Part shown: positions 1 through 64,000 of the stretch, in pieces
How positions within the stretch are numbered: position 1 is the stretch's first letter
Layout: every line of letters begins with the position of its first letter
Assembly: GCF_031458255.1 (NCBI RefSeq)
Contig: NZ_JAVDYC010000001.1
Coordinates: forward strand, 8,108,501-8,172,500
DNA from: Catenuloplanes niger
GTDB lineage: Bacteria > Actinomycetota > Actinomycetes > Mycobacteriales > Micromonosporaceae
Length of the DNA: 64,000 bases
Reading direction: 5' to 3'
Position numbers and translations under genes: made by a program
The notes under the pieces: model-generated
What the model was told of the DNA's origin: nothing
The model's input: only the letters and a program-made list of their open reading frames with translations
Database searches by the model: none

Positions 1-390
1 GCCCGGCGGCACCCCGAGGACCGCGTCCGCGGCCGCGAACCGCAGGTCGCAGGCGACCGCCAGCTGGCAGCCGCCACCGATCGCGTAGCCCTCGACGTAC
101 GCGACGGTCGGCCGGGGGAAGGCCACCAGCGCCGCCTCGGCGCGCGTGACGATCGAGTCCTCACCGCCCGGGTACGCCTCCGCGATGTTCGCCAGGTCCG
201 CGCCGGCGCAGAACGTGCCGTCCGCACCGCGCAGCACGAGCACCCGCACCGCGGGATCGGCGGCCAGCGACGACAGCACGGTCGGCAGCGCCCGCCACAT
301 GTCCGCGGTCATCACGTTCCGCTTGCGCGGGTTCGTGATCGTGACGGTGGCGATCGCGCCGTCGACCCGCGCGTCCAGCCGGCCGGTCAA
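1..390 (-). CDS. Enoyl-CoA hydratase/isomerase family protein, C-terminus outside window
   Basis: Crotonase-fold enzyme that would hydrate or isomerise enoyl-CoA thioesters in the cytoplasm. 130 codons are visible. The two oxyanion-hole segments are present: CAGADL (around residues 63-68) and AIGGGCQLA (around 104-112). The start is inferred as the TTG at 388-390, because no ATG or GTG lies upstream in frame before the neighbouring gene. That start falls only 3 bases after the stop of the yciO-like gene, so the two are probably co-transcribed. About half of a normal ~260-residue crotonase is missing beyond position 1. Substrate and exact reaction cannot be told. Confidence 0.85.
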   Translation of the reverse strand, partial: MTGRLDARVDGAIATVTITNPRKRNVMTADMWRALPTVLSSLAADPAVRVLVLRGADGTFCAGADLANIAEAYPGGEDSIVTRAEAALVAFPRPTVAYVEGYAIGGGCQLAVACDLRFAAADAVLGVPPG

Positions 391-393
391 CGA

Positions 394-1017
394 TCAGACC
401 TCGAACCGGGACGGGTCACCGGCGCCGACGCGCAGCACCTCCGGCACGTCCTCGGACAGGTCGATCACCGTGGTCGGCACCACGCCGCACTCGCCCGCGT
501 CCAGCACCGCGTCCAGCTGGTGGTCGAGCCGCTCCTTGATCTCCCAGCCCTGCACCGGTGCCTCGTCCTCGCCCGGCAGCAGCAGCGTGGTCGACAGCAG
601 CGGCTCACCGAGCTCCGCCAGCAGCGCCTGGGTGACCGTGTGGGCCGGCACCCGCACACCCACGGTCTTCTTCCGCGGGTGCAGCAGCCGCTTCGGCACC
701 TCGCGGGTGGCCGGCAGAATGAACGTGTAGCTGCCCGGGATCGCGGCCTTCACCGACCGGAACACCGCGTTGCTTATGTGCACGAACTGCCCCACCTGCG
801 CGAAGTCCCGGCACACCAGCGTGAAGTGATGCTTGTCGTCCAGCCCGCGGATCGCCCGGATGCGCTCCAGCCCGTCCCGGTTGCCGACCAGGCACCCCAG
901 CGCGAAGCAGGAGTCCGTCGGGTAGGCGATCAGCCCGCCCTCGCGCAGCGTCGCCACCACCTGAGAGATGGCCCTGGGCTGCGGATTGTCCGGATGCACG
1001 TCGAAATACCTGGCCAC
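394..1017 (-). CDS. yciO: YciO-type Sua5/YrdC family protein
   Basis: 207 residues, the length of E. coli YciO, a YrdC-fold relative of threonylcarbamoyl-AMP synthase. The N-terminus carries an FDVHPDNPQ motif and YPTDSCFALG (32-41); DKHHFTLVCRD lies near 61-71. The basic RKKTVGVRVP segment (115-124) belongs to the nucleotide/RNA-binding pocket. LSTTLLLPG (141-149) replaces the SSAN loop of true TsaC/Sua5, which is why it is assigned to the YciO branch. Whether YciO proteins make threonylcarbamoyl adenylate for tRNA modification at useful rates is uncertain from family knowledge. The enoyl-CoA hydratase gene starts 3 bases after its stop. Confidence 0.88.
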   Translation of the reverse strand: MARYFDVHPDNPQPRAISQVVATLREGGLIAYPTDSCFALGCLVGNRDGLERIRAIRGLDDKHHFTLVCRDFAQVGQFVHISNAVFRSVKAAIPGSYTFILPATREVPKRLLHPRKKTVGVRVPAHTVTQALLAELGEPLLSTTLLLPGEDEAPVQGWEIKERLDHQLDAVLDAGECGVVPTTVIDLSEDVPEVLRVGAGDPSRFEV

Positions 1018-1085
1018 CCCGGCAGCGTACTCCCCGGCGATCTCCGACCGTTATTCGATCTCGCCGCGAGCCGTGCACGGGCACA

Positions 1086-4000
1086 ATGGGCGCGGTGCTG
1101 ACCGGAACCCGCAAGCTGCTGACGTCGCTGACGACCCTGTCCTACCGGGAGCGGATGACGACGCTCGCCCGGTGGGCGCGCACCGCACCGGACCGCGCCG
1201 AGATCTGCGCGGACCTCCGCGGTCAGGGCGTCTACGAGCGGCGGCTCGCGCTGATCGCGGCGACGGCGGTGCGGGACCCCGCGGGGATCGCGGCCGCGGT
1301 GGCCGACCCGGTGCCGGCACTGCGGGCGGAGGCGCTGGCCGCGGCCGTGCACGCCGGCCTGCCGGCCCACACCCACGCGGACCGGCCCCCGGCGGAACGC
1401 CGGCGGGTCTACCGCGCGCTGCGCCGGCGGTTCGCGCCGGACGTCGCGGACGCGCTGATGCCCGAGGTCCGCGCCCGGTTCGGCGACGACGAGGCCGCCG
1501 CGTTGCTGCCCGGCTGCGGCACCGACACCGTGCGGGCGCTGCTGCCGGCGCTGGAGCACGGTGTCGGACTGAGCCGGCTGGTGCGCCGGCACGCCGGCGT
1601 GGTGCTGGACCGGGCGCGCGAACGGCTGGCCGCGGCCGGCCCCGAGGAGCGCGACCGGGTCTGGGGCGACGTCGTGCACGCGGTCCTGCGCTGCGATCCG
1701 GCGCGGGCACTGGACCTGCTGGAACGGTACGGTCCGGAGGAGACGCTGCCCGGCCCGCTCACCGCGTACAGCCGGCTCGCCACGCACGACCCGCGCCGCG
1801 TCGTCCGGCTGCTCACCGCGCCGGCCCGCACCGGCTGGCTGGAACGGACCATGCCGCCGCCCGGTCTGCTGCGCCGCCTCGCCGCGTTGCCCACGGACGA
1901 GCTGGCCCCGATCGGCGTCCGCTTCCGGCACCACGGGGCCGCGCTGGCCGCGCTCCTCGACGCGCTCCCGCCGCGCCGGCGCGGCGAGCTCTACGACCTG
2001 GCCATGGCCGACGTCGACACGTCCGTGTTCGTTCCGGCGCCCGGTGTGCTGGAGGTACTGCCGGCCGCGGTCCGGATCCGGGAGGCGACCCGGGTGCTGA
2101 CGCTGCCCAGGATCCGCGAGCACGAGGCACAGGTGTGGGCGTGGAGCTCCTACCTGGCCTGGCCGGACGCGCGGGCGGCGCTGGAGACCGCGCTGCGGTC
2201 CGGCGACGCCGACGCGCGGTCGAGCGGGTATGCGCTGCTCGTCGCCGCGGCCCGCCGGTCCCGCGACCCGCTGGCCGTCGCCGAGGTGGTCACCCGGCTG
2301 GGCCGGCTGCGCAACGAGCAGGACCCGGTGCGGGCGTCCGCGCTCACCGCGCTGGCCGCGATCGCGCCGCTGCTCACCGCCGGTACCGCGGCCGGGCTGA
2401 CCCGGCTGACCACGGACGCGGTCGAGGCCCGGGACGCGTCCGCCGCGACCACGTCCGCGCTCGGTGGTCTCGCGGCCGACGTGCTCCGCCACCACGTGGA
2501 CTCCGCGGAGCTGACCGAGTGGGCGCTGCTCACGATCGACCTGGTGAGCAGCGGCTCGGCCGTACCGGTGCTGCGGCGGTTCGACTCCGTGCTGCGGCGC
2601 GGGCAGGAGCGAGCGGTCTTCGCCCGGCTGCGCCGGTGGGTCGAGGACGGGATCGCCCGGGCGAACCACGGGCCGCTGTTCGCGCTCACGCACGCGCTCG
2701 GCAAGCGCGCCCGTACCGTACCGGAGCTGCAGGAACTCCTGGGGGAGGCGACCGGCCGGCACACGCTGCCGTCGGTCGCGCGCACCGCGATCGACCTGTG
2801 GCTGGCCGACCCGCGGCACCGGGCCGCGCGGGTCGCGCGGGTGCTGGACCACGACGTGTCCACGGCGAGCCTGTACGTCGTCTGGTCCACGATCTGCACG
2901 GTCCGCACCGACCTGCTCGACCGGGTGCTGGACGGCCCGGTCCGGGGCCGGTTCGTGTCGGCGGGCCCGCGCTGGGTGCCGGACCGGTCGGCCCGGCCCG
3001 AACGGTGGCTGCCCCGACAGCAGGCCCGGTTCGTGGAGTTGCAGGCGCTGATCGCGGCGGACCCGGGCCAGGACGTGTGGCGGCGCGCGCGGGCGGTGCG
3101 GACCGCGGCGGAGATCCCCGGCGCGGGCCGCGAGCTGGTGCTGCGCTACCTCGACCGGCCGGAGGTGGCGATCGCGGAGGCCGCGCTCGGCGCGCTCGCC
3201 CGGACGGACCGGCCGGACGAGGCGCTGCCGGTCCTGCTGCGGTACGCGGACGGCGACCGGGCGCGGGTCGCGCTCTACGCGGCCGGGCGCGCGGCCCGGT
3301 ACGTACCCCCGTCGGTGCTGGCCGACGTCGTCGGTCCGGTGCTGACCGGGCCGGCGAAGGTGACCAGCCGCAAGGAGGCGGCCCGGCTGCTGGGCCGGTT
3401 CGGGCCGCCGGCCGTGATGACCGTGCTGCACGACGCCTACACGCGGCCGGACCAGCACCGCGACGTGCGCGCCGCGATCGTCTCCGCGGCCCGGCAGCGG
3501 CTCGGCGCGGAGGAGAGCTGGGCGGTCCTGCGGACCGCGGTCGGCGGCAGCCGGGAGGACCGGCGGGCGGTGCTGAGCACGCATCCGTACCGGATCGCGG
3601 CCCGGCACCGGCGCCGCTACGCCGAGTTCGTCGTGGACGCGGCGACCGCGGACGACCGGGAGGTCCGGCGGGTCGCGTTCGGGCAGTTCCGGAGCTGGGC
3701 GCCGTGGCTGACCGGCGTCGACGACCTGATCGCGGACCGGCTCACCGACGTCCGCGACTCGCTCACCCACATGGAGGTCGCCGGCCTGCTGCGGGCCGGC
3801 GGTCCCGGCGTGCTCGCCCGGGCGATGACCACGCTCGTCGCGCTCGACGCCCGGCCGGGCGGCGGCGCACCCCACCCGGCGTCCCCACCCGCACCCACCG
3901 CCGCCACCCCGGCCGCTGATGCAGCGTCCGCCGGTGCCGCGTCCACCGGCGGAGCGTCCACCGGCGGTGGGACCGCGGCCGGGGTGCCGGTGGGCGCGGG

Positions 4001-4472
4001 CGACAGGGATCGCCCGGCCCGGCGCCGGATCGAGGTGCTGACCCGCGGCGCGGCCGTGCGGGCGCGCACGCTGCCGCCGAGCGCGGACCGGTCCGCGCTG
4101 GTCGAGCCCGCGCGGTGGCTGGCCGGGCAGCCCGGCTTCACCGGCCTCGCCGCGGGCCTGCTCCTCGACCTGGGCCGGCTGGACAACCTGGACGAGATCG
4201 TGGCGCTGTGCGCCTCCCGCCCGGTCCTCGCCGCGCGCGTCGCCGACCGGGCGGCCACCCGCCTGCGGAGCCTGCGCGACTGGTCCGACCCGGACGCGGT
4301 CGCCCGGCTGACCGCCCGCGGCGACGTGGCCGGCGGGCTGTTCGCGGTCGCGCTGGTCGCGCACGGCGCCGGGGTCGGCTGGAAGGAGCCGTGGCGGGGC
4401 CTGCTGGAGGCGCTGCGCGCGCATCCGGACGCGGACGTGCGCGAGGCGGCGTTCGGCGTCGACATGAGCTGA
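1086..4472 (+). CDS. Large alpha-helical (HEAT/armadillo-like) protein of unknown function
   Basis: 1128 residues with no signal peptide or membrane segment. The chain is rich in Ala, Leu, Arg and Asp and reads as successive pairs of amphipathic helices, with recurring Arg-Ala-Leu-Leu and Ala-Leu-Ala-Arg patterns. This is typical of HEAT/armadillo scaffolds; no catalytic motif was found. A low-complexity linker of Pro, Ala, Thr and Gly at about residues 925-975 separates a final ~150-residue helical domain from the body. The ATG lies 68 bases from the divergent yciO-like gene. The gene stands alone, and its 3' end faces splB across a tandem repeat. Its role could be protein scaffolding; this is inference from fold type only. 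Confidence 0.75.
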   Translation: MGAVLTGTRKLLTSLTTLSYRERMTTLARWARTAPDRAEICADLRGQGVYERRLALIAATAVRDPAGIAAAVADPVPALRAEALAAAVHAGLPAHTHADRPPAERRRVYRALRRRFAPDVADALMPEVRARFGDDEAAALLPGCGTDTVRALLPALEHGVGLSRLVRRHAGVVLDRARERLAAAGPEERDRVWGDVVHAVLRCDPARALDLLERYGPEETLPGPLTAYSRLATHDPRRVVRLLTAPARTGWLERTMPPPGLLRRLAALPTDELAPIGVRFRHHGAALAALLDALPPRRRGELYDLAMADVDTSVFVPAPGVLEVLPAAVRIREATRVLTLPRIREHEAQVWAWSSYLAWPDARAALETALRSGDADARSSGYALLVAAARRSRDPLAVAEVVTRLGRLRNEQDPVRASALTALAAIAPLLTAGTAAGLTRLTTDAVEARDASAATTSALGGLAADVLRHHVDSAELTEWALLTIDLVSSGSAVPVLRRFDSVLRRGQERAVFARLRRWVEDGIARANHGPLFALTHALGKRARTVPELQELLGEATGRHTLPSVARTAIDLWLADPRHRAARVARVLDHDVSTASLYVVWSTICTVRTDLLDRVLDGPVRGRFVSAGPRWVPDRSARPERWLPRQQARFVELQALIAADPGQDVWRRARAVRTAAEIPGAGRELVLRYLDRPEVAIAEAALGALARTDRPDEALPVLLRYADGDRARVALYAAGRAARYVPPSVLADVVGPVLTGPAKVTSRKEAARLLGRFGPPAVMTVLHDAYTRPDQHRDVRAAIVSAARQRLGAEESWAVLRTAVGGSREDRRAVLSTHPYRIAARHRRRYAEFVVDAATADDREVRRVAFGQFRSWAPWLTGVDDLIADRLTDVRDSLTHMEVAGLLRAGGPGVLARAMTTLVALDARPGGGAPHPASPPAPTAATPAADAASAGAASTGGASTGGGTAAGVPVGAGDRDRPARRRIEVLTRGAAVRARTLPPSADRSALVEPARWLAGQPGFTGLAAGLLLDLGRLDNLDEIVALCASRPVLAARVADRAATRLRSLRDWSDPDAVARLTARGDVAGGLFAVALVAHGAGVGWKEPWRGLLEALRAHPDADVREAAFGVDMS

Positions 4473-4493
4473 CACCCGGTCCACGGCGCCCGG

Positions 4494-4613
4494 ACGACCG
4501 CGGGCGCCGGCACCCGGACGACCGCGCGTGCCGGCACCCGGACGACCGCGCGTGCCGGCACCCGGACGACCGCGCGTGCCGGCACCCGGACGACCGCGCG
4601 TGCCGGCACCCGT
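4494..4613. repeat. Five tandem 24-bp units with an internal palindrome, at a convergent junction
   Basis: Units begin at 4494, 4518, 4542, 4566 and 4590. The unit starts acgaccgcgc and continues gtgccggcacccgg; units 2-4 are identical, the first and last differ by one to a few bases. Each typical unit holds the 10-bp perfect palindrome gtgccggcac, so a transcript from either strand could form serial hairpins. The array fills the space between the stop of the 1128-residue gene (4472) and the stop of the SplB-like gene (4621). A role in bidirectional termination is plausible. It has no spacers and is not CRISPR. Confidence 0.9.
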
Positions 4614-4620
4614 GCGCCGG

Positions 4621-5715
4621 TCAGAACGCGTACCGCACCCGGCAGTACGGCGTGCGCTCCGCGATCAGGTCGGTCAGCGCCGCCACGTAACGCCCCTTCG
4701 CCCCGGTGCGGTAGCGGACGTTCCAGAAGCCGTTCTCCGAGCGTTTGCCCTGCTGGAGGTCCGGGCGCCAGATCAGCTCCTCGGCCTTCGGATGCCAGCC
4801 GAGGTTGACCTCGTGCAGGTCCCGGTTGTGGGTCAGGAAGATGACCTCCGCGGCCAGCTGCGCCTTCGCGGCCGGGCCGATGCCGGCGTCGAGCTGGTCG
4901 AGCAGGCCGGCCCAGTCCGCCAGCCAGCCGTCGCGCACCACGACGGGGGAGAGGTTGACGTGCACCTCGTAGCCGGCGGCGACGAAGTCGTCGATCGCGG
5001 CGATCCGGTCCGCGACCGGGGACGTCCGGATGTCCAGGAGCTTGGCGTCGCCCGCCGGCATCAGCGAGAACCGGATCCGGGTGCGGCCCCGTGGCTCCCA
5101 GTCGAGCAGGTCGCGGTTGACGTACTTGGTGGCGAACGACGCCTTCGCGTTCGGCAGCGAGCGGAACAGCGTGACCAGGTCGCGGACGTTGTCGCTGATC
5201 AGCGCGTCGACGCTGCAGTCGGAGTTCTCACCGATGTCGTAGACCCAGTACCGCGGGTCGCACTCGTTCGGCGCGGGTTTGACGCCCTGCCGGCCGGCGT
5301 GCCGCCGGACGTACCCACCGATCTTGTCGATGTTGGTGAAGACCGTGACCGGGTTGCTGTATCCCTTGTGCCGGGGCACGTAGCAGTAGGCGCAGGCCAT
5401 CGCGCAGCCGTTCGCGGTGGACGGCGCGATGAAGTCGGCGGACCGGCCGTTGGGGCGGGCGGTCAGCGATTTCTTGACGCCCAGCACCAGCGCCTCGCGT
5501 TTGATCCGCACCCACCGGTTGACGTTCGTCTCGTCGCCGTACAGCTCGGGGATGCGGTGGTGACTGTCCACCTCGACCCGCACCGCGTCCGGGAAGCGGG
5601 CGAGGATCTCGGCTCCGCGCGGCGACGCGGCGGCGGCCGGCTCGACGTAGATCCGGCGGATGTCGAGCATCAGCCCGCCCCGATCGGTGCGCGGTCCGGG
5701 ATCAGGGCCGCCCAT
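4621..5715 (-). CDS. splB: Spore photoproduct lyase-like radical SAM enzyme
   Basis: Family reaction: reductive SAM cleavage reverses the UV lesion 5-thyminyl-5,6-dihydrothymine in DNA. The protein has 364 residues from the ATG at 5715, which is preceded by GAGGAG at 8 bases. A later ATG at 5670 gives a 349-residue form starting LDIRRIYVEP, the usual family N-terminus, and cannot be excluded. The Cys-X3-Cys-X2-Cys iron-sulphur motif CAMACAYC is at residues 104-111. The downstream part keeps family segments such as YWVYDIGENSDCS and HVNLSPVVV. The ATPase gene ends 46 bases upstream on the same strand, suggesting one transcript. The lesion specificity is assumed from the family. Confidence 0.85.
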   Translation of the reverse strand: MGGPDPGPRTDRGGLMLDIRRIYVEPAAAASPRGAEILARFPDAVRVEVDSHHRIPELYGDETNVNRWVRIKREALVLGVKKSLTARPNGRSADFIAPSTANGCAMACAYCYVPRHKGYSNPVTVFTNIDKIGGYVRRHAGRQGVKPAPNECDPRYWVYDIGENSDCSVDALISDNVRDLVTLFRSLPNAKASFATKYVNRDLLDWEPRGRTRIRFSLMPAGDAKLLDIRTSPVADRIAAIDDFVAAGYEVHVNLSPVVVRDGWLADWAGLLDQLDAGIGPAAKAQLAAEVIFLTHNRDLHEVNLGWHPKAEELIWRPDLQQGKRSENGFWNVRYRTGAKGRYVAALTDLIAERTPYCRVRYAF

Positions 5716-5761
5716 CGCGTCACTCCTCGTCGAGCCGGTGAAAGCCACGAACAGGATCTTA

Positions 5762-6862
5762 TTAGCGTTTCGGCCACTGCCAGGCGGGTGCCTCGAATCG
5801 GCCCAGACCGGCCACCCGCGTCTCGCCCTCCTCCTTGATCAGCTCGATCCGGTGCGCGTCGTCGCCGAGCGCGTCGGCGAGCGCGGTCGCGTGCGTGACC
5901 ACCACGATCTGGCAGCGGGTGGCCGCGGTGCGGATCAGGCCGGCGAGCGGCGCGAGCAGGTCCGGGTGGAGGCTGGTCTCCGGCTCGTTGAGCACCATCA
6001 GCTCCGGCGGGCGCGGCGTCAGCAGCGCGGCGGCCAGCAGCAGGTAGCGCAGCGTGCCGTCGGAGAACTCCGCGGTGCCGAGCGGGCGGCGCAGGCCGTC
6101 CTGGGTGAGTGTGAGCCGCAGGAGGCCGTCCGGGTCGTCGTCGATCCCGATGCGGCTGCCCGGGAACGCGGCGTCGATCGCGTCCTCCAGCTCGCCCTCG
6201 ACCCCGATCTCCCGGATCGTCTGCAGCGCGGCGGCCAGGTCGCCGCCGTCGTGCCCGAGGACGGGGGTGCGCGTGCCGATGACGGTGCGGCGGGCGGGGG
6301 CGTCCGCGTCCGTGCGCAGGTGGTCGTAGAAGCGCCAGCGCCGGATCCGTTCCCGCATGACGATCAGCGGGCCGTCCGCGTACTCGCTGAGCATGCTGTC
6401 GTACGGCGGAACCGCCTCCAGCACGGGTTCCAGGCGCCGGCCGTTCCGGACCGAGATCAGCGGGCCGGCGCGGTCGGCCAGCACCGCGGACGGGCGCAGC
6501 AGCGGACCGGACCAGAGCGCCTCGCGCTTGATCTCCGGATCGTTGTTGAAGAACGAGCCGATCTTGGGTACCGGCAGGCCGAGATCGATGGCGTAACCGC
6601 CGTCGTCCCCGGCGAACCCGAGACGGATCGAGACCGGGCCGGTCTTGCCGGGCCGGCCGGCCCAGCGGGCGGACGGCAGACCGCCCTCGCGCGCGATCGC
6701 GGCGACCGCACCGTTGCGCGCGGCCTCGGCCAGCAGGCGCAGCGAGCGGTAGAGACTGGACTTTCCGCTGCCGTTCGCGCCGGTGACGACCGTGAGCGGC
6801 GTGAGCTCCACGGTGAGGTCGCGTATCGAGCGGTAGCCCTCGACCGAGAGTGTCCGGATCAT
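5762..6862 (-). CDS. AAA-type ATPase of the RecF/SMC/OLD-like 'predicted ATPase' group
   Basis: 366 residues with an ABC-type ATP-binding head. Walker A is GANGSGKSS (residues 28-36). An FSDGTLRYL segment stands where ABC ATPases have their signature helix. Walker B LMVLNEPETSLHP is near residue 290, followed by VVVTHATAL (H-loop). The middle lacks a long coiled coil, so this is the short AAA_21-like form rather than true RecF or SMC. The start at 6862 (MIRTLSVEGY) matches family N-termini; an ATG three codons upstream at 6871 is also possible, and neither has a strong ribosome site. It probably shares a transcript with splB. It could act in DNA repair or as a toxin-type ATPase. Confidence 0.82.
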   Translation of the reverse strand: MIRTLSVEGYRSIRDLTVELTPLTVVTGANGSGKSSLYRSLRLLAEAARNGAVAAIAREGGLPSARWAGRPGKTGPVSIRLGFAGDDGGYAIDLGLPVPKIGSFFNNDPEIKREALWSGPLLRPSAVLADRAGPLISVRNGRRLEPVLEAVPPYDSMLSEYADGPLIVMRERIRRWRFYDHLRTDADAPARRTVIGTRTPVLGHDGGDLAAALQTIREIGVEGELEDAIDAAFPGSRIGIDDDPDGLLRLTLTQDGLRRPLGTAEFSDGTLRYLLLAAALLTPRPPELMVLNEPETSLHPDLLAPLAGLIRTAATRCQIVVVTHATALADALGDDAHRIELIKEEGETRVAGLGRFEAPAWQWPKR

Positions 6863-6884
6863 GCCCTGCATTCAAGCATGGGCG

Positions 6885-6911
6885 CGATCTAGGGCGGTCC
6901 GCCCTAGATCG
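6885..6911. promoter_or_regulatory. Perfect 27-bp palindrome upstream of the ATPase gene
   Basis: Two perfect 13-bp arms (cgatctagggcgg and its complement) flank a single T. The centre lies about 36 bases before the ATPase start codon and downstream of marR. No T-run follows on either strand, so a protein-binding operator is more likely than a terminator. The regulator is unknown; the adjacent MarR protein is one candidate. Confidence 0.6.
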
Positions 6912-6934
6912 ATCCCCCCATTCGATGTGGTGCT

Positions 6935-6954
6935 CATCGGGCTGCCACCCGATG
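6935..6954 (-). terminator. Hairpin after marR
   Basis: A 7-bp stem (catcggg/cccgatg) with a 6-base loop lies 18 bases past the marR stop. There is no U-tract, as is common in actinomycetes. This is a weak call. Confidence 0.3.
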
Positions 6955-6971
6955 TGTGGTGCTGTTTCGGG

Positions 6972-7451
6972 TCAGGCCGCCACGACCGGCCGACGGGCCA
7001 GCAGGTGGAGAGCGTTCAGGAACTGCTCACGCTTCTCCTCGTCGAGCGACGCCAGGGTCTCCTCCTCGGCCGCCTCCAGGCCGGCGGAGAGCTCGGTCAG
7101 CACGGCCCGGCCCGCGTCCGTGATCACCAGGCGGCGGACCCGGCGGTCGGCGGCGGACAGGTGCCGCTGGAGCATGCCGGCCCGCTCCAGGTCGTCGATA
7201 CGGTCGGTGACCACCGTGCGGTGGATGCCGAGCCGGTTCGCCAGCGAGATCTGGGTGCCGTAGTCACCGGCGGAGACCGCGGCCAGGATCTCGTAGCCGT
7301 GCTGGCCGCCGGGCGCGGTGGCCAGGACCGCGTCGGCCCGGGCCAGGTAGTCCCGCAGCACGGTCCGCAGCGCCCAGCCGAGACCGGCTGAGGACGGCGG
7401 CGGTACGTGCCGTGCAGGGGCGGGTCGTGGAGTGAGCGATATGCGCTGCAC
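6972..7451 (-). CDS. MarR family winged-helix transcriptional regulator
   Basis: 159 residues from the GTG at 7451, which has AGGAGG nine bases upstream; the in-frame ATG at 7493 has no such site. The recognition helix and wing are seen in LANRLGIHRTVVTDRIDDLE, followed by GMLQRHLSAADRRVRRLVITDAG, a textbook MarR pattern with the DRR wing tip. C-terminal helices form the dimerisation part. MarR proteins usually repress divergent or downstream genes and release DNA on binding phenolic or oxidant ligands. The ligand cannot be read here. Possible targets are itself and the ATPase-splB pair beyond the palindrome at 6885. Confidence 0.88.
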   Translation of the reverse strand: MQRISLTPRPAPARHVPPPSSAGLGWALRTVLRDYLARADAVLATAPGGQHGYEILAAVSAGDYGTQISLANRLGIHRTVVTDRIDDLERAGMLQRHLSAADRRVRRLVITDAGRAVLTELSAGLEAAEEETLASLDEEKREQFLNALHLLARRPVVAA

Positions 7452-7561
7452 GGGTCGATTCCTCCTCGTACTGATGTGCCGGGCTTTCTGCAATTAGGCC
7501 CGCGCGGTGTTGACGACCTGTTGACGAGTGATAGGTATCGAGAGTTCGAACCGTGTCGCAG

Positions 7562-7605
7562 ATAAAACAAAAGAGCCCGGAACGCCCTCGTGGCGTCCCG
7601 GGCTC
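7562..7605 (-). terminator. Rho-independent terminator of the DivIVA-like gene
   Basis: Read on the minus strand, GAGCCCGG and GCGT pair with their complements in a 14-bp near-perfect stem, followed by CTTTTGTTTTATC. It sits 11 bases past the stop at 7617. This is the clearest intrinsic terminator with a T-tract in the window. Confidence 0.88.
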
Positions 7606-7616
7606 CTCACGGAGAG

Positions 7617-8561
7617 TCACTTCTTGTCGTCGGCGACCTCGTCGTCCTCATCGTCCCGCGCCGCGTGCCGCTGGGCCTGAGCGGCCTGCGCTGCCTGCGC
7701 GGCCTGGGCCGCCTGCGCCGCCTGCTGGCCCGGGGACACCGGCTGGCCCGGCGTCGCCGGCTGGGCCGGGGACGCCTGCTGGGCCTGCTGCTGGGCCTGG
7801 GCCGCGGCCTGCGCCTGCGCTGCCTGGACCGCGCGCTGCGCCTGGGCGGGGATCGCGACCGGCACGACCTCGCCCTCCTCCTCGTCGTAGTCGGCCTCGT
7901 CCGTGATCTCGCCGGTGACCTGCGGCTGGTCCACCCAGAGCGCGCGGAGCTGACCCTGCATGAACGAGGTCAGGCGCGACCGGTACTCCCGGTCGAACTG
8001 CTCCAGCGCCTCGATCTGGTCCTGCAGCGACTCCCGCTTCGCGCCGAGGCTGCCGACCACGTCGTCGAACCGGCGCTGGGCCTGCTGACGGGTGTGCTCC
8101 GCGTTCTGCTCCGCGTTCTGCTCGATCGTCTTCGCCTGGGAGCGGGCGTCCGCGACGATCTTCTCGGCCACACGGTGCGCCTCGTCGACGCGGTTCTGCG
8201 ACTCGCGGGTCAGTCGCTCGGCCGCGGCACGGGCCTCCGCGACCGCCTTCTCGGCCTCGCGGCGCACGTTGTCCGCGTGCCGCTCGGCCGCCTCCGCGAT
8301 CTGCTGCGCCGCGGCGGCCGCCTCGGCACGGATCTTCTCCGCCTGGGCCTGGGCGCCCGTGATGTGGGCCTCGGCCGTGCGCTGGGCCATGGTCAGGACC
8401 TGGAGCGCCTGGCCGGGCATGGGGGGACCGCCGGCCGGGCCGCCGAGGGCCTGTGCTGCCAGGGCGGGCATGACCTCGGGGTGCTCCGAGGTCGTGCTGT
8501 CCGGCATTGCGTTGCCGTTGAACATCACCTTGACACGATCCTTCATCCGATTGTCAGCCAC
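7617..8561 (-). CDS. DivIVA-like coiled-coil protein with repetitive Ala/Gln tail
   Basis: 314 residues from the GTG at 8561, which has GGAG at 7 bases. A short N-terminal segment precedes a long Ala/Glu/Arg-rich coiled coil at roughly 70-210, with strings such as AEKAVAEARAAAERLTRES. An acidic stretch (ITDEADYDEEEGE) follows, then a tail of QAAQAAQAAQ repeats with PGQPVSPGQ and an acidic-basic end (DDEDDEVADDKK). DivIVA/Wag31-type proteins organise polar growth and the cytoskeleton in actinomycetes. The canonical N-terminal lipid-binding motif is not obvious, so a Scy/FilP-like filament protein is an alternative. It is monocistronic, with its own terminator. Confidence 0.72.
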   Translation of the reverse strand: MADNRMKDRVKVMFNGNAMPDSTTSEHPEVMPALAAQALGGPAGGPPMPGQALQVLTMAQRTAEAHITGAQAQAEKIRAEAAAAAQQIAEAAERHADNVRREAEKAVAEARAAAERLTRESQNRVDEAHRVAEKIVADARSQAKTIEQNAEQNAEHTRQQAQRRFDDVVGSLGAKRESLQDQIEALEQFDREYRSRLTSFMQGQLRALWVDQPQVTGEITDEADYDEEEGEVVPVAIPAQAQRAVQAAQAQAAAQAQQQAQQASPAQPATPGQPVSPGQQAAQAAQAAQAAQAAQAQRHAARDDEDDEVADDKK

Positions 8562-8966
8562 GATTTTCTCCGTACGTGCGGGCTCATACGCGCGGCTTCG
8601 TGCCGACGAGACGCCGGTGAGACGGGCTTTGAACCGCGGCATGTTACCAAGCCGCCGACATCGAATGCGAGGGTCGTTCCGGCGGTATTCTCGCCATGAT
8701 CGCTCAACGCGGCTTGACCTGCGGAAACTCTCCGGTGGGCATCCCCCTCCCGGGTGGCCCGGAATGCGTCGCCGCGACCCGCGTACCGGGGGAGAAAAAC
8801 CCTTTCGAAAGCGGATGTCCCGCTTCCGGCGTGGTCACCTTCCGCCGCTCCCGCGGCCGCGGATCCGAGGCGGCTCATTCCCCGCGAAACCCGGCGGACC
8901 ATCGCGCCGATGGGATGGGCGCGCCGGGATTGGGGCGCACCGTGGCCGGAGTGCGACGCTGCGTGG
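8562..8966. other. Intergenic region, no gene seen
   Basis: This is a 405-base gap between two divergent genes. It must hold the promoters of the DivIVA-like gene and the protease; no clean -35/-10 pair was recognised. It contains the partial dispersed-repeat copy at 8818. Reading frames across it show no ribosome site or conserved protein features. Confidence 0.6.
8818..8866 (+). repeat. Partial copy of a dispersed intergenic repeat (copy A)
   Basis: It shares the 17-mer tcccgcttccggcgtgg (8818-8834) and a later gctcccgcgg with the longer copies at 27478 and 53724. The rest of the element is diverged or missing. Confidence 0.6.
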
Positions 8967-9779
8967 ATGAGGCGGGTTGTCGCGGTGCTGGTCATGGTGG
9001 TGTCGTTGCTGGCGGTGCTGGCGGCGGCGCGGGCGCAGTCGGTGGAGACGCTGCCCGGGACGGCGTGGTGGACGGATCCGGTGACCGGCGAGCGGACGGT
9101 CGCGGTGGACGCGTCGGTGGGGGAGCGGGACCTGCGCCGGCTGGCGGCCCGGGCCGGGACCGTGGTGCGGGAGCCGGGCGTGCGGCGGCGGTCCATCGCG
9201 GGCGGCGACGCGATCGTCCCGGGCGGCCGCTACCGGTGCACGGTCGGCTTCAACGTGCGCAGCACCACCACGCCCTACCGGTACTACTTCCTCACGTCCG
9301 GCCACTGTGTCGGCCCGGTCGGGTCGACGGTCAGCAGCGGCGGCACGGTGATCGGTACGGTGGAGCGCCGGCTCGACCCGCGGGACCTCGCGCTGGTCCG
9401 GTACGTGCCGCCGGCCGGCGTCGTGCTCCCACCGCACCCGAGCGCGGTCAACCGCTACAACGGCACGCTGCAGCCGATCACCGCGTTCGGCACCGCGTCC
9501 GTGGGCCAGGCCGTGCAGCGGTCCGGCAGCACGACCGGCCTGCGCGGTGGCACGGTGACCGCGGTCAACGTCACGGTCAACTACGCCGAGGGCACGGTGT
9601 ACGGCCTGACCCGGACGACCGCGTGCGCGGAGCCGGGCGACAGCGGCGGCCCGCTCTTCGCCACCACGACCGGGCTCGGCACGCTCAGCGGCGGCTCCGG
9701 CAACTGCACGGCAGGCGGCGTCTCCTACTTCGCGCCGGTCCTGCCGTACCTGTCGCTGTGGTCGGTCGGCGCCTACTGA
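8967..9779 (+). CDS. Secreted streptogrisin-type (S1 family) serine protease
   Basis: 270 residues. The Sec signal peptide ends near ARAQS (residues 21-25), and a short pro-region runs to about 75. The catalytic triad is visible: His113 in TSGHCVG, Asp140 in DPRDLALVRY and Ser226 in GDSGGPLF. Four cysteines (91, 114, 220, 247) fit the two disulphides of streptogrisins. The pro-region is much shorter than in Streptomyces griseus proteases A/B, so self-processing may differ. The ATG at 8967 is chosen because hydrophobic signal residues follow it directly. The gene converges on the lipid kinase gene with a 7-base overlap of 3' ends. Confidence 0.9.
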   Translation: MRRVVAVLVMVVSLLAVLAAARAQSVETLPGTAWWTDPVTGERTVAVDASVGERDLRRLAARAGTVVREPGVRRRSIAGGDAIVPGGRYRCTVGFNVRSTTTPYRYYFLTSGHCVGPVGSTVSSGGTVIGTVERRLDPRDLALVRYVPPAGVVLPPHPSAVNRYNGTLQPITAFGTASVGQAVQRSGSTTGLRGGTVTAVNVTVNYAEGTVYGLTRTTACAEPGDSGGPLFATTTGLGTLSGGSGNCTAGGVSYFAPVLPYLSLWSVGAY

Positions 9780-10750
9780 CCGGACTTCATCAGGCGCTTC
9801 GCGCGGTCCGCCACGGCGTCCGCGTCGGTCGCGATGTCCGGGTGGTCGGCCGGCTGCGGCACGCACAGCCACAGCGCCTTCGGCAGCACCTCGACGTCGA
9901 GCCGGGTGCCGGGGTCGATCAGGTCGCCGTCGAGCTGACGCGGCTCGGGCCGGCGGGTCACGACGGACACCTTGGAGCCGCGGAGGACCTCCAGCGCCGG
10001 TACGTGCTCGTGCCGCCGCGCGACCGCCCACGCCATCGCGGCCCACTGCCGGAGCGTGCGCGGCGACAGCACGGCCACGTCCAGCTTCCCGTCCGCCGGG
10101 TCGGCCGCCTCGAGCAGCCGGACGCCGCCCTGCAGCCGGCCCACGTTCGCGATCAGCACGGTCTTGGCGCGCCGGCGGAACGGCCGGCCGCCGTCGATCG
10201 TGATGGTGACCCGCGTCGGCCGGTCGCGCAGGTGCTTGACCGCGCCGATGACGTACGCCGGCCAGCCGATCCGCTTCTTCGTCGTCTCCGACGTGGAGTC
10301 GAGCATCTTCGCGTCGAAGCCGAGGCCGGCCATCACCGCGAAGCACGCGTCCTCGCAGCGGCCCACGTCCAGCCGCCGCAGCCCGCCCTCGATCGCGGTG
10401 CCGAGCCCGGCCGCGAGGTCGGTGGACAGGCCCAGGTTCGCCGCGAGCAGGTTGCCGGTGCCGGCCGGCAGGATCGCCAGCGCCACGTCCGTGCCGGCCA
10501 GCGCGGTGATGCAGGCCATCACGGTGCCGTCGCCGCCGGCCGCGAACACCACCTCGGCGCCCTCGTCGAGCGCCTGCGCGGTCTGGCCGCGGCCCGGGTC
10601 CTCGGGCGTGGTCTCGTACCAGACCGGCACCGGCCAGCCGGCCTTGGCCAGCGTCTCGGTCACGGTCTGCCGGAATTCGTCGAGGTCCGGCACCTTCGCC
10701 GGGTTGACCACGACCGCGCAGGCCGCTGGCACGTTGAGTTCGGTGGGCAC
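9773..10750 (-). CDS. Diacylglycerol kinase-like lipid kinase
   Basis: 325 residues from the GTG at 10750, preceded by AGGAGG. The DAGK catalytic fold is shown by VVVNPAKV near the N-terminus, the nucleotide-binding GGDGT (residues 72-76), PAGTGNLLAANLG and the later DVAVLSPR and LDGDLIDPG segments. Family members phosphorylate diacylglycerol or related lipids at the membrane face (YegS, DgkB, mycobacterial Rv2252 group). The asparagine of NLLAANLG and the Asp-Gly-Asp near the C-terminus match the active-site pattern. The gene is single, with its 3' end convergent on the protease. The true lipid substrate cannot be decided. Confidence 0.88.
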   Translation of the reverse strand: MPTELNVPAACAVVVNPAKVPDLDEFRQTVTETLAKAGWPVPVWYETTPEDPGRGQTAQALDEGAEVVFAAGGDGTVMACITALAGTDVALAILPAGTGNLLAANLGLSTDLAAGLGTAIEGGLRRLDVGRCEDACFAVMAGLGFDAKMLDSTSETTKKRIGWPAYVIGAVKHLRDRPTRVTITIDGGRPFRRRAKTVLIANVGRLQGGVRLLEAADPADGKLDVAVLSPRTLRQWAAMAWAVARRHEHVPALEVLRGSKVSVVTRRPEPRQLDGDLIDPGTRLDVEVLPKALWLCVPQPADHPDIATDADAVADRAKRLMKSGQ

Positions 10751-10853
10751 GTGTTCCTCCTGCTCGGGGGCGCCGCTCACATACCCCGTGGGTGACCCTC
10801 GCACACCCGGGTGTCTCCCGAAGCGTGAACGGGCATTGCCCAATCCCGAGTAG

Positions 10854-10863
10854 TCCTATAGGA
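10854..10863. promoter_or_regulatory. Short palindrome overlapping the leader of the sulfonate operon
   Basis: TCCTATAGGA is a perfect 10-bp palindrome, 8 bases before the GTG of the permease gene. It overlaps the only candidate ribosome site (AGGA). A repressor bound here would block both transcription and translation start; the regulator is unknown. Confidence 0.35.
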
Positions 10864-10871
10864 ATATCAGG

Positions 10872-11699
10872 GTGACCGCCGTACTGGAGACCACGGCGCC
10901 GCCGTCCGCCGGCGCGCCCGTGACCACGAAACCGGCCCGCCGCCGCCACGTCGCGCTGCGGGTCCTCGCCGTCGTCGTCCTGCTCGTGCTCTGGGAACTG
11001 ACCGCCCGGTTCATGCGGAACCCGACGTTCATCCCGTCGCCCGCCGCGGTCTGGCACCAGCTGATCGTGACCTCGACCGACGGCTACAGCGGACATCTGC
11101 TGATCGAGCACCTCGGCGTGAGCCTGCGCCGGATCCTGATCGGCTCGCTGATCGGCGTCGCCGCCGGTCTCGTCGTCGGCGTGGTGATGGGCACGGTGCC
11201 GTGGGTGCGGGTGGTGACCGAACCGGTGGTCACGTTCGTCCGGGCGCTGCCGCCGCTGGCCTACTTCAGCCTGTTCATCATCTGGTTCGGCATCGACGAG
11301 ACGCCGAAACTGTGGCTGCTGTCGATCGCGGCGCTGCCCCCGGTCGCGGTCGCCACCGCGGCGGCCGTGCACGCGGCACCGGCCGGGCTGGTCGAGGCCG
11401 CGCGGGCGCTCGGCGCGGGCCGCGGCGACGTGGTCCGCGACGTGGTGCTCCCGCACGCGCTCCCGGAGATCTTCACCGGGATCCGGCTCGCGGTCGGCAT
11501 CGCGTACTCGTCCGTGGTCGCGGCCGAGACGATCAACGGCGTGCCCGGCATCGGCGGCATGGTCCGGGACGCGCAGCGTTACTCGCAGACCGACGTCGTG
11601 GTGCTCGGGCTCTTCGCCATCGGGCTGTCCGGCCTGCTCATCGACGCGCTGTTGCGCCAGGCCGAGGAGCGGCTGGTGCCCTGGCGCGGGCGCATCTAG
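10872..11699 (+). CDS. tauC: Sulfonate/taurine ABC transporter permease
   Basis: 275 residues, first gene of a four-gene sulfonate operon. After a ~30-residue cytoplasmic N-terminus there are about six membrane spans. The cytoplasmic EAA loop (EAARALGAGRGDVVRDVVLP, near 177-196) docks the ATPase. FIPSPAAVW and WFGIDETPKLWLL are characteristic of the SsuC/TauC branch of BPD permeases. The GTG start at 10872 follows AGGA at 8 bases. The binding-protein gene starts 34 bases downstream. The presence of TauD in the operon suggests taurine or alkanesulfonates as substrates. Confidence 0.9.
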   Translation: MTAVLETTAPPSAGAPVTTKPARRRHVALRVLAVVVLLVLWELTARFMRNPTFIPSPAAVWHQLIVTSTDGYSGHLLIEHLGVSLRRILIGSLIGVAAGLVVGVVMGTVPWVRVVTEPVVTFVRALPPLAYFSLFIIWFGIDETPKLWLLSIAALPPVAVATAAAVHAAPAGLVEAARALGAGRGDVVRDVVLPHALPEIFTGIRLAVGIAYSSVVAAETINGVPGIGGMVRDAQRYSQTDVVVLGLFAIGLSGLLIDALLRQAEERLVPWRGRI

Positions 11700-11733
11700 A
11701 ACCAATCGACATCGACCAGCAGAGGGTACGAGT

Positions 11734-12783
11734 GTGAGCAGCTTCAAGCGTTTCGCGGTGGCGGCGGTGGCGGTCCTGATGGCGACCGCCGCGTGCGGTG
11801 ACGGCGCGGCCAGCCAGGGCCGTGGCGGCGGCGGTGGCGACGCCGCGGACCGGACCATCCGCATCGCCTACCAGGCGTTCCCGTCCGGCGACCTGATCGT
11901 GAAGAACCAGGGGCTGCTGGAGAAGGCGCTGCCCGACTACGAGATCACCTGGACCAAGTTCGACTCCGGGGGCAGCATCAACACCGCGTTCGTGGCCGGC
12001 AGCATAGACATCGCTGCGATCGGCTCCAGCCCGGTCGCGCGTGGGCTCTCCGCTCCGCTGAACATCCCGTACCAGGTGGCCTTCGTGCTGGACGTGGCCG
12101 GCGACAACGAGGCACTGGTCGCGCGCAACGCCTCCGGCGTGACGGACATCGCGGGGCTGCGCGGCAAGAAGGTGGCCACGTCGTTCGCGTCGACGTCGCA
12201 CTACAGCCTGCTGGCCGCGCTGGCACGGGCCGGGCTGACCGAGTCCGACCTGACCGTCGTCGACCTCGAGCCGCAGGACATCCTGGCCGCGTGGACGCGT
12301 GGTGACCTGGACGCGGCGTACACCTGGCTGCCCACGCTGGACGCGCTGAAGAAGGACGGCACGGTGCTGATCTCCAGCCGCGAGCTGGCCGCCGCCGGCC
12401 GGCCCACCCTGGACCTGGGCGTGGTCTCGACCGCGTTCGCCGAGGCGCATCCGGACGCGGTCGACGCCTGGCGCAGGGCCGAGGCGCAGGCGCTGGACCT
12501 GATCGCCACCGACCCGGCCGCCGCCGCGACCGCGGTCGGCGCGGAGCTGAACATCTCCCCCGAGGACGCGCGGAACCAGCTGAGCCAGGGCGTCTTCCTG
12601 AAGCCCGCGGACCTGGCCACGCCGGAGTGGCTCGGCACCGAGGGTGCCCCCGGCCGGCTCGCCGACAACCTGGTCGAGGCCGCGCGGTTCCTCCACGACC
12701 AGAAGAAGATCGACTCGGTACCGGACCTGGCCACCGTGCAGCGGGCCATCTACGTGAAGGGCCTGCCCGGTGCGCTCTCCTGA
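11734..12783 (+). CDS. tauA: Taurine/sulfonate ABC transporter substrate-binding lipoprotein
   Basis: 349 residues. The signal peptide ends in a lipobox, MATAAC with Cys21 as the lipidated residue, so the protein is anchored outside the membrane. The mature part is a periplasmic-binding-protein type II fold, with IRIAYQAFPSGDLIVKNQG, the GGSINTAFVAGSIDIAAIG segment and the later GVVSTAFAEAHPDAVDAW, all typical of TauA/SsuA. Its end overlaps the start of the ATPase gene by 14 bases, indicating translational coupling. It captures the sulfonate and delivers it to the permease at 10872. Confidence 0.9.
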   Translation: MSSFKRFAVAAVAVLMATAACGDGAASQGRGGGGGDAADRTIRIAYQAFPSGDLIVKNQGLLEKALPDYEITWTKFDSGGSINTAFVAGSIDIAAIGSSPVARGLSAPLNIPYQVAFVLDVAGDNEALVARNASGVTDIAGLRGKKVATSFASTSHYSLLAALARAGLTESDLTVVDLEPQDILAAWTRGDLDAAYTWLPTLDALKKDGTVLISSRELAAAGRPTLDLGVVSTAFAEAHPDAVDAWRRAEAQALDLIATDPAAAATAVGAELNISPEDARNQLSQGVFLKPADLATPEWLGTEGAPGRLADNLVEAARFLHDQKKIDSVPDLATVQRAIYVKGLPGALS

Positions 12784-13681
12784 CCGCGCCGGCCCGTCGG
12801 CGCCCACCACCGGGAACGACGTGACCGGCACCACCGGCACCACCGACGCGGCGGCCTGGGCCGTGGAGATCGACGACGTCACGCACGTGTACGGGCACGG
12901 CGCGGCCGCGGTCACCGCGGTCGGGCCGGTCAGCCTGCGCGTGCCGGCGGGCGAGTTCCTGGTGCTGGTCGGCGCGTCCGGGTGCGGCAAGAGCACGCTG
13001 CTGCGCCTGATCGCGGGATTCGAGGAGCCGGCCGCCGGCACCGTGCGGACGGCCGGCTCGCCGCCCCGGCCGGGACGCGGCGCCGGACTGGTCTTCCAGC
13101 AGCCACGCCTGTTCCCGTGGCGGACCGTCGGCGGCAACGTCGACCTGGCGCTGCGCTACGCCGGCGTGCCACCGGAGGAACGCGGCGCCCGCGTGCCGCA
13201 GCTGCTGGCGAACGTCGGCCTGCACGACGTGGCACGCCGCCGGGTCTGGCAGATCTCCGGCGGTCAGCAGCAGCGCGTCGCGATCGCCCGCGCGCTCGCC
13301 GTGGAGAACCCGCTGCTGCTCCTGGACGAGCCGTTCGCCGCGCTGGACGCGCTCACCCGGGAACGCCTGCAGGAGGACCTGCGCCGGGTCAGCGCGGCCA
13401 CCGGCCGGACCAGCGTCTTCGTCACGCACAGCGTCGACGAGGCGGTGTTCCTCGGCAGCCGCGTCGTGGTGCTCACCGAACGGCCCGGCCGGATCGCGCT
13501 CGACCTGCCCATCCCGTTGCCCCGCGGCGACGTCGAACCGGAGGAGCTGCGCGCCCGGCCGGAGTACGCGGCCCTGCGCGCCGAGATCGGCCACGCGGTC
13601 CGCGCCGCCGCCCGGCCGCGCCACCGCCCGGCCGCGCCACCGCCCGGCCGCGCCACCGGCCTGACCGCGCCACCGGCCTGA
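12770..13681 (+). CDS. tauB: Taurine/sulfonate ABC transporter ATPase
   Basis: 303 residues. Walker A is GASGCGKST (68-76), the Q-loop sits in VFQQPRLFPW (around 108-117), the signature is SGGQQQR (163-169), Walker B is LLLLDEPFAALD (182-193) and the H-loop is in FVTHSVDEAV. The GTG at 12770 lies inside the end of tauA; a later GTG near codon 18 is an alternative. The N-terminal ~30 residues are a Thr/Gly-rich extension. The last ~25 residues, rich in Pro, Ala and Arg, are encoded by a 16-bp tandem repeat, so the C-terminus is probably an expanded, non-essential tail. Confidence 0.88.
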   Translation: MRSPDRAGPSAPTTGNDVTGTTGTTDAAAWAVEIDDVTHVYGHGAAAVTAVGPVSLRVPAGEFLVLVGASGCGKSTLLRLIAGFEEPAAGTVRTAGSPPRPGRGAGLVFQQPRLFPWRTVGGNVDLALRYAGVPPEERGARVPQLLANVGLHDVARRRVWQISGGQQQRVAIARALAVENPLLLLDEPFAALDALTRERLQEDLRRVSAATGRTSVFVTHSVDEAVFLGSRVVVLTERPGRIALDLPIPLPRGDVEPEELRARPEYAALRAEIGHAVRAAARPRHRPAAPPPGRATGLTAPPA

Positions 13682-13692
13682 CCGCGCCGCTG
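13611..13692. repeat. Short tandem repeat across the end of tauB
   Basis: Three identical 16-bp units (cccggccgcgccaccg) start at 13611, 13627 and 13643. Two 17-bp variants beginning gcctgaccgcgcc follow at 13659 and 13676. The array crosses the tauB stop codon, so copy-number change would alter the protein's C-terminal length. Confidence 0.8.
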
Positions 13693-13769
13693 CCCGGCCG
13701 TGCCGGCCGCCTGGCCGCGTGGCCGCCCGAAAGACAGCCGTTTCACCGTACCGTCGAAAGGATCTGGTC

Positions 13770-14633
13770 ATGACCGCGACCACAGTGGAGCTCCGCCTCG
13801 AGCCGCTCGGACCGCGTTTCGGCGCGGACGTGCACGGGCTCGACCTGGCCACCGCGACCGACGAGGAGATCACCGCGGTCCGGGCCGCGCTGGTCGACCG
13901 GAAGGTGCTGTTCTTCCACGACCAGACACTGGACGTGGACGCGCAGGTGCGGCTGGGCAACCGGCTCGGCGAACTGACCGCGTCGCATCCGGTGATCGGC
14001 CCGCTCAGCGAACGGCACCAGGAGATCTACGCGATCGACAGCGCGGACAACGGGTTCGCGGACGTCTGGCACACGGACGTGACGTTCGTGCGCCGGCCAC
14101 CGATGGGCTCGATCCTGCGCGCGGTCACGCTGCCGCCCAGCGGCGGCGACACCAGCTGGGCCGACTCGCAGCTCGCCTACGAGTCGCTGCATCCGGGCGT
14201 GCGGCGGCTGGTGGACGGGCTGACCGCGGTGCACGACGGCAACCGGGAGTTCGGCTACTACCTGGCGCAGCGCCGCAACGGCCGCGGCAACGAGTGGGAC
14301 GGCGAGGTCGTCACCCGGCTCGACCCGGTCGAACACCCGGTCGTGCGCGTGCACCCGGAGACCGGCCGCAGGGGCATCTTCGTCAACCCGGGCTTCACCT
14401 CGCACATCGTGGGCGTGTCGGACGCGGAGTCACGCGCGATCCTGGACCTGCTCTACGCGCACCTGACCAAGCCGGAGCACATCGTCCGGCACCGCTGGCG
14501 GCCCGGCGACGTGGCGATGTGGGACAACCGCAGCACCTCGCACTACGCCAACCGCGACTACGGCGACGCGCGCCGCGTCATGCACCGCATCACGCTCCGT
14601 GGCGACGTCCCGGCCGGCCCGCTCGGCACCTGA
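13770..14633 (+). CDS. tauD: TauD family alpha-ketoglutarate-dependent dioxygenase
   Basis: 287 residues. Fe(II)/alpha-ketoglutarate enzyme that hydroxylates taurine or a similar sulfonate, which then releases sulphite and an aldehyde. The iron facial triad is His101 and Asp103 (WHTDVTF) plus His258 (STSHYANRDY). Arg273 in VMHRITLRGD is placed to bind 2-oxoglutarate, with the same His-to-Arg spacing as E. coli TauD. The ATG at 13770 follows GAAAGGA. The last gene of the operon, 88 bases after tauB, so uptake and desulfonation are encoded together. The sulfonate actually used is not readable. Confidence 0.92.
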   Translation: MTATTVELRLEPLGPRFGADVHGLDLATATDEEITAVRAALVDRKVLFFHDQTLDVDAQVRLGNRLGELTASHPVIGPLSERHQEIYAIDSADNGFADVWHTDVTFVRRPPMGSILRAVTLPPSGGDTSWADSQLAYESLHPGVRRLVDGLTAVHDGNREFGYYLAQRRNGRGNEWDGEVVTRLDPVEHPVVRVHPETGRRGIFVNPGFTSHIVGVSDAESRAILDLLYAHLTKPEHIVRHRWRPGDVAMWDNRSTSHYANRDYGDARRVMHRITLRGDVPAGPLGT

Positions 14634-14644
14634 CCGGCCCGACC

Positions 14645-14662
14645 GGCCCGCCTCGGCGGGCC
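14645..14662 (+). terminator. Hairpin after tauD
   Basis: An 8-bp perfect stem (ggcccgcc/ggcgggcc) with a 2-base loop lies 11 bases after the tauD stop. There is no T-tract. It is followed by further GC-rich imperfect repeats up to about 14737, where the convergent hydrolase ends. Confidence 0.4.
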
Positions 14663-14737
14663 GCCTGATCGGCCGCTCGGCGGGTCGCCTGACCGGGTGG
14701 TCAGCGGGCGGTGCGGTCGGCCGGGGTGATCGGGCGG

Positions 14738-15472
14738 TCAGCGGGGCGCGGTGAGGAACGGCAGGACCGCGGCCTCGAACGCGGCCGGCGCGGTGCTGTG
14801 CACGCGGTGGCCGGCCGGGATCGTGACCAGCCGGCCGTCCGGCAGCGCCCGCACCAGCCCGTCGAGGCTCTCGGCGGCGACGTGGCTGCGCGGGCCGCCG
14901 CCGATCACCAGCGTGGGCGCGACGATCGACGGGAGCCGGGCCCACCAGGCCGGGTCCGGCTCGCGCAACTGCCGGACCGCCCGGGTGAGCGCCCGCCGGT
15001 CGAAACCGCCGCGGCGCACCGCCGTGCCCAGCATCGGCAGCAACAGCGTCCACCCGGGCAGACTCCGCACACCCGGTGTCCTGGACGGCACCGGCGGATC
15101 CTCCAGCACCAGCCGCGTCACCCGTCCCGGTGCGCCCTGCGCGACCAGCGACGCGGTGTGCGCGCCGAGCGAGTGTCCGACCAGGGACACCGTGCCGAGT
15201 CCCAGCGCGTCCATCGTGGCGAGCACGTCGTCGCGGAACCCGGTCAGCGGATAGTCCCGGGTGCGGCTGCTGCCGCCGTGGCCGCGCAGGTCGAGCGCGA
15301 CCGGGCGGGTCCCGGCCGCGGCCAGCGCGACGGTGACCGAGTCCCAGCTCGCCGCGCCCCGGCTGCCGCCGCCGTGCAACAGCACCACCGGCGGCGCACC
15401 CGCGTCCCCGGCCGTCCGGTAGGCGATCGTCACGCCGCCGCCCACCTTCACCGACCCCGTGCCGATTATCAT
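14738..15472 (-). CDS. Alpha/beta hydrolase
   Basis: 244 residues, cytoplasmic. The fold is shown by VVLLHGGGSRG (oxyanion hole), VALDLRGHGGS, nucleophile Ser101 in VGHSLGA and a late His in IPAGHRVHS. It resembles the hydrolase at 18228, with shared segments DPAWWA.LP.I.APTL and IPAGH. The two may be old duplicates flanking the two-component system. The response-regulator gene ends 18 bases upstream on the same strand, so this gene may be the last member of the kinase-regulator transcript. No substrate can be assigned. Confidence 0.85.
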   Translation of the reverse strand: MIIGTGSVKVGGGVTIAYRTAGDAGAPPVVLLHGGGSRGAASWDSVTVALAAAGTRPVALDLRGHGGSSRTRDYPLTGFRDDVLATMDALGLGTVSLVGHSLGAHTASLVAQGAPGRVTRLVLEDPPVPSRTPGVRSLPGWTLLLPMLGTAVRRGGFDRRALTRAVRQLREPDPAWWARLPSIVAPTLVIGGGPRSHVAAESLDGLVRALPDGRLVTIPAGHRVHSTAPAAFEAAVLPFLTAPR

Positions 15473-15489
15473 CCCGGCAGGGTAAGGCC

Positions 15490-16152
15490 TCAGCGGCCGC
15501 GCGGGGCGACCAGGCCGCTCTCGTAGGCGGCGACCACGGCCTGGGCGCGGCTGGCCAGGCCCAGCTTGCCCATCAGGCGTTTGACGTGGGTCTTCACGGT
15601 CGCCTCGCTGAGCACCAGGCGTTCCGCGATCTGCGTGTTGGAGAGACCGTTCGCGACCAGGCGCAGCACCTCGGTCTCGCGCGCGGTCAGGCTGTTCAGC
15701 GCGGGCACGGTGGCGGCGGGGGAGCGGTGCCGGTCCGCGTACGCCTCGATCAGCCGCTGCGTGATCCGGGGCGCCATCAGCAGGTCACCGGCGACGATCG
15801 TGTGCACGGCCGAGATGATCCGCTGCGGTGGGGTGTCCTTCAGCAGGAAGCCGGACGCGCCCGCGCTGAGCGCGGCGTACACGTACTCGTCGAGGTCGAA
15901 CGTGGTGAGCGCGACCACGTGCGGCCGGTGCTCGCCGGCCAGGATCGCCCGGGTGGCCGCGATGCCGTCGACGTGCGGCATCCGGATGTCCATCAGCACC
16001 ACGTCCGGCCGGGTCCGCTCCGCGACCGCGATCGCCTCCGCACCGTCGCACGCCTCCCCGGCCACCTCGATCCCGGGCGCCGCGTTGAACAGCGCGATCA
16101 GGCCGGCGCGGATGAGCGCCTGGTCGTCGGCCACGACGAGCCGGAGCGTCAT
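15490..16152 (-). CDS. NarL/LuxR-type response regulator
   Basis: 220 residues. The receiver domain (1-120) has the acidic pair Asp9-Asp10, phospho-acceptor Asp55 (VLMDIRMPHVDG), the Thr/Ser position in ALTTFD and Lys in FLLKDTPP. A LuxR-type HTH (about 150-210) is marked by LTARETEVLRLVANGLSN and VKTHVKRLMGKLG. Its start ATG overlaps the TGA of the 22-codon ORF at 16149, which itself overlaps the kinase stop, so kinase and regulator appear translationally linked. It is the likely partner of the kinase at 16214. Confidence 0.92.
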   Translation of the reverse strand: MTLRLVVADDQALIRAGLIALFNAAPGIEVAGEACDGAEAIAVAERTRPDVVLMDIRMPHVDGIAATRAILAGEHRPHVVALTTFDLDEYVYAALSAGASGFLLKDTPPQRIISAVHTIVAGDLLMAPRITQRLIEAYADRHRSPAATVPALNSLTARETEVLRLVANGLSNTQIAERLVLSEATVKTHVKRLMGKLGLASRAQAVVAAYESGLVAPRGR

Positions 16153-16217
16153 GCCGCACCCCCGGCCGGGCCGTGGGGCCGGCGGTGAGCCGGCAATGAG
16201 CTCGCGGGCTCACTCAT
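16149..16217 (-). CDS. Possible 22-residue peptide between kinase and regulator
   Basis: An ORF of 22 codons plus stop (MSEPASSLPAHRRPHGPAGGAA, 22 residues split as MSEPASSLPAH and RRPHGPAGGAA). Its ATG overlaps the kinase stop as ATGA, and its TGA overlaps the regulator start as ATGA. GAGGAG lies 8-9 bases upstream. No homology is recognised. It may serve only to couple translation of kinase to regulator, or be a real small protein. Confidence 0.4.
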   Translation of the reverse strand: MSEPASSLPAHRRPHGPAGGAA

Positions 16218-17326
16218 GAAGGGATCTCCTCGATCGGAAGGCGTAACAGGACACGGAAACCGCCGCCGACGTGGCGGCCGGCGGTGAGCACGCCGCCGTA
16301 GAGCGCCGCTCGCTCGCGCATGCCGCGGATGCCGTGCGAGTCCGGCGACGGCGGCGGGTCGTGCGTCTTCGTACCGTCGTCGGTGATCCTCACGGTCAGC
16401 GTGAGGTCGCCGTAGTCGACGTCGACCCGGGCGGTCGCGGGACCGGCGTGCTGCAGCACGTTCGTCAGCGACTCCTGCACCACCCGGTACGCGCACAGGT
16501 CCGGCCCGGCCGCGAGCGCCCGCACCCGGCCGGTGACGTGCACGTCGACCGCCAGCCCGGCGGAGCGGGTGCGCGCGACCAGGTCGTCCAGGTCGCCCAG
16601 GCCCGGCTGCGGCCGGAACGACTCGGCGCCGTGGTCGATGCGCAGCACGTCCAGCAGCCGGCGCATCTCGGACAGCGCCTCGCGCCCGGCCGCGCCCACC
16701 GTGGAGATCGCGGTCCGCGCGGTGGCCGGGTCGGAGTCCAGCACGTACTCCGCGACGCCGGCCTGCAGCGAGATCACCGACATGTGGTGCGTGACGATGT
16801 CGTGCATCTCCCGGGCGATCCGCACCCGTTCCTCGACCACCGCCTCCGCGGTCTTCGTGGCCGCCCGTTCCGCGCGCAGCGCCCACCGGCGGGTGCTGTC
16901 GCCGACCGTCCACGCGATCACCATCACCAGCGCGTACTGCAGGAGTTCCGGGATGGTGAGCCGCACCGGGTAGGTGTGGTAGGCCACCACGAGGGTCAGC
17001 AGCGTGGCCACGAACGTCACCGCGGCGATCCGCCGGGAGCGCAGCATCGCGACCGTGAACTGCCCGATCACCAGGCCCAGCCCCGAGTTCGGCCAGGCAC
17101 CGAAGCCGCACAGGCCGTAGAGCACGAGCGCGCTGATGATGACCGTGAGCGTGCCGACCGGCGCCCACTGCCGCAGCGCCACCGGCGCCACGGACAGGAA
17201 CGCCAGCGTCGATGCCTGCCAGTGTGGCGGGCCGTCACTCATAGTGACGAGCGAGGTGGCGGTCAACCCGGTCAGCGCGGTCGCCAGCAGCACGTCGGTC
17301 ATCACCGGGTCGAACAGTCTCCGCAC
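16214..17326 (-). CDS. NarX/DesK-type sensor histidine kinase
   Basis: 370 residues. The N-terminal ~150 residues contain four or five membrane spans with very short outside loops, so the signal is probably sensed in or at the membrane. The HisKA_3 dimerisation helix has phospho-acceptor His175 in REMHDIVTHH. The HATPase domain shows VVQESLTNVLQHAG (N-box) and DDGTK...GIRGMRERAALYGG (G-box). It phosphorylates the regulator encoded just downstream. The gene's 5' end faces the ECF sigma gene across a CsoR-like palindrome. Confidence 0.92.
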   Translation of the reverse strand: MRRLFDPVMTDVLLATALTGLTATSLVTMSDGPPHWQASTLAFLSVAPVALRQWAPVGTLTVIISALVLYGLCGFGAWPNSGLGLVIGQFTVAMLRSRRIAAVTFVATLLTLVVAYHTYPVRLTIPELLQYALVMVIAWTVGDSTRRWALRAERAATKTAEAVVEERVRIAREMHDIVTHHMSVISLQAGVAEYVLDSDPATARTAISTVGAAGREALSEMRRLLDVLRIDHGAESFRPQPGLGDLDDLVARTRSAGLAVDVHVTGRVRALAAGPDLCAYRVVQESLTNVLQHAGPATARVDVDYGDLTLTVRITDDGTKTHDPPPSPDSHGIRGMRERAALYGGVLTAGRHVGGGFRVLLRLPIEEIPS

Positions 17327-17384
17327 GTCACGACGCTATCGTGGATGGATTGCCCGGCGCGTCTCCCCCGCGAAGGACTGCCGC

Positions 17385-17402
17385 GTACCCCCAGGGGGGT
17401 AT
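17385..17402. promoter_or_regulatory. CsoR/RcnR-like operator palindrome
   Basis: The sequence gtacccccaggggggtat is a near-perfect inverted repeat of C-run and G-run arms bounded by TA. It resembles actinobacterial CsoR copper-repressor sites (known pattern: TACCCC...GGGGTA). It lies 58 bases from the divergent kinase start and 57 bases before the sigma-factor start. No csoR gene is in the window. The call is by motif shape only. Confidence 0.45.
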
Positions 17403-17459
17403 GCGCATTTGCCGCTCTCGGGTGACGACGCGTGCAGCCGATCTTCGTAGGTTCGGGTG

Positions 17460-17978
17460 ATGCGCGTGGCTATCTCGGACGGCCTCGAGAACCTCTATCG
17501 GGAGCACGGCACGGCGCTGATGGTCACGCTCACCCGGGTGACCGGCGATGCCCATCTGGCCGCTGACCTGCTGCAGGAGACCGCGATTCGGGCCTGGCAG
17601 CACCCCGACGCCCGTAACGAGGCTGGCACCTGGAACCGGGCCTGGCTGCTCACCGTGGCCCGCCGGATCGCGATCGACCACGTGCGCGCGGCCCGCGTCC
17701 GGGTGGTCATGGTCGGCGACGAGCACCTGGAGAGCCGGGCCGCGCGGGTGGACGACGAGGCGCGGCGCACCATCGACCGGATGGAGGTGCGCGCCGCGAT
17801 CGCCTCCCTCCCCGACAACTCCCGGAAGATCCTGGTGGGTGCGTACTTCGAGGGCCGCAGCGTCGCCGAGCTCGCCGGGAGCCTCGGCATCCCGGAGGGC
17901 ACCGTCAAGTCGCGCACGTTCTACGCCCTGAAGTCCCTGCGCACGGCGCTGATCAGACGCGGGTACCTGACCGGCTGA
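17460..17978 (+). CDS. ECF (extracytoplasmic function) RNA polymerase sigma factor
   Basis: 172 residues from the ATG at 17460; a GTG immediately before it (17457) is equally placed. Sigma region 2 covers the first ~85 residues, with LAADLLQETAIRAWQH and RAWLLTVARRIAIDHVRA (core-binding and -10 recognition). Region 4 has SLPDNSRKILVGAYFEGRSV and the HTH LAGSLGIPEGTVKSRTFYALKSL. No zinc-finger anti-sigma gene follows, so control may come from elsewhere, perhaps from the CsoR-like site in its promoter. The 54-codon acidic ORF starts 71 bases downstream. Confidence 0.92.
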   Translation: MRVAISDGLENLYREHGTALMVTLTRVTGDAHLAADLLQETAIRAWQHPDARNEAGTWNRAWLLTVARRIAIDHVRAARVRVVMVGDEHLESRAARVDDEARRTIDRMEVRAAIASLPDNSRKILVGAYFEGRSVAELAGSLGIPEGTVKSRTFYALKSLRTALIRRGYLTG

Positions 17979-18048
17979 ACCGGCGCGGCGCGGGTCCCGC
18001 CGGTGCCCGGCCCTGGTTTGCGTTCCGGCCGCCGGGGCATGAAGGGTC

Positions 18049-18213
18049 ATGGCACATCCCGAACCGTACCCGCCGATCGACCCGACCGAGCCCGCCCCGG
18101 ACGACGCCGGTGAGCTGCTGCCCGACACCCCGGACACGCTCCCGCCGCCGCCGATCGAAGCCACGCCGGACGACCCGGGCGGCGACCCGGGCGCGGTCCC
18201 GGAACCGGCCTGA
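18049..18213 (+). CDS. Small Pro/Asp-rich protein, unknown function
   Basis: 54 residues, about one third proline and strongly acidic (EPAPDDAG, DTPDTLPPPP, DDPGGDPGAVPEPA). The ribosome site is weak (GAAGGG very close to the ATG). Third-codon positions are almost all G or C as in real genes here. It would be disordered. The gene follows the sigma-factor gene on the same strand and may share its transcript. It could be a chance ORF. Confidence 0.45.
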   Translation: MAHPEPYPPIDPTEPAPDDAGELLPDTPDTLPPPPIEATPDDPGGDPGAVPEPA

Positions 18214-18227
18214 CCCGCCCCCGCTGA

Positions 18228-18917
18228 TCACTGGCTCAGGAAGGGCAGCACCGCGCCGGTGAACGCGGCCGGTGCGTCCCGGTGGATGTGGTGCCCGGCC
18301 GGGATCTCCCGCACGCGCGCGTCCGGGATCAGCGCCGCGGCCTCACGCGCGAGCGCGGGGTCCAGGTGGCTGCCCGGCCCGCCGTCCAGGATCAGCGTCG
18401 GCGCGGTGATCCCCGGCAGCGCCGCCCACCATGCCGGGTCCGGCGCGTTCAGCTGCGCCACGACGGTCTCCCGGGCCGCCCAGTCGTAGGGCGGCTCGGC
18501 GTCCGGCCGCCGTAGGGGCCCGAGCCGCAGCGCGCCCGGCTTCGGCATCGGCGCCTCCTCCAGCACCAGCCGGGTGACCCGTTCCGGCCGGTGCGCGGCC
18601 GCGAGCAGCGCCACCGTCCCACCGCTGGAGTGCCCGACCAGCGCGGCCCGCGCGACCTCGGCCGCGTCCAGCAGCCCGAACACGTCGTCCCGCATCGCGG
18701 TCAGGTGGTAGACGCCCGGCCGGTCGCTCTCCCCGAACCCGCGCACGTCCACCGCGAGGACCCGGTGCCGCGCCGCGATCGCACCGGCCACACCGTCCCA
18801 GGTGGACCGGTCCGCGCCGCCGCCGTGCAGCAGCACCACGACCGCCGCGTCCACCGGCCCGGTCACCGCACAGGCCAGCGTCACATCCCCGACCCGAAAC
18901 CTCACCACCGCGTCCAT
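18228..18917 (-). CDS. Alpha/beta hydrolase, paralogue of the one at 14738
   Basis: 229 residues. VVLLHGGGADRSTW supplies the oxyanion hole and VDVRGFGES follows strand 4. The nucleophile is Ser97 in VGHSSGG, and the catalytic His lies in IPAGHHIHRDAP near the C-terminus. It shares the order of motifs and the phrase DPAWWA.LPGI.APTLI with the hydrolase 3 kb away. It has no signal peptide. It converges on the small Pro/Asp-rich ORF with 14 bases between stops. Substrate unknown. Confidence 0.87.
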   Translation of the reverse strand: MDAVVRFRVGDVTLACAVTGPVDAAVVVLLHGGGADRSTWDGVAGAIAARHRVLAVDVRGFGESDRPGVYHLTAMRDDVFGLLDAAEVARAALVGHSSGGTVALLAAAHRPERVTRLVLEEAPMPKPGALRLGPLRRPDAEPPYDWAARETVVAQLNAPDPAWWAALPGITAPTLILDGGPGSHLDPALAREAAALIPDARVREIPAGHHIHRDAPAAFTGAVLPFLSQ

Positions 18918-19004
18918 CGCGCGAGTGTAGGGCCGGAAACCGGTTGCGGGCGCCGGTCGCAGTGGTTAGGAAGAGGGCCGGACCACGAACAGGAAGGAGG
19001 CGCG

Positions 19005-19106
19005 ATGTATCGCAGGACCGATTCGCTCGTGCCCTCCCGGCGCACGGGCACGCACTCGCACGAGGAGAGCCGTGACGCTCACGATTCGCCCGATCACCGG
19101 GCTTGA
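19005..19106 (+). CDS. Possible 33-residue leader ORF overlapping the GNAT gene start
   Basis: The ATG at 19005 has a near-ideal AAGGAGG five bases upstream. The 33-residue product (MYRRTDSLVPSRRTGTHSHE followed by ESRDAHDSPDHRA) is rich in Arg, His and Asp, with no known motif. It ends 32 bases inside the acetyltransferase gene in another frame. It could be a regulatory leader peptide that couples or tunes translation of the downstream gene. Confidence 0.45.
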   Translation: MYRRTDSLVPSRRTGTHSHEESRDAHDSPDHRA

Positions 19107-19974
19107 CGAACTCGACCTGTTCAACCGCCTGCCGTACCAGCTGAACGACCAGATCGCGACGGACTTCGCGGCGGGCCGGCGGCACGCCCACTGGCTGTGG
19201 GTGGCGCTGCGCGACGACCGGCTGACCGCCCGCGTGGCGTTCTGGTCCCGGCCCGGCGACCCGGAACCGATGGTCATCGACGTCTTCGACGTCGACCGGG
19301 AGCAGGACCTCGACGACGGGGTACGCCTGCTGGAGCGCGCGCTGTCGACCGTGCGCGGCCGGCCGGAGTTCACCCGCTTCCTCCCGCCGGACTGGCGGGC
19401 CGACCCGGGCCCGGCCGAGCTGCGCATGCGCGCGGTCGAGGCGCTCGGCGGCCGGCTGTTCGTGGAGCGGCTGCGGCTGCACTGGCCGGCCACCGCGCCG
19501 CTGCCGCCGTCCCGGGGCCGCCTCACGTTCCGCGAACCGCACGGCGCGGACGAGCTGATCGACCTGATGACCCGGGTCATGACGGGCACGCTGGACGCGC
19601 ACGGCCGGGACGAACTGACCCGGCGCCCGGCCGGGGAGGCCGCACGCGCGCAGTACCACGAGGAGTTGCTGCGCTACCCGAGCCCGCGCGAGTGGTGGCG
19701 GGTCGGCGAGTTGCCGGACGGCACACCGGCCGGGTTCGTGCTGCCCGCGCACAACGGCTACCACCCGGTCATCGCGTACATCGGCGTGGTGCCGGAGGCG
19801 CGCGGCCGGGGCCTGGTCGACGACCTGCTCGCGGCGGGCACGCGACTGCTGGCCGAGCAGGGCGTGCCGCACGTGCGCGCCGCCACCGACGTGGGGAACA
19901 CCCCGATGGCGGCCGCGTTCGACCGCGCCGGCTACCGCGTCTTCGAGCGCCAGATCGACATGGTCTGGAGCTGA
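19072..19974 (+). CDS. GNAT family N-acetyltransferase, two-domain
   Basis: 300 residues. The GTG at 19072 has GAGGAG at 5 bases. The C-terminal half is a complete GNAT domain: the beta4 strand PVIAYIGVVPEARGRGL carries the acetyl-CoA pyrophosphate loop (R-G-R-G-L), followed by VRAATDVGNTPMAAAFDRAGYRVF. The N-terminal half looks like a diverged second GNAT-like domain (WLWVALRDDRLTARVAFW), as in tandem GNATs such as MshD-like proteins. The acyl acceptor is unknown. A 33-codon ORF with a better ribosome site overlaps its start. Confidence 0.85.
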   Translation: MTLTIRPITGLDELDLFNRLPYQLNDQIATDFAAGRRHAHWLWVALRDDRLTARVAFWSRPGDPEPMVIDVFDVDREQDLDDGVRLLERALSTVRGRPEFTRFLPPDWRADPGPAELRMRAVEALGGRLFVERLRLHWPATAPLPPSRGRLTFREPHGADELIDLMTRVMTGTLDAHGRDELTRRPAGEAARAQYHEELLRYPSPREWWRVGELPDGTPAGFVLPAHNGYHPVIAYIGVVPEARGRGLVDDLLAAGTRLLAEQGVPHVRAATDVGNTPMAAAFDRAGYRVFERQIDMVWS

Positions 19975-19996
19975 CCGCGTCCCGGTGACCGGGCGT

Positions 19997-20024
19997 CGGG
20001 CGCGTCGTCCCGGCGACGCGCCCG
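19997..20024. terminator. Bidirectional terminator between convergent genes
   Basis: An 11-bp perfect stem (cgggcgcgtcg and its complement) with a 6-base loop lies between the stops of the GNAT gene (19974) and the DUF916-like gene (20033). Confidence 0.7.
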
Positions 20025-20032
20025 GCGCCGGT

Positions 20033-21193
20033 TCACGGCGCGGCGGTCTCGACGGTCTCGGTGACGTCCGCGGGTTTCCCGGCCGTCGCGCGGCGGGCCC
20101 GGACGGTGCGGACCAGCCGGTAGCCGGCCCAGGCCAGCAGCAGCGCCAGCAGGCCGATCAGCACCCACGGCGGCGCCCACAGCGACGTGCCGAGCGTGAC
20201 CGGCCCGAGCAGCGTGTCCGGTGTGGACGGCACCACGGACACGGTCGCGGTGAGGCGCCCGGCCGGCTGCACGCCGGTGATCCGCTCGGTGACGGTGATC
20301 TCGCTGCCGGGCAGCAGCTCCGGCACCGCCAGCGCGTCCGTGGACGCGAGCCGCCAGCCCGCCGGGCCGGTCACCCGCACGGTCGACGCGCCGGTCAGCC
20401 GCAGGTTGCCGGTGTTGCGCAGCCGGTAGGTGACCGTGGTGGTGCCGCCGGACGCCGGGTTCAGGCCCTGGGTGTGCGACACGCGCAGCCCGTCGATCGT
20501 CATCTCCGGCCGGGCCGGCCCGTCCACGGTCAGGTAGATCCGGACCGCGATGCGCCGGTCGACCAGCACGGTCTGCCCGTTCGCGTCCGTGGTGGACTCC
20601 GCGATCGACGCGACCAGCCCGCCCGCGTGGTCGCCCGGCGTGGCGTTCTTCGGCACGGTCAGCCGGAACGGCACGTCCAGGCGGGTGTTCGCCGGCACCG
20701 TGTACGCGCGCGACGCCAGCGTCACCCACGATCCGACGTCGGTCGGTGACTGCGCCGCGGGCAGCAGCGCGAACGCGCCGTCCGCCGTGGTGTGCGCGTC
20801 CGTGCCGTACACGGTGAAGGTCAGGGGTGCGTCCGTCAGGTTCGTGATGCCGACGTGGTCGGTCCGCTCACTGCCCGGCGCGTTCGCGTAGATGAAGTAG
20901 TCCCGCCCGTCCGGGCCCCGGTCCGTCGACGGCTGCACCGACCACTTCGTGTCCGCCGCGACGGACGCCGCGCCCCGGGCCTCGGCGGCGAGCGCGGTGC
21001 CGCGGGCGATGTGCGTCGTGCCGGCGGTCGTGCCGGTCGCCGGCCCGGCGGCGAGCGTGGCTCCGGCGGCCGGCCCGGCGGTCACGACGGGTGCGGAGGC
21101 GGCGGCGGGCGCGGGGAGGGCGAGTGCCGGAACGGCCACCGCGAGGAGGGCCAGCGCCGTGGCCGGGCGGCGGGAGTGTCGGATGGTGGTCAC
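20033..21193 (-). CDS. DUF916/WxL-associated secreted protein with C-terminal membrane anchor
   Basis: 386 residues. The signal peptide is at 1-33. A DUF916 (WxL peptidoglycan-domain)-like beta domain covers about 82-210 with TKWSVQPSTDRGPDGRDYF, NAPGSERTDHVGITN, YGTDAHTTADGAF and VPKNATPGDHAGGLV. A second Ig-like domain follows at about 215-335 (RLRNTGNLRLTG). One membrane span at about 341-360 is followed by a basic tail. In Firmicutes such proteins partner WxL proteins on the cell wall. Here it lies downstream of, and is likely co-transcribed with, the HtaA-WxL gene, so an accessory role in displaying that haem-binding protein is inferred. Confidence 0.8.
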   Translation of the reverse strand: MTTIRHSRRPATALALLAVAVPALALPAPAAASAPVVTAGPAAGATLAAGPATGTTAGTTHIARGTALAAEARGAASVAADTKWSVQPSTDRGPDGRDYFIYANAPGSERTDHVGITNLTDAPLTFTVYGTDAHTTADGAFALLPAAQSPTDVGSWVTLASRAYTVPANTRLDVPFRLTVPKNATPGDHAGGLVASIAESTTDANGQTVLVDRRIAVRIYLTVDGPARPEMTIDGLRVSHTQGLNPASGGTTTVTYRLRNTGNLRLTGASTVRVTGPAGWRLASTDALAVPELLPGSEITVTERITGVQPAGRLTATVSVVPSTPDTLLGPVTLGTSLWAPPWVLIGLLALLLAWAGYRLVRTVRARRATAGKPADVTETVETAAP

Positions 21194-21270
21194 GGCGCGG
21201 AAGCTCCAATGTGGTGGGATGGCAGGACGGCGACGCCGGCCCAGGGGAGGGGCCGGCGTCGATCCGTACG

Positions 21271-21301
21271 GGTGCCGGCCCGCTCGACCCGGGCCGGCAC
21301 C
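21271..21301 (-). terminator. Hairpin between the HtaA-WxL and DUF916-like genes
   Basis: A 12-bp perfect stem (ggtgccggcccg and its complement) with a 7-base loop starts 16 bases after the HtaA-WxL stop. It may attenuate transcription into the DUF916-like gene. Confidence 0.6.
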
Positions 21302-21316
21302 GTCAGCGGCCCCGGA

Positions 21317-22453
21317 TCAGGCCAGGGTGAGCGTGAGCACCGCGGCGTAGGAGGAGCCGGCCGCGCTCGACTCGGGCACGCCGAGGCTCAGCGCGGCACC
21401 GCAGGTGGAGCTGCCGAGGCTGCTCCCCGCGTCGGCGCTGCACAGGGCCCGGCTGCTGCCGAGACCGCTGCCCGGGGCGGCGGGCGCACCGGGCGTGACC
21501 GCGGCCGTGACGCCGTTCGCGGCCTGCAGGCCGCTGCTGACGACGGTCGCGGTCGGGGTCCAGCCGAGGTTGTCGGCCGGGATGACGCCACCGGTGGTGC
21601 TGGTGAAGTCCGTGGCCTGGCCGACCAGGTCCCAGCCCGCGTTGGTGCCGCGCAGGTCGCTGACCGTGACCGCGTTCAGCGCGCCGGTGGCGGTCGCGCC
21701 CGGCGTCGCCGCCGAGAGCGCCACCGACGTGCCGGACGTGGTGAGCGTCAGCGCGCCGCCGGTCACGGCCGCGGTGATCTGCTGGGTGGCGCTGCCACCG
21801 CCGGGCTGGCCGGGGTTGCCCGGCTCCTCCGGCTCCTCCGGCGTCGTCGTGGACGACGACGCCGAGGCGGTCAGCGGGTCGAGCTGCGTGCCACCGGCGT
21901 AGAACCCGTTGAACGCGCTGGCACCGGTGTCGGTGAGCGTGGCCGCGAGGTTCGTCCAGGTGATCGTGCCACCGTCGACCGCCGGGTTGGTGACCGCGAG
22001 CGTGGCCACCTCCGCCTGGTCGAGGTGCTGCTCGGCCATGCCGGTCAGGTCCACGTCCGCGAACAGCGTGCCGGTGCCGTCGGTGTCGACGACGACGGTC
22101 GGGTTCGCGATCGTGATGGTGAAGAAGTGCGCCGGGTACGAGAAGACGACCGTCCCCCCGTAGTTCACCGTCGCCGTCCCGGCCGCGGCGTCGAACGTGC
22201 CGCCGGTGGCCGGGAAGTCGAAGGTGCCGTCCGTGTCGATGCTGGCGCCGTTGCTGGCACCGATCGGCGGGTTGCCGTTGCCGCTCTTCACGTAGTTGCG
22301 GAACGAGGCCTTGAAGCCCCAGTCCAGCTTGCCCCCGGCGACGTCGGCGGGGGCGGCCGAGGCCGGGGAGGCGACGGTCAGCACCGCGGCGGCGCCGATG
22401 GTCAGGGCGGATGCCCAGTACGCGGCCCGGCGAGGGCCGGTCTTCAGGGCCAT
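21317..22453 (-). CDS. HtaA haem-binding domain fused to a WxL-like domain, secreted
   Basis: 378 residues. The signal peptide ends near SPASAAP (about 33). An HtaA domain spans about 40-190: LDWGFKASFRNYV, GTFDFP, VVFSYPAHFF and ANPTVVVDTDGTGTLFADVD. Tyr54 and His109 are candidate haem ligands, by analogy with the conserved Tyr and His of corynebacterial HtaA. An acidic Pro-rich linker (205-220) leads to a WxL-like domain (225-378) with VTVSDLRGTNAGWDLVGQATDF, containing W274-D-L276, and a terminal SYAAVLTLTLA strand. HtaA proteins normally end in a membrane helix; none is present, so the WxL module may attach it to the wall. Iron boxes lie upstream. Confidence 0.85.
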   Translation of the reverse strand: MALKTGPRRAAYWASALTIGAAAVLTVASPASAAPADVAGGKLDWGFKASFRNYVKSGNGNPPIGASNGASIDTDGTFDFPATGGTFDAAAGTATVNYGGTVVFSYPAHFFTITIANPTVVVDTDGTGTLFADVDLTGMAEQHLDQAEVATLAVTNPAVDGGTITWTNLAATLTDTGASAFNGFYAGGTQLDPLTASASSSTTTPEEPEEPGNPGQPGGGSATQQITAAVTGGALTLTTSGTSVALSAATPGATATGALNAVTVSDLRGTNAGWDLVGQATDFTSTTGGVIPADNLGWTPTATVVSSGLQAANGVTAAVTPGAPAAPGSGLGSSRALCSADAGSSLGSSTCGAALSLGVPESSAAGSSYAAVLTLTLA

Positions 22454-22520
22454 GTGTGTCCCTTTCGGACATTCCTCGGAGGGTGCGAACCCTCACCCGG
22501 CTCTTGGGACCGGGCGGCAG

Positions 22521-22539
22521 TTAGGTTAGCCTTGCCTAA
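22521..22539. promoter_or_regulatory. DtxR/IdeR iron box 1
   Basis: ttaggttagccttgcctaa closely matches the 19-bp DtxR/IdeR consensus (TTAGGTTAG-S-CTAACCTAA). It lies 68 bases upstream of the HtaA-WxL start, so that gene should be repressed by iron-loaded regulator. Confidence 0.9.
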
Positions 22540-22596
22540 CAAGCAAAGTAAATGATCAACTTTGTGAGCAGGTGCACTGGTGCCTCCGCTCGTGGT

Positions 22597-22615
22597 TTAG
22601 GTTAGCCTCGCCTAA
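22597..22615. promoter_or_regulatory. DtxR/IdeR iron box 2
   Basis: ttaggttagcctcgcctaa is a second match to the DtxR/IdeR consensus, 27 bases before the GTG at 22642. It is positioned to repress the rightward haem-uptake operon. The two boxes are 57 bases apart in the divergent promoter. Confidence 0.9.
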
Positions 22616-22641
22616 CTAACTGGATCAAGCGTGGAGGGTCT

Positions 22642-23571
22642 GTGCAGATCAGGACCGGTCTGACCGCGGTGGTGGTGCTGGCCGTCGTGGTGCTGCCGGC
22701 GGCGCCCGCGCGCGCCGACACGACCGCGAACGGCACCGGGGGCCAGCGCCTCACCGTCTCCAAGTCGGAGCAGCTCAGCCGCGCGGGCGAGACCGTCACG
22801 GTCTCCGGGCGCGGCTACGACGACACCAAGGGCATCTACGTCGCGTTCTGTGTGGACAACGGCGCGGGCGCGCTGCCCACGCCGTGCGGCGGCGGCGCGG
22901 ACACGTCCGGCAGCTCCGGCGCCTCGATCTGGATCTCGTCGAATCCGCCGTCCTACGCCGAGGGCCTGACCACGCCGTACGGCAGCGGCGGCTCGTTCTC
23001 CGCCTCGATCCGCGTGACACCCACGATCGGCGCGGTCGACTGCACGGTCCGGGCCTGCTCCGTCGTGACCCGCAACGACCACACCCGCACCCAGGACCGC
23101 TCCCAGGACGTGCGGATACCCGTGACCTTCGCCTCCGGCGGTACGAACGGGTCCGGCGGCTCCGACGGCGGCGGCTCCAACGGTGGCGGCGCCAACGGCG
23201 GCGGCACGACCGGTGGCGGCAACGCGCCGGCCGGCGGCACGGGCGACGCCGCCGGCGGTGCGGGCAACACCGGAACGGCGGCCGGCGGCGGGCCGGGCGG
23301 TGCCGGCGTGCCGGCCCCCGGCGGGAGCGCCACACCCGGCCGCACGTTCGCCGCACCGGCCGCGACCGCTCAGGCCACGGCCTCGCTGCCACCGGCGCCG
23401 GGCGAGCCGGCCGCGATGGCCGGCCGGGCGACGCCGCTCAACCGGGTCAGCGCGGCCACGCCGCTCGGTCACTGGTGGGGCATCGGCGCCGCGTTCCTCG
23501 CGGGCATCGCCATCGCCGTGGTCGCCGGCCGCCTCCGCCGCCGCGGCAACCGCACCGGGACCACCACATGA
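22642..23571 (+). CDS. Secreted, membrane-anchored protein of haem-uptake loci
   Basis: 309 residues. GTG start with GGAGG at 6 bases. The signal peptide ends near ARADTT (25). One beta-sandwich domain (about 35-165) contains TVSGRGYDDTKGIYVAFCVDN and a few cysteines probably in disulphides, with IWISSNPPSYAEGL and DHTRTQDRSQDVRIPV. Such domains are commonly encoded beside HtaA genes in actinobacteria (family knowledge). A Gly/Ser/Asn repeat linker (165-235), a Pro/Ala stretch, one membrane helix near 280-300 and an RLRRRGNR tail follow. It would pass haem across the wall or hold HtaA near HmuT; this is inferred from position only. First gene of the iron-boxed operon. Confidence 0.8.
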   Translation: MQIRTGLTAVVVLAVVVLPAAPARADTTANGTGGQRLTVSKSEQLSRAGETVTVSGRGYDDTKGIYVAFCVDNGAGALPTPCGGGADTSGSSGASIWISSNPPSYAEGLTTPYGSGGSFSASIRVTPTIGAVDCTVRACSVVTRNDHTRTQDRSQDVRIPVTFASGGTNGSGGSDGGGSNGGGANGGGTTGGGNAPAGGTGDAAGGAGNTGTAAGGGPGGAGVPAPGGSATPGRTFAAPAATAQATASLPPAPGEPAAMAGRATPLNRVSAATPLGHWWGIGAAFLAGIAIAVVAGRLRRRGNRTGTTT

Positions 23572-23678
23572 CCGCCGTCCGGCCGCACGGCGCGACCCCA
23601 CCCGGCGACGCCGCCGCCCCGGGCCACCCGGCACCCGACGGTCCCGCGGCGCCCACCGGCAACCTCGGCCGCGCGGCG

Positions 23679-23750
23679 GACGCCGGGCATGCCGCGTACG
23701 CCGGGCATGCGGCGGACGCCGGGCATGCGGCGGACGCCGGCCGCGCGGCC
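23679..23750. repeat. Four 18-bp tandem repeats before hmuT
   Basis: Units start at 23679, 23697, 23715 and 23733, with the core acgccgggcatgc; the last unit is diverged. The frame is open and in phase with hmuT, and would encode DAGHAA, YAGHAA, DAGHAA, DAGRAA. Confidence 0.85.
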
Positions 23751-23822
23751 GGGGCTCGCCGCGCGGCGGCGGCCGGCCGGGCCGCGCGTTCCACATCGGA
23801 TCACCATCGGAGAGGGAGTGCC

Positions 23823-24836
23823 GTGCGCAAGCTGGCCACCATCGCGGCCGTGGCGGCACTGTTCGCCGCCGGGGGCTGCACCACCGTCGCGGAGGCGGGC
23901 GGGTCCAGCTCGTCGGCCGGCGGGGACTGCGGCATCGTGACCGCCGCGCTGGACGGTGACGACATCACGCCGCTCGACCCGGCGCCCACGCCCGCGCTGC
24001 CGGTCACCGTGGACTCCGCGGACGGGTCGACGGTGACGGTCACCGACGTCAGCCGGATCCTGGCGGTCAACCTCTACGGCTCGCTCGCGGAGATCGTGTT
24101 CAGCCTCGGGCTGGGCGGCAACGTGGTCGGGCGGGACACGTCCACCACGTTCCCGGCCGCGGCGAAGCTGCCACTGGTCACGCCGCAGGGCCACGACCTC
24201 GGCGCGGAGGCGGTGCTGAAGCTCGACCCGACCGTGGTGATCGCGGACGACAGCATCGGGCCGGCCGCGGTCCTGGAGCAGCTGCGCAGGTCCGGCATCC
24301 CGGTCGTCATGATCGACGACGAGCAGAACCTGGAGGCGGTTCCGCGGCACATCCGCGCGGTCGCGGCCGCGCTCGGCGTGCCCGAGGCCGGCGAACGGCT
24401 GGTCACCCGCGTCCAGGGCGAGATCGACGCGGCGAAGGCGACCGCGCCCGGCGGGAAACCACCCCGGATCGCGTTCCTCTACGTGCGCGGCAGCGCGGGC
24501 GTCTACCTGATCGGCGGCAAGGGCGCCGGTTCGGACGCGATGATCCAGGCGATCGGCGCGGTCGACGCGGGCACCGAGATCGGGCTGGAGAAGTTCCGGC
24601 CGATGACCAGCGAAGGTCTGATCAACGCGGCTCCGGACGTGATCCTGGTGATGACCGAGGGCCTCAACTCGGTCGGCGGCGTCGACGGCCTGCTCGAGCT
24701 GCCCGGCGTCGCGCAGACCCCGGCCGGGGTCAACCGGCGGATCGTCGACATGGCGGACGGCATCCTGCTCAACTTCGGCGCCCGCACCGGCCGCGCCATC
24801 CAGGCCCTCGCCGAGGCGGTGTACACGCCGTGCTGA
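23823..24836 (+). CDS. hmuT: Haem ABC transporter substrate-binding lipoprotein
   Basis: 337 residues from the GTG at 23823, chosen because GGAGAGGGAG precedes it and a perfect lipoprotein signal follows, with a GGC lipobox at Cys19. The type III binding-protein fold has VTVTDVSRILAVNLYGSLAEIVFSLG, the DTSTTFP segment and LKLDPTVVIADDSIGP, typical of HmuT/BtuF. It would take haem from the surface proteins and hand it to HmuU. The same frame stays open back to an ATG at 23568 overlapping the previous stop, which would add 85 residues with a DAGHAA repeat; the lipoprotein signal argues against that start. Confidence 0.9.
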   Translation: MRKLATIAAVAALFAAGGCTTVAEAGGSSSSAGGDCGIVTAALDGDDITPLDPAPTPALPVTVDSADGSTVTVTDVSRILAVNLYGSLAEIVFSLGLGGNVVGRDTSTTFPAAAKLPLVTPQGHDLGAEAVLKLDPTVVIADDSIGPAAVLEQLRRSGIPVVMIDDEQNLEAVPRHIRAVAAALGVPEAGERLVTRVQGEIDAAKATAPGGKPPRIAFLYVRGSAGVYLIGGKGAGSDAMIQAIGAVDAGTEIGLEKFRPMTSEGLINAAPDVILVMTEGLNSVGGVDGLLELPGVAQTPAGVNRRIVDMADGILLNFGARTGRAIQALAEAVYTPC

Positions 24837-26008
24837 GTTCCCGGTCGTCGCTCCGCTCGTCCGGCGCGGCGCCACTCCCGGGGACGGCGGACGGCCCTCG
24901 CACGACGAGCGGGTCCGAAGGCCACCCGCCGTCCCAGGCCGCCCGTGCCGCACGGGGACGGTCGTCGCTCCGGACCCGTACCCCCGGAGCGGTGTTGATC
25001 GTCGCCCTGGCCGTTGCCGTGGTCGTCGTGTGCGTGGTCGCGGCCGGCTCCGGGCAGGTGCCGATCGCACCGTCCGAAGTGGTCGGTTCGATCCTGCACC
25101 GGCTCGGGCTGGACGTCGGCCCGCTGCCGGCGGTCGCGCAGGGCGAGAACGCGCTGTGGGTGGTGCGGTTCCCGCGTGTCGTGCTGGCCGCGATCGTCGG
25201 CGCCGCGCTCGGCAGCGCGGGCGCGCTCATGCAGGGCGTGTTCGGCAACCCGCTCGCCGAGCCCGGTGTGATCGGCGTGTCGTCCGGTGCGGCCGTCGGT
25301 GCCGCGTCCGCGATCGTCTTCGGCGCGTCGCTGTTCGGCCCGTGGACCGTGGCCGCGGCCGCGTTCGCCGGCGGGCTGATCACCACCGCGGCCGTCTACG
25401 CGATGTCGCGGTCCGGCGGCCGGACCGAGGTGGTCACGCTCGTGCTCACCGGCGTCGCGGTCAACGCGACCGCGGGCGCGCTGCTCGGCCTGCTGATGTT
25501 CCTCACCGACGACGACGGCGTCCGCGCGATCGCGTTCTGGCAGCTCGGCAGCCTCGCCTCGGCGAACTGGGCCGCGGTCGCGGTCGCCGGTCCGTGCGCG
25601 GTCGCGGGCGTCACCGTGGCCGTGCTGCTGGCCCGCCGGCTCGACCTGCTCGCGCTCGGCGAGCGCCCGGCCCGGCACCTGGGCGTCGACACGGAGCGGC
25701 TCCGGCGTACCGCCATCGTGGTGGTGGCCCTGCTGACCGCCTCGGCGGTCGCGTTCACCGGGATCATCGCGTTCATCGGCCTGGTCGTGCCGCACCTGGT
25801 GCGGATGGTCGCCGGGCCGGGCCATCGCGTGCTCATCCCGGCCGGCGCGCTCGGCGGTGCCGTCGTGGTGGTCCTCGGCGACCTGCTCGCCCGCACGCTG
25901 CTGGAGTATCAGGAGCTGCCGCTGGGCGTGCTCACCGCGGTGGTCGGCGGCCCGTGCTTCTTCTGGCTGCTGCGCCGCACCCGCGCCCGGGCGGGAGGCT
26001 GGGGATGA
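24830..26008 (+). CDS. hmuU: Haem ABC transporter permease (FecCD family)
   Basis: 392 residues. The GTG overlaps the last codons of hmuT by 7 bases. The first ~50 residues are polar and disordered, longer than usual. About ten membrane spans follow. Family motifs are present: RFPRVVLAAIVGAALGSAGALMQGVFGNPLAEP.., GVSSGAAVGA, FWQLGSLASANW and FIGLVVPHLVRM. FecCD permeases work as dimers with two ATPase subunits to move haem or siderophores inward. hmuV follows with an ATGA overlap. Confidence 0.92.
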   Translation: MLSSRSSLRSSGAAPLPGTADGPRTTSGSEGHPPSQAARAARGRSSLRTRTPGAVLIVALAVAVVVVCVVAAGSGQVPIAPSEVVGSILHRLGLDVGPLPAVAQGENALWVVRFPRVVLAAIVGAALGSAGALMQGVFGNPLAEPGVIGVSSGAAVGAASAIVFGASLFGPWTVAAAAFAGGLITTAAVYAMSRSGGRTEVVTLVLTGVAVNATAGALLGLLMFLTDDDGVRAIAFWQLGSLASANWAAVAVAGPCAVAGVTVAVLLARRLDLLALGERPARHLGVDTERLRRTAIVVVALLTASAVAFTGIIAFIGLVVPHLVRMVAGPGHRVLIPAGALGGAVVVVLGDLLARTLLEYQELPLGVLTAVVGGPCFFWLLRRTRARAGGWG

Positions 26009-26766
26009 TCGGAGCACGGGACGCACGCGTGCTGCTCGGTGGCCGGCCGATCGTCGACGGAGTGACCGTGACCGTGGACCGCGGCGAGGTGGTCGCGCTG
26101 ATCGGCCCGAACGGCGCCGGAAAGTCCACGCTCCTCGCCGCGCTCTGCGGCGACGTGCCGCTGGCCGGTGGCGAGGTGCTGCTCGACGGACGGCCGCTCG
26201 GCTCGTACCGGCCGGTCGAACTCGCCCGGCTGCGCGCCGTGCTGCCGCAGCAGAACACGGTCACGTTCCCGTTCACGGTCCGGCAGATCGTGGCGATGGG
26301 CCGGGCGCCGTGGGCCACCACGGACGGTGTCGACGCGGCGCTGGCGACGACCGAGATGACCGCGTTCGCGGACCGGCCGTTCCGCGCGCTCTCCGGCGGT
26401 GAGCAGGCCCGCGCGTCGCTGGCCCGGGTGCTCGCCCAGGACACGCCGGTGCTGCTGCTCGACGAGCCGACCGCCGCGCTCGACCTGCGGCACCAGGAGC
26501 TGGTGCTGCGCACGGCCCGGCAGCGGGCCGCCCGCGGCGACGCGGTCGTGGTGGTGCTGCACGACCTCGGCCTGGCCGCCGCGCACGCGGACCGGATCGT
26601 GCTGATGGCCGCCGGCCGGGTGCGCGCGGACGGACCGCCCGCGGACGTGCTCACCGAGACGTTGCTGACCGAGGTGTACCGGCACGACATCGAGGTCATG
26701 CCGCATCCCCGTACGGGCCGGCCGCTGGTGCTGCCCGTCACCGTTGCATCGGAGGACCTGACATGA
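26005..26766 (+). CDS. hmuV: Haem ABC transporter ATPase
   Basis: 253 residues. Walker A is GPNGAGKST (34-42), the Q-loop sits in LPQQNTVTFPFTV, the signature is LSGGEQARASLARVL, Walker B is VLLLDEPTAALD and the H-loop is in VVLHDLGLAAAHADR. The start ATG overlaps the hmuU TGA, and its own stop overlaps the haem-oxygenase ATG. It powers the HmuTUV importer. Confidence 0.92.
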   Translation: MIGARDARVLLGGRPIVDGVTVTVDRGEVVALIGPNGAGKSTLLAALCGDVPLAGGEVLLDGRPLGSYRPVELARLRAVLPQQNTVTFPFTVRQIVAMGRAPWATTDGVDAALATTEMTAFADRPFRALSGGEQARASLARVLAQDTPVLLLDEPTAALDLRHQELVLRTARQRAARGDAVVVVLHDLGLAAAHADRIVLMAAGRVRADGPPADVLTETLLTEVYRHDIEVMPHPRTGRPLVLPVTVASEDLT

Positions 26767-27407
26767 CCGGATTCGCGCTCGACCTTCGCAAGTCCACCGC
26801 CACCGCGCACCGCGACGCGGAGTCGACCGGGTTCCTGTCCCGGCTCGCGGTCGGCGCGGTCCCGGTCGCCGGGTTCGCGGCGCTGGCCGCCCAGCACTAC
26901 CTGATCTACCGCGAGCTGGAGAGCGTCGGTGAACGGATGCGCGCGGACCCGGTGGCCGGCGCGTTCGTCGATCCGGCGCTCGACCGGCTGCCCACGCTCG
27001 AGGCCGACCTGCGCGAGCTGCACGGCCGTGACTGGGCGTCGGCGGTGTCCGCGCTGCCGGCCACCGAGCGCTACACGTCGCGGCTGCGCACCGCGTGCGC
27101 GGAGTGGCCGGCCGGGTTCATCGCCCACCACTACGTGCGCTACCTCGGCGACCTGTCCGGTGGGCTGATGCTCGGCCCGGCGCTGCGGTCGTCCTACGGC
27201 GCGGGCACGTCGTTCTACGTCTTCGACCGGATCCCGGACCCGCGCGCCTACAAGGACGCCTACCGCACGCGCCTGGACGCGCTGCCGTACCCGCCGGCGG
27301 AACTGGAGCGCCTGGCGGCGGAGGCGGCGATCGCGTACCAGCTCAACATCGACGTGCTGCGCGAGCTGGGCCTCGACTTCCCGGACGACCTGGCCGCCGC
27401 GGCCTGA
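26763..27407 (+). CDS. hmuO: Biliverdin-producing haem oxygenase
   Basis: 214 residues, the usual size for HmuO. It opens imported haem to biliverdin, CO and free iron in the cytoplasm. The proximal haem ligand is His16 in TATAHRDAES. The distal-helix glycines that bend over the haem are in YLGDLSGG (127-134). The conserved SFYVFDRI segment follows. It is the last gene of the iron-boxed operon, linked to hmuV by an ATGA overlap, so uptake and iron release are made together. A strong hairpin terminator follows within 6 bases. Confidence 0.93.
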   Translation: MTGFALDLRKSTATAHRDAESTGFLSRLAVGAVPVAGFAALAAQHYLIYRELESVGERMRADPVAGAFVDPALDRLPTLEADLRELHGRDWASAVSALPATERYTSRLRTACAEWPAGFIAHHYVRYLGDLSGGLMLGPALRSSYGAGTSFYVFDRIPDPRAYKDAYRTRLDALPYPPAELERLAAEAAIAYQLNIDVLRELGLDFPDDLAAAA

Positions 27408-27412
27408 CCGGC

Positions 27413-27453
27413 CCGGTCGCGGTGTCCCGGGTGGAGCGGGACACCGCGACCGG
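27413..27453 (+). terminator. Terminator of the haem operon
   Basis: A perfect 17-bp stem (ccggtcgcggtgtcccg and its complement) with a 7-base loop begins 6 bases after the hmuO stop. There is no T-tract, but it is the strongest simple hairpin in the window. Confidence 0.85.
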
Positions 27454-27477
27454 AACAGCAGATCAAGGGCTTCGTCG

Positions 27478-27555
27478 TCCCGCTTCCGGCGTGGCGGGGT
27501 TCCGCACGCTCCCGCGGGCACCGGTCGGCCGCGGGCGGCCTCCCTGCACGTCCCG
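27478..27555 (+). repeat. Dispersed intergenic repeat, full copy B
   Basis: 78 bases that align without gaps to 53724-53801, with about 66 identities by hand count. They start tcccgcttccggcgtgg, share gctcccgcgggcaccggtcg in the middle and end cctccctgcacgtcccg. It lies between the haem-operon terminator and the convergent gene end. Confidence 0.8.
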
Positions 27556-27573
27556 GCCGGGCCGGGACAGGAC

Positions 27574-28137
27574 TCAAACCGTGCGGCCCAGCAGGGACAG
27601 CAGTTGCACGGCCGGGTCGGTGCTGGTCGTCGGCACCGGGGGAGCGACGATGCCCAGGCCGGAGAAACGGTCGACGTTCGCCCGGGCGTAGGCCAGGCTG
27701 TGCGCGACGCCGTCCGGGTCGAGGGACTCGTCCAGGCCGGCGCCGCGGGCGAGATCCCAGCCGTGGACGGTCAGGTCGACCAGCATCTGATCCGCGTAGA
27801 CGGTCAGCGGCGCCTCGCCGAACGAGAACCGGGCCGACCCGGCCAGGTCCGTGCCGAGCCAGGCGGCCCGGGACAGTTCCGCGGCCCGCGCCCACGCGCC
27901 GGCCGGGTCGTCGCCGACCACGTCACCGTCGTAGCGCGCGCCCACCTGCTCCAGCGTCTCGCCCGCCAGGATGTGCGGCGCCCACAGGTGTTCGCTCACC
28001 ATGTGGTTGACGAGATCGCGGACGGTCCACTCGGTGCACGGCGTCGGCGCGTCCCACCGATCGGCCGGCACCGCGCGCACCCGCGCGCCGAACCGGTCGA
28101 TGGCGGCGGGAATCAGATCCAGCGGGGTAGGTGCCAT
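27574..28137 (-). CDS. TIGR03086-type mycothiol-dependent (DinB-fold) protein
   Basis: 187 residues, a four-helix DinB/MDMPI N-terminal-like fold. Diagnostic segments are PADRWDAPTPCTEWTVRDLVNHM (with Trp and the first metal-site His) and LTVYADQMLVDLTVHGWDLARG, with the HGWDL motif giving the later metal-binding residues. Members of this actinobacterial family are thought to bind zinc and often use mycothiol. The start at 28137 matches the family N-terminus. It is close to the NmrA-like gene on the same strand (53 bases). Confidence 0.87.
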   Translation of the reverse strand: MAPTPLDLIPAAIDRFGARVRAVPADRWDAPTPCTEWTVRDLVNHMVSEHLWAPHILAGETLEQVGARYDGDVVGDDPAGAWARAAELSRAAWLGTDLAGSARFSFGEAPLTVYADQMLVDLTVHGWDLARGAGLDESLDPDGVAHSLAYARANVDRFSGLGIVAPPVPTTSTDPAVQLLSLLGRTV

Positions 28138-28190
28138 GCCGCCCACGGTAGGACACCGCCCGGTTCCGCCGGTGGTCGGCATTTCCCCGC

Positions 28191-28994
28191 TCAGAACGCG
28201 GTCCGGTGGTCGGCCGCCCAGGTACGGAAGCTCGCCGGGGCGCGGCCGAGCACGCGCGACACGTCGTCGGTGACCACCGCGTTGTGGCCGTCGCGGGACC
28301 AGGCGATCCCGGCCGCCCACGCGGCCGCCGGCGGTGGCGCGGTGGTGACCGCGACGTGCCGGCCGAGCACCTCACCGAGGATGAGCGCCTGCTCGCCCAC
28401 GCTGACCGGGGCCGGGCCGGTGAGCGTGTACACCGCCGCGTCGTGGCCGGTGCCGGTCAGTGCCGCGACCGCGACCGCGGCGACGTCGCGCGGGTCGACC
28501 ACGCCCTGACGCGCGCCGTCCACCGGGTCCGGCACCGGCGCGCCGGCCCGGATCGCGGGCGCCCACCACAGCGTGTTGGAGGCGAAGACGGACGGGCGCA
28601 GGATCGTCCAGGACAGCCCGCTGCCGCGCAGCGCCTCCTCGCCGCGCAGGTGCCACTCGCCGATGACGCCACCGGCGTACCGCTCACCGGTCCCGATCGC
28701 GGACAGCTTCACCACCGCGCCCGCCCCGGCCCGCACGGCCGCGTCGACCATCGCGACGTCGTGCCGTTCGGTCGGCTCCGGCGGCGCGGTGACCAGCAGG
28801 ATCCGCTCCGCGCCGGTCGCGGCCCGGCGCAGCGAGCCAGGGTCGTCGAAGTCACCCGCGACGACCTCCAGCCCGTCCGCCGGCGCGATCCGCCGCGGAT
28901 CACGGGTCATCGCGCGGACCGGCACGCCACGCGCCAGCAACCCCGCGACCGTCAGCCGTCCGATGGTGCCGGTGGCACCGGTAACCAGAATCAT
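28191..28994 (-). CDS. NmrA-like NAD(P)-binding protein
   Basis: 267 residues, an atypical short-chain reductase. The Rossmann motif is GATGTIG at residues 6-12; AMTRDPRR supplies the NADP-type basic residues after strand 2. VVKLSAIGTG, HLRGEEALRGSGLSWTILRPS and DPRDVAAVAVAAL are typical of the NmrA/QOR2-like group. The usual YxxxK catalytic pair is not evident, so it may bind rather than reduce, or act as a quinone reductase. The start at 28994 is placed directly at MILVTGATG. Confidence 0.88.
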   Translation of the reverse strand: MILVTGATGTIGRLTVAGLLARGVPVRAMTRDPRRIAPADGLEVVAGDFDDPGSLRRAATGAERILLVTAPPEPTERHDVAMVDAAVRAGAGAVVKLSAIGTGERYAGGVIGEWHLRGEEALRGSGLSWTILRPSVFASNTLWWAPAIRAGAPVPDPVDGARQGVVDPRDVAAVAVAALTGTGHDAAVYTLTGPAPVSVGEQALILGEVLGRHVAVTTAPPPAAAWAAGIAWSRDGHNAVVTDDVSRVLGRAPASFRTWAADHRTAF

Positions 28995-29136
28995 GCCGTC
29001 GATGCTGCGCGGCGCGGCCCCGCCGGATATAGGACGTTCCGGCACTGCGCGTACCGGGTCTCGGCCGCGCGGGCGAGGCCACCGGGCCGGCACCGGTCGG
29101 TCCGGGCCCGACCACGGCGCGCCGTAGGCTCGCGCG

Positions 29137-30111
29137 ATGGAACCGACGTACGTGAGTTTCGCGCAGACGCCGCCGCTGACCGGGAACGCCGAGCTGACGG
29201 TCGAGGGCGGCCACCCGGCCGGCGGGCACCTCGCACTCGGCGCGGGCGGATCGGTGACGATGACGTTCCAGGTGCCGGCGGAGAACGCGCACCTCGAGGC
29301 GACGCTGCGGATCGTCGCGCTGGTGTCCGAGCTGGGCGGTGAGATCGGTTACGCGCCGCTGGACGTCACCGTCGGCGGGCAGCCCGTGGTGCGGGACTGG
29401 CGGATCCCGGGCGGCGGCGACCTGCCGCAGCGGATGGACTTCGCTTTCCCGGCCGGCATGCTGAGCCCCGGCGCCAACACGCTGCGCCTGACCTCCGGGG
29501 CCGGCGCGCGCAGCATGCTCTGGCTCTACCGGGTGACGGTCGACTCGGTCTGGGAACGGGACCGGTCCGCGCACGCGCTCGACCGGCACGCCGCCGAGAA
29601 ACCCCTGCTGCGGTACGCGACCCGCACGCTCGCCGGCCGCGGCTGGCAGCCCGGCCCGCCGGTCCTGGCGTACGTCGGGACCGGCCGGCACAGCCCGCTC
29701 GCGCAGCTCGCCTGGGCGGACTCGTCCGGCGCGGAGTACGCGGTCACGCTCACCGGCGAACTGCACGAGTTCTACGGCTGGTGCCGCCCGCCCGGCTCCA
29801 CCGCACCGCGCGAGTTCCGCGGTGACCTGGCCGGCCGGTGGGACGCGGACGACGCCGGGTCCGGCGCCACCGTGCGGACGTTCGAGGTGGAGGCCGGCTG
29901 GGGCGGCGGCTGGCACCGGGCCGGTCACCTCGATCTCGCGGTCGGCGTCGCCGGCGTGCGGCTGACCCGGGTGAGCTGGCGGGACCAGCACGGCAACAAC
30001 GGCACCGTGGCGTTCGACGGGCGCGGGGACGGTTTCGTCGGCACCCACCAGACGGTCGGCGAGGGTGCGGTCGGCTACCGGGGCCGCGCGCCGGTCACCG
30101 TCAAGGGGTGA
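29137..30111 (+). CDS. Unrecognised beta-rich protein, possibly carbohydrate-associated
   Basis: 324 residues, no signal peptide. The first ~140 residues look like a jelly-roll module similar in style to galactose-binding-like domains (GGSVTMTFQVPAENAHLEAT, PLDVTVGGQPVVRDW, GMLSPGANTLRLTSG). The second half has a different beta domain with paired aromatic strands (HEFYGWCRPPGS, WGGGWHRAGHLDLAVG, VRLTRVSWRDQHGNNG). No active-site motif was identified. It precedes the AraC-type regulator gene by 78 bases on the same strand. Function unknown. Confidence 0.7.
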   Translation: MEPTYVSFAQTPPLTGNAELTVEGGHPAGGHLALGAGGSVTMTFQVPAENAHLEATLRIVALVSELGGEIGYAPLDVTVGGQPVVRDWRIPGGGDLPQRMDFAFPAGMLSPGANTLRLTSGAGARSMLWLYRVTVDSVWERDRSAHALDRHAAEKPLLRYATRTLAGRGWQPGPPVLAYVGTGRHSPLAQLAWADSSGAEYAVTLTGELHEFYGWCRPPGSTAPREFRGDLAGRWDADDAGSGATVRTFEVEAGWGGGWHRAGHLDLAVGVAGVRLTRVSWRDQHGNNGTVAFDGRGDGFVGTHQTVGEGAVGYRGRAPVTVKG

Positions 30112-30189
30112 CCGGCGCGGTTGGGACGATTCGGCACGATCGGCCGCGCGGGGGCGCGGCGCGGGCCGGCCGGCGCATACCGTGACGGG

Positions 30190-30891
30190 GTGAGCAGTTG
30201 GTTCGAGGGGCCGCCGCGGCTGGTGCCGCACCGGTGGCACGGGGACGCGGTGCTGGCGGAGCCGGACCACGGCACCGAGCTGGCCTGGCCGGCCGGGAGC
30301 CGGCCCGGTCCGGAGGACGTGGTGGTGATGGGTCCGCGCACGCGCGCCCACTACTGGGACGGGGTGCGATCGCCCGCCGGATGCGTGCGGGTCCGGGTCG
30401 CCTCCGGGCGTGCGGCGGACCTCCTCGGGCTCCCGGTGCGAGCGATCACGGACCGCGCCGTACCGCTGAGAAATTTTGATCTTGATGTGGTGGATCTGTT
30501 GCGTGACGCGGCACCGGCGCCGGCGGGACCGTCGAGGTTGCTGGGGACGGCGGCGCGGTTGTTCACGGGCGCGCGGCCGGAACCGGTGCACCGGGCCGCG
30601 CGGCGGCTGCACGTGAGCGAGCGGCACCTGCGCGGGCTGTTCACGTCCGGCGTCGGCGTGCCGCCGCGGCTCTACACGCTCATCGACCGCGTCCGGGTGG
30701 TGCTCGACCATCCGGACCTGCCGCTGCCCGAGGTGGCGGCGCTGGCCGGCTTCTACGACCAGTCACACATGACGGCCGCGTTCCGGCGGCTGATGGGCGC
30801 GCCCCCGGCCGCGTTCCGGGCCGGCCGATGGCCCGCGCCGCAACGGTGCGGCCGCCCCGCCCCGGCAGGCCGCCCCGCCCCGGCACTCTGA
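30190..30891 (+). CDS. AraC family transcriptional regulator
   Basis: 233 residues from the GTG at 30190. The C-terminal ~90 residues hold two HTH units: ARRLHVSERHLRGLFTSGVGVPPRLYT and PEVAALAGFYDQSHMTAAFRRLMGAPPAAF, the typical AraC/XylS signature. The N-terminal ~130 residues are a DUF6597-like sensing domain (LVPHRWHGDAVLAEP, VVVMGPRTRAHYWDG). A Pro/Arg tail is present. Targets are unknown; the divergent NmrA-like gene region and the upstream beta-rich protein are nearest. Confidence 0.88.
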   Translation: MSSWFEGPPRLVPHRWHGDAVLAEPDHGTELAWPAGSRPGPEDVVVMGPRTRAHYWDGVRSPAGCVRVRVASGRAADLLGLPVRAITDRAVPLRNFDLDVVDLLRDAAPAPAGPSRLLGTAARLFTGARPEPVHRAARRLHVSERHLRGLFTSGVGVPPRLYTLIDRVRVVLDHPDLPLPEVAALAGFYDQSHMTAAFRRLMGAPPAAFRAGRWPAPQRCGRPAPAGRPAPAL

Positions 30892-30920
30892 CGACGCGTG
30901 CCCGGACACGCGAGGCGGGC

Positions 30921-31211
30921 TCAGGGCCGCGGTGACACCCGCACCCATCCGCGCCCGCGGGCGCCGCGCGGGCGGGTCGCGGCGAGGCACCGTTCGCACA
31001 GGTGCCGGACCTCGTCGGCCTCGGTGAGCACGTCCGAGGAACGATATTCCCACGGTACGTGCGGGAAGCGCCGCAGCCCGGCCCGGGCCAGCGGCACGCC
31101 GCAGACGGTCTGGTTGGTCCCGGGCAGCCAGGCGTGCGCGTCCCCGGCCGGCTGCCGGATGTTGTCGTCGCCACGCGCCTGCCCGGAGGCGGCCACCGCA
31201 TATCGTGCCAT
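30921..31211 (-). CDS. Small conserved actinobacterial protein with a possible Cys metal site
   Basis: 96 residues from the ATG at 31211. It contains AHAWLPGTNQTVCGVPL, RFPHVPWEY, SSDVLTEADEVRHLCERC and a basic end. The lone Cys in TVCG and the CERC pair could together bind zinc. The pattern looks like a small actinomycete protein of unknown role (impression, not a search). Third-codon GC is high as in real genes, but no ribosome site is visible. Confidence 0.6.
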   Translation of the reverse strand: MARYAVAASGQARGDDNIRQPAGDAHAWLPGTNQTVCGVPLARAGLRRFPHVPWEYRSSDVLTEADEVRHLCERCLAATRPRGARGRGWVRVSPRP

Positions 31212-31309
31212 GGCGGCCGGATACCCGGGCCCGGCACGACTACGCGTGCCCGTCCGGCGCACACCTCGAGCCGGCGGCACCGTCCCGCCGACGACGGAGC
31301 GGAGGCACC

Positions 31310-31810
31310 GTGACCGACGAGGAATTCTGGGACCTGATCGGCGAACTCGGCGGCGTCGCCGACGAGCGCTCGCGGTGGTGCGAGCCGCTGGTGTTCGGCG
31401 GGGGCGGGGACTGGACCGCCTACGCGGACGCCGTCCTCGAGATCACGGACGACATCGGCTCGAGGCCGGAGTGGCGCGCCTGGTGGGAGGTGTCCGGATG
31501 CACGACACTGCGACTCGTCATCGAACTCGCTGACGCGGAGGCCTGCGCCGTGCGGCGCGGTGCCGGTGCCGTCACCGCCGAATGCCGTGTCCTCGCGTCG
31601 CGGCTGCGGCACCGTTCCGCGGCCGTGGCCGCGCGCATCGCGGCCGGGGACGTGGCGGGCGTCGTGCGGACGGTCGCCGCCGTGCTCGGCCTGCCGGATC
31701 CGCCGGCCGTTCCCCGGCCCGCCGGCGCCGGGCCCGCGGATCCGCGGGCTGACGGCCGGGCCGCCCGGCTCCGGGAGCTGCGGAGCCGGTATCCCCGGCC
31801 GGGTGGGTGA
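31310..31810 (+). CDS. Hypothetical cytoplasmic protein
   Basis: 166 residues from the GTG at 31310, which has GGAGG at 4 bases. The N-terminal part (TDEEFWDLIGELGG) resembles small proteins that start with an acidic amphipathic helix. Residues 70-130 are largely helical with Arg/Ala repeats; a Pro-rich tail ends the chain. No known domain was recognised. It is flanked by convergent and divergent neighbours and seems monocistronic. Confidence 0.65.
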   Translation: MTDEEFWDLIGELGGVADERSRWCEPLVFGGGGDWTAYADAVLEITDDIGSRPEWRAWWEVSGCTTLRLVIELADAEACAVRRGAGAVTAECRVLASRLRHRSAAVAARIAAGDVAGVVRTVAAVLGLPDPPAVPRPAGAGPADPRADGRAARLRELRSRYPRPGG

Positions 31811-31883
31811 GCGTCCGGTGGCGGATGCGGGCCGCACCCGCCACCGGGAACGTGGTGCCGCAGCCGGACGGCCGGGCCGGGTG

Positions 31884-32690
31884 CTACCGGAACCCGGCGT
31901 GGCCGGGTGCCGGGGCCGGGCGCAGCAGTCGCAGGCCGGTCCACACGCTCCACACCAGGTAGGCGGGGAGCAGCACGGCGACGCTCAGGATCGCCAGGCT
32001 CTGCAGCGACGACGGCAGCCCGCCCCGGGTGAGGCTCACGCCGAAACAGAACAGCATGAGGGTGAGCGCGGCACCGGCGAGCAGACCGGCGGCGCAGAGC
32101 GCGGCCGGGGCGCGGCGGGCGCGCAGGTCGGTGACGGACGTGGCGATCAGCCAGCCGGCCGGGGCCGTCGCGCACAGCACGGCCGCGGCCACCAGCGCGC
32201 CGGTGAGCGGCCCGGCGGTGCCGGTGGGTGTCGCGGCGACGCCGGTGGGCGGCCCGGCGATGCTGGCCAGTGCGATCAGGACCGCCGCGATCGGCGCGCC
32301 GAAGCCACAGGCCGCGACGGTGAGGCCGGTGCGCAACCGGCCGCCGCCGGCGGTGGACGCGCGCATCGCGACCGCGGGTGCGAGGCCGAGCGGGGCCACC
32401 AGGAACAGCGCCTCCGCGTTGTCCTCGCCGATCACCGTGGCCAGTGCGGGTGTGCCGACGATCAGCGCGGTGGTGCCGAGCATGGCCAGGCCGGCCAGGA
32501 CCGGGAGGAGGCTGGGGCGGCCGGACAGCGAGCGGCGCAGTGCCGGCAGTTTCACCAGGACGTCCGCCGCGTACCACCACCGGCGGGCGCCGCGCACGTC
32601 GGCGAGCAGGCCGAGCGTCTCCTCACGCCAGCGGTCGCGGTGGCCGGGCGGCAGCAGCCGGGCACCGGCCCGGATCATGGCGTCGATCAT
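31884..32690 (-). CDS. Integral membrane protein co-transcribed with PadR regulator
   Basis: 268 residues. An amphipathic N-terminus (RLLPPGHRDRWREETLGLLAD) is followed by about six membrane helices, some rich in Ala, Thr and Gly. The N-terminal pattern is typical of actinobacterial membrane proteins paired with PadR regulators. The ATG overlaps the padR stop (ATGA), so they form a coupled two-gene operon. Possibly a stress-response membrane protein controlled by PadR; no transport or enzyme motif was seen. Confidence 0.75.
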   Translation of the reverse strand: MIDAMIRAGARLLPPGHRDRWREETLGLLADVRGARRWWYAADVLVKLPALRRSLSGRPSLLPVLAGLAMLGTTALIVGTPALATVIGEDNAEALFLVAPLGLAPAVAMRASTAGGGRLRTGLTVAACGFGAPIAAVLIALASIAGPPTGVAATPTGTAGPLTGALVAAAVLCATAPAGWLIATSVTDLRARRAPAALCAAGLLAGAALTLMLFCFGVSLTRGGLPSSLQSLAILSVAVLLPAYLVWSVWTGLRLLRPAPAPGHAGFR

Positions 32691-33037
32691 CGGGTGAGAC
32701 CTCCGAGCGGCGGGTGCGGGTGCGGGAACGGGACGGCGGGGCGGCGGTGTGCGGCACGGCGGCGGTCGGACTCGGCCAGCAGCGCACCGGCCGGCGCGAC
32801 GCTGTCCGGCGTCAGCCGGTAGTAGCGCCGACGCGGGCGGCCCTCGGCGTGCTCGCCCTCCTCCCAGCGGCTGGCGACCCAGCCGGCGCCCTCGAGTCGG
32901 GCCAGGATCGGGTAGATGGTGCCGGGTGGCAGGCCGGTGGCGTCGACGATCTGCAGCCCGTAGAGCTCCGCCTCGGGGTCGGTGAGCAGCGTCTGCAGGA
33001 CCAGCCGGGTCTGCAACGTGGCACGGAACGGTGGCAT
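32687..33037 (-). CDS. PadR family transcriptional regulator
   Basis: 116 residues. A short PadR winged helix: LQTRLVLQTLLTDPEAELYGLQI, TGLPPGTIYPILARLEGAGWVASR and the wing RPRRRYYRLTPDS. The C-terminal dimerisation helix is short. Such proteins repress their own operon. A TATA-centred palindrome lies 8 bases before the start codon. It is coupled to the downstream membrane-protein gene by an ATGA overlap. Confidence 0.9.
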   Translation of the reverse strand: MPPFRATLQTRLVLQTLLTDPEAELYGLQIVDATGLPPGTIYPILARLEGAGWVASRWEEGEHAEGRPRRRYYRLTPDSVAPAGALLAESDRRRAAHRRPAVPFPHPHPPLGGLTR

Positions 33038-33044
33038 GTCTCGT

Positions 33045-33058
33045 ACTCTATATAGGGT
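33045..33058. promoter_or_regulatory. Probable PadR operator / -10 region
   Basis: ACTCTATATAGGGT is an imperfect 14-bp palindrome centred on TATA, 8 bases upstream of padR. It fits the TATA-rich palindromes often bound by PadR proteins and probably overlaps the promoter. Confidence 0.45.
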
Positions 33059-33129
33059 GTCAACCGATGTTTCCGGCGGCCGCCGAGACGTTGACGAATG
33101 GAGATGTGTCGTTAACACTGTGGGCGCTG

Positions 33130-33143
33130 TGTTAGCGCTCACA
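33130..33143. promoter_or_regulatory. LacI-family operator in front of the arabinan-degrading pair
   Basis: TGTTAGCGCTCACA has the GCGC-centred palindrome typical of LacI-family sites (TGTTAGCGCTAACA), with one mismatch. It is 20 bases before the GH51 start. The repressor gene is not in the window. Confidence 0.65.
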
Positions 33144-33163
33144 TGACCCCGGGGGTCCATGCA

Positions 33164-35632
33164 ATGTCCCGACGACGCATCCTCACCAGGGCCGGCGCGG
33201 CCCTGCTTCTGAGCACCGCGCTGCTGGCCGCGCCCGGCACCTCCGTGGCCGCGCCGGAGTACACGATCACGCTCGACCCCGCCGCGACCGGCGTGGAGAT
33301 CCCCGACTCGATGTACGGCGTGTTCTTCGAGGACATCAACTACGCGGCGGACGGCGGGCTCTACGCGGAGCTGGTCCGGAACCGGTCGTTCGAGTTCCTC
33401 CCGGTCGACCACCCGTCGTTCACCGGCCTGACCGCCTGGACGACCACCGGGACCACGGCCGACGACGACGGCCGGCTCCACGAGCGCAACCGCACCTACC
33501 TGCGGCTGGCCGGCGGGCAGTCGCTGACCAACGCGGGCTTCAACAGCGGGATCGCGCTGACCGCGGGCGCGCTCTACGACTTCTCCGTCTGGGCCGCCGG
33601 CGCCGCGCCGCTGACCGTCACGCTGCACGACGCGGCCGGCCAGGCGCTCGCCGCCCCCCTGACGATCACCACCCGCGGAGCCGGCTGGGCGAAGTACACG
33701 GGCGTCCTGCGGGCGAACCGGACCACGGACGCGGGACGGCTCACCGTCGCGGCCGGGGGAGCGGACACGCTGCGGCTGGACGAGGTCTCGCTGTTCCCGC
33801 GGGAGACGTTCAAGAACCGGCGGAACGGGCTGCGCAAGGACCTCGCGGAGAAGGTCGCGGCGCTCAACCCGGGCTTCGTGCGGTTCCCCGGCGGGTGCCT
33901 GGTCAACACCGGCAGCCACGAGGGGTACGACGCGGCGTCGAACTTCGAGCGGGCGCGGTCGTACCAGTGGAAGGACACGGTCGGGCCGGTCGAGCAGCGG
34001 GCGACGAACAAGAACTTCTGGGGCTACAACCAGACGTACGGCCTGGGCTACTACGAGTACTTCCAGTTCGCCGAGGACCTCGGTGCGATGCCGCTGCCGG
34101 TGGTGCCGGCGCTGGTCACCGGCTGCGGGCAGAACCGGGCCACGGACGACGAGGCGCTGCTGCAACGGCACATCCAGGACACGCTCGACCTGATCGAGTT
34201 CGCGACCGGCCCGGCCACGTCGACGTGGGGGAAGCTGCGCGCCGACATGGGGCACCCGAAGCCGTTCGCGCTGACGCACGTCGCGGTCGGCAACGAGGAG
34301 AACCTGCCGGACGCGTACTTCGCCCGGTTCACCAGGTTCCGCGCCGCGATCGAGGCGCGGTACCCGGACATCGTCGTGGTCGGCAACAGCGGGCCGGACG
34401 ACACGGGTGCCACGTTCGACCGGCTGTGGGAACTCAACCGCGCGGCCGGCACCGAGATGATCGACGAGCACTACTACAACAGCCCGGCCTGGTTCCTGTC
34501 GCACAACGAACGCTACGACTCCTACGACCGCAACGGCCCGGACGTGTTCCTCGGCGAGTACGCGTCGCTGGACAACAAGCTGTTCAACTCGCTCGCCGAG
34601 GCCGCCTACATGACCGGCCTGGAACGCAACGCGGACGTGGTGCGGATGGCCTCCTACGCGCCGCTGCTGGCCAACGTCGACCACGTGCAGTGGCGGCCCG
34701 ACCTGATCTGGTTCGACAACGACGAGTCCTGGGGCTCGACCAGCTACCAGGTGCAGAAACTGTTCATGAACAACGTGGGCGACCGGACCGTACCGTCGTC
34801 GCTCGTCGGTCCCGGTCTGGAACCGCAGCCGATCACCGGCGCGGTCGGGCTGTCCACCTGGGCCACCGCGGCCCGCTACGACGATGTGCGGGTCACCACG
34901 CCCGGCGGCGAGGTGCTGTTCGCGGACGACTTCTCGGCCGGTGCGGACGCCTGGTCGCCGTTCACCGGCCGGGGCGCCTGGTCCGTGGTGGACGGCGCCT
35001 ACACCCAGTCGGACACCGCGGCGCAGGACACCATGGTGCGCGGCGCGGACATCACCGCGACCGACTACGACTACTCGGTCAAGGCCACCAAGCTCTCCGG
35101 CGCGGAGGGTTTCCTGGTCGGGTTCGGGCTCAAGGACACCGGCGCGTTCTACTGGTGGAACCTGGGCGGCTGGAACAACACCCAGGGCGGCGTGGAGAAG
35201 GGCGTCGGCGGTGCGAAGGAACAACTGCTGCTCAAGCCGAGCACGATCGAGACCGGCCGGACCTACGACCTCACCGTCCAGGTCCGCGGCACGTCCGTGA
35301 AACTGCTGCTCGACGGCGTGGAATGGGCCGGCTTCACCGACGACCAGGTCACCGCGCCGGTCGCGCAGGTGGTCACGCGCGACGGCGACGACCTGATCGT
35401 CAAGGTGGTCAACGCACAGTCCTCGGACGCGGTCACCCGGATCGACCTCGGCGGCCTGCGGGTGCGTGACCGCGCTCAGCTGACCGTGATCACCGGCGAC
35501 CCGGGGGAGCAGAACACCCGCTCCGCCGAGCCGATCCAGCCGCAGGTCAGCACCGTCCGCGGCATCTCGTCCGACTTCACCCGGACGTTCCCGGCCAACT
35601 CCGTGACGTTCCTGCGACTGAAGACCAAGTGA
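33164..35632 (+). CDS. Secreted GH51-type alpha-L-arabinofuranosidase with C-terminal beta domain
   Basis: 822 residues from the ATG at 33164. A twin-arginine-like signal (SRRRILTRAGAALLL) ends near VAAPEY. The GH51 TIM-barrel has the acid/base Glu378 in VAVGNEEN and nucleophile Glu465 in FLGEYAS; FFEDINYAADGGLYAEL and FVRFPGGCLVN are also family hallmarks. A carbohydrate-binding insertion lies around 75-210. A jelly-roll domain at about 570-750 (FADDFSAGADAWSPFTGRGAWSVVDG) is of the LamG/DUF1080 type. The enzyme removes terminal arabinofuranose from arabinan or arabinoxylan. GH43 follows 11 bases downstream. Confidence 0.92.
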   Translation: MSRRRILTRAGAALLLSTALLAAPGTSVAAPEYTITLDPAATGVEIPDSMYGVFFEDINYAADGGLYAELVRNRSFEFLPVDHPSFTGLTAWTTTGTTADDDGRLHERNRTYLRLAGGQSLTNAGFNSGIALTAGALYDFSVWAAGAAPLTVTLHDAAGQALAAPLTITTRGAGWAKYTGVLRANRTTDAGRLTVAAGGADTLRLDEVSLFPRETFKNRRNGLRKDLAEKVAALNPGFVRFPGGCLVNTGSHEGYDAASNFERARSYQWKDTVGPVEQRATNKNFWGYNQTYGLGYYEYFQFAEDLGAMPLPVVPALVTGCGQNRATDDEALLQRHIQDTLDLIEFATGPATSTWGKLRADMGHPKPFALTHVAVGNEENLPDAYFARFTRFRAAIEARYPDIVVVGNSGPDDTGATFDRLWELNRAAGTEMIDEHYYNSPAWFLSHNERYDSYDRNGPDVFLGEYASLDNKLFNSLAEAAYMTGLERNADVVRMASYAPLLANVDHVQWRPDLIWFDNDESWGSTSYQVQKLFMNNVGDRTVPSSLVGPGLEPQPITGAVGLSTWATAARYDDVRVTTPGGEVLFADDFSAGADAWSPFTGRGAWSVVDGAYTQSDTAAQDTMVRGADITATDYDYSVKATKLSGAEGFLVGFGLKDTGAFYWWNLGGWNNTQGGVEKGVGGAKEQLLLKPSTIETGRTYDLTVQVRGTSVKLLLDGVEWAGFTDDQVTAPVAQVVTRDGDDLIVKVVNAQSSDAVTRIDLGGLRVRDRAQLTVITGDPGEQNTRSAEPIQPQVSTVRGISSDFTRTFPANSVTFLRLKTK

Positions 35633-35643
35633 GGGGCCCGCAG

Positions 35644-37053
35644 ATGACCAGCCGACGCAACCTGCTGCTGGGCGTGGCCGGGGCCGGGATGCTCGGCGGC
35701 CTCGGCGCCGCCGCACCCGCGACCGCCCGCGACGACCGCACCGACGCGGAGATCTACGGCGTGCCCACGGCCGACCCGCTGATCCCGCAGCGGGCCGACC
35801 CGTTCATCACGCCGCGGATCAGGGGCAACTACTACTTCACTGCGTCCGTCCCCGAGTACGACCGGCTCATCGTGCGCGGCGCGACCACGATCGCCGGGCT
35901 GGCCACCGCGACCGAGTCCGTGGTCTGGCGCCGGCCCGCGACCGGACCGATGGGCGGCCACATCTGGGCGCCGGAACTGCACCGGATCGACGGCCGGTGG
36001 TACATCTACTTCGCGGCCGGCGACTCCGACGACGTCTTCCGGATCCGCACGTACGTCCTGGAGTCCCCGCTCGCCGACCCCACCGACCCGGCCGGGTGGA
36101 CGCTGCGCGGCCGGCTCGCGACCGAATGGGACGGCTTCACGCTGGACGCCACCACGTTCGCGCACCGCGGCCGCCGCTACCTGGTCTGGGCGCAGTCCGA
36201 GCCGGAGATCGCGGTCAACTCCAGCCTCTACATCGCGCCGATGGCCAACCCGTGGACGCTCGGCGGCAAACCCACCCGGATCGCCACCCCCACCCGGGAC
36301 TGGGAGATCCAGGGCTTCCGGGTCAACGAGGGCCCGGCCGTCCTGATCCGCAACGGCCGGGTCTTCGTCACGTTCTCCGCGTCCGCCACCGACGCCCGCT
36401 ACGCGATGGGCCTGCTCACCGCGTCCGCGTCCGCCGACCTGATGCGCAACGCGTCCTGGACCAAGACACCCGGCCCGGTCTTCACGACCGACGAACGGAC
36501 CCGGCGGTACGGTCCGGGCCACAACTCGTTCACCGTGGCCGAGGACGGCGTCACCGACGTGCTCGTCTACCACGCCCGCGACTACCGGGACATCACCGGC
36601 GACCCGCTCCACGACCCGAACCGGCACACCCGCGTGCAGAAGCTCTACTGGCACGCGGACGGCACCCCGATGTTCGGCATCCCGGTCGGCGCCGGCGGCC
36701 CGATCGTGCGGATCTCCCCGGCGGACGCCCGCGGCGCGTTCGTCCACCACGACGGCACCGCGGTCACCGTACCCGTCGCCCCACGCGACCTGGAGCACAC
36801 CCAGTTCCGCTTCGTCCCCGGCCCGGACGGCACCGAGACGATCCAGACCGTCAGCCACCCCGACCGGCACCTCCAGGTGACCGGCGGCACGGTCACGGTC
36901 GCGGCGGGCACCGCACCCACCCCCTTCCGGCGGGTACGCCGCCCCGGCGGCGGCATCGCGCTGCACCTCGCCACCGACCCGGCCGTCCACCTGCGACACG
37001 ACCGCGGCACGCTGACCACCGGCCCACGGGCCGGCACCTTCGTGCTGAGCTGA
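35644..37053 (+). CDS. Secreted GH43 family arabinosidase with AbfB-like C-terminal domain
   Basis: 469 residues from the ATG at 35644. A Tat signal (SRRNLLLGVAGAGML) ends near ATARDD. The five-bladed propeller carries the general base Asp52 (RADPFI), the transition-state Asp168 (TLDATTF) and the acid Glu229 (VNEGP); GGHIWAPELH is a GH43 hallmark. The C-terminal ~150 residues resemble an arabinofuranose-binding AbfB (CBM42) module, with HTQFRFVPGPDGTETIQTV and DRHLQVTGG. It probably cooperates with the GH51 enzyme in stripping arabinan side chains, under the same LacI-type control. Confidence 0.9.
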   Translation: MTSRRNLLLGVAGAGMLGGLGAAAPATARDDRTDAEIYGVPTADPLIPQRADPFITPRIRGNYYFTASVPEYDRLIVRGATTIAGLATATESVVWRRPATGPMGGHIWAPELHRIDGRWYIYFAAGDSDDVFRIRTYVLESPLADPTDPAGWTLRGRLATEWDGFTLDATTFAHRGRRYLVWAQSEPEIAVNSSLYIAPMANPWTLGGKPTRIATPTRDWEIQGFRVNEGPAVLIRNGRVFVTFSASATDARYAMGLLTASASADLMRNASWTKTPGPVFTTDERTRRYGPGHNSFTVAEDGVTDVLVYHARDYRDITGDPLHDPNRHTRVQKLYWHADGTPMFGIPVGAGGPIVRISPADARGAFVHHDGTAVTVPVAPRDLEHTQFRFVPGPDGTETIQTVSHPDRHLQVTGGTVTVAAGTAPTPFRRVRRPGGGIALHLATDPAVHLRHDRGTLTTGPRAGTFVLS

Positions 37054-37060
37054 CCGGCAC

Positions 37061-37100
37061 CCCGGCCGGTCCCCGCCCCGAGCGGCGGGCACCGGCCGGG
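37061..37100. terminator. Bidirectional terminator after the GH51-GH43 pair
   Basis: A 10-bp outer stem (cccggccggt/accggccggg) encloses a further 6-bp stem of cccgcc/ggcggg. It lies 8 bases after the GH43 stop and before the convergent acetyltransferase stop at 37152. Confidence 0.75.
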
Positions 37101-37151
37101 CGGGACGCCGTGGCGCCCACCCGGCCCGCTCGCCCGCGGAGCCGGCTGCCG

Positions 37152-37703
37152 TCAGGCGGGCTTGAGGCGTCTGCGCTCGACGATGCTGGTCGCCGTCACC
37201 ACGCTCAACGGCGGCACGTCCCGCGCGACGACGGCGCCGGCGCCGACGACCGAGCCGCGGCCGATCGTCACGCCCGGGGTGACCGTGACCGCCGCACCGA
37301 TCCACACGTCGTCCTCGATCACGATGGGTGCGTGGGTGATGAAGTCGTAGCGCTCGCCGAGCTCGACGGGATGCCCGGCCGTACTCAGCGTCACCCGCGG
37401 ACCGATCATGACGCGGTCGCCGATCGTGATGCCACCGTAGTCGAGGAAGAAGCACCCCTGGTTGATGAACACCCGCTCCCCGAACGCCGCTCCCAGCCCG
37501 TAGTCACAGTGGAACGGCGGCAGGACCGACAGCGACTCCGGCACCGGCCCACCGAAGATCTCGGCGAGCACGGCCCGCCGCGCGTCGAGATCGTCGAACG
37601 GCAGCGCGTTGAGCCGCGACGACAGGCTCATCGCCAGCTGAACGCGCCGCGCGAACTCCCGCGACTCCGCCGTCCCCGTCCGGACCCGTTGTTCGTTGCG
37701 CAC
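37152..37703 (-). CDS. LacA/NodL-type hexapeptide O-acetyltransferase
   Basis: 183 residues. The maltose/galactoside acetyltransferase group transfers acetyl from CoA to sugar hydroxyls. The N-terminal helical cap carries DARRAVLAEIFGG. Left-handed beta-helix repeats start at FINQGCFFLDYGGITIGDRVMIGPRV; the catalytic base is His111 in STAGHPV. DDVWIGAAVTVTPGVTIG and GAGAVVARDVPP end the helix. The gene is 28 bases downstream of the CoaD-like gene on the same strand. Acceptor unknown. Confidence 0.9.
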   Translation of the reverse strand: MRNEQRVRTGTAESREFARRVQLAMSLSSRLNALPFDDLDARRAVLAEIFGGPVPESLSVLPPFHCDYGLGAAFGERVFINQGCFFLDYGGITIGDRVMIGPRVTLSTAGHPVELGERYDFITHAPIVIEDDVWIGAAVTVTPGVTIGRGSVVGAGAVVARDVPPLSVVTATSIVERRRLKPA

Positions 37704-37731
37704 CGCCCGATGGTGGCACGGGGCCGGGTGA

Positions 37732-38154
37732 TCAGGTCTGCAGTGCCCGTGCCGCGGTGGACGATGTGGCCGCGAGGCCGGGGCGGGCCGGTACGAAGAC
37801 GGTGGGCACGCCCAGCGCCTCGTTCATCGCGGCCAGGTCGTGCTCGTGCTGCCAGTCGGTCGAGTTCCGGACCCCGCGGACGATCACGCCGCCGGCCCGC
37901 TGCCGGCAGTAGTCCGCGGTCAGCCCGGGCCAGGCGACCACCGACACGGTCGTCCAGTCCGCCGGGAGCAGAGCCCGGATCGCGGTCGCCCGGGCGGCGG
38001 CCGGCTGCGACGGCCGCTTGCCGCCGTTGACGGCGACCAGCACCGTGACGTGCGCGAACAGGCGACGCGACCGGTCGACGACGTCGAGGTGGCCGGGGGT
38101 GAAGGGGTCGAACGTGCCGGGATGGACCGCGTGGGCGGGGCCGGGACGGGGCAT
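37732..38154 (-). CDS. CoaD-like (phosphopantetheine adenylyltransferase family) protein
   Basis: 140 residues, about 20 shorter than usual CoaD. The nucleotidyltransferase motif is GTFDPFTPGHLDV (13-25), with TPGH as the HxGH-type site. VAVNGGKRPSQ replaces the usual acceptor-binding segment, and GVIVRGVRNSTDWQHEHDLAAMN is the conserved RGLR-like region. ATSSTAAR near the C-terminus corresponds to the ISSSxVR loop that closes on ATP. It could be the housekeeping CoaD if no other exists, but the truncated end and neighbours suggest a second, specialised copy. Confidence 0.75.
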   Translation of the reverse strand: MPRPGPAHAVHPGTFDPFTPGHLDVVDRSRRLFAHVTVLVAVNGGKRPSQPAAARATAIRALLPADWTTVSVVAWPGLTADYCRQRAGGVIVRGVRNSTDWQHEHDLAAMNEALGVPTVFVPARPGLAATSSTAARALQT

Positions 38155-38225
38155 CGCGCCAGCCTAGCTGTGAACCGGTGCACAGACGCTTGCTCGGTGC
38201 CCGCGTCGCGGAGTGAGGTCGGTGC

Positions 38226-38957
38226 ATGGCCCTGATCGCGTACGACGATGCCGACGCCGCGGCGTTCGCGCAGACCCGGCACCTGCGGGACGACGGCCTC
38301 GCCGGGTGGCGTGCGGCGGTCGGCCGCCACGTCCGTCCCGCTCCCGGGAAACGCCTGCTCGACCTGGGATGCGGCACCGGCAGCTGGACGCGGGCGTTCC
38401 GCTCCTGGTGGCCGGCGCTCGACGTGCTGGCGGTGGAACCCGCGGCGGCGATGCGCGAGCGCGCCGTGATCGCGCCGGTCCTGCCCGGTGCCGCCGACGA
38501 CATCCCCGCCGCGCACGCGAGCCTGGACGCCGTGTGGCTCTCCACCGTCGTACACCACATCCCCGACCTGGAGGCGGCGGCCCGGGAGATCCGGCGGGTG
38601 CTGAAGCCGGGTGCGCCGGTGCTGATCCGGTCCGCGTTCGCCGGCCGGCACGAGGCGATCCACCTGTTCCGCTGGTTCCCGGAGGCGGTCGCGGTGCTCG
38701 ACGGCTATCCGAGCGTCGCCGGCGTCGAGGCGGCGTTCGCCACCGCCGGATTCGGCACCGCGGCCTGCGAACCGGTCGCGCAGGTGTCCGCCCGGTCGGT
38801 GGCCGAGGCGGCCGCCACGCTCCGGCGCGCCGCGCACACCCCACTGCAACTGATCAGCGACGAGGCGTACGCGGCCGGCGTCGCCCGGCTGACCGAGGCC
38901 GCGCGCACCGGCTCCGGCCCGGTCGTCGACACGCTCGACCTGCTGGTGCTGCGCTGA
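38226..38957 (+). CDS. Class I SAM-dependent methyltransferase
   Basis: 243 residues. Motif I is LLDLGCGTGSW (44-54); the acidic post-I residue is in VEPAAA. AVWLSTVVHHIPDLEAAAREIRRVL (motif IV and helix) and PGAPVLIRSAFAG are typical of UbiE/Methyltransf_11 proteins. The ATG at 38226 has AGGTCGGTGC upstream, a poor ribosome site. The gene is divergent from the CoaD-like gene. The acceptor is unknown. Confidence 0.88.
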   Translation: MALIAYDDADAAAFAQTRHLRDDGLAGWRAAVGRHVRPAPGKRLLDLGCGTGSWTRAFRSWWPALDVLAVEPAAAMRERAVIAPVLPGAADDIPAAHASLDAVWLSTVVHHIPDLEAAAREIRRVLKPGAPVLIRSAFAGRHEAIHLFRWFPEAVAVLDGYPSVAGVEAAFATAGFGTAACEPVAQVSARSVAEAAATLRRAAHTPLQLISDEAYAAGVARLTEAARTGSGPVVDTLDLLVLR

Positions 38958-39094
38958 GCCGCGGCCGGCGGCGACCGCCCTCGGTGCTGCTCCCGCGCCG
39001 CCGGTCCAGTCGCGGTCCAGTCGGTGCCGGCAGGCTCTGCCGCAGCGGTCACCGCCGGTCGGAAGGCGGTCGGCCGCGACGAAGGAGGAGCACC

Positions 39095-39493
39095 GTGAAA
39101 CCGTTCATCACTGCCGCCGCCACCGCACTCGCCCTGATCGCCGTCCCGTCGCCGGCCGCCGCGTTCGGTGCGGAGACGTTCGGCTGCCGCGTCTCGCCGG
39201 GCCCGGTCGTGCCGTTCACCCCCGCGTGCACGAACCTGCACCTCCACCGGAACGTGCAGGTCGGCTTCCTGGTCGACAACCTCAGCGGAAGCTACACGTT
39301 CTCCTGGGACGTCACCGGCCCGTACTCCTCGGTGGTCAGCGGTTGCACCGCGACGTCGGCGAGCTGCACGGTCGCGGTCAGCGCCGTCACCGACAAGGAG
39401 ATCGTGGCCTGGGTGACCTACGCCCAGAACGGCCAGTCCGCCTCGAGACGCGCGTCCGCCACCATCAACGCGGTGTGCGCCGAGTTCTGCTGA
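39095..39493 (+). CDS. Small secreted six-cysteine protein
   Basis: 132 residues from the GTG at 39095, which has GAAGGAGGAG upstream. The signal peptide ends near AAAFGAE (about 24). The mature chain of ~108 residues has cysteines at 31, 45, 84, 91, 128 and 132, enough for three disulphides, and reads as a beta-sandwich (VQVGFLVDNLSGSYTFSWDVTGP, VVSGCTATSASCTVAVS). No enzyme motif. It stands alone; role outside the cell unknown. Confidence 0.78.
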   Translation: MKPFITAAATALALIAVPSPAAAFGAETFGCRVSPGPVVPFTPACTNLHLHRNVQVGFLVDNLSGSYTFSWDVTGPYSSVVSGCTATSASCTVAVSAVTDKEIVAWVTYAQNGQSASRRASATINAVCAEFC

Positions 39494-39740
39494 CCTGCCC
39501 CGGCGGCGCCGTCCGTGCGCGCTGTCCGGTCCTGCGGACCAGCAGACAGCCGTACGGCGGTTCCGTACCCTCGGCGGGGGTGCTGCCCTCGAAGACCTCC
39601 GCGAACCCGGCGCCGCGGAACCGGTCCCGCATCTCCCGCGCCGAGAGCCAGTACCGCGGCATCCATCCCCGCGGACCCCTTCCGTCCCCGACCACCGCGG
39701 CCGCGAACCCACCCCGGGCGAGTCCGGCAAGCCGTCGCCG
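39465..39740 (-). pseudogene. Remnant of a methyltransferase-like gene (C-terminal part)
   Basis: Read on the minus strand, the frame encodes GWMPRYWLSAREMRDRFRG, AGFAEVF and EPPYGCLLVRR. This looks like the end of a SAM methyltransferase (the segment after the central sheet). No start, motif I or motif IV is found upstream, and the last residues run into the 3' end of the secreted-protein gene. A decayed copy is likely. Confidence 0.35.
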
Positions 39741-40071
39741 TCCGATGCGGAGACGCGGTGGTCGGATGAGGTCACCCACGATGGTGTCCCGCCAACCAGA
39801 ACGATCAACGTCCTGCAGCCCGGGGCCTCGCGGTGGACCTCCGGCGAGTACAGCAAGATTTGCGGGACCCGGGTCGAGCTCGAGGAGTGGGCCGCGCGGG
39901 AGCTGTCCGCCCGTGTCGAGCCATGCCCGCTGTGCCTCTGACACCGCCGGCGAACGTCGCGATACCGCCCACGATGCCGGCGCGGCGTCCGCGCACCGGT
40001 GGATTGACCCCGGCCGCCCGGTCGGCGATGCAGGGCAGCACCGCGGCAGGGTTCGGGCGGGTGCGTGGTTC
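39494..40071. other. Gene-poor stretch with decayed genes
   Basis: 578 bases between the six-Cys protein and the DUF2834 gene. It holds the two remnants listed separately and, from 39942 to 40071, nothing recognisable. Confidence 0.5.
39666..39941 (+). pseudogene. Truncated ORF with a conserved-looking Cys-rich C-terminus
   Basis: The plus frame ending at TGA 39939-39941 encodes RTINVLQPGASRWTSGEYSK, ICGTRVELEEWAARE and LSARVEPCPLCL. It shows strong coding bias over the last 60 codons, but no ATG, GTG or TTG was found in frame back to 39561. The start seems to have been lost, or the frame may be interrupted. The CPLC and upstream Cys hint at a zinc site. Confidence 0.35.
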
Positions 40072-40395
40072 TCATGTTCGGTGCTCGGTCCGGTTCGCCG
40101 GCTGGCGGAGCGCCAGCCACAGCGGCAGGCCGCAGCTGGGGCCCACCAGCACGGTGGCGGCTGTCACGACCGTCCTGATGCGGCGGTCACGCGTGTCCCG
40201 CAGCACGCTGACCAGCACCGTGACGGCGCAGAGGATGACGTCGAGCGCGAAGAAGACGGCTCCCGGTGAGCCGAACGCCTCTCGCGTCAGCTCGACCGGG
40301 TCGGGGCCGTGCCGGCTGATGAAGATCCCCAGCGCCGTGTAGGGAACGATCGTGCCGAGGGCTGCGAGACCCCAGTAGACCCGTCGTGGCAGCAT
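40072..40395 (-). CDS. DUF2834-type small membrane protein
   Basis: 107 residues with three predicted membrane helices. VYWGLAALGTIVPYTALGIFI is followed by a short loop (HGPDPVELTREAFGSP), FFALDVILCAVTVLVSVL, and an end with GPSCGLPLWLALR. The PY in the first helix, FFALD in the second and GLPLWLALR at the end match the DUF2834 pattern. Function is unknown for the family. It has no operon partner. Confidence 0.78.
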   Translation of the reverse strand: MLPRRVYWGLAALGTIVPYTALGIFISRHGPDPVELTREAFGSPGAVFFALDVILCAVTVLVSVLRDTRDRRIRTVVTAATVLVGPSCGLPLWLALRQPANRTEHRT

Positions 40396-40542
40396 TCGCG
40401 TCGCCTCTCGCCGGTGTGGACGTCGGTCAAGGCCGCGTGCGGCCGGTCACCGGCGGGCCGTCTCGCGTCCCGCCGGGCGACGGTGACGCGGTCGAGCGGA
40501 GATCCGCCGATCGTGGAACACGCCGGTGGTGGGCGGTCCGGT

Positions 40543-41166
40543 TCAGAGGACGCCCTGGTGGCGGGCGAGATGGCGGGTGAGGACGGCGAGGTATCCGTCG
40601 GCGTCGTGCGCGGCGAGGAGGCGGGCGAGGTCCTCGTGCTCGTCGAGCGCCTCGTCGGGCTTCAGGCCGCCGACCGTGAAGACCTGGTGGAAGAGGCGCA
40701 GCTGACGGTCGCGCAACAGGTCGTAGAAGTGGGCGGCGATGCGGTTGCCGGACAGCGTGATCACCGCGCCGTGGAAGTCGCAGTCCGCGACCACGTACGC
40801 GTTCAGGTCGTCGGAGTCGAGCGCCTCGCGCTGGTAGCCGAGCGGGGTGCGGAGCGCCGCAGCGATCCGGGCCGGGTCGACGCGGTCGGCGACGACGCGG
40901 GCGGCGGCGGTGCGCTCCAGGGCGCCGCGCATCTCCAGCACGTCGCGGGCCTCGCCCGGCGGGATCGCGGTCACCACCGCGCCCTGCCGGCTGGAGAGGG
41001 TCAGCAACCGTTCCGCCTCCAGGCGAAGAAACGCCTCGTGCACGGGGGTGCGGCTGAGCTCCAGCTCAGCACAGATCTGACCCTCGCTGAGCCGCGCGCC
41101 ACCGGCCAGCTCGCCGCGGATGATGCGCTCCTTCATGTACGCGTACGCGCGCTCGGCCGCCGTCAT
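40543..41166 (-). CDS. GntR family (FadR/FCD type) transcriptional regulator
   Basis: 207 residues. The N-terminal winged helix is ARLSEGQICAELELSRTPVHEAFLRLEAE plus SSRQGAVVTAIPP. The C-terminal FCD helical domain has ALERTAAARVVADR, DCDFHGAVITLSGN and DEHEDLARLLAAHD, where Asp and His residues bind a metal and a carboxylate ligand in the family. A relatively AT-rich stretch (about 41190-41215) upstream of its start may hold its promoter. Regulated genes are not evident nearby. Confidence 0.9.
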   Translation of the reverse strand: MTAAERAYAYMKERIIRGELAGGARLSEGQICAELELSRTPVHEAFLRLEAERLLTLSSRQGAVVTAIPPGEARDVLEMRGALERTAAARVVADRVDPARIAAALRTPLGYQREALDSDDLNAYVVADCDFHGAVITLSGNRIAAHFYDLLRDRQLRLFHQVFTVGGLKPDEALDEHEDLARLLAAHDADGYLAVLTRHLARHQGVL

Positions 41167-41736
41167 CCCGTCACCCTATCGCGACCTACCGACAACCAAA
41201 ATCAAGATCATTTCACGGTACGCGAGGCGCCGCGCGACCCGGTCGGCGGAGCACCCCCACGGATCGTCCCGGTCCGGCCGGCAGCGCCGACGTGCCGACG
41301 GCGGAACGAACCGCGGGCACACGGTGCCCCGCCCCGCCCCGCTCCGGCGAAAGCGCGGCCCCGGCGACGACACGCCGGCGGCCCCGCGCGGTGGACGAGC
41401 CGACCCGGCGGCCGGCCGTGGCGGCCCCGCGTGGCGGAACGCGGTTACCCGGCGGCTGGCCGGCTGTGGCGGGCCCGTGTGGCGGAACGCGGTGATCCGG
41501 CGGCCGGCCGTGGTGGCCCCGCGTGGCGGAGGCCCCGATCCCGCGGTCGGCCGCGGTGGCCCGGGCGGCGACGGCGCCGCGTGCCGCCCGGCACCGTCGC
41601 AGGTCGGCGTCGCGCCACCCCCGAACGTGGCGCGCAGCGAACCCACCCGGCCGGCCGCCCGCACGCACCGGCCGGACGCCCGGCCGTTCCGCCGCCCGGT
41701 CGCCGTAGCAGCGTCCGACCTGAACCGGGGTTGAGG
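41167..41736. other. Intergenic region with degenerate tandem repeat, no gene supported
   Basis: 570 bases. Frames here encode only Arg/Pro/Gly-rich repeats without ribosome sites. The first ~50 bases are the GntR promoter. The central part contains the repeat at 41407. Confidence 0.6.
41407..41541. repeat. Three degenerate units of 43-48 bp
   Basis: Units start ggcggcyggccg at 41407, 41451 and 41499. Each contains cgtgtggcgg- or cgcgtggcgg-like cores followed by gcggttaccc, gcggtgatcc or ccccgatcc. Similarity decays after 41541. Confidence 0.6.
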
Positions 41737-42495
41737 TCAAGGGTTGTCGATCGCCTTGATCAGGGCGGCCCGCGCGGCCTCGTCGTCGATCGTCGCGGTG
41801 CCGTCGCCGTCCTGGTCGCCGTACGCGCCGAACTGGGAGTGGTTCATGCCCTCGATCTCGACGAAGGTCGCGCCGGCCGGCAGCAGGTGAGCCGCTTCCC
41901 GGATGTCCTCCGGCGTGCTGAAGCCGTCCCGCGAGCCGCCGATGCTGAGCACCGGGAGCGCCGTGCCGGAGAGGTCGTCGTTGCAGTACGACCCGAGCAG
42001 CAGCAGCCCGGCCACCCGGCCCGGCTCGTTCGCCGCGTACGTGCAGGCCCGGACGCCGCCGAGCGAGTGCCCGCCGACTCCCCACCGGGTCACCTCGGGT
42101 GCGAGCGCGGTGAACTCGGCCAGGTCGCGGCGCTCCAGGATCGCGAACCGCAGCGGCGGACGCACGATGATCACGGTCGAACCGGCCGTGACCAGCGGCG
42201 CGAGCGTCCACGCGTAGGCCTCGGCCTCGACCCGCGCGCCGGGGACGAACACGATCCCGTCACCGGTCGACGCCACGGCCGGTCGCATGATCAGCGCGTC
42301 CCCGGTGTCCTCGACCTCCGCGGCGACCTCGGCGAACCGGGCCGGGTCCGCCCGCAGCGGCGTAGCGAGTCGTGCGCCGGCCACCACGATCGCGACCACG
42401 ACCAGCGCCGCGATCCCGCCGAGCGTCCACCACAGCGCGCGGCGGCGCTTCCGTACCGGTGGCGCCTGGTTCTCCGGTTCTTCCCCAGCGTCCAT
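41737..42495 (-). CDS. Membrane-anchored alpha/beta hydrolase with EF-hand-like loop
   Basis: 252 residues from the ATG at 42495; a GTG at 42540 is a longer option. One N-terminal membrane helix (ALWWTLGGIAALVVVAIVVA, about 20-40) follows a basic VRKRRR stop, so the enzyme faces outside. The PF12695-type hydrolase has nucleophile Ser144 in VGGHSLGG, an Asp in GGSRDGFS and His219 in GMNHSQFG. Right after the His lies DQDGDGTATIDD (227-238), matching the D-x-D-G-D-G-x-x-x-x-x-D spacing of an EF-hand loop. Substrate unknown. The gene is 60 bases downstream of the rhodanese gene on the same strand. Confidence 0.85.
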   Translation of the reverse strand: MDAGEEPENQAPPVRKRRRALWWTLGGIAALVVVAIVVAGARLATPLRADPARFAEVAAEVEDTGDALIMRPAVASTGDGIVFVPGARVEAEAYAWTLAPLVTAGSTVIIVRPPLRFAILERRDLAEFTALAPEVTRWGVGGHSLGGVRACTYAANEPGRVAGLLLLGSYCNDDLSGTALPVLSIGGSRDGFSTPEDIREAAHLLPAGATFVEIEGMNHSQFGAYGDQDGDGTATIDDEAARAALIKAIDNP

Positions 42496-42555
42496 GATCA
42501 ACCCGTCCTCGCCCGGGGCCGCCCGCGACGCGCCGCCCACCGGAGGAAGATCATG

Positions 42556-42966
42556 TCATTCGCGCACGTCCGCCGGCCCGGTAGCCGTCGGCAACCCGGC
42601 CGTGATCCACGCCTCCACGCCGCCCTCCAGGTCGGTGGCCCGGTGCAGGCCGATCGCCCGCAGGCTCGCCGCCGCCAGACTCGAGCTGTAACCCTGCCGG
42701 CACACCACCACGATCGGCACGTCGTAACCGGTCGCCTCCGGGATCCGGCTCGCCGACGCCGGATCGAGCCGCCACTCCAGCACGGTCCGGTCGATGACGA
42801 TCGCACCCGGCAGGTCACCCTGCCGTGCCCGCTGCCGGTCCGTCCGCGTGTCGATCAGCAGCGCACCCGCCGCCACCGCCCCGGGTACCTCCCGCGCCGC
42901 CAGCCGCCGCATCCCGTGCCGGGCCCGCGCCAGCAGCTCGTCCACCCCACCGACCACCGTCGTCAT
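42556..42966 (-). CDS. Rhodanese-like sulfurtransferase
   Basis: 136 residues from the ATG at 42966 (a longer start at 42999 is possible). A single rhodanese domain has LLIDTRTDRQRARQGDLPGAI, the active-site loop VVVCRQGYSS with persulphide Cys89, and TDLEGGVEAWITAGLP. It could carry sulphur or detoxify cyanide; the CRQGYSS loop is the common single-domain type. It is divergent from the HIT gene by 62 bases and probably co-transcribed with the hydrolase downstream. Confidence 0.9.
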   Translation of the reverse strand: MTTVVGGVDELLARARHGMRRLAAREVPGAVAAGALLIDTRTDRQRARQGDLPGAIVIDRTVLEWRLDPASASRIPEATGYDVPIVVVCRQGYSSSLAAASLRAIGLHRATDLEGGVEAWITAGLPTATGPADVRE

Positions 42967-43028
42967 CCCACGATCATGCCCGGCGTCCGCGCACGTCACC
43001 CGCCGGGGCGCGCACTACCGTGTCGGCA

Positions 43029-43496
43029 ATGGACTGCTACACCTGCCGGCACAATCGGGCGGCCGGCACGCTGCCGCCGCGTGAGCTGATCGTCGCGGAC
43101 CGGCACTGGCGGGTCGCCCACGCCTTCGACTCGGCACTGCCCGGCTGGCTGGTCCTCGTCCCGCTCCGGCACGTCGAGGCGATCGCCGACCTGACCGACG
43201 CGGAAGCGGCCGGCCTCGGTGTCTGGCAGGTGCGGCTGTCCCGGGCGCTGCGCGCCGTGACCGGCTGCGCGAAGACCTATCTGGTGCAGTTCGCCGAGCG
43301 GGAAGGCTTCGCCCACGTGCACTTCCACGTGGTCCCGCGCATGCCCGACCTCCCGGCGGACCGCCGCGGCCCGGGTGTCTTCGGCTATCTCGGCACGCCC
43401 GATAACGACCGGGTCGCCCCACCGGCCCAGGACGCTCTCGCCGCGGCCCTGCGCACCCACCTGACACCGGCACCCGTCGACGACGGCCCGGCCTGA
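43029..43496 (+). CDS. HIT family nucleotide-binding protein
   Basis: 155 residues from the ATG at 43029. The histidine triad is HVHFHVVPR with His96, His98 and His100, where the middle or last His forms the nucleotidyl intermediate. GWLVLVPLRHVEAIADL is the usual second HIT strand-helix. A CYTC pair at residues 3-6 could bind zinc, as in some HIT hydrolases. Family members hydrolyse Ap4A or AMP-linked substrates. The gene ends facing the DUF4142 gene across a 17-bp repeat. Confidence 0.92.
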   Translation: MDCYTCRHNRAAGTLPPRELIVADRHWRVAHAFDSALPGWLVLVPLRHVEAIADLTDAEAAGLGVWQVRLSRALRAVTGCAKTYLVQFAEREGFAHVHFHVVPRMPDLPADRRGPGVFGYLGTPDNDRVAPPAQDALAAALRTHLTPAPVDDGPA

Positions 43497-43556
43497 CGGG
43501 ACAGCCGGCGACCCGCGAGGCCCGGCGCACGCGGAATATCGTTCCGCGCGCCGTAG

Positions 43557-43607
43557 CCCGGCCGGCCGGAAGCGCCGGCCGGCCGGAAGCGCCGGCCGGC
43601 CGGGAAC
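43557..43607. repeat. Three 17-bp tandem units at a convergent junction
   Basis: Units at 43557, 43574 and 43591 have the form gccggccggccggaagc, with small changes at the ends. GGCCGGCC inside each unit is self-complementary. As at 4494, the array sits between two convergent gene ends. Confidence 0.8.
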
Positions 43608-43620
43608 GGGCGGCGGTCGG

Positions 43621-44406
43621 TCAGAAGCGGGAGCGGCGGCGGGACGTGCGGCGCGACGACGTGCCCACGGTGCGCCAGGCGAGGAACGCGCCGCCGGCCA
43701 CCACCACCGCGATCAGCCCGAGGACCAGGTTCTGGTTCGACTGGATGGTCTGGGTCTCGGCGACCTCGTCGAGCGCCCGGCTGCTGGCCTTCGACGGCGA
43801 CGCCGCCGGGTTCGGCGCGGTGGGCAGCGCCTCGAAGTCGACCAGGTCGCTGGACTCCAGCAACGTCAGGTGGGTGGCCACGAACTGGTTGGCCTGCTGC
43901 GCCAGCCGCCGCACGGTGTCGTTGCGGGTGCTGGCCCGGATCGTCGCGATCGCCGGGAAGATCTTGCCGTGGGCCGCGCGGAGCCGGTCGATGTAGATCT
44001 GGTCGAACTCCTCGCCCTCGGCCTCCTCCATCTCGTCGAGCCAGCCCTGCTGGTCCTTGTTCGGCTTGTTCGGCAGCTTGATGTCGAGCTTCTCGGCGGC
44101 GTCCCGGGCGAGCTGGTCCAGCACCTCGTGCTGTTCCGCGATGTCCTTGCCGATCTCGCGGATCCGCAAGTTCTCGGACTTCTCCTGCGCCATCTCGCCG
44201 GCCGGGATCTCCCACAGCCCGGCCAGCCGCACCTTGACCACCAGGTCGATGTCCGCGTCGGTGACCTCACCGGTGGCGGTGTCCGGGATCAGTTCACCGG
44301 GCGGCACCGGGACGCCGGGTTCCGCGGCCTGGGCCGCCGCCGACTGCATGAGCACCAGACCGGCCGACACGATCAACGAGCCCGACACACGTCGCCACCA
44401 CAACAC
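43621..44406 (-). CDS. DUF4142 exported protein with C-terminal membrane helix
   Basis: 261 residues from the GTG at 44406, which has AGGAGG at 4 bases. The signal peptide (about 1-27) ends near AAAQAAEP. The DUF4142 ferritin-like helical domain (45-185) begins at VTDADIDLVVKVRLAGLWEI and contains IAEQHEVLDQLARDAAEKL and FVATHLTLLESSDLVDF. A Ser/Pro linker, a membrane helix near 225-245 (NLVLGLIAVVVAGGAFLAW) and an SRRTSRRRSRF tail follow. The family is widespread and uncharacterised; two exported helices with His may bind metal. Divergent from the oxidoreductase gene. Confidence 0.85.
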   Translation of the reverse strand: MLWWRRVSGSLIVSAGLVLMQSAAAQAAEPGVPVPPGELIPDTATGEVTDADIDLVVKVRLAGLWEIPAGEMAQEKSENLRIREIGKDIAEQHEVLDQLARDAAEKLDIKLPNKPNKDQQGWLDEMEEAEGEEFDQIYIDRLRAAHGKIFPAIATIRASTRNDTVRRLAQQANQFVATHLTLLESSDLVDFEALPTAPNPAASPSKASSRALDEVAETQTIQSNQNLVLGLIAVVVAGGAFLAWRTVGTSSRRTSRRRSRF

Positions 44407-44549
44407 GGGTCCTCCTCGACACCGACACACCGACACACCGAACTGCACCGCACACCGACACACCCTGGTGGCGATGAGTACGCACAGAATCCGCACAGGG
44501 ATCAACGTCGGTGCGAAAAACAAGAGGCCTAAGGCCCTAAGGTCGATGC

Positions 44550-45458
44550 GTGCGGAAGATCCTGCAGCGGACGCTCGGCGGTCCCGAGGTGCTGGAGTGG
44601 GTGGCGGCGGACCGGCCGGAGCCGGGGCCGGCCGAGATCCAGGTCGAGGTGCGGGCGGCCGGCGTGAACCCGGTCGACTGGAAGGTGCGGGCCGGCGGCG
44701 GCTACCTGGGCACGCCGCCGTTCACGGTGGGCTGGGAGGCGGCCGGGGTCGTCACCGCGGTCGGACCGGGCGTCACCCGGTTCGTACCCGGTGATGAGGT
44801 TTTCGGGCTTTTCCGGTTCCCGAAGGAGGCGGGCGCGTACGCGGAGTACGTCACCGGCCCGGCCCGGCACTTCGCGCACCGGCCGCGGGCGATGACCATG
44901 ACCGAGGCGGGTGGCCTGGCGCTGGCCGGACTGACCGCGTGGCAGGTGCTGGTCGACACCGCCCGGGTGCGGGCCGGCCAGCGCGTCCTGATCCCGGCCG
45001 CGGCCGGTGGTTTCGGTCACCTGGCCGTGCAGATCGCCAAGGCCCGCGGCGCGCACGTGATCGGGACGTCGAGGGCGGACAAGCACGCACTGGTACGCGA
45101 GTTCGGCGCGGACGAGGTGATCGACTACCGCGACACGGACGTCGGCGACGTGGTGCGTGACGTCGACCTGGCGATCGGCGTCGTGGCCGGTCAGGTGTCG
45201 TCGCTGGTCAGGACGCTGCGGCCGGGCGGGATGCTGCTGACGCTGAACGGTGCGGACACCGCGGCGTCGGTCGCCGCGGGTGGCCGGTTCCTGCTGGCCG
45301 AGCCGGACCGGGCCGGCCTCGAGGAGCTGGCGGAACTGGTCGACGAGGGCCTGCTGCGGGTGCACGTCGACCGGGTGCTGCCGCTGTCCGAGGCGGCTGA
45401 GGCGCACCGGGCCGGGGAGGCCGGCCGTACCGTGGGAAAGATCGTTCTGGTGCCGTGA
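44550..45458 (+). CDS. Quinone-oxidoreductase-like NADP-dependent dehydrogenase (MDR, zinc-free)
   Basis: 302 residues from the GTG at 44550. MDR fold: an N-terminal GroES-like domain (AAGVNPVDWKVRAGGG, VGWEAAGVVTAVGPGV) and a Rossmann domain with AAAGGFGHLAVQIAKARGA (around 150-168). Zinc-binding Cys and His residues of alcohol dehydrogenases are missing, so it belongs with NADPH:quinone reductases. IGTSRADKH supplies an NADP-type pocket. It reduces quinones or enals with NADPH; the exact substrate is unknown. SDR gene follows 51 bases downstream. Confidence 0.9.
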   Translation: MRKILQRTLGGPEVLEWVAADRPEPGPAEIQVEVRAAGVNPVDWKVRAGGGYLGTPPFTVGWEAAGVVTAVGPGVTRFVPGDEVFGLFRFPKEAGAYAEYVTGPARHFAHRPRAMTMTEAGGLALAGLTAWQVLVDTARVRAGQRVLIPAAAGGFGHLAVQIAKARGAHVIGTSRADKHALVREFGADEVIDYRDTDVGDVVRDVDLAIGVVAGQVSSLVRTLRPGGMLLTLNGADTAASVAAGGRFLLAEPDRAGLEELAELVDEGLLRVHVDRVLPLSEAAEAHRAGEAGRTVGKIVLVP

Positions 45459-45509
45459 GGGGTCACTGGATTGGGGCCGGGGCGGGTCCGGCCAGTACAG
45501 TTCCCGGAC

Positions 45510-46901
45510 GTGAGTGGAGCAGGTCTGGATCCGGAACGGCTGGCGGTGTGCCTGGAGGTCCTCGCGGAGGCTGAGGCGCTGCCGCCGGAGCACCCGGACG
45601 CGGTGGCGGTGCGGCGGGCGACCGCCGGGCTGTTCAAGACGGTCAAGCTGGCGCGGCGCAAGGAGCGGCGGGACGCGGTGCTGGCCGCGGACCGGGCGGT
45701 GACCGAGGCGACCGCGACCGGCGCGCCCGGCCGGATCGACGACGAGACCGCGGGGCTGCCGCTGCAGAGCCGGACGCAGGGGCGCACCGCGGGCGTCCTG
45801 AAGCAGCCGCGCGGCTGTTACGTGTGCAAGCAGCGGTACACGCAGGTCGACTCGTGGTACCACCAGCTCTGCCCGACGTGCGCCGAGCTCAACCACAGCC
45901 GGCGGGACGCGCGCACCGACCTGACCGGCCGGAACGCGCTGCTCACCGGCGGGCGCGCCAAGATCGGCATGTACATCGCGCTGCGCCTGCTGCGGGACGG
46001 CGCGCACACCACGATCACCACCCGGTTCCCGCACGACGCGGTGCGGCGCTTCGCCGCGATGCCGGACAGCGGCGACTGGCTGCACCGGCTGCGCATCGTC
46101 GGCATCGACCTGCGGGACCCGGCCCAGGTGGTCGCGCTGGCCGACTCGGTCGCGGCCCGCGGGCCGCTCGACATCCTGATCAACAACGCGGCCCAGACGG
46201 TACGGCGTCCGCCCGGTAGCTACGCGGCGATCACGGCGGCGGAGGCCGAGCCGCTGCCCGCGGGCCCGCTGCCGGAGATGGAGTTCCTCGGCGGGCGGTC
46301 CCCGGCCGGCGAGCTGACCGGCGGCGTGCCGACCGTCAGCGCGCACAACGTGACCGCGCTCGCGCTGACCGCCGGGTCCACGCTGATCGACGCGGGCGGC
46401 CTGGTGCCGGACACCGCGCCGACGAACAGCTGGAGCGACCGGGTGCACGAGGTGCCGGCGATGGAGCTGCTCGAAGTGCAGCTGTGCAACGTGACGGCGC
46501 CGTTCATCCTGGTCAGCCGCCTGCGTGAGGCGATGACCCGATCCAAGCACCCACGCCGGTACGTGGTGAACGTCTCCGCGATGGAGGGCGTGTTCACCCG
46601 CGGCTACAAGGGCGCCGGCCACCCGCACACGAACATGGCGAAGGCCTCGCTGAACATGCTGACCCGCACCAGCGCGGACGACCTGTTCACCGACGGCATC
46701 CTGATGACCAGCGTGGACACCGGCTGGATCACGGACGAGCGGCCGCACCCGACGAAGCTGCGGCTGCACGAGGAGGGCTTTCACGCGCCGCTCGACCTGG
46801 TGGACGGCGCGGCGCGCGTCTACGACCCGATCGTGCGCGGCGAGCTGGGCGAGGACGTGTACGGGTGTTTTCTGAAGGACTACGCTCCCGCTGCGTGGTA
46901 G
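45510..46901 (+). CDS. SDR-fold oxidoreductase with N-terminal zinc ribbon and no catalytic Tyr
   Basis: 463 residues from the GTG at 45510. Residues 1-100 are helical. A zinc ribbon is formed by Cys103/Cys106 (GCYVCKQRY) and Cys121/Cys124 (LCPTCAEL). The SDR Rossmann domain starts at LLTGGRAKIGMYIAL (145-159), and DILINNAAQT is near 221-230. The catalytic region reads VVNVSAMEG (Ser356) then HPHTNMAKASLN, where Lys378 is present but the usual Tyr four residues before it is Thr374. An insert of ~60 residues lies between the NNAA motif and the Ser. Enzymatic chemistry may therefore differ or be lost. Confidence 0.85.
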   Translation: MSGAGLDPERLAVCLEVLAEAEALPPEHPDAVAVRRATAGLFKTVKLARRKERRDAVLAADRAVTEATATGAPGRIDDETAGLPLQSRTQGRTAGVLKQPRGCYVCKQRYTQVDSWYHQLCPTCAELNHSRRDARTDLTGRNALLTGGRAKIGMYIALRLLRDGAHTTITTRFPHDAVRRFAAMPDSGDWLHRLRIVGIDLRDPAQVVALADSVAARGPLDILINNAAQTVRRPPGSYAAITAAEAEPLPAGPLPEMEFLGGRSPAGELTGGVPTVSAHNVTALALTAGSTLIDAGGLVPDTAPTNSWSDRVHEVPAMELLEVQLCNVTAPFILVSRLREAMTRSKHPRRYVVNVSAMEGVFTRGYKGAGHPHTNMAKASLNMLTRTSADDLFTDGILMTSVDTGWITDERPHPTKLRLHEEGFHAPLDLVDGAARVYDPIVRGELGEDVYGCFLKDYAPAAW

Positions 46902-47051
46902 CCGGGGTGGCCGCGGATATTCTGATATGTCCGGCTCGGCGCGGATCGACCCGCCCGCGCCACCCGGCCGGTGCGTCCGCCGGCCCGGAGTGATCGTCGC
47001 CGTCCCGGCCCGACTCGAACGGCGTGCTGACAGGGATGGGAGGTGACGGCG

Positions 47052-47897
47052 ATGGTGGCGACGCTGCAACCGGGTGATCACGTGTGCTGGACGATCGGCA
47101 CCGACGACGAGCAGCTGCGCGTGACCGCGCGGTGCGTCGCCGACGGCCTCGCCCGCCGGCACCGGATCGTGTACCTCACGCACAGCCTGTTACCGCAGGC
47201 CGTGGCCGCCGGCCTGGACGCGCGCGGGGTGCCGGTCGCCGAGGCCGTCGCGGCCGGCCAGCTGCGGATCACCTCGTCGTCCGGCGGCTACCTGGCGACC
47301 GGCCGGTTCGACGCGGCCGCGATGCCCGCCGTCTGGGCGGCCGAGCAGGCGGTGACCCGGGCCGCGGGCTGGGCCGGGCTCCGCGCGATCGGTGACATGG
47401 CGTGGGCCGCGTCCCGCCTTCCCGGATCCGAGGACCTCGCCGGGTACGAGGCGGGCGTCAACCGGGTCTTCGCCGAGGGATACGCGATGGCGCTCTGCCT
47501 GTACGACCGGCGCCTGTTCACCGCCGCGGAACTCGCGCCGATCATGGCGGCGCACCCGTGCACCAAGGGTCCCGGGGCCGACGAGGCCGAGTGGGAGCCG
47601 GCCCTGCGCATGCGGATCTCGGCCACGCCACCGCGGTTGACGCTGCGCGGCGAGATCGACGCGTCCAACCGGCACGCGGTCGCGGCGATGCTGGACACGC
47701 TGGCCGAGGACGCCGCGGCCGCCGGGACCGCGGCGGAGGTCGACCTGTCCGAGGCCGCGGTCTACGACGTCGCCACGATCACCCGGCTGGTCCGGGACGG
47801 GCGGCGCACGTACCGGCTCGTCGGCGAGTCGCCGCAGCTCACCAAGCTGATCAGGCTGCTGGCCGTGCGCTCGCCCTACGCCGGGGGACCGGCATGA
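47052..47897 (+). CDS. MEDS-domain sensory protein with C-terminal STAS domain
   Basis: 281 residues from the ATG at 47052, which has GGGAGG 8 bases upstream; a GTG at 47043 is too close to that site. The MEDS (DcmR-like) domain covers about 5-175, with GDHVCWTIGTDDEQLRV, YLTHSLLP and FAEGYAMALCLYDRRLF. A STAS (anti-sigma-factor antagonist) domain covers 185-278: PPRLTLRGEIDASNRHAVAAML and EVDLSEAAVYDVATITRLV. The phosphorylatable Ser or Thr of classic STAS proteins is replaced by AAVYD. The stop overlaps the next start (ATGA). Probably part of a partner-switching sigma regulation module. Confidence 0.87.
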   Translation: MVATLQPGDHVCWTIGTDDEQLRVTARCVADGLARRHRIVYLTHSLLPQAVAAGLDARGVPVAEAVAAGQLRITSSSGGYLATGRFDAAAMPAVWAAEQAVTRAAGWAGLRAIGDMAWAASRLPGSEDLAGYEAGVNRVFAEGYAMALCLYDRRLFTAAELAPIMAAHPCTKGPGADEAEWEPALRMRISATPPRLTLRGEIDASNRHAVAAMLDTLAEDAAAAGTAAEVDLSEAAVYDVATITRLVRDGRRTYRLVGESPQLTKLIRLLAVRSPYAGGPA

Positions 47898-48820
47898 CCG
47901 GGACCGGGCTGTGCCACGAGGCACTCCTCTACGACAGCGACACCGCCTACTGCGACGCGGTCCTGCCGTTCCTCCGCGACGGCCTGGCCGACGGCGACGC
48001 GCTCGTCGCCGCGGTGCGCACGGACCACACGGCGCTGCTGCGCGACGCACTCGGTGCGGACGCGGCGCAGGTCATGTTCATCGACCGGGAGGAGTGGTAC
48101 CGGCGGCCCGCCGTCACCATCGCCGGCTGGCGCGGCCTGCTCGCGCAGGCCCAGGCCCGCGGCCACGGGCGGGCCCGGATCGTCGGCGAGGTTGTGTTCG
48201 GCGGCGTCGACAGACACCGCTCCTGGACGCGGTACGAGTCGGCGGTCAACGCGCTGTTCGCGGACGCCCCCGCGTGGATCGTCTGCCCGTACGACACCCG
48301 CGTGCTGCCCGACCAGGTCGTCGCGGACGCCCACCGTACCCATCCGGTGGTCCGCGACCCCGACCGCCGGGACAGCACCGGCTACCGCCCACCCGCCGCG
48401 CTGCTGCCCGAACTGCCCGAGGACCCGCCACCGGTCACCGGCCCACCCGCCGCCGACCTGGTCCTGCGCGACGTCTCCGAGCTGGGCGCGATCCGGCGCA
48501 CCGTGCGCGCGGTCGCGTCCGGCTGGCCCGACGACCCGCTCGACGACCTGCTGCTGGTCGCCACCGAGATCGCCATCAACGGCCTCCGCCACGGCTCCGG
48601 CCAACGCCACCTGCGCCTCTGGCGCGCGGACGACACCATCGTCTGCGAGGTCTCCGACGACGGCCCCGGCCCACCGGACCCCCTGGTCGGCTACGGCCCA
48701 CCACCGGACGACAGCCTGGGCGGCCGCGGCCTCTGGCTGGTCCGCCAACTCTGCGACGCCATGGCCATCTCCACCACCGCCGGCCGCACCCACGTCCGCG
48801 TCGCGATGACCGCCACCTGA
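47894..48820 (+). CDS. RsbA-type regulator: MEDS domain plus HATPase (anti-sigma kinase) domain
   Basis: 308 residues. Its N-terminal half is a second MEDS domain (CHEALLYDSDTAYCDAVLPFL, IVGEVVFGG, ALFADAPAWIVCPYDTRVLP). The C-terminal half (about 195-308) is an RsbW/SpoIIAB-like HATPase with LLVATEIAINGLRHGSGQRHLRL (N-box), VSDDGPGPPDP (G1) and LGGRGLWLVRQLCDAMAI (G2). This arrangement is the RsbA family, a direct sensor-anti-sigma kinase. It is translationally coupled to the MEDS-STAS protein, a likely partner. No sigma-B-like gene is adjacent. Confidence 0.9.
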   Translation: MTGTGLCHEALLYDSDTAYCDAVLPFLRDGLADGDALVAAVRTDHTALLRDALGADAAQVMFIDREEWYRRPAVTIAGWRGLLAQAQARGHGRARIVGEVVFGGVDRHRSWTRYESAVNALFADAPAWIVCPYDTRVLPDQVVADAHRTHPVVRDPDRRDSTGYRPPAALLPELPEDPPPVTGPPAADLVLRDVSELGAIRRTVRAVASGWPDDPLDDLLLVATEIAINGLRHGSGQRHLRLWRADDTIVCEVSDDGPGPPDPLVGYGPPPDDSLGGRGLWLVRQLCDAMAISTTAGRTHVRVAMTAT

Positions 48821-48954
48821 CCCGCCGTCACGGACGTCCTGAATGCGGTCCTGTCCCGCCGGATCAGGTTCCCGATCTTCCCGACGCCTCCGTGGCGCTC
48901 TTGGGGCGGCCCTGCGGGTTTGACGTGTGGTGAGCAGGGCGGCAGGCTGGCCGG

Positions 48955-50115
48955 GTGATCACTGATGTCGACATCGCCCTGGTGGGCGGCGGGGGAGCGG
49001 CCTCGCTCGTGCTGGCCGCGCTCGGGCGGGCCGGGGTGGACGGGCTCCGGGTGGCGATCGTCGATCCGGTGCACAAGCGGGGGCAGGATCGGACGTGGGC
49101 GTTCTGGGGGGAGCCGGGAACGTTCCTCGATCCGCTGCTCAGCGCGAGCTGGGACGAGGTCGACGTGGTCACGCCGGCCCGGCGGCGGGTGTTGCGGCTG
49201 GCGCCGCTGCGGTATGCGATGTTGCGGTCGGCGCCGCTGTACGAGCTGGCGGCCGAGGCGGAGAAGCGCCTGGACGCGGTCCGGGTCACCGCGCCCGCGG
49301 GTGCGGTGCAGGACGACGGCGAGCGGGTCACGGTGACGGGGCCGGACGGGGTGCCGCTGGTGCGGGCCGGGTGGGTGCTGGACTCTCGGCCGCGGAAGCC
49401 GGAGCGGCCGGGGCTGACCACGTGGCTGCAGCACTTCCGGGGGTGGTGGCTGGAGGCGGACCGGGCGACGTTCGAGCCGGGACGGGCCGTCCTGATGGAC
49501 TTCCGGACGCCGCAGCCGGAGCGCGGGATCTCGTTCGGGTACGTGCTGCCGGTCAGTGACCGGTTCGCGCTGATCGAGTACACGGAGTTCTCGCCCGCGA
49601 CGCTGAGCGGTGACGCCTACGACGAGGCGCTGCGTGCGTACGCCGGGCTGCTCGGTCTGGATCTGCGTGCGCTGCGGGTGCGGGAGGTCGAGGACGGGGT
49701 GATCCCGATGACGGACGGGCCGTTCGTGTCCCGGCCGTCGCCGCGCGTGGTGCGGCTCGGGACGGCGGGCGGGGCGACGCGGCCGTCGACCGGATACACG
49801 TTCTCGGCGATGGCGCGGCAGGCGGACGACATCGCGCGGGCGCTCGCGGACGGGCGGCCGCCGGTGCCGGCGCCGCCGTATCCGGCGCGGCATCTGTGGA
49901 TGGACGCGGTGCAGTTGCGGGCGCTGGACCGGGGGCTGACCGACGGGGTCGCGTTCTTCGACCGGCTCTTCGACCGGAATCCGGCCGACCGCGTGCTGCG
50001 GTTCCTCGACGGCACCACGACCTGGCGGGAGGATCTCATGCTGATGGCGTCCAGCCCGACGCTGCCGATGACGCGCGCCGCGTTCGAGCACGCCGTGCAC
50101 CGCGTCCGCCGCTGA
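48955..50115 (+). CDS. crtY: Lycopene cyclase (CrtL/CrtY type)
   Basis: 386 residues. A flavoprotein that cyclises lycopene ends to beta- or related rings in carotenoid synthesis. The dinucleotide motif is ALVGGGGAAS near residue 9. Family segments follow: RTWAFWG, LDSRPRKP, LQHFRGWW, AVLMDFRTPQ, FGYVLPVSDRFALIEYTEF and GTAGGATRPSTGYTFSAMARQA. Carotenoid partners (crtE, crtB, crtI) are not in this window, so it is isolated here. The GTG start at 48955 follows a weak GGCAGG site. Confidence 0.9.
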   Translation: MITDVDIALVGGGGAASLVLAALGRAGVDGLRVAIVDPVHKRGQDRTWAFWGEPGTFLDPLLSASWDEVDVVTPARRRVLRLAPLRYAMLRSAPLYELAAEAEKRLDAVRVTAPAGAVQDDGERVTVTGPDGVPLVRAGWVLDSRPRKPERPGLTTWLQHFRGWWLEADRATFEPGRAVLMDFRTPQPERGISFGYVLPVSDRFALIEYTEFSPATLSGDAYDEALRAYAGLLGLDLRALRVREVEDGVIPMTDGPFVSRPSPRVVRLGTAGGATRPSTGYTFSAMARQADDIARALADGRPPVPAPPYPARHLWMDAVQLRALDRGLTDGVAFFDRLFDRNPADRVLRFLDGTTTWREDLMLMASSPTLPMTRAAFEHAVHRVRR

Positions 50116-50188
50116 CCCGTACCCGCCCCCTTGACCCGGTGCCGGGAACACGCCGTCGACTGGGCGTGACGCGAGGGGCGGGGGAGAC

Positions 50189-50560
50189 ATGACCCGGCGG
50201 AGAGTCGCCGCGGACGGGTTGCCGCACCGGCCGTACCTGCTCAGCCTTCGGCCGGCGAAGGGCCGGCTGGACGACGACAGCGCCGCGGTGCGCGGGCCGC
50301 GGCGCTGGTTCGACGTGCTGGAGCGGCGGCGGCCGAGGGGACCGGCTCGCGGCCGCCGGTGTGATCGCGGTTGACCGTCGCGGGCTGCTGACCCCGATCC
50401 TCGGCGAGCGGATCACCGACCCGAGCCGGCACGGGACCTCCGCGCTCGGGTGCGCGATGCGGTGCGCCGGGAGGTGCCCGTCGCGGAGGCCGTGCCGGCC
50501 GTCGACGGGATCGTGAGCACCGTCTTGTGGGGACGCCGCACCGCGGCCGGCGGGGTCAGC
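50189..50560 (+). pseudogene. Probable frameshifted small gene
   Basis: The ATG at 50189 has a good GGGGGAG ribosome site. Coding-like sequence runs in three successive frames: MTRRRVAADGLPHRPYLLSL to about 50330, then GDRLAAAGVIAVDRRGLLT and LGERITDPSR, then RVRDAVRREVPVAEAVPA and DGIVSTVLWGRRTAA. All have strong third-position GC. Two frameshifts would join them into ~120 residues. The order of segments faintly recalls GPP34-type proteins, but this is uncertain. Confidence 0.35.
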
Positions 50561-51089
50561 GGCCGGCTGCGCTGCGGATCAGACGGAGCCGCATCTCCAG
50601 TTCGTCGGAGACCATCGACGCGAGGTGCTCCAGCGCACGCAGCTGCCGGGGCGTGGCGGTACGCGGCCGGCTGTCGATCGCGTTGACCGTGCCGAGGCGG
50701 TAGCCGTCGTGGGTGCGGATCGGTGCGGCGACGTAGAAGCGCAGCCCGAGTTCGCCGCGGACCAGCGGGTGTTCGAGCGTGCGCGGGTCCCGGGCCGCGT
50801 TCGTGACCACGTAGGTGTCGTCCTGCGCGATGACCGACGCGCACAGCCCCGGTTCCCGGCCGACCTCACGCACGCCGGTGAGTCCGTGGCAGGCGGCGAG
50901 CCACACCCGGTCCTGTTCGACCAGGGACACGGTGGCGATCGGGGTGTCGAAGATCGTGCCGGCCAGGTAGGCGATCCGGTCGTAGGCGTCCTCCACCGGC
51001 TGGTCGACGAGCACGTAACGGCGAACGGCCTCGAGGCGGCGCGCCTCGGCGGGATCAACGGCGGTGTCCAGGTATTCGTACGAGTTCAC
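50556..51089 (-). CDS. GAF domain protein
   Basis: 177 residues from the GTG at 51089, which has GGAGG at 6 bases. A single GAF domain spans about 25-165: RYVLVDQPVEDAYDRIAYLA, ATVSLVEQDRVWLAACHG, CASVIAQDDTYVVTNAARD and FYVAAPIRTHDGYRLGTVNAID. It is the type often found as a stand-alone light, redox or nucleotide sensor in actinomycetes. No output domain is present, so it would act through a partner. Divergent from the GH127 gene. Confidence 0.87.
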   Translation of the reverse strand: MNSYEYLDTAVDPAEARRLEAVRRYVLVDQPVEDAYDRIAYLAGTIFDTPIATVSLVEQDRVWLAACHGLTGVREVGREPGLCASVIAQDDTYVVTNAARDPRTLEHPLVRGELGLRFYVAAPIRTHDGYRLGTVNAIDSRPRTATPRQLRALEHLASMVSDELEMRLRLIRSAAGR

Positions 51090-51226
51090 GGATCCTCCAA
51101 CGCCCGAGCGGGGCCGAACGTGAGACGCCCGCGCGAGATTCACGCGATCGGTAGACCGCCGCTATACACAATGTCATAGACGCACAACAATGTCGTGGTA
51201 TGGGGGACCGCGACTGGAGGCTCGAC

Positions 51227-53713
51227 ATGACTGGCCTGTCCCGCCGGCACCTGCTGCAACTCGGTGCCCTGATCCCGTTCACCGACACCGCCGAAGCGAC
51301 CGATGCCACCGGCGCCGGCGACACCGCCGCCCACGTCACGGCCGTCCCGTTCCGCCTCGACCAGGTGCGGCTGCTGCCCGGCGTCTTCACCGGGAAGCGG
51401 GACCGCATGCTGGCCTACGCCCGCGCGTACCCCGTCGACCGGGTCCTGAGCAACTTCCGGGCCGCCGCCGGCCTGGACACCCGCGGTGCGCCACCGCCCG
51501 GTGGGTGGGACGACGCGACCGGGAACCTGCGCGGCCACTACAGCGGCCATTTCCTCTCCATGCTGGCCCAGGCCTGGGCGTCCACCGGCGAAACACTCTT
51601 CAAGGACAAACTGGACCAGATCGTCGCCGGTCTCCGGGAGTGCCAGGACGCGTGGGCGGAGCGGGTCGGCGCGCCGGGCACGCCACCACCCGCGCCGACC
51701 TGGGGGACCGACGGCCTGACGCTCACCGGCGACGGGCAGTACGTGGGCCTGCCGGACGCCACGATCGACGGCCTGACCCGCTGCACGATCGCGGTCCGGC
51801 TGCGGCTCACCGAACGCCGTACCTGGTCGCGGATCGTCGATGTCGGCACCGGCACCACGGTCAACATGTTCCTGGCCGCGGACGACGGTGCCGGCGTGCG
51901 TCTTGCGATCACGACCGGCGGCAGCGGCGGCGAACAGCGGATCACCAGCACCACGCGCCTGCCGGTGGGGGAGTGGGTGGACGTCGCGGTCACGCTCGAC
52001 GGCGCGGTCGGCACGCTGTACGTCGACGGCGTGGTCGCCGGCACGAACACCGCGATGACGCTGACCCCGGCGGACCTGGGCGCACCGAAGAACAACTGGA
52101 TCGGCCGCTCGCAGTACGGCGACGCCCATCTCGCCGCGACGGTGAGCGAGTTCCACATCTACGACCGGGTGCTGACCACGCCCGGGTTCGACGGGAACGT
52201 GGTGGCATATCGCTTCGAGGAGACCGCCGGGACCGCGGTGCACGACGCGTCCGGCCAGGATCGGCACGCCGCCGTCGTCACCGGCCAGGGCGGCGCGCCC
52301 GGCCCGAGCCACGCGGGCTTCCTCGCCGCGTACCCGGAGACGCAGTTCATCCAGTTGGAACAGTTCGTGACGTACCCGGCGATCTGGGCGCCCTACTACA
52401 CCTGCCACAAGATCATGCGCGGGCTGCTGGACGCGCACACGCTGGCCGGCAACGAGATCGCGCTGGACACGGCGCGCCGGATGGGCGAGTGGGTGCACAG
52501 CCGCCTCGGCCACCTGCCCCGCGCCCAGCTCGACCGGATGTGGGCGCTCTACATCGCCGGCGAGTACGGCGGCATGAACGAGGTGCTGGCCGACCTGGCC
52601 GCGCTCACCGGTGACGCCACGTTCCTGGACACCGCACGCTGCTTCGACAACACCGCGCTGCTCGCGGACGCGGCCGCCGGCGTCGACAGCCTCGACGGCC
52701 GCCACGCCAACCAGCACATCCCGCAGTTCCTCGGCTATCTGCGGCTGTACGAGGAGACCGGCGAGACCCGCTACCGCACCGCGGCCGCGAACTTCTTCGA
52801 CATGGTCGTCCCGCACCGCACCTACGCGCACGGCGGCACCGGCCAGGGCGAGATCTTCCGCGCCCGGGACGCGATCGCGGCCAGCATCGTCACCACCACC
52901 AACGCGGAGACGTGCGCGGCGTACAACCTGCTCAAGGTCGCCCGCGCGCTGTTCGGGCACGCGCCGGACGCGCGCTACACGGACTACTACGAGCGCGCGC
53001 TGGTCAACCAGATCCTCGCGTCCCGCCGCGACGCGGACAGCACCACCGACCCGCTGGTCACCTACATGGTCCCGGTCGGCCCCGGCGTCCGCCGCGGCTA
53101 CGGCAACGTCGGCACCTGCTGCGGCGGCACCGGCCTGGAGAACCACACGAAATACCAGGACACCATCTACTTCCGGTCGGTGGCCGGCGACACGCTGTGG
53201 GTCAACCTCTACCTGCCGTCCACGCTGCACTGGGCCGAGCGCGGGCTCACCGTCACGCAGACCGGTGACTTCCCCCGCACCGACACCAGCACGCTCACCG
53301 TCACCGGCGACGGCCGTCTCGACCTGCGCCTGCGCATCCCGTCCTGGGCCCGCGACACGTTCCGGGTCACGGTCAACGGCCGCCGCCGGCCGGTCACCGC
53401 CGCCGCCGACGGCTACGCCTCGATCTCCCGCGCCTGGCGGACCGGCGACCGCGTCGAGGTCCGCTTCCCGTACCGCCTGCACACCGAGCCGGCGCTCGAC
53501 GACCCCGGCCTCCAGGCGCTGCGCTACGGCCCACTGACGTTGATCGCCAAGTCCACCGCCACGTCGTACCTGCGGTTCCCCGACCCGCTCGGCACCGCCG
53601 TTCCCGGACCGGAGCCACTCACCTTCACGGTCGACGGCACGCTCTTCGCACCGTTCTTCCAGGGTGATACCGACGCGTACCACGCGTACTTCCGGCGGGA
53701 GCAAATGCCATAA
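51227..53713 (+). CDS. Secreted GH127 beta-L-arabinofuranosidase with inserted LamG domain
   Basis: 828 residues from the ATG at 51227 (GGAGG at 7 bases). A Tat-like signal (LSRRHLLQLGALIPF) is followed by the GH127/DUF1680 (alpha/alpha)6 barrel: RGHYSGHFLSMLAQAW, YYTCHKIMRGLLDAH, NAETCAAYNLLK and GTCCGGTGLENHTKYQD. The zinc/thiol site known from Bifidobacterium HypBA1 is matched by Glu561, Cys563, Cys631 and Cys632. A ~210-residue LamG/concanavalin-like domain (about 150-360, with GLTLTGDGQYVGLPDATIDG and LYVDGVV) interrupts the barrel. A beta-sandwich C-domain closes it. Confidence 0.92.
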   Translation: MTGLSRRHLLQLGALIPFTDTAEATDATGAGDTAAHVTAVPFRLDQVRLLPGVFTGKRDRMLAYARAYPVDRVLSNFRAAAGLDTRGAPPPGGWDDATGNLRGHYSGHFLSMLAQAWASTGETLFKDKLDQIVAGLRECQDAWAERVGAPGTPPPAPTWGTDGLTLTGDGQYVGLPDATIDGLTRCTIAVRLRLTERRTWSRIVDVGTGTTVNMFLAADDGAGVRLAITTGGSGGEQRITSTTRLPVGEWVDVAVTLDGAVGTLYVDGVVAGTNTAMTLTPADLGAPKNNWIGRSQYGDAHLAATVSEFHIYDRVLTTPGFDGNVVAYRFEETAGTAVHDASGQDRHAAVVTGQGGAPGPSHAGFLAAYPETQFIQLEQFVTYPAIWAPYYTCHKIMRGLLDAHTLAGNEIALDTARRMGEWVHSRLGHLPRAQLDRMWALYIAGEYGGMNEVLADLAALTGDATFLDTARCFDNTALLADAAAGVDSLDGRHANQHIPQFLGYLRLYEETGETRYRTAAANFFDMVVPHRTYAHGGTGQGEIFRARDAIAASIVTTTNAETCAAYNLLKVARALFGHAPDARYTDYYERALVNQILASRRDADSTTDPLVTYMVPVGPGVRRGYGNVGTCCGGTGLENHTKYQDTIYFRSVAGDTLWVNLYLPSTLHWAERGLTVTQTGDFPRTDTSTLTVTGDGRLDLRLRIPSWARDTFRVTVNGRRRPVTAAADGYASISRAWRTGDRVEVRFPYRLHTEPALDDPGLQALRYGPLTLIAKSTATSYLRFPDPLGTAVPGPEPLTFTVDGTLFAPFFQGDTDAYHAYFRREQMP

Positions 53714-53723
53714 GAGCCGATGT

Positions 53724-53801
53724 TCCCGCTTCCGGCGTGGTGGCGTCGCGCATGCTCCCGCGGGCACCGGTCGTCGCCGGCGCTCCTCCCTGCACGTCCC
53801 G
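53724..53801 (+). repeat. Dispersed intergenic repeat, full copy C
   Basis: 78 bases, gap-free match to 27478-27555 (about 66 identities by hand). Starts tcccgcttccggcgtgg and ends cctccctgcacgtcccg. It lies just after the GH127 stop. Confidence 0.8.
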
Positions 53802-53879
53802 CCGCCGGTCACCGGGACCCCGCCGGTGGTGGCGCGCCGTCCGTACCATCGGAGTCCGCCTATGTGGGGAGGATCGCCG

Positions 53880-54371
53880 GTGGTTGCCGAGCGGGTACGC
53901 GTGCTGGCCTATTTTCCGGTCGGCTCCACGGAGCGCGCCGAGCTGCGGGGGTGGGCCGACGCGTCCGAGGAGAGCCTGCGCGGCTACGGGCCGTGGCGGG
54001 CACCGGCGGACAAGGAGGATCTCGGGCTGCAGGACTACGGTGCCGGCATCCTGGACCGGTTCCTGCGCCGCATGCCGCGCGGCGTGGTGGAACTGCGCGG
54101 CGTGCCCGACGTGGTGGGCGACCGGGTGGACCGGTTCCTGTCCGGCGAGACCGCGCGGTGGCGGCTGGTCGACGCGCGGCTGAGCCTGTGGAACGTGGGA
54201 ACCGGGCTGGTGCTGTTCACCTTCGACCTGCCGGCGACGGCGTACCGGGACGCGAGCTCGCTGGTCCTCGACACCCGCGGTCTGGTGGCGGCCATGGCGC
54301 CGGAGGTGACCGCGCTGGTCCGGGCGCGTCTCGGCCGGGCCGCCGCTTCGGCCTGGAAGCGACGGACGTGA
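53880..54371 (+). CDS. Hypothetical soluble protein, first of a coupled pair
   Basis: 163 residues from the GTG at 53880, which has GGGGAGG at 7 bases. Starts VAERVRVLAYFPVGSTERAE; includes LGLQDYGAGILDRFLRRMP, RGVVELRGVPDVVGDRVDRFL and LSLWNVGTGLVLFTFDLPA. No known domain or catalytic motif was recognised; no membrane segment. Its stop TGA overlaps the ATG of the next gene (TGATG), so the two products are likely made in fixed ratio and may form a complex. Confidence 0.7.
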   Translation: MVAERVRVLAYFPVGSTERAELRGWADASEESLRGYGPWRAPADKEDLGLQDYGAGILDRFLRRMPRGVVELRGVPDVVGDRVDRFLSGETARWRLVDARLSLWNVGTGLVLFTFDLPATAYRDASSLVLDTRGLVAAMAPEVTALVRARLGRAAASAWKRRT

Positions 54372-55105
54372 TGGCGCTCTGGGCGAACGCGGTCTACCTG
54401 ATCACGCCCACGCCCGAGTCCACCGACGCGGAGCGGACCGCGCTGGCCGCGCGGGTGACCCCGGTCGGGCGGCGGTGCGTGGTGGAGACACCGCGGTCGC
54501 CGGTGGTGCGGGTCGGTCGCAACTGCGTGGTGGTGGCGGAGGACGCCGACGACCAGCTGGTACAGGGCCTGATCCGGCTGGCCGGCGTTCACCAGGTGTG
54601 CTGGGCGACCGCGCTGGCCCACGACGCCGCGCTGGAGAGCCAGCTCGCCCGGGTCCGGCCGAACGACCCGGACCTGACGATCGACGCGCTGGAGCAGCAG
54701 ACGAACGGCATCCTCGGGCTCTACCACGCGGTGCAGTCGTTCCGGCTGCGGTACGCGTCGGTGGAGCCGCACCTGGACTCGACCGATCAGATCATCTGGC
54801 GGGCGCTGGAGGAGGAATGGCAGTTCGGGCGGGTGCTCGACTCGCTGGACGGCCGGCTCGGCTTCCTCCGGACGCTGCACCAGCAGCTGTCGTCGAGCCT
54901 GCAGGGCCGCCGGGCGCGCCTGCTCAACGGGCTGGTCATCGCGTTCACGTTCCTGAGCATCTTCAGCATCCTGCTGGCCGCGATGACGTTCGCGGCGATG
55001 AGCCCGCTGCGGGTCGGTGTCGGCACCGGCATGGCGCTGATCGCCTCGCTGGTGGCCACGCTCGGCGCCTACTTCACCTACGTCCGCCTGGTCGCCCGCA
55101 GCTGA
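54371..55105 (+). CDS. Hypothetical membrane protein, second of a coupled pair
   Basis: 244 residues. N-terminal ~95 residues are a small soluble alpha/beta-like domain (MALWANAVYLITPTPESTDA, RNCVVVAEDADDQLVQG). A helical region with LEQQTNGILGLYHAVQSFRL and LDSLDGRLGFLRTLHQQLSS looks like a coiled coil. Two membrane helices follow at the C-terminus (LLNGLVIAFTFLSIFSILLA, about 186-205, and GMALIASLVATLGAYFTYVR). The coiled-coil-then-two-helix layout recalls CorA- or RMD1-like proteins, but the Gly-Met-Asn motif of CorA is absent. Function unknown. Confidence 0.7.
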   Translation: MALWANAVYLITPTPESTDAERTALAARVTPVGRRCVVETPRSPVVRVGRNCVVVAEDADDQLVQGLIRLAGVHQVCWATALAHDAALESQLARVRPNDPDLTIDALEQQTNGILGLYHAVQSFRLRYASVEPHLDSTDQIIWRALEEEWQFGRVLDSLDGRLGFLRTLHQQLSSSLQGRRARLLNGLVIAFTFLSIFSILLAAMTFAAMSPLRVGVGTGMALIASLVATLGAYFTYVRLVARS

Positions 55106-55118
55106 CCCGCCGCCGTCC

Positions 55119-55808
55119 TCAGTGGAGCGACGGCGGCGGGCCGTCGCGGCCGACGAGACCGTGCCGCCAGGCCCAGATCGCGATCTCGGTACGGTTCCGG
55201 AGCGCGAGCTTGCCCTGCAGGCTCGCCAGGTGCGTCTTCACCGTGGACAGCGAGATGTGCAGGTCGCCGGCGATCTCGGCGTTGGTGCGGCCGCGGGCGA
55301 CGGCGAGCACGACGTCCAGCTCGCGCGTGGTGACCGGCAGGCCGGGCGGGCCGGCGGGGGCGGCCGCGGAGCGGGTGAAGTGCCGCAGCAGGCGGACGGT
55401 GACGGACGGGGACACGACCGCCTCGCCGTCGACCGCGGCCCGGACGGCCTCGGGCAGCCAGCGGGCGCCGGCGTCCTTGAGCAGGAAACCGCAGGCGCCG
55501 GCGAGCAGCGCGGCGTAGACCTGCTCGTCGACGTCGTAGGTGGTCACCACGACCACCCGGAGCGGGTCGGTGACCTGCGGGCCGGCCAGCAGCTCGGTGG
55601 CGCGCACACCGTCCAGCCCGGGCATGCGGATGTCCATCAGCGTCACGTCGGGGCGCAGGAGGCGGGCCAGCCGCACCGCGGCCGCACCGTCGGCCGCCTC
55701 GCTGATCACCTCGATGTCCGGCTCGGCGTCGAGGATGAGCCGCAGGCCGGTGCGGACCAGGGCCTGGTCGTCGGCCACCAGGACCCGGATCGGCGTCTGT
55801 CTCCCCAT
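55119..55808 (-). CDS. Orphan NarL-type response regulator
   Basis: 229 residues from the ATG at 55808. The receiver has Asp at VLVADDQAL, the phospho-acceptor Asp in VTLMDIRMPGLDG, Thr in VVTTYD and Lys in FLLKDAGARWL. The LuxR HTH has VTTRELDVVLAVARGRTN and LSTVKTHLASLQGKLALRN. No kinase gene is adjacent; it converges on the hypothetical pair (13 bases between stops) and is divergent from the exported peptidase, a plausible target. Its kinase is elsewhere. Confidence 0.9.
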   Translation of the reverse strand: MGRQTPIRVLVADDQALVRTGLRLILDAEPDIEVISEAADGAAAVRLARLLRPDVTLMDIRMPGLDGVRATELLAGPQVTDPLRVVVVTTYDVDEQVYAALLAGACGFLLKDAGARWLPEAVRAAVDGEAVVSPSVTVRLLRHFTRSAAAPAGPPGLPVTTRELDVVLAVARGRTNAEIAGDLHISLSTVKTHLASLQGKLALRNRTEIAIWAWRHGLVGRDGPPPSLH

Positions 55809-55908
55809 ACCGGCCGAAAGTACTACATGGACGCACCGGCCCTGGACGCCCGAGCGGAACGGTGCTGGGATCGACCGGGTCAGATACCCGCCATCGAAAG
55901 GACTGCCC

Positions 55909-57621
55909 GTGCGCAGACCGACCGCCGGTGCGGCGCTCGCACTCACCACGGCGCTGGTGCTCACCGGGACCTCCGTCCCGGCGTCCGCCGCGACCGGACC
56001 GTTCGACGCCTTCGCAGATCAGGAACTGACCTGGGGAGCGTGCGCGTTCCCGGCCCAGGAGGGCACGGTGCCGGCCGAGTGCGCGCTGGTCACGGTGCCC
56101 CGCGACTGGGCTGCACCGGGCAACGGGCGCACCCTGCAGGTCTCGATCAGCCGGGTCGCCGCGAGCGGCGAGAAGCTCGGCTCGATGCTGCTCAACCCCG
56201 GCGGACCCGGCGGCCAGGGGACGTCGCTGCCCGGCGCGATCGCCGCGCTGCAGCCCCAGCTGCACGAACGGTACGCGCTGATCGGCATGGACCCGCGCGG
56301 CACCGGCCAGGAGGGCGGCTTCGACCCGGAGACCTGCGAGGTGCCGCTCGACCGGATCTCCCAGCGCACCGACCTGGACGCCCGGGACCGTTCGGCGGAG
56401 AGCATCGCCGAGCACCAGAAGACGCCGCGGGCGATCGCCGAGGCCTGCCAGAGCGAGGCGCTCGCGCCGTTCATCACCACCTGGCAGACCGCGCACGACA
56501 TGGAGCTGATCCGGCTGCTGCTCGGCGAGCCGAAGCTGGACTACCTCGGCTACTCGTACGGCACCTGGCTCGGCGCGAAGTACGCGTCGCTGTTCCCGGC
56601 CAGCACCGGCAAGATGGTGCTGGACTCCAGCGTCGACTTCCAGGGCCGGCTCCAGGCCGCGTTCGAGGCCTGGCCGCCGATCAACCAGCGGCTGTTCGAG
56701 GACACGTTCCTGCCGTGGGTGACCCGCCAGTTCCCGGACGATGTCGGCGCGACGCCCGAGGAGGCGGCCGCGAACTGGGAGCGCGGCCGGGCCTGGTTCG
56801 CCGCCAACGGCGTCAGCCCGGACGACTACGACTCCGCGTTCGTCGGTCTCGGCTCGCCGTTCGCCTGGACGCTGGCCGCGCTGGTGCTGGCGATCGGGGT
56901 CGCCGGTGCCAACGGCGAGACCCCGCCGCTGACCGAATCGGATCTCGCGCCGCAGCTCGACACGGTGTCCCGGGAGCGGTTCGGCGTGCCGCTGAGCGCG
57001 CTCACCCCGCAGGCGGCGGCGAAGGCGCTCGCCGACGACCCGGCGGACTACGCGCTGGTGCCGACGACCCGGTTCGCGGTGGCCTGCAACGACCAGCCGA
57101 CCCGCTCGGCCGCCTGGTACAAGCGGCTCAGCGACCAGCAGGGCCCGCAGTTCCCGCTGTTCGGCTGGCAGTACGGCATCGGCGAGACGTGTGGCTTCTG
57201 GTCGGACGCGCCGCGTCAGCAGCTGCCGCAGCTGCCCGCCCAGGTGACCGGCCGGATCCTGGTCGTGCAGAGCGAGTTCGACCCGCAGACCGGTTACGAG
57301 CAGGCCAGGTCCGCGGTCCGGGCCGCGCCGGGCGTCAGCCTGATCTCGGTGGACGACGCACCGTTCCACGGCCAGTACGCGCTGGACGGCAACCCCTGCG
57401 TGGACGGCATGGTCAACGTGTTCCTGCTGCACAACTCGCGTCCCGGTTCGGTGACCTGTCCGGGCATCCCGCTTCCGGGTGAGACCGAGGTCTTCCCGGT
57501 GGCCGGCCCGGTCCGCACCCCGGCGGCGGCCCGGACGGCGACGTCGGCCGAGGTGGCGCCGCTGCCCGAGCTGCGCGCCGCGCTCCAGGAGATGATCAGC
57601 GAGGCGAACGGGCCGAGCTGA
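55909..57621 (+). CDS. Exported tripeptidyl-aminopeptidase-like hydrolase (S33/TAP family)
   Basis: 570 residues from the GTG at 55909 (GAAAGGA upstream). The signal peptide ends near PASAATG (29). The alpha/beta hydrolase core has NPGGPGGQGTS (oxyanion hole), MDPRGTGQ, the nucleophile Ser216 in GYSYGTWLG, Asp in SEFDPQTGYE and His in DDAPFHGQYA within the TAP-like C-terminal domain. Streptomyces homologues release tripeptides from extracellular protein N-termini. Six or more cysteines suggest disulphides. It may be regulated by the divergent response regulator. Confidence 0.92.
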   Translation: MRRPTAGAALALTTALVLTGTSVPASAATGPFDAFADQELTWGACAFPAQEGTVPAECALVTVPRDWAAPGNGRTLQVSISRVAASGEKLGSMLLNPGGPGGQGTSLPGAIAALQPQLHERYALIGMDPRGTGQEGGFDPETCEVPLDRISQRTDLDARDRSAESIAEHQKTPRAIAEACQSEALAPFITTWQTAHDMELIRLLLGEPKLDYLGYSYGTWLGAKYASLFPASTGKMVLDSSVDFQGRLQAAFEAWPPINQRLFEDTFLPWVTRQFPDDVGATPEEAAANWERGRAWFAANGVSPDDYDSAFVGLGSPFAWTLAALVLAIGVAGANGETPPLTESDLAPQLDTVSRERFGVPLSALTPQAAAKALADDPADYALVPTTRFAVACNDQPTRSAAWYKRLSDQQGPQFPLFGWQYGIGETCGFWSDAPRQQLPQLPAQVTGRILVVQSEFDPQTGYEQARSAVRAAPGVSLISVDDAPFHGQYALDGNPCVDGMVNVFLLHNSRPGSVTCPGIPLPGETEVFPVAGPVRTPAAARTATSAEVAPLPELRAALQEMISEANGPS

Positions 57622-57632
57622 CCCTGACCGAC

Positions 57633-57665
57633 AGCGCGGGCTTCCGGATGCCGGGAGCCCGCGCT
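57633..57665. terminator. Bidirectional terminator after the peptidase gene
   Basis: A 10-bp perfect stem (agcgcgggct/agcccgcgct) with a partly paired 13-base loop lies 11 bases after the peptidase stop and 19 bases before the convergent ATPase-gene stop. Confidence 0.7.
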
Positions 57666-57684
57666 GCCGTGCGTGACGCCGTCC

Positions 57685-59265
57685 TCAGGAAGCGGATGCC
57701 TGCCGGGCGCGCTGCCGTCGCGGGTCCGCAACCGGTGCCGCGTCGAGCAGCCGCCGGGTGTACGGGTGCTCCGGCGCGGTCAGCACCTTCCCGGTGGTGC
57801 CCTCCTCGACGACCCGCCCCCGGTGCAGCACCGCCACCCGGTGCGCGATCGACCGGACCACGGCCAGGTCATGGCTGATGAACAGGCACGCGAAACCGTG
57901 CTCCCGCTGCAACGAGGCGAGCAGCGCCAGCACACCGGCCTGCACCGACACGTCGAGCGCGCTGGTCGGCTCGTCCGCGACGAGCAGCGCGGGCCGCAGC
58001 GCGAGCGCCCGGGCGAGCACCACCCGCTGGCGCTGGCCGCCGGAGAGTTCGTGCGGGTACCGCTCGGCGAGCGACGGGTCGAGCCGGACCGCGTCCAGCA
58101 GTTCGGCCACCCGGGTGCGCGCGTCCGTGGCGCGGGAGTGCAGCACGATCGGTTCGGCGACGCTGTCACCGACCGTGCGGCGCGGGTCGAGCGCGCTCGC
58201 CGGGTCCTGGAAGACCATGCCGATCCGGGTACGTACGGCGCGCAGGTCCCGCCGGGACGCGGCGCCGAGGCCGACGCCGCCGACCGTGACGGTGCCGGCC
58301 GTGACCGGGGCGAGACCGGCCAGCGCGCGGCCGATCGTGGACTTGCCGGAGCCGGACTCGCCGACCAGGCCGACCACGGTGCCGGCCGGGATGTCCAGGG
58401 ACACGCCGTCGACCGCGCGGACGCGCCGGTCGTAGACCACGGACAGGTCCCGGACCGACACCACGGGCGCGGCCGAGGTGGCCGGGGCGGCCGGGAACTC
58501 GCCGGTCAGCGACGGGACCGCGGCCAGCAGCGCACGCGTGTAGTCGTGCGCCGGCGCGTCGAACAGCCGCTCGGCCGGCGCGGACTCGACCACGGACCCG
58601 GCGCGCATCACCACCACGTCGTCGGCGAGGTCCGCGACCACGCCCATGTCGTGCGTGATGAGCAGGATCGCGGTGTCGCGCAGGCCGCGCAGCAGCGCCA
58701 GGATGCCGGCCTGGACCGTGACGTCGAGCGCGGTGGTCGGCTCGTCCGCGATCAGCACGTCCGGGTCACCGCTGATCGCCATCGCGATCATCGCGCGCTG
58801 CAACTGCCCCCCGGAGAGCTGGTGCGGGTACGACGCGGCGATCCGGTCCGGCTCGTCCAGACCCACCGAGGACAACAGCGACAGCACGCGGGTACGCAGC
58901 GCCGCCCGCCCGAGCCGGCGGTGCACCGAGACGGCCTCGGCGATCTGCGCCCCGATCGTGTAGACCGGGTTCCACGCGCTCATCGGCTCCTGGAAGATCG
59001 TGCCGATCCGCGCGCCCCGCACGGCCCGGAGCACGCCAGGTGGCGCACCCACCAGCTCCTCGCCGGAGAGCCGGATGCTCCCGGTGACGGTCGCGGACGG
59101 GGGCAGCAGTCCGAGCGCGGCCGTCGCGGTCACCGACTTGCCGGATCCCGACTCGCCGACCAGCGCGAGGACCCGCCCGCGGCGCAACGCGAACGTCACG
59201 TCGCGGGCGGCCCGCACCCGGCCGAAGGCGACGGAGACCCCGTCGAACTCCAGCACCTCACTCAC
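57685..59265 (-). CDS. Peptide/nickel ABC transporter, fused double ATPase (DppD-DppF type)
   Basis: 526 residues: two complete ABC domains in one chain. First: Walker A GESGSGKSV (37-45), signature LSGGQLQRAMIAMA and Walker B DVLIADEPTTALD. Second: Walker A GESGSGKST (near 305), signature LSGGQRQRVVLARAL and LLVADEPTSALD. Each domain would normally be a separate gene (dppD, dppF). The GTG start overlaps the binding-protein stop as GTGA. It energises the permeases encoded upstream. Confidence 0.92.
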   Translation of the reverse strand: MSEVLEFDGVSVAFGRVRAARDVTFALRRGRVLALVGESGSGKSVTATAALGLLPPSATVTGSIRLSGEELVGAPPGVLRAVRGARIGTIFQEPMSAWNPVYTIGAQIAEAVSVHRRLGRAALRTRVLSLLSSVGLDEPDRIAASYPHQLSGGQLQRAMIAMAISGDPDVLIADEPTTALDVTVQAGILALLRGLRDTAILLITHDMGVVADLADDVVVMRAGSVVESAPAERLFDAPAHDYTRALLAAVPSLTGEFPAAPATSAAPVVSVRDLSVVYDRRVRAVDGVSLDIPAGTVVGLVGESGSGKSTIGRALAGLAPVTAGTVTVGGVGLGAASRRDLRAVRTRIGMVFQDPASALDPRRTVGDSVAEPIVLHSRATDARTRVAELLDAVRLDPSLAERYPHELSGGQRQRVVLARALALRPALLVADEPTSALDVSVQAGVLALLASLQREHGFACLFISHDLAVVRSIAHRVAVLHRGRVVEEGTTGKVLTAPEHPYTRRLLDAAPVADPRRQRARQASAS

Positions 59266-60914
59266 TGCTTCAGCGACACCTTCAGATAGTTCGGGTACGC
59301 CGGGAACTCGCCGATCACGAAGTTCTGCACCGCGGACCCGCGCAGGAACGAGTTCCTGGTGTAGATCAGCGGCACCACCGGCACGTCCTGGAGGATGCGC
59401 CGGTCCGCCTGCGCCCACAGCGCCTGCGACGCCGCCGGGTCGACCTCCGCGGTGGCCCGGGCGATGAGCGCGTCCACCTCCGGCACCGAGTACCGGGAGA
59501 GGTTGAACCCGCCACCGCCGATCTCGCCGGAGGCGAAGAGCGGCTGGATGTTGCCGTTCGCGGACGGGAAGTCCGGCTGCCAGGAGGTGAGCGTCAGGTC
59601 CCAGTCGTCGCGGTCGCCGCTGGTCACGTGTTCCCGCCAGGCCTCGTACTCCTCGGTGCGCAGCTCGACCTGGATCCCGGCCCGGGCGAAGCCCTGCTGC
59701 AGCGCCTGCGCCTGGCTGCTCCACTGCCCGTCGCTGCGGACCAGCAGCGTGAGCCTCGGCGCGGTCCGGCCGGCCTCGGCCAGCAGCGACTTCGCCTTCG
59801 TGGCGTCACCGGCCGGGTCGGCCGGGAACAGGTCGTACTCGACCCGCCCCGGGATGCCCGGCGTGATCAGCGTGGTGGCGAGCCCGCCGCCGGTCTCCCC
59901 GCCGGAGGCGACCTGGTAGGCGCGCTTGTCCGTGGCGTAGGCGAGCGCCTGGCGTACCCGCAGGTCGGTGACCCTCTTGGTGTTGATCACCAGGTAGGCG
60001 AGCGCGCCCGGCGACGAGGTGACGATCCGGTCCTTGACGGCCGGGTTCGCCTGCGCCTGCGCGAGCTGGGCCGGGGGCACGAAGTTGGCGCCGAACGCGG
60101 ACCGGTCGTCCCCGGAGTCCGCGACCAGCCGCTGCGCCGCGACCGTGGTGTCCTGCCCGAGCTGGAACACGATCCGGTCCGGCCCGGCGGTGCGGACCGG
60201 GTCGGTCTCCTGCTTCCACGCCGGGTTGCGCTCCAGCACCGCCTCGGACCCGGCCGTGTACGAGGCGATCCGGTACGGCCCGGACGGGACCGGGTTCTTG
60301 CCGTAGTCCGCCGGGTCGTCCTGGGCCTTCGGCACCGGCGCGAACGCGGGCATCGAGACGATCCACGGCCAGTCGCCGTACGCGCTGGTCAGCGTGAACG
60401 TGATCGTCCGGTCGTCCGGCGTGGCGATCGAGTCCAGCGACTGCCCCGAGTACGGCCCGCGGTACGCGTCCCCGCCGGCCAGCAGCGCCTTGTGGTAGCC
60501 GAGACCACCGCTGAGCTCCGGCGCGAACGAGCGCTCCAGCCCGTACTTGATGTCCCGGGTGGTGATCGCCGAACCGTCCGGGTAGGTGAGCCCGTCCTTC
60601 AGCGTGAACGTCCAGGTCCGGCCGCCGTCGGTGGTGGTGCCGGTGTCGGTGGCCAGGTCCGGGACCACCGCGGGCGGCTTGCCGGGGGAGATGTCCCAGG
60701 TGGTGAGCCGGCGCAGCACCAGGCCGGACGAGGTGATCGCCAGCGACTGGCTCTTCGCCGGGTCCAGGTCGAACTCGCTGGCCGAGGACAGGATGCGCAG
60801 CGTGCCACCCTTCTGCGCGGTGGTCTCGCCGGGCGGGCCGGAGGGGTTGGCGTTGCACGCGGACAGCCCCAGGATCACTGCGGCGGCCACGGCGACGGCA
60901 TGGCGGGCTCTCAT
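59262..60914 (-). CDS. Peptide/nickel-type ABC transporter substrate-binding lipoprotein
   Basis: 550 residues. Lipobox LGLSAC with Cys20. SBP family 5 fold: GTLRILSSASEFDLDPAKSQ, GLTYPDGSAITTRDIKYGLERS, NPVPSGPYRIASY, RVRQALAYATDKRAYQ and a C-terminal DVPVVPLIYTRNSFLRGS. Ligands for this family include di/oligopeptides, nickel-histidine and others; the specific ligand cannot be told. The start ATG overlaps the permease stop (ATGA) and the stop overlaps the ATPase start, so the four genes form one tightly coupled operon. Confidence 0.92.
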   Translation of the reverse strand: MRARHAVAVAAAVILGLSACNANPSGPPGETTAQKGGTLRILSSASEFDLDPAKSQSLAITSSGLVLRRLTTWDISPGKPPAVVPDLATDTGTTTDGGRTWTFTLKDGLTYPDGSAITTRDIKYGLERSFAPELSGGLGYHKALLAGGDAYRGPYSGQSLDSIATPDDRTITFTLTSAYGDWPWIVSMPAFAPVPKAQDDPADYGKNPVPSGPYRIASYTAGSEAVLERNPAWKQETDPVRTAGPDRIVFQLGQDTTVAAQRLVADSGDDRSAFGANFVPPAQLAQAQANPAVKDRIVTSSPGALAYLVINTKRVTDLRVRQALAYATDKRAYQVASGGETGGGLATTLITPGIPGRVEYDLFPADPAGDATKAKSLLAEAGRTAPRLTLLVRSDGQWSSQAQALQQGFARAGIQVELRTEEYEAWREHVTSGDRDDWDLTLTSWQPDFPSANGNIQPLFASGEIGGGGFNLSRYSVPEVDALIARATAEVDPAASQALWAQADRRILQDVPVVPLIYTRNSFLRGSAVQNFVIGEFPAYPNYLKVSLKQ

Positions 60915-61900
60915 CGGTTTCCCTTCTGACGGGGGTCGAGCACGCCGTGCAGCACGTCCACGGCGGCGTTGGCGGCCACGATCACGGCGGCCGAGAAGAC
61001 GGTGACGCCGATGATCACGGGCAGGTCGGCGTTGCCGTACGCGTCGATCAGCAGCGAGCCGAGGCCCGGCATGCTGAACACGCGCTCGGTCAGGACCGCG
61101 CCGCCGAGCAGGCTGCCGAGGTCCAGACCGAAGTACGTGACGATGGGTACGAGCGTGTTGCGCAGCCCGTGCCGGCGCAGCACCGTGCCCTCGCGCAGGC
61201 CCTTGGCGCGCGCGGTGCGCACGAAGTCCTCGCCGAGCACGTCCAGCAGCTGGGTGCGGGTGAGCCGGGCGTAGACGGCCGCGGAGATCAGCGCGAGCAC
61301 CAGCCACGGCAGGACCAGGTGCCAGGCCCAGTCGACCGGGCTCTCGGTCAGCGGGACGTACCCGGAGACCGGCACCACGTTCAGCGTGAACCCGAAGATC
61401 AGCAGGCCGATCAGCCCGACCAGGTAGGCGGGCGCGGACACCGCGGCGACGGAGAGCGTCATCGCGGCGCGGTCCAGCAGCGAGCCGCGCCGGACGGCGG
61501 AGACCGTGCCGGCCGTCACGCCGAGCAGCAGCCACAGCACGGCCGCGCCGACGGCCAGCGAGAACGTGACCGGCGCGCGTTCGGCGATCAGCTCGGTGAC
61601 CGGCGCGCCGAGCCGGAACGAGTAGCCCAGGCACGGGGCGGCGCACTCGACCGCGGCCGCGCCGTCGCCGAACGTGCGGCCGGTGACGATCCCGCCCAGG
61701 AAGGACAGGTACTGCCCGAGCAGCGGTTGGTCGTACCCCATGAACGCGCGGGCGTCCGCGAGCCGGTCCGGCGTGCAGGGGCGCCCGCAGGACATCAGTG
61801 CCGGGTCGGACGGCGCCACGATCAGCAGCGTGTACGTCAGGAAGCTGACGATCAGCAGCACGCCGAGCATGCCGCCGAGACGCCGCGGGATCCAGGTCAT
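60911..61900 (-). CDS. ABC transporter permease (DppB type)
   Basis: 329 residues with six membrane helices. An N-terminal helix is followed by a long outside loop (about 30-95, with CGRPCTPDRL and VECAAPCLG cysteines, possibly disulphide-bonded). The conserved transmembrane domain has PAYLVGLIGLLIFGF, TRTQLLDVLGEDFVRTARAKGL (EAA-type loop) and FSMPGLGSLLIDA. Pairs with the DppC-type permease whose stop overlaps its start. Confidence 0.92.
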   Translation of the reverse strand: MTWIPRRLGGMLGVLLIVSFLTYTLLIVAPSDPALMSCGRPCTPDRLADARAFMGYDQPLLGQYLSFLGGIVTGRTFGDGAAAVECAAPCLGYSFRLGAPVTELIAERAPVTFSLAVGAAVLWLLLGVTAGTVSAVRRGSLLDRAAMTLSVAAVSAPAYLVGLIGLLIFGFTLNVVPVSGYVPLTESPVDWAWHLVLPWLVLALISAAVYARLTRTQLLDVLGEDFVRTARAKGLREGTVLRRHGLRNTLVPIVTYFGLDLGSLLGGAVLTERVFSMPGLGSLLIDAYGNADLPVIIGVTVFSAAVIVAANAAVDVLHGVLDPRQKGNR

Positions 61901-62823
61901 CGGCGCAGCTCCCGCAGCCGCGGGTCGAGCGCGTCCCGGAGTCCGTCGCCGAGCAGGTTGAACGACAGCGTGGCCGCGAACAGCGCCCCGCCGGGGAACA
62001 GCAGGTACATCGGGTCGAGCTGCACCCAGGAGATCGCGTCGCCGATCGAGCGGCCCCAGGACGGCGTCGGCGGCGGCACGCCCACGCCGAGGAACGACAG
62101 CGCGGCCTCCATGCCGATCATCGACGGCACCAGCATCGTGCCGAAGACCAGCACCGTGGGCAGCAGGTTCGGCAGGATGTGCCGCCACAGCACCTGGTGC
62201 GGCCGGGCACCGAGCGCGACCGCGGCCACCACGAACGTGCGCTCCCGCAGCGCGATGGTCTGCGCACGCACCACCCGGGCGATCGGCGGCCAGCCGAAGA
62301 AGCCGACGACCAGCACCACCAGGAGCAGCCGGGGGATCTCCGGAGGCGCGACCGCGCTGAGCGCGATCATGAAGACCAGGGCCGGAAACCCGAAGACCAC
62401 ACCCGTGGTACGGGAGGCGAGCGCGTCCCACCACCCGCCGGCGAAGCCCGCGGTGGCGCCGAGTGCGACACCGATCGCGATCGCGACGAGTGTGGCGCCC
62501 ACGCCGACCAGCAGCGAGGTGCGGGCGCCGTGCAGCACGATCGCGAACAGGTCCCGGCCGGTCATCGGCTCGACGCCGAACCAGTGCTCCGCGCCGATGC
62601 CGCCGCCGGCGCCGAGGGGCACGCCGCCGCCGGAGACCGCGTCCAGGTCGTAGGTGTAGGGGTCGTGCCCGGAGACCCGGGTGAGCAGCGGCGCGGCCAG
62701 CGCGGCCGCGACCAGCGTCACGGCGACCACCCCGCCGGTCACGGCCCAGCGGTCACGGCGCAGCCGGCGCCAGACGTGCGCACGCTGCGCGGCCGGTGGC
62801 GCGGAGAACACCATCTCCGTCAC
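61897..62823 (-). CDS. ABC transporter permease (DppC type)
   Basis: 308 residues from the GTG at 62823, first gene of the operon. OppC-like N-terminus (RLRRDRWAVTGGVVAVTLVA), outside loop with WFGVEPMTGRDLFAIVLHGARTSL, and the EAA-type cytoplasmic loop RERTFVVAAVALGARPHQVLWRHILPN. EAALSFLGVGVPPPTPSWG is the hallmark of DppC/OppC permeases. Divergent from the amino-acid binding-protein gene; the shared 220-bp promoter region separates two uptake systems. Confidence 0.92.
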   Translation of the reverse strand: MTEMVFSAPPAAQRAHVWRRLRRDRWAVTGGVVAVTLVAAALAAPLLTRVSGHDPYTYDLDAVSGGGVPLGAGGGIGAEHWFGVEPMTGRDLFAIVLHGARTSLLVGVGATLVAIAIGVALGATAGFAGGWWDALASRTTGVVFGFPALVFMIALSAVAPPEIPRLLLVVLVVGFFGWPPIARVVRAQTIALRERTFVVAAVALGARPHQVLWRHILPNLLPTVLVFGTMLVPSMIGMEAALSFLGVGVPPPTPSWGRSIGDAISWVQLDPMYLLFPGGALFAATLSFNLLGDGLRDALDPRLRELRR

Positions 62824-63043
62824 GGGACCCCCCTCAATTGGCGCCTAATCCTATGTGATCAATGGGAAATGTCCAGCCGGGGGACACGACGGTGACGGCG
62901 GCAACGCGGGGAAGCGGAAGGTGTGTGCACGGTCACGTCCGGCCGCCGACGTAGGATGATCTTCTCTGTTGCCGGGCGGATAACTCTGGATTAATGTGGC
63001 TCGACCCGCCTGGCGTGCGGGCAGGGACCTGGGGAGACAAAGC

Positions 63044-63871
63044 ATGAAATCGCTCGGATACTCGCGCCGGATGGCCACGCTGGCGACCGCCGCCGCGCTG
63101 GTCGTCGGCGGGCTCGCCGGCTGCGCCAAGGAGGACACCGGCGGCACCACCGAGGGCGGCGTCGCGCTGATCAAGGCCGGTGCGCTCACCACCTGCACGC
63201 ACCTGCCGTACGCGCCGTTCCAGGCACCGGACGAGACCGGCAAGGTGGTCGGCTTCGACGTCGCGCTCGTCGATCTGGTCGCGAAGAAGCTCGGCGTGAC
63301 CCAGGAGATCATCGACACGCCGTTCGAGGGCATCAAGTCCGGCTCCGACCTCAACGCCGGCAAGTGCGACATCGCGGCAGCCGGCATGACCATCACCGAC
63401 GAGCGCAAGCAGGTGCTGGACTTCTCCGACCCGTACTTCGACGCCACCCAGGCGCTCGCGGTCCTCACCGGCAACCAGGTCAAGACGCTGGAGGAGCTCG
63501 CGGGCAAGCGCGTCGGCGTGCAGGGCGGCACCACCGGCGAGGACTACATCAAGACCCAGGTCGAGCAGAAGAGCCTGGACATCGAGGTCGTCTCGTACAA
63601 GGACCTGGCCGCGCAGCAGCAGGCGCTCGCCACCAAGCAGGTCGACGCGGCCGTCAACGACCTGCCGGTCTGGAACGAGTACATCAAGAACAACGTCGGC
63701 AAGGTCGAGGTCGCGGCCGGCTTCGACACCGGTGAGCAGTACGGCTTCGCGGTCAAGAAGGGCAACGCCGAGCTGCTCAAGGCCGTCAACGAGTCGCTCG
63801 CCGCGGCCCGCGCCGACGGCACCTACGACCAGATCTACGCGACCTGGATCGGCGCCAAGCCGACCGCCTGA
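63044..63871 (+). CDS. Amino-acid ABC transporter substrate-binding lipoprotein (SBP_bac_3)
   Basis: 275 residues from the ATG at 63044 (GGGGAGA upstream). Lipobox GGLAGC with Cys27. Type II periplasmic fold: ALTTCTHLPYAPFQAPDETGKVVGFDVALVD.., KCDIAAAGMTITDERKQVLDFSDPYF (the polar amino-acid-binding family signature) and VQGGTTGEDYI. Likely glutamate/glutamine or another polar amino acid. The permease gene begins 9 bases downstream. Confidence 0.92.
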   Translation: MKSLGYSRRMATLATAAALVVGGLAGCAKEDTGGTTEGGVALIKAGALTTCTHLPYAPFQAPDETGKVVGFDVALVDLVAKKLGVTQEIIDTPFEGIKSGSDLNAGKCDIAAAGMTITDERKQVLDFSDPYFDATQALAVLTGNQVKTLEELAGKRVGVQGGTTGEDYIKTQVEQKSLDIEVVSYKDLAAQQQALATKQVDAAVNDLPVWNEYIKNNVGKVEVAAGFDTGEQYGFAVKKGNAELLKAVNESLAAARADGTYDQIYATWIGAKPTA

Positions 63872-63879
63872 CCGACCAC

Positions 63880-64000
63880 ATGAAGCTGACTCGACGCCGG
63901 CGGCAACGGCTCGTCCGTACCGCCGGCTATGTGGTTTTCGCACTGGTCATCCTGGCCGTGGTGACCGCCGCGGACTGGGCGACCCTGTCGGACGCGTTCT
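63880..64000 (+). CDS. Amino-acid ABC transporter permease, N-terminal fragment cut by window end
   Basis: Forty codons are visible: a basic start (MKLTRRRRQRLVRTAG) and a first membrane helix (YVVFALVILAVVTAA), followed by DWATLSDAF. The position 9 bases after the binding-protein gene, and the N-terminal pattern, fit a HisM/GlnP-type permease. The rest lies beyond the window. Confidence 0.75.
   Translation, partial: MKLTRRRRQRLVRTAGYVVFALVILAVVTAADWATLSDAF

Follow-up and report, generated by a model that had tools for sequence, protein, structure and literature searches.

A predicted haem uptake locus of Catenuloplanes niger with an HtaA-WxL protein, a WxLIP partner and a neocarzinostatin-like surface protein

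Introduction

The closest described counterpart of the locus reported here is the HtaA/ChtA-HmuTUV-HmuO system of Corynebacterium. Both possess an HtaA (CR) domain with a Tyr ligand and a helper His, the HmuTUV proteins, and a haem oxygenase. According to the accessible part of PMC12494546, each corynebacterial CR protein is presumed to be tethered to the membrane through a C-terminal helix of its own, and the roles within CR domains are those of an axial Tyr, a Ser four residues earlier, a helper His, and a propionate Tyr. In contrast, the present locus harbors a single HtaA domain, fused to a WxL domain and devoid of a membrane helix of its own. It adds a WxLIP partner as well as a neocarzinostatin-like (NCS-like) protein ahead of HmuT, and its genome contains no second HtaA.

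The WxL/WxLIP clusters of Firmicutes provide the other comparison. They share with this locus the large-WxL type of protein, in which a ligand-binding domain comes first and the WxL domain is C-terminal, encoded next to a DUF916 protein that has a helix at its C-terminus. Here, however, W-x-L occurs once in the WxL domain, the partner displays a NEW3-like domain but is not matched by DUF3324, the 64,000-nt stretch of DNA analysed (the window) yields no further WxL match, and the pair is accompanied by DtxR-type boxes and haem genes, in an actinomycete. WxL modules have been described on the surface of gut bacteria, and neocarzinostatin is an antitumour-drug carrier. In the open-licence PMC literature, no paper was found that combines WxL with HtaA or neocarzinostatin with HmuT, and PMC9772566 uses none of the terms actinobacteria, heme, iron, and Streptomyces.

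Organisation of the locus

The window belongs to Catenuloplanes niger (GCF_031458255.1, NZ_JAVDYC010000001.1, positions 8,108,501-8,172,500, forward strand). The locus covers window positions 20033-27407 and is composed of the following features:

20033-21193, minus strand: WxLIP, with an N-terminal hydrophobic stretch, a DUF916/PGBD domain, a NEW3-like domain (NPCBM_assoc), and a C-terminal membrane helix with a basic tail (Pfam, hydropathy)
21317-22453, minus strand: secreted HtaA-WxL protein with no membrane helix at its C-terminus (both domains exceed their Pfam cut-offs)
21323-21859, minus strand: WxL domain of this protein, aa 199-377 (PF13731, E 5.4e-7), with the motif W274-D-L276 at 21626-21634
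21866-22333, minus strand: HtaA (CR) haem-binding domain of this protein, aa 41-196 (PF04213, E 6.6e-42), with Ser50, Tyr54, His109, and Tyr185
22521-22539, plus strand: DtxR/IdeR-type box of the divergent region, nearer to HtaA-WxL (exact fit to TTAGGTTAGSCTNRCCTAA)
22597-22615, plus strand: DtxR/IdeR-type box of the divergent region, nearer to the NCS-HmuTUV arm (exact fit to TTAGGTTAGSCTNRCCTAA)
22642-23571, plus strand: surface protein with a predicted neocarzinostatin fold (AlphaFold/Foldseek); domain 22729-23142, Gly/Asn-rich linker, C-terminal membrane helix
23823-24836, plus strand: HmuT haem-binding protein, lipobox identified by eye (C. glutamicum HmuT 5az3, E 3.2e-67)
24830-26008, plus strand: HmuU permease, FecCD (PF01032, E 2.3e-88)
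26005-26766, plus strand: HmuV ATPase (haem ABC ATPase model NF010068, 312.1 bits against a cut-off of 261)
26763-27407, plus strand: haem oxygenase (PF01126, E 1.6e-49; PDB 1iw0, E 3.6e-36)

The original prediction had described two arms, one with HtaA-WxL and a DUF916-like protein, the other with an HtaA-associated secreted protein, HmuTUV, and haem oxygenase, controlled by two DtxR/IdeR boxes. Pfam and pattern searches bear out this layout, and HmuT, the FecCD permease, the haem-ABC ATPase, and the haem oxygenase were all matched. The 19-bp box, for which we take the pattern TTAGGTTAGSCTNRCCTAA as the DtxR/IdeR consensus in the window and its relatives, stands ahead of both arms. A scan of the window allowing up to 3 mismatches, for which 0.01 matches are expected, returned nothing besides the two exact boxes. 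At least one box is present in the corresponding region of 30/30 relatives, the nearest of which (L096) also has a second one, and Thermobifida fusca (L152) displays only boxes with 4 mismatches. Among genomes with NCS beside HmuTUV, 7/13 show no box in the sequence read when up to 3 mismatches are allowed, and DtxR-type control is therefore not general. In the Catenuloplanes-type (soil) actinomycete, the boxes suggest DtxR control of the haem uptake locus, which is probably repressed by iron.

The HtaA-WxL protein

Both domains pass their Pfam cut-offs, with 144.3 bits against 24 for HtaA (PF04213) and 30.2 bits against 25 for WxL (PF13731). They are matched together (E <= 0.1) in 28/28 aligned proteins, and both Thermobifida members score under the WxL cut-off. 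In the AlphaFold model of the full-length protein (pLDDT 91.2, pTM 0.55), Foldseek recognised the CR fold of C. glutamicum HtaA (6jsc, target TM 0.87), with 6jsa and 9o0k as further matches. It gave no clear structural match for the WxL half: after HtaA, the full-length model drew only weak matches such as FimG, which the output does not assign to either half. Ser50, Tyr54, His109, and Tyr185 are invariant in all 28 proteins; by comparison with the CR-domain roles given above, His109 would be the helper His and Tyr185 the propionate Tyr.

The residues of W274-D-L276 are likewise invariant. No second W-x-L motif exists in the 28-protein alignment, the other invariant Trp belonging to a W298-x-P motif, and the C-terminus ends in L-T-L/V-T-L. 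The WxL-like module initially proposed is retained at the level of the profile, which exceeds its cut-off, but it has one W-x-L motif where the classic domain has two. Its replacement of the usual C-terminal anchor of HtaA is supported: a C-terminal helix, defined by a hydropathy of 1.3 over 19 residues, is found in 0/28 HtaA-WxL proteins versus 46/48 classic multi-HtaA proteins without WxL, a gap blurred at its edges, as HtaA-WxL values reach 1.28 in the 28 aligned proteins and 1.54 in the named ones.

A profile search of the whole 9.74-Mb genome yields a single HtaA match, together with 4 matches for DUF916 and 2 for WxL. In a tree of the HtaA domain, built on the 99 of 155 rows that an 80% identity threshold left (19 of these carry a WxL fusion), the WxL fusion needs 4 changes. 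Repeated fusion to HtaA is suggested, and not stated more firmly because well-supported branches force just 1 change.

The WxLIP partner and a proposed membrane anchor

PF06030 matches WxLIP at aa 97-194 (E 2.4e-11), and PF10633 matches it as well (E 1.9e-5). Among 22 aligned WxLIP proteins, PF06030 is present in all, NPCBM_assoc in 20, and DUF3324 (HBD) in none at E <= 0.1; the WxLIP profile matches EfmWxLIP1 of the PDB at E 0.009. Hydropathy assigns a C-terminal transmembrane helix to 22/22, in agreement with the DUF916-like anchored protein first proposed. A chance resemblance to WxL and DUF916 was rejected because curated cut-offs are passed and WxLIP occurs in 55/56 WxL-bearing named loci.

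Given that HtaA-WxL has no helix of the kind seen in classic HtaA proteins, whereas the adjacent WxLIP does carry a helix, the two would most simply constitute a two-protein membrane anchor replacing that of HtaA. The WxL domain at the C-terminus of HtaA-WxL would be clasped by the DUF916 domain of WxLIP, the helix of which would be placed in the bacterium's own membrane. In its Discussion, PMC10599100 proposes that the WxLIP helix enters a host membrane; its occurrence in soil-type actinomycetes, within a haem locus that has DtxR-type boxes, instead favours the membrane of the bacterium itself. Of the wall-attached system put forward originally, the HtaA-WxL hybrid and its DUF916 partner stand, and membrane anchoring by WxL/WxLIP is the simpler reading.

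The NCS-like protein

The protein encoded at 22642 had been regarded as an HtaA-associated anchored relay. Its membrane helix is upheld, but its domain is predicted to have a neocarzinostatin fold. The AlphaFold model, which covers the window NCS domain alone (pLDDT 91.8), retrieved macromomycin (E 5.4e-7) and neocarzinostatin (E 1.5e-5) with Foldseek, and all four PDB matches with E < 0.001 are these two proteins. PF00960 remains under its cut-off in the window protein (19.3 versus 25 bits, E 0.0012) and is matched at E <= 0.1 in 20/23 aligned NCS proteins (best 1.6e-5). By hydropathy, all 23 have a C-terminal helix, and the membrane helices of the locus surface proteins reside in the DUF916 and 22642 proteins. 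The PF00960 apoproteins share the predicted fold, and the window subtype also has four cysteines; in known neocarzinostatin-type proteins the cysteines are paired as disulfides. Unlike these apoproteins, the NCS-like protein is membrane-anchored, lies in haem loci, carries an H-x(3,4)-DRSQD motif, and has a sequence scoring under the Pfam cut-off.

In the PDB, with E <= 1 allowed, the NCS profile retrieved a single chain, ThiX (7qhm, E 1.1e-6), a subunit of the C. glutamicum bcc-aa3 supercomplex. It shares the DC...C...DHT core, but is lipid-anchored and part of a respiratory supercomplex. The accessible part of PMC8795186 describes its soluble domain as not visible in the structure and its activity as not established.

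An NCS-like stretch also occurs inside HtaA-WxL in 14/28 proteins. In Actinomadura, HtaA is found in 0/7 genomes and NCS-WxL proteins occupy its place; the NCS domains of these and other distant proteins are not seen by Pfam, and their name rests on purpose-built profiles. Both NCS subtypes mostly retain Tyr66, Trp97, and His147. NCS and HtaA occur together in 12/346 genomes versus 1.1 expected, among related genomes that are not independent, and with a profile whose matches lean towards haem loci, since it was built from their members. NCS lies beside HmuTUV in 13/18 genomes possessing it; the other 5 lack a complete HmuTUV beside the domain, one of them on a 4.7-kb contig.

Conservation across genomes

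The co-occurrence survey shows that the layout is conserved in the family of the host. HtaA-WxL, WxLIP, NCS, and the box are present in 30/30 fetched strong single-HtaA loci, HmuTUV in 29/30, and haem oxygenase in 28/30, one of these loci (L123) stopping at a contig end. The 31 named HtaA-WxL loci, at least 14 of which are on the same contigs as in the former set, possess WxLIP (31/31), NCS (30/31), and HmuTU (28/31), with the misses near contig ends. Fourteen other genomes of the family sample have four HtaA domains each; in the six such loci read, the HtaA genes come in pairs, and none of WxL, WxLIP, and NCS is matched. The weaker HtaA matches L126, L127, and L129 have HtaA without the layout, in a comparison that left out L128 and the weak match of G274.

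Proposed haem route and alternatives

We infer a possible order of transfer from features read in sequence or models: the domains and boxes, the arrangement of the genes, which proteins carry anchors and which do not, the Tyr residues, and the NCS fold of the window domain. HtaA would bind haem via Tyr54, with His109 as helper. Haem would then pass to the NCS-like protein, which is anchored in the membrane and is the product of the first gene of the hmu arm, and from there to HmuT, HmuUV, and the haem oxygenase. An HtaA held at the envelope by a two-gene WxL/WxLIP anchor, with the NCS-like protein relaying to HmuT, is the best explanation as a whole and a fairly probable one. Counting against it are the single W-x-L motif, the WxLIP without DUF3324, the WxL half without a clear structural match, an HmuT that does not have the C. 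glutamicum His ligand, and the place of the NCS relative ThiX in a respiratory supercomplex. The WxLIP paper (PMC10599100) describes, in its accessible part, WxL domains as peptidoglycan-binding, with wall binding proposed in Firmicutes. Together with the absence of a membrane helix in HtaA-WxL by hydropathy, this favours a WxL domain binding the cell wall directly, where WxLIP would merely stabilise it and HtaA would be a wall-bound haemophore without a membrane tether. Such an arrangement is rather unlikely, however: WxLIP, with its helix and basic tail, stands beside HtaA-WxL in 30/30 sampled and 31/31 named loci (overlapping sets), which fits a tether, and is found in 0/21 named loci having HtaA without WxL.

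As to the cargo, the accessible part of PMC4926363 names His141, Tyr240, and Arg242 of C. glutamicum HmuT. In the window HmuT, the equivalents of the haem ligand Tyr240 and of Arg242 are kept, and His141 is replaced by Asp. Tyr and Arg are present in 105/105 sequences (window and loci) and the His ligand in 0/105; a loss special to WxL-type loci was ruled out, classic loci also being without it. Coproporphyrin III is made by Streptomyces atratus (PMC10060970, accessible part), and among soil bacteria Streptomyces has been suggested to release iron-porphyrins and Mesorhizobium to take them up (PMC10881299, accessible part). Another iron tetrapyrrole, such as iron-coproporphyrin III, is nevertheless an improbable cargo, given a haem oxygenase in 28/30 sampled loci and an HmuV over the cut-off of a haem-ABC model. 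An NCS-like domain making no contact with haem is doubtful rather than implausible. Its target would then be a haemoprotein, a polymer, or a protein partner, comparable to the recognition of haemoglobin by HbpA in Corynebacterium. Protein binding is frequent among Ig-like folds, one genome (G691) has NCS genes with a DtxR-type box and no HmuTUV within the 18 kb read, and the relative ThiX sits in a respiratory complex. Against this, the predicted fold is that of apoproteins holding an aromatic chromophore in a cleft, Tyr66, Trp97, and His147 are largely retained across both subtypes, and NCS adjoins HmuTUV in genomes lacking any HtaA match, in which the ligand must still be presented by something. 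We tentatively propose, with belief and doubt nearly balanced, that the NCS-like domain is an unrecognised actinobacterial haem-binding domain, distinct from the HtaA/CR, NEAT, HasA, and HmuY folds, which would relay haem from HtaA to HmuT and replace HtaA when fused to WxL. This same tentative proposal includes a WxL/WxLIP pair acting as a portable two-gene anchor with its helix in the cell's own membrane, and enediyne apoproteins, such as neocarzinostatin, that may be derived from tetrapyrrole-handling surface proteins of this kind or have a common ancestor with them.

Significance

Here, the usual membrane anchor of HtaA seems to be exchanged for a separate WxL/WxLIP gene pair. This pair belongs to a surface system described from Firmicutes, and its presence in a haem locus makes the own-membrane question testable. 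The repeated association of the NCS fold with HmuTUV, whether HtaA is there or not, singles it out as a candidate for a novel haem-binding domain and points to where the drug-carrier apoproteins might have originated.

Architecture of the locus

The genome of Catenuloplanes niger is a single contig of 9.74 Mb, and its closest named relative at the locus is Catenuloplanes japonicus (88% identity across the HtaA-WxL protein). Two divergent arms occupy positions 20033-27407. They start from a region holding two 19-bp DtxR-type boxes, for which 0.01 matches with three mismatches or fewer are expected by chance.

20033-21193, minus strand, after HtaA-WxL: WxLIP protein; DUF916/WxLIP match (E 2.4e-11), NEW3-like domain and C-terminal helix
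21317-22453, minus strand: HtaA-WxL protein; HtaA (E 6.6e-42), then WxL (E 5.4e-7, over the cut-off)
22521-22539: DtxR-type box, exact fit to the pattern
22597-22615: DtxR-type box, exact fit to the pattern
22642-23571, plus strand: neocarzinostatin (NCS)-like protein
23823-24836, plus strand: HmuT
24830-26008, plus strand: HmuU
26005-26766, plus strand: HmuV
26763-27407, plus strand: haem oxygenase

The original prediction of an HtaA-WxL hybrid, a DUF916-like partner and two boxes for the two arms is borne out by profile and pattern matches, both hybrid domains lying in one protein. Signal peptides were called from hydropathy and by eye only. Upstream (23568-23822), the HmuT frame stays open across a repeat rich in Ala, Gly, and His, as far as an ATG that overlaps the stop codon of the NCS gene; judged from the sequence, the true start looks like the GTG at 23823, with GGAGAGGGAG ahead of it and a lipobox after.

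Conservation in Micromonosporaceae and beyond

HtaA is matched in 48 of 200 Micromonosporaceae genomes: 31 have one strong match (including C. niger; two of them also have weaker ones), four HtaA domains occur in 14, and 3 show weaker matches only. The loci read comprise the 30 other strong ones, 6 of the 14 four-HtaA loci, and four regions for weaker matches (three covering the match). In all 30 strong loci, HtaA and WxL share one frame, the WxLIP gene adjoins, and an NCS gene lies on the opposite side. HmuTUV accompany them in 29 loci; haem oxygenase, present in 28, is missing from L101 and from L123, which ends at a contig end. Some loci have HmuV or haem oxygenase inverted or placed on the WxLIP arm. 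The six four-HtaA loci carry two double-HtaA genes and HmuTUV, and show no WxL, WxLIP, or NCS match to the C. niger proteins at E 1e-3.

Among named genomes, 217 relatives were confirmed and the best 80 kept, yielding 77 loci classed by our own profiles. HtaA-WxL is found in 31, from Catenuloplanes, Actinoplanes, Paractinoplanes, Dactylosporangium, Virgisporangium, Micromonospora, Thermobifida, Nocardiopsis, Nonomuraea, and one Dehalococcoidia MAG. WxLIP is present in 31/31, NCS in 30/31, and HmuTU in 28/31, the loci with misses (L152, L158, L163) being close to contig ends; at least 14 of the 31 contigs, matched by length, also belong to the family set, and the two sets are not independent. 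HtaA without WxL accounts for 21 loci (WxLIP in 0/21, NCS in 2/21), and WxL alone for 15 (WxLIP in 14). The remaining 10, nine from Actinomadura and one from Acrocarpospora, encode NCS-WxL without HtaA, all with WxLIP and HmuTU. No HtaA match occurs in the seven Actinomadura genomes searched whole, whose completeness is not given; so in this genus NCS-WxL stands in the place held elsewhere by HtaA-WxL. Pfam does not name NCS in 10 Actinomadura and other distant proteins, which counts against an NCS identity there. The Dehalococcoidia (Chloroflexota) MAG contig, L170, holds HtaA-WxL, WxLIP, haem oxygenase, NCS, HmuTUV, and a second HtaA, reflecting either inter-phylum transfer or a misbinned contig.

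The NCS-like domain

The most surprising part of the locus is the domain of the protein at 22642, which we call NCS-like. Its match to the Pfam neocarzinostatin family is sub-threshold (E 0.0012); 20 of the 23 aligned proteins of this type match at E ≤0.1, the best at 1.6e-5. The AlphaFold model of the domain (pLDDT 91.8) has four PDB structure matches at E <0.001, one to macromomycin, one to neocarzinostatin, and two to separate chains of a neocarzinostatin mutant. Searched by profile at the sequence level, the PDB gave a single chain, ThiX (E 1.1e-6). Among 63 aligned domains (C. niger numbering), 38 are of the C. niger type with two extra cysteines; the other two cysteines, Trp97, Tyr105, and Tyr113 are kept in all 38, and Tyr66 and His147 in 37. 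The remaining 25 keep Tyr66 (24), Trp97 (23), and His147 (21). Of the 28 aligned HtaA-WxL proteins, 14 carry an NCS-like segment between their two domains (hhalign probability 99, 33% identity).

In a phylum sample of 346 genomes (≥90% completeness requested; NCS-like matches at E 1e-6), NCS occurs in 18 and HtaA in 21. Both occur in 12 against 1.1 expected (Fisher p 9e-13; 1e-11 without the C. niger genome), values that serve only as a guide since the genomes are related and the NCS profile was built from haem-locus members. HmuT, HmuU, and HmuV adjoin an NCS gene in 13 of the 18 (C. niger, G015, and eleven more), four of which (G566, G638, G687, G703) have no HtaA match at 1e-6. The other five include an NCS-HtaA protein under a box plus another NCS pair (G517), NCS genes under a box (G691), NCS fused to a weak HtaA (G074), a 4.7-kb contig (G684), and a weak NCS match (G690). 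At L224:7185-10063, NCS genes lie under a DtxR-type box, and HmuTUV are absent from the 18 kb read; the C-terminus of one long protein, LASTG followed by hydrophobic residues, may be a sortase signal. Next to HmuTUV, L212, L227, and L228 (one from Leifsonia) encode very long frames of 1158-1503 residues in which multiple NCS-like and HtaA domains are combined.

Proposed anchoring and haem transfer

C-terminal helices were called by Kyte-Doolittle hydropathy (19 residues, threshold 1.3). They are found in 0/28 aligned HtaA-WxL proteins (maximum 1.28), 46/48 multi-HtaA proteins without WxL, 22/22 WxLIP (minimum 1.48), and 23/23 NCS proteins (minimum 1.54). Counting any stretch past HtaA, 10 of the 31 named HtaA-WxL frames reach 1.31-1.54, with Thermobifida fusca at the top; these are probably β-strands.

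HtaA Ser50, Tyr54, His109, and Tyr185 are kept in 28/28; in Corynebacterium CR domains, the residues described are a Tyr as axial ligand together with its Ser, a His as helper, and a Tyr that binds propionate (PMC12494546). Equivalents of HmuT Tyr240 and Arg242 occur in 105/105 sequences and of His141 in none, the set having been picked by similarity to C. niger HmuT with some contigs counted twice.

Haem would be captured by HtaA-WxL, the WxL module of which would be clasped by WxLIP. This clasp is modelled on Firmicute pairs, where AlphaFold predicted one, according to a study that also suggested entry of the WxLIP helix into a host membrane (PMC10599100). Here, the bacterium's own membrane would be likelier, because the haem loci belong to soil actinomycetes; the helix would tether the HtaA-WxL/WxLIP pair to it. 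The NCS protein would then hand haem on to HmuT, after which HmuUV and, finally, haem oxygenase would act.

In a quick HtaA tree, the WxL-fused domains fall in four places: a clade of Micromonosporaceae (support 97), one of Nocardiopsidaceae (100), and two further positions. The fusion takes four changes on this tree, and starred branches force only one; repeated fusion is possible.

DtxR-type boxes

All 30 strong Micromonosporaceae loci have at least one box (≤3 mismatches) between the HtaA and NCS genes. Few lie elsewhere in these stretches, two of them (L110, L114) close to haem oxygenase. Among the six classic loci read, L133 has 4-mismatch boxes only, and in the seven fully searched Actinomadura genomes the boxes at these loci deviate at two or three positions. 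Seven of the 13 NCS-HmuTUV genomes (G566, G687, G638, G703, G542, G656, G609) lack a box of this consensus in the stretch read, and DtxR-type control is therefore not general. Boxes are the rule in Micromonosporaceae, and several distant NCS-HmuTUV loci (within L213-L221) are without; these may be under some other control.

Relation to known systems

The C. niger genome has two more WxL/WxLIP gene pairs, at G000:C1:1475321-1476385 (L003, L007) and 1330683-1331552 (L004). Its fourth DUF916 gene, at 6231980, has no WxL match beside it among the matches listed. A second conserved WxL and WxLIP pair in Micromonosporaceae (L166, L169, L181-L184, L186, L188, L202, L204) directly follows a distantly HmuV-like ABC ATPase, without HtaA or NCS, and is another transporter-linked WxL system.

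Published work describes a Streptomyces atratus cluster with two tandem HtaA genes next to haem oxygenase (PMC10060970), and Actinoplanes missouriensis CwpG, a sortase substrate with a domain characterised there as NCS-like, whose deletion left growth and sporangia unchanged (PMC13251363). HtaA, HmuTUV, WxL, and WxLIP are already known parts; in the open-licence PMC literature, no paper was found that links HtaA to WxL, or neocarzinostatin to HmuT. The haem locus is genuine and conserved; it carries DtxR-type boxes, and its anchoring architecture is new.
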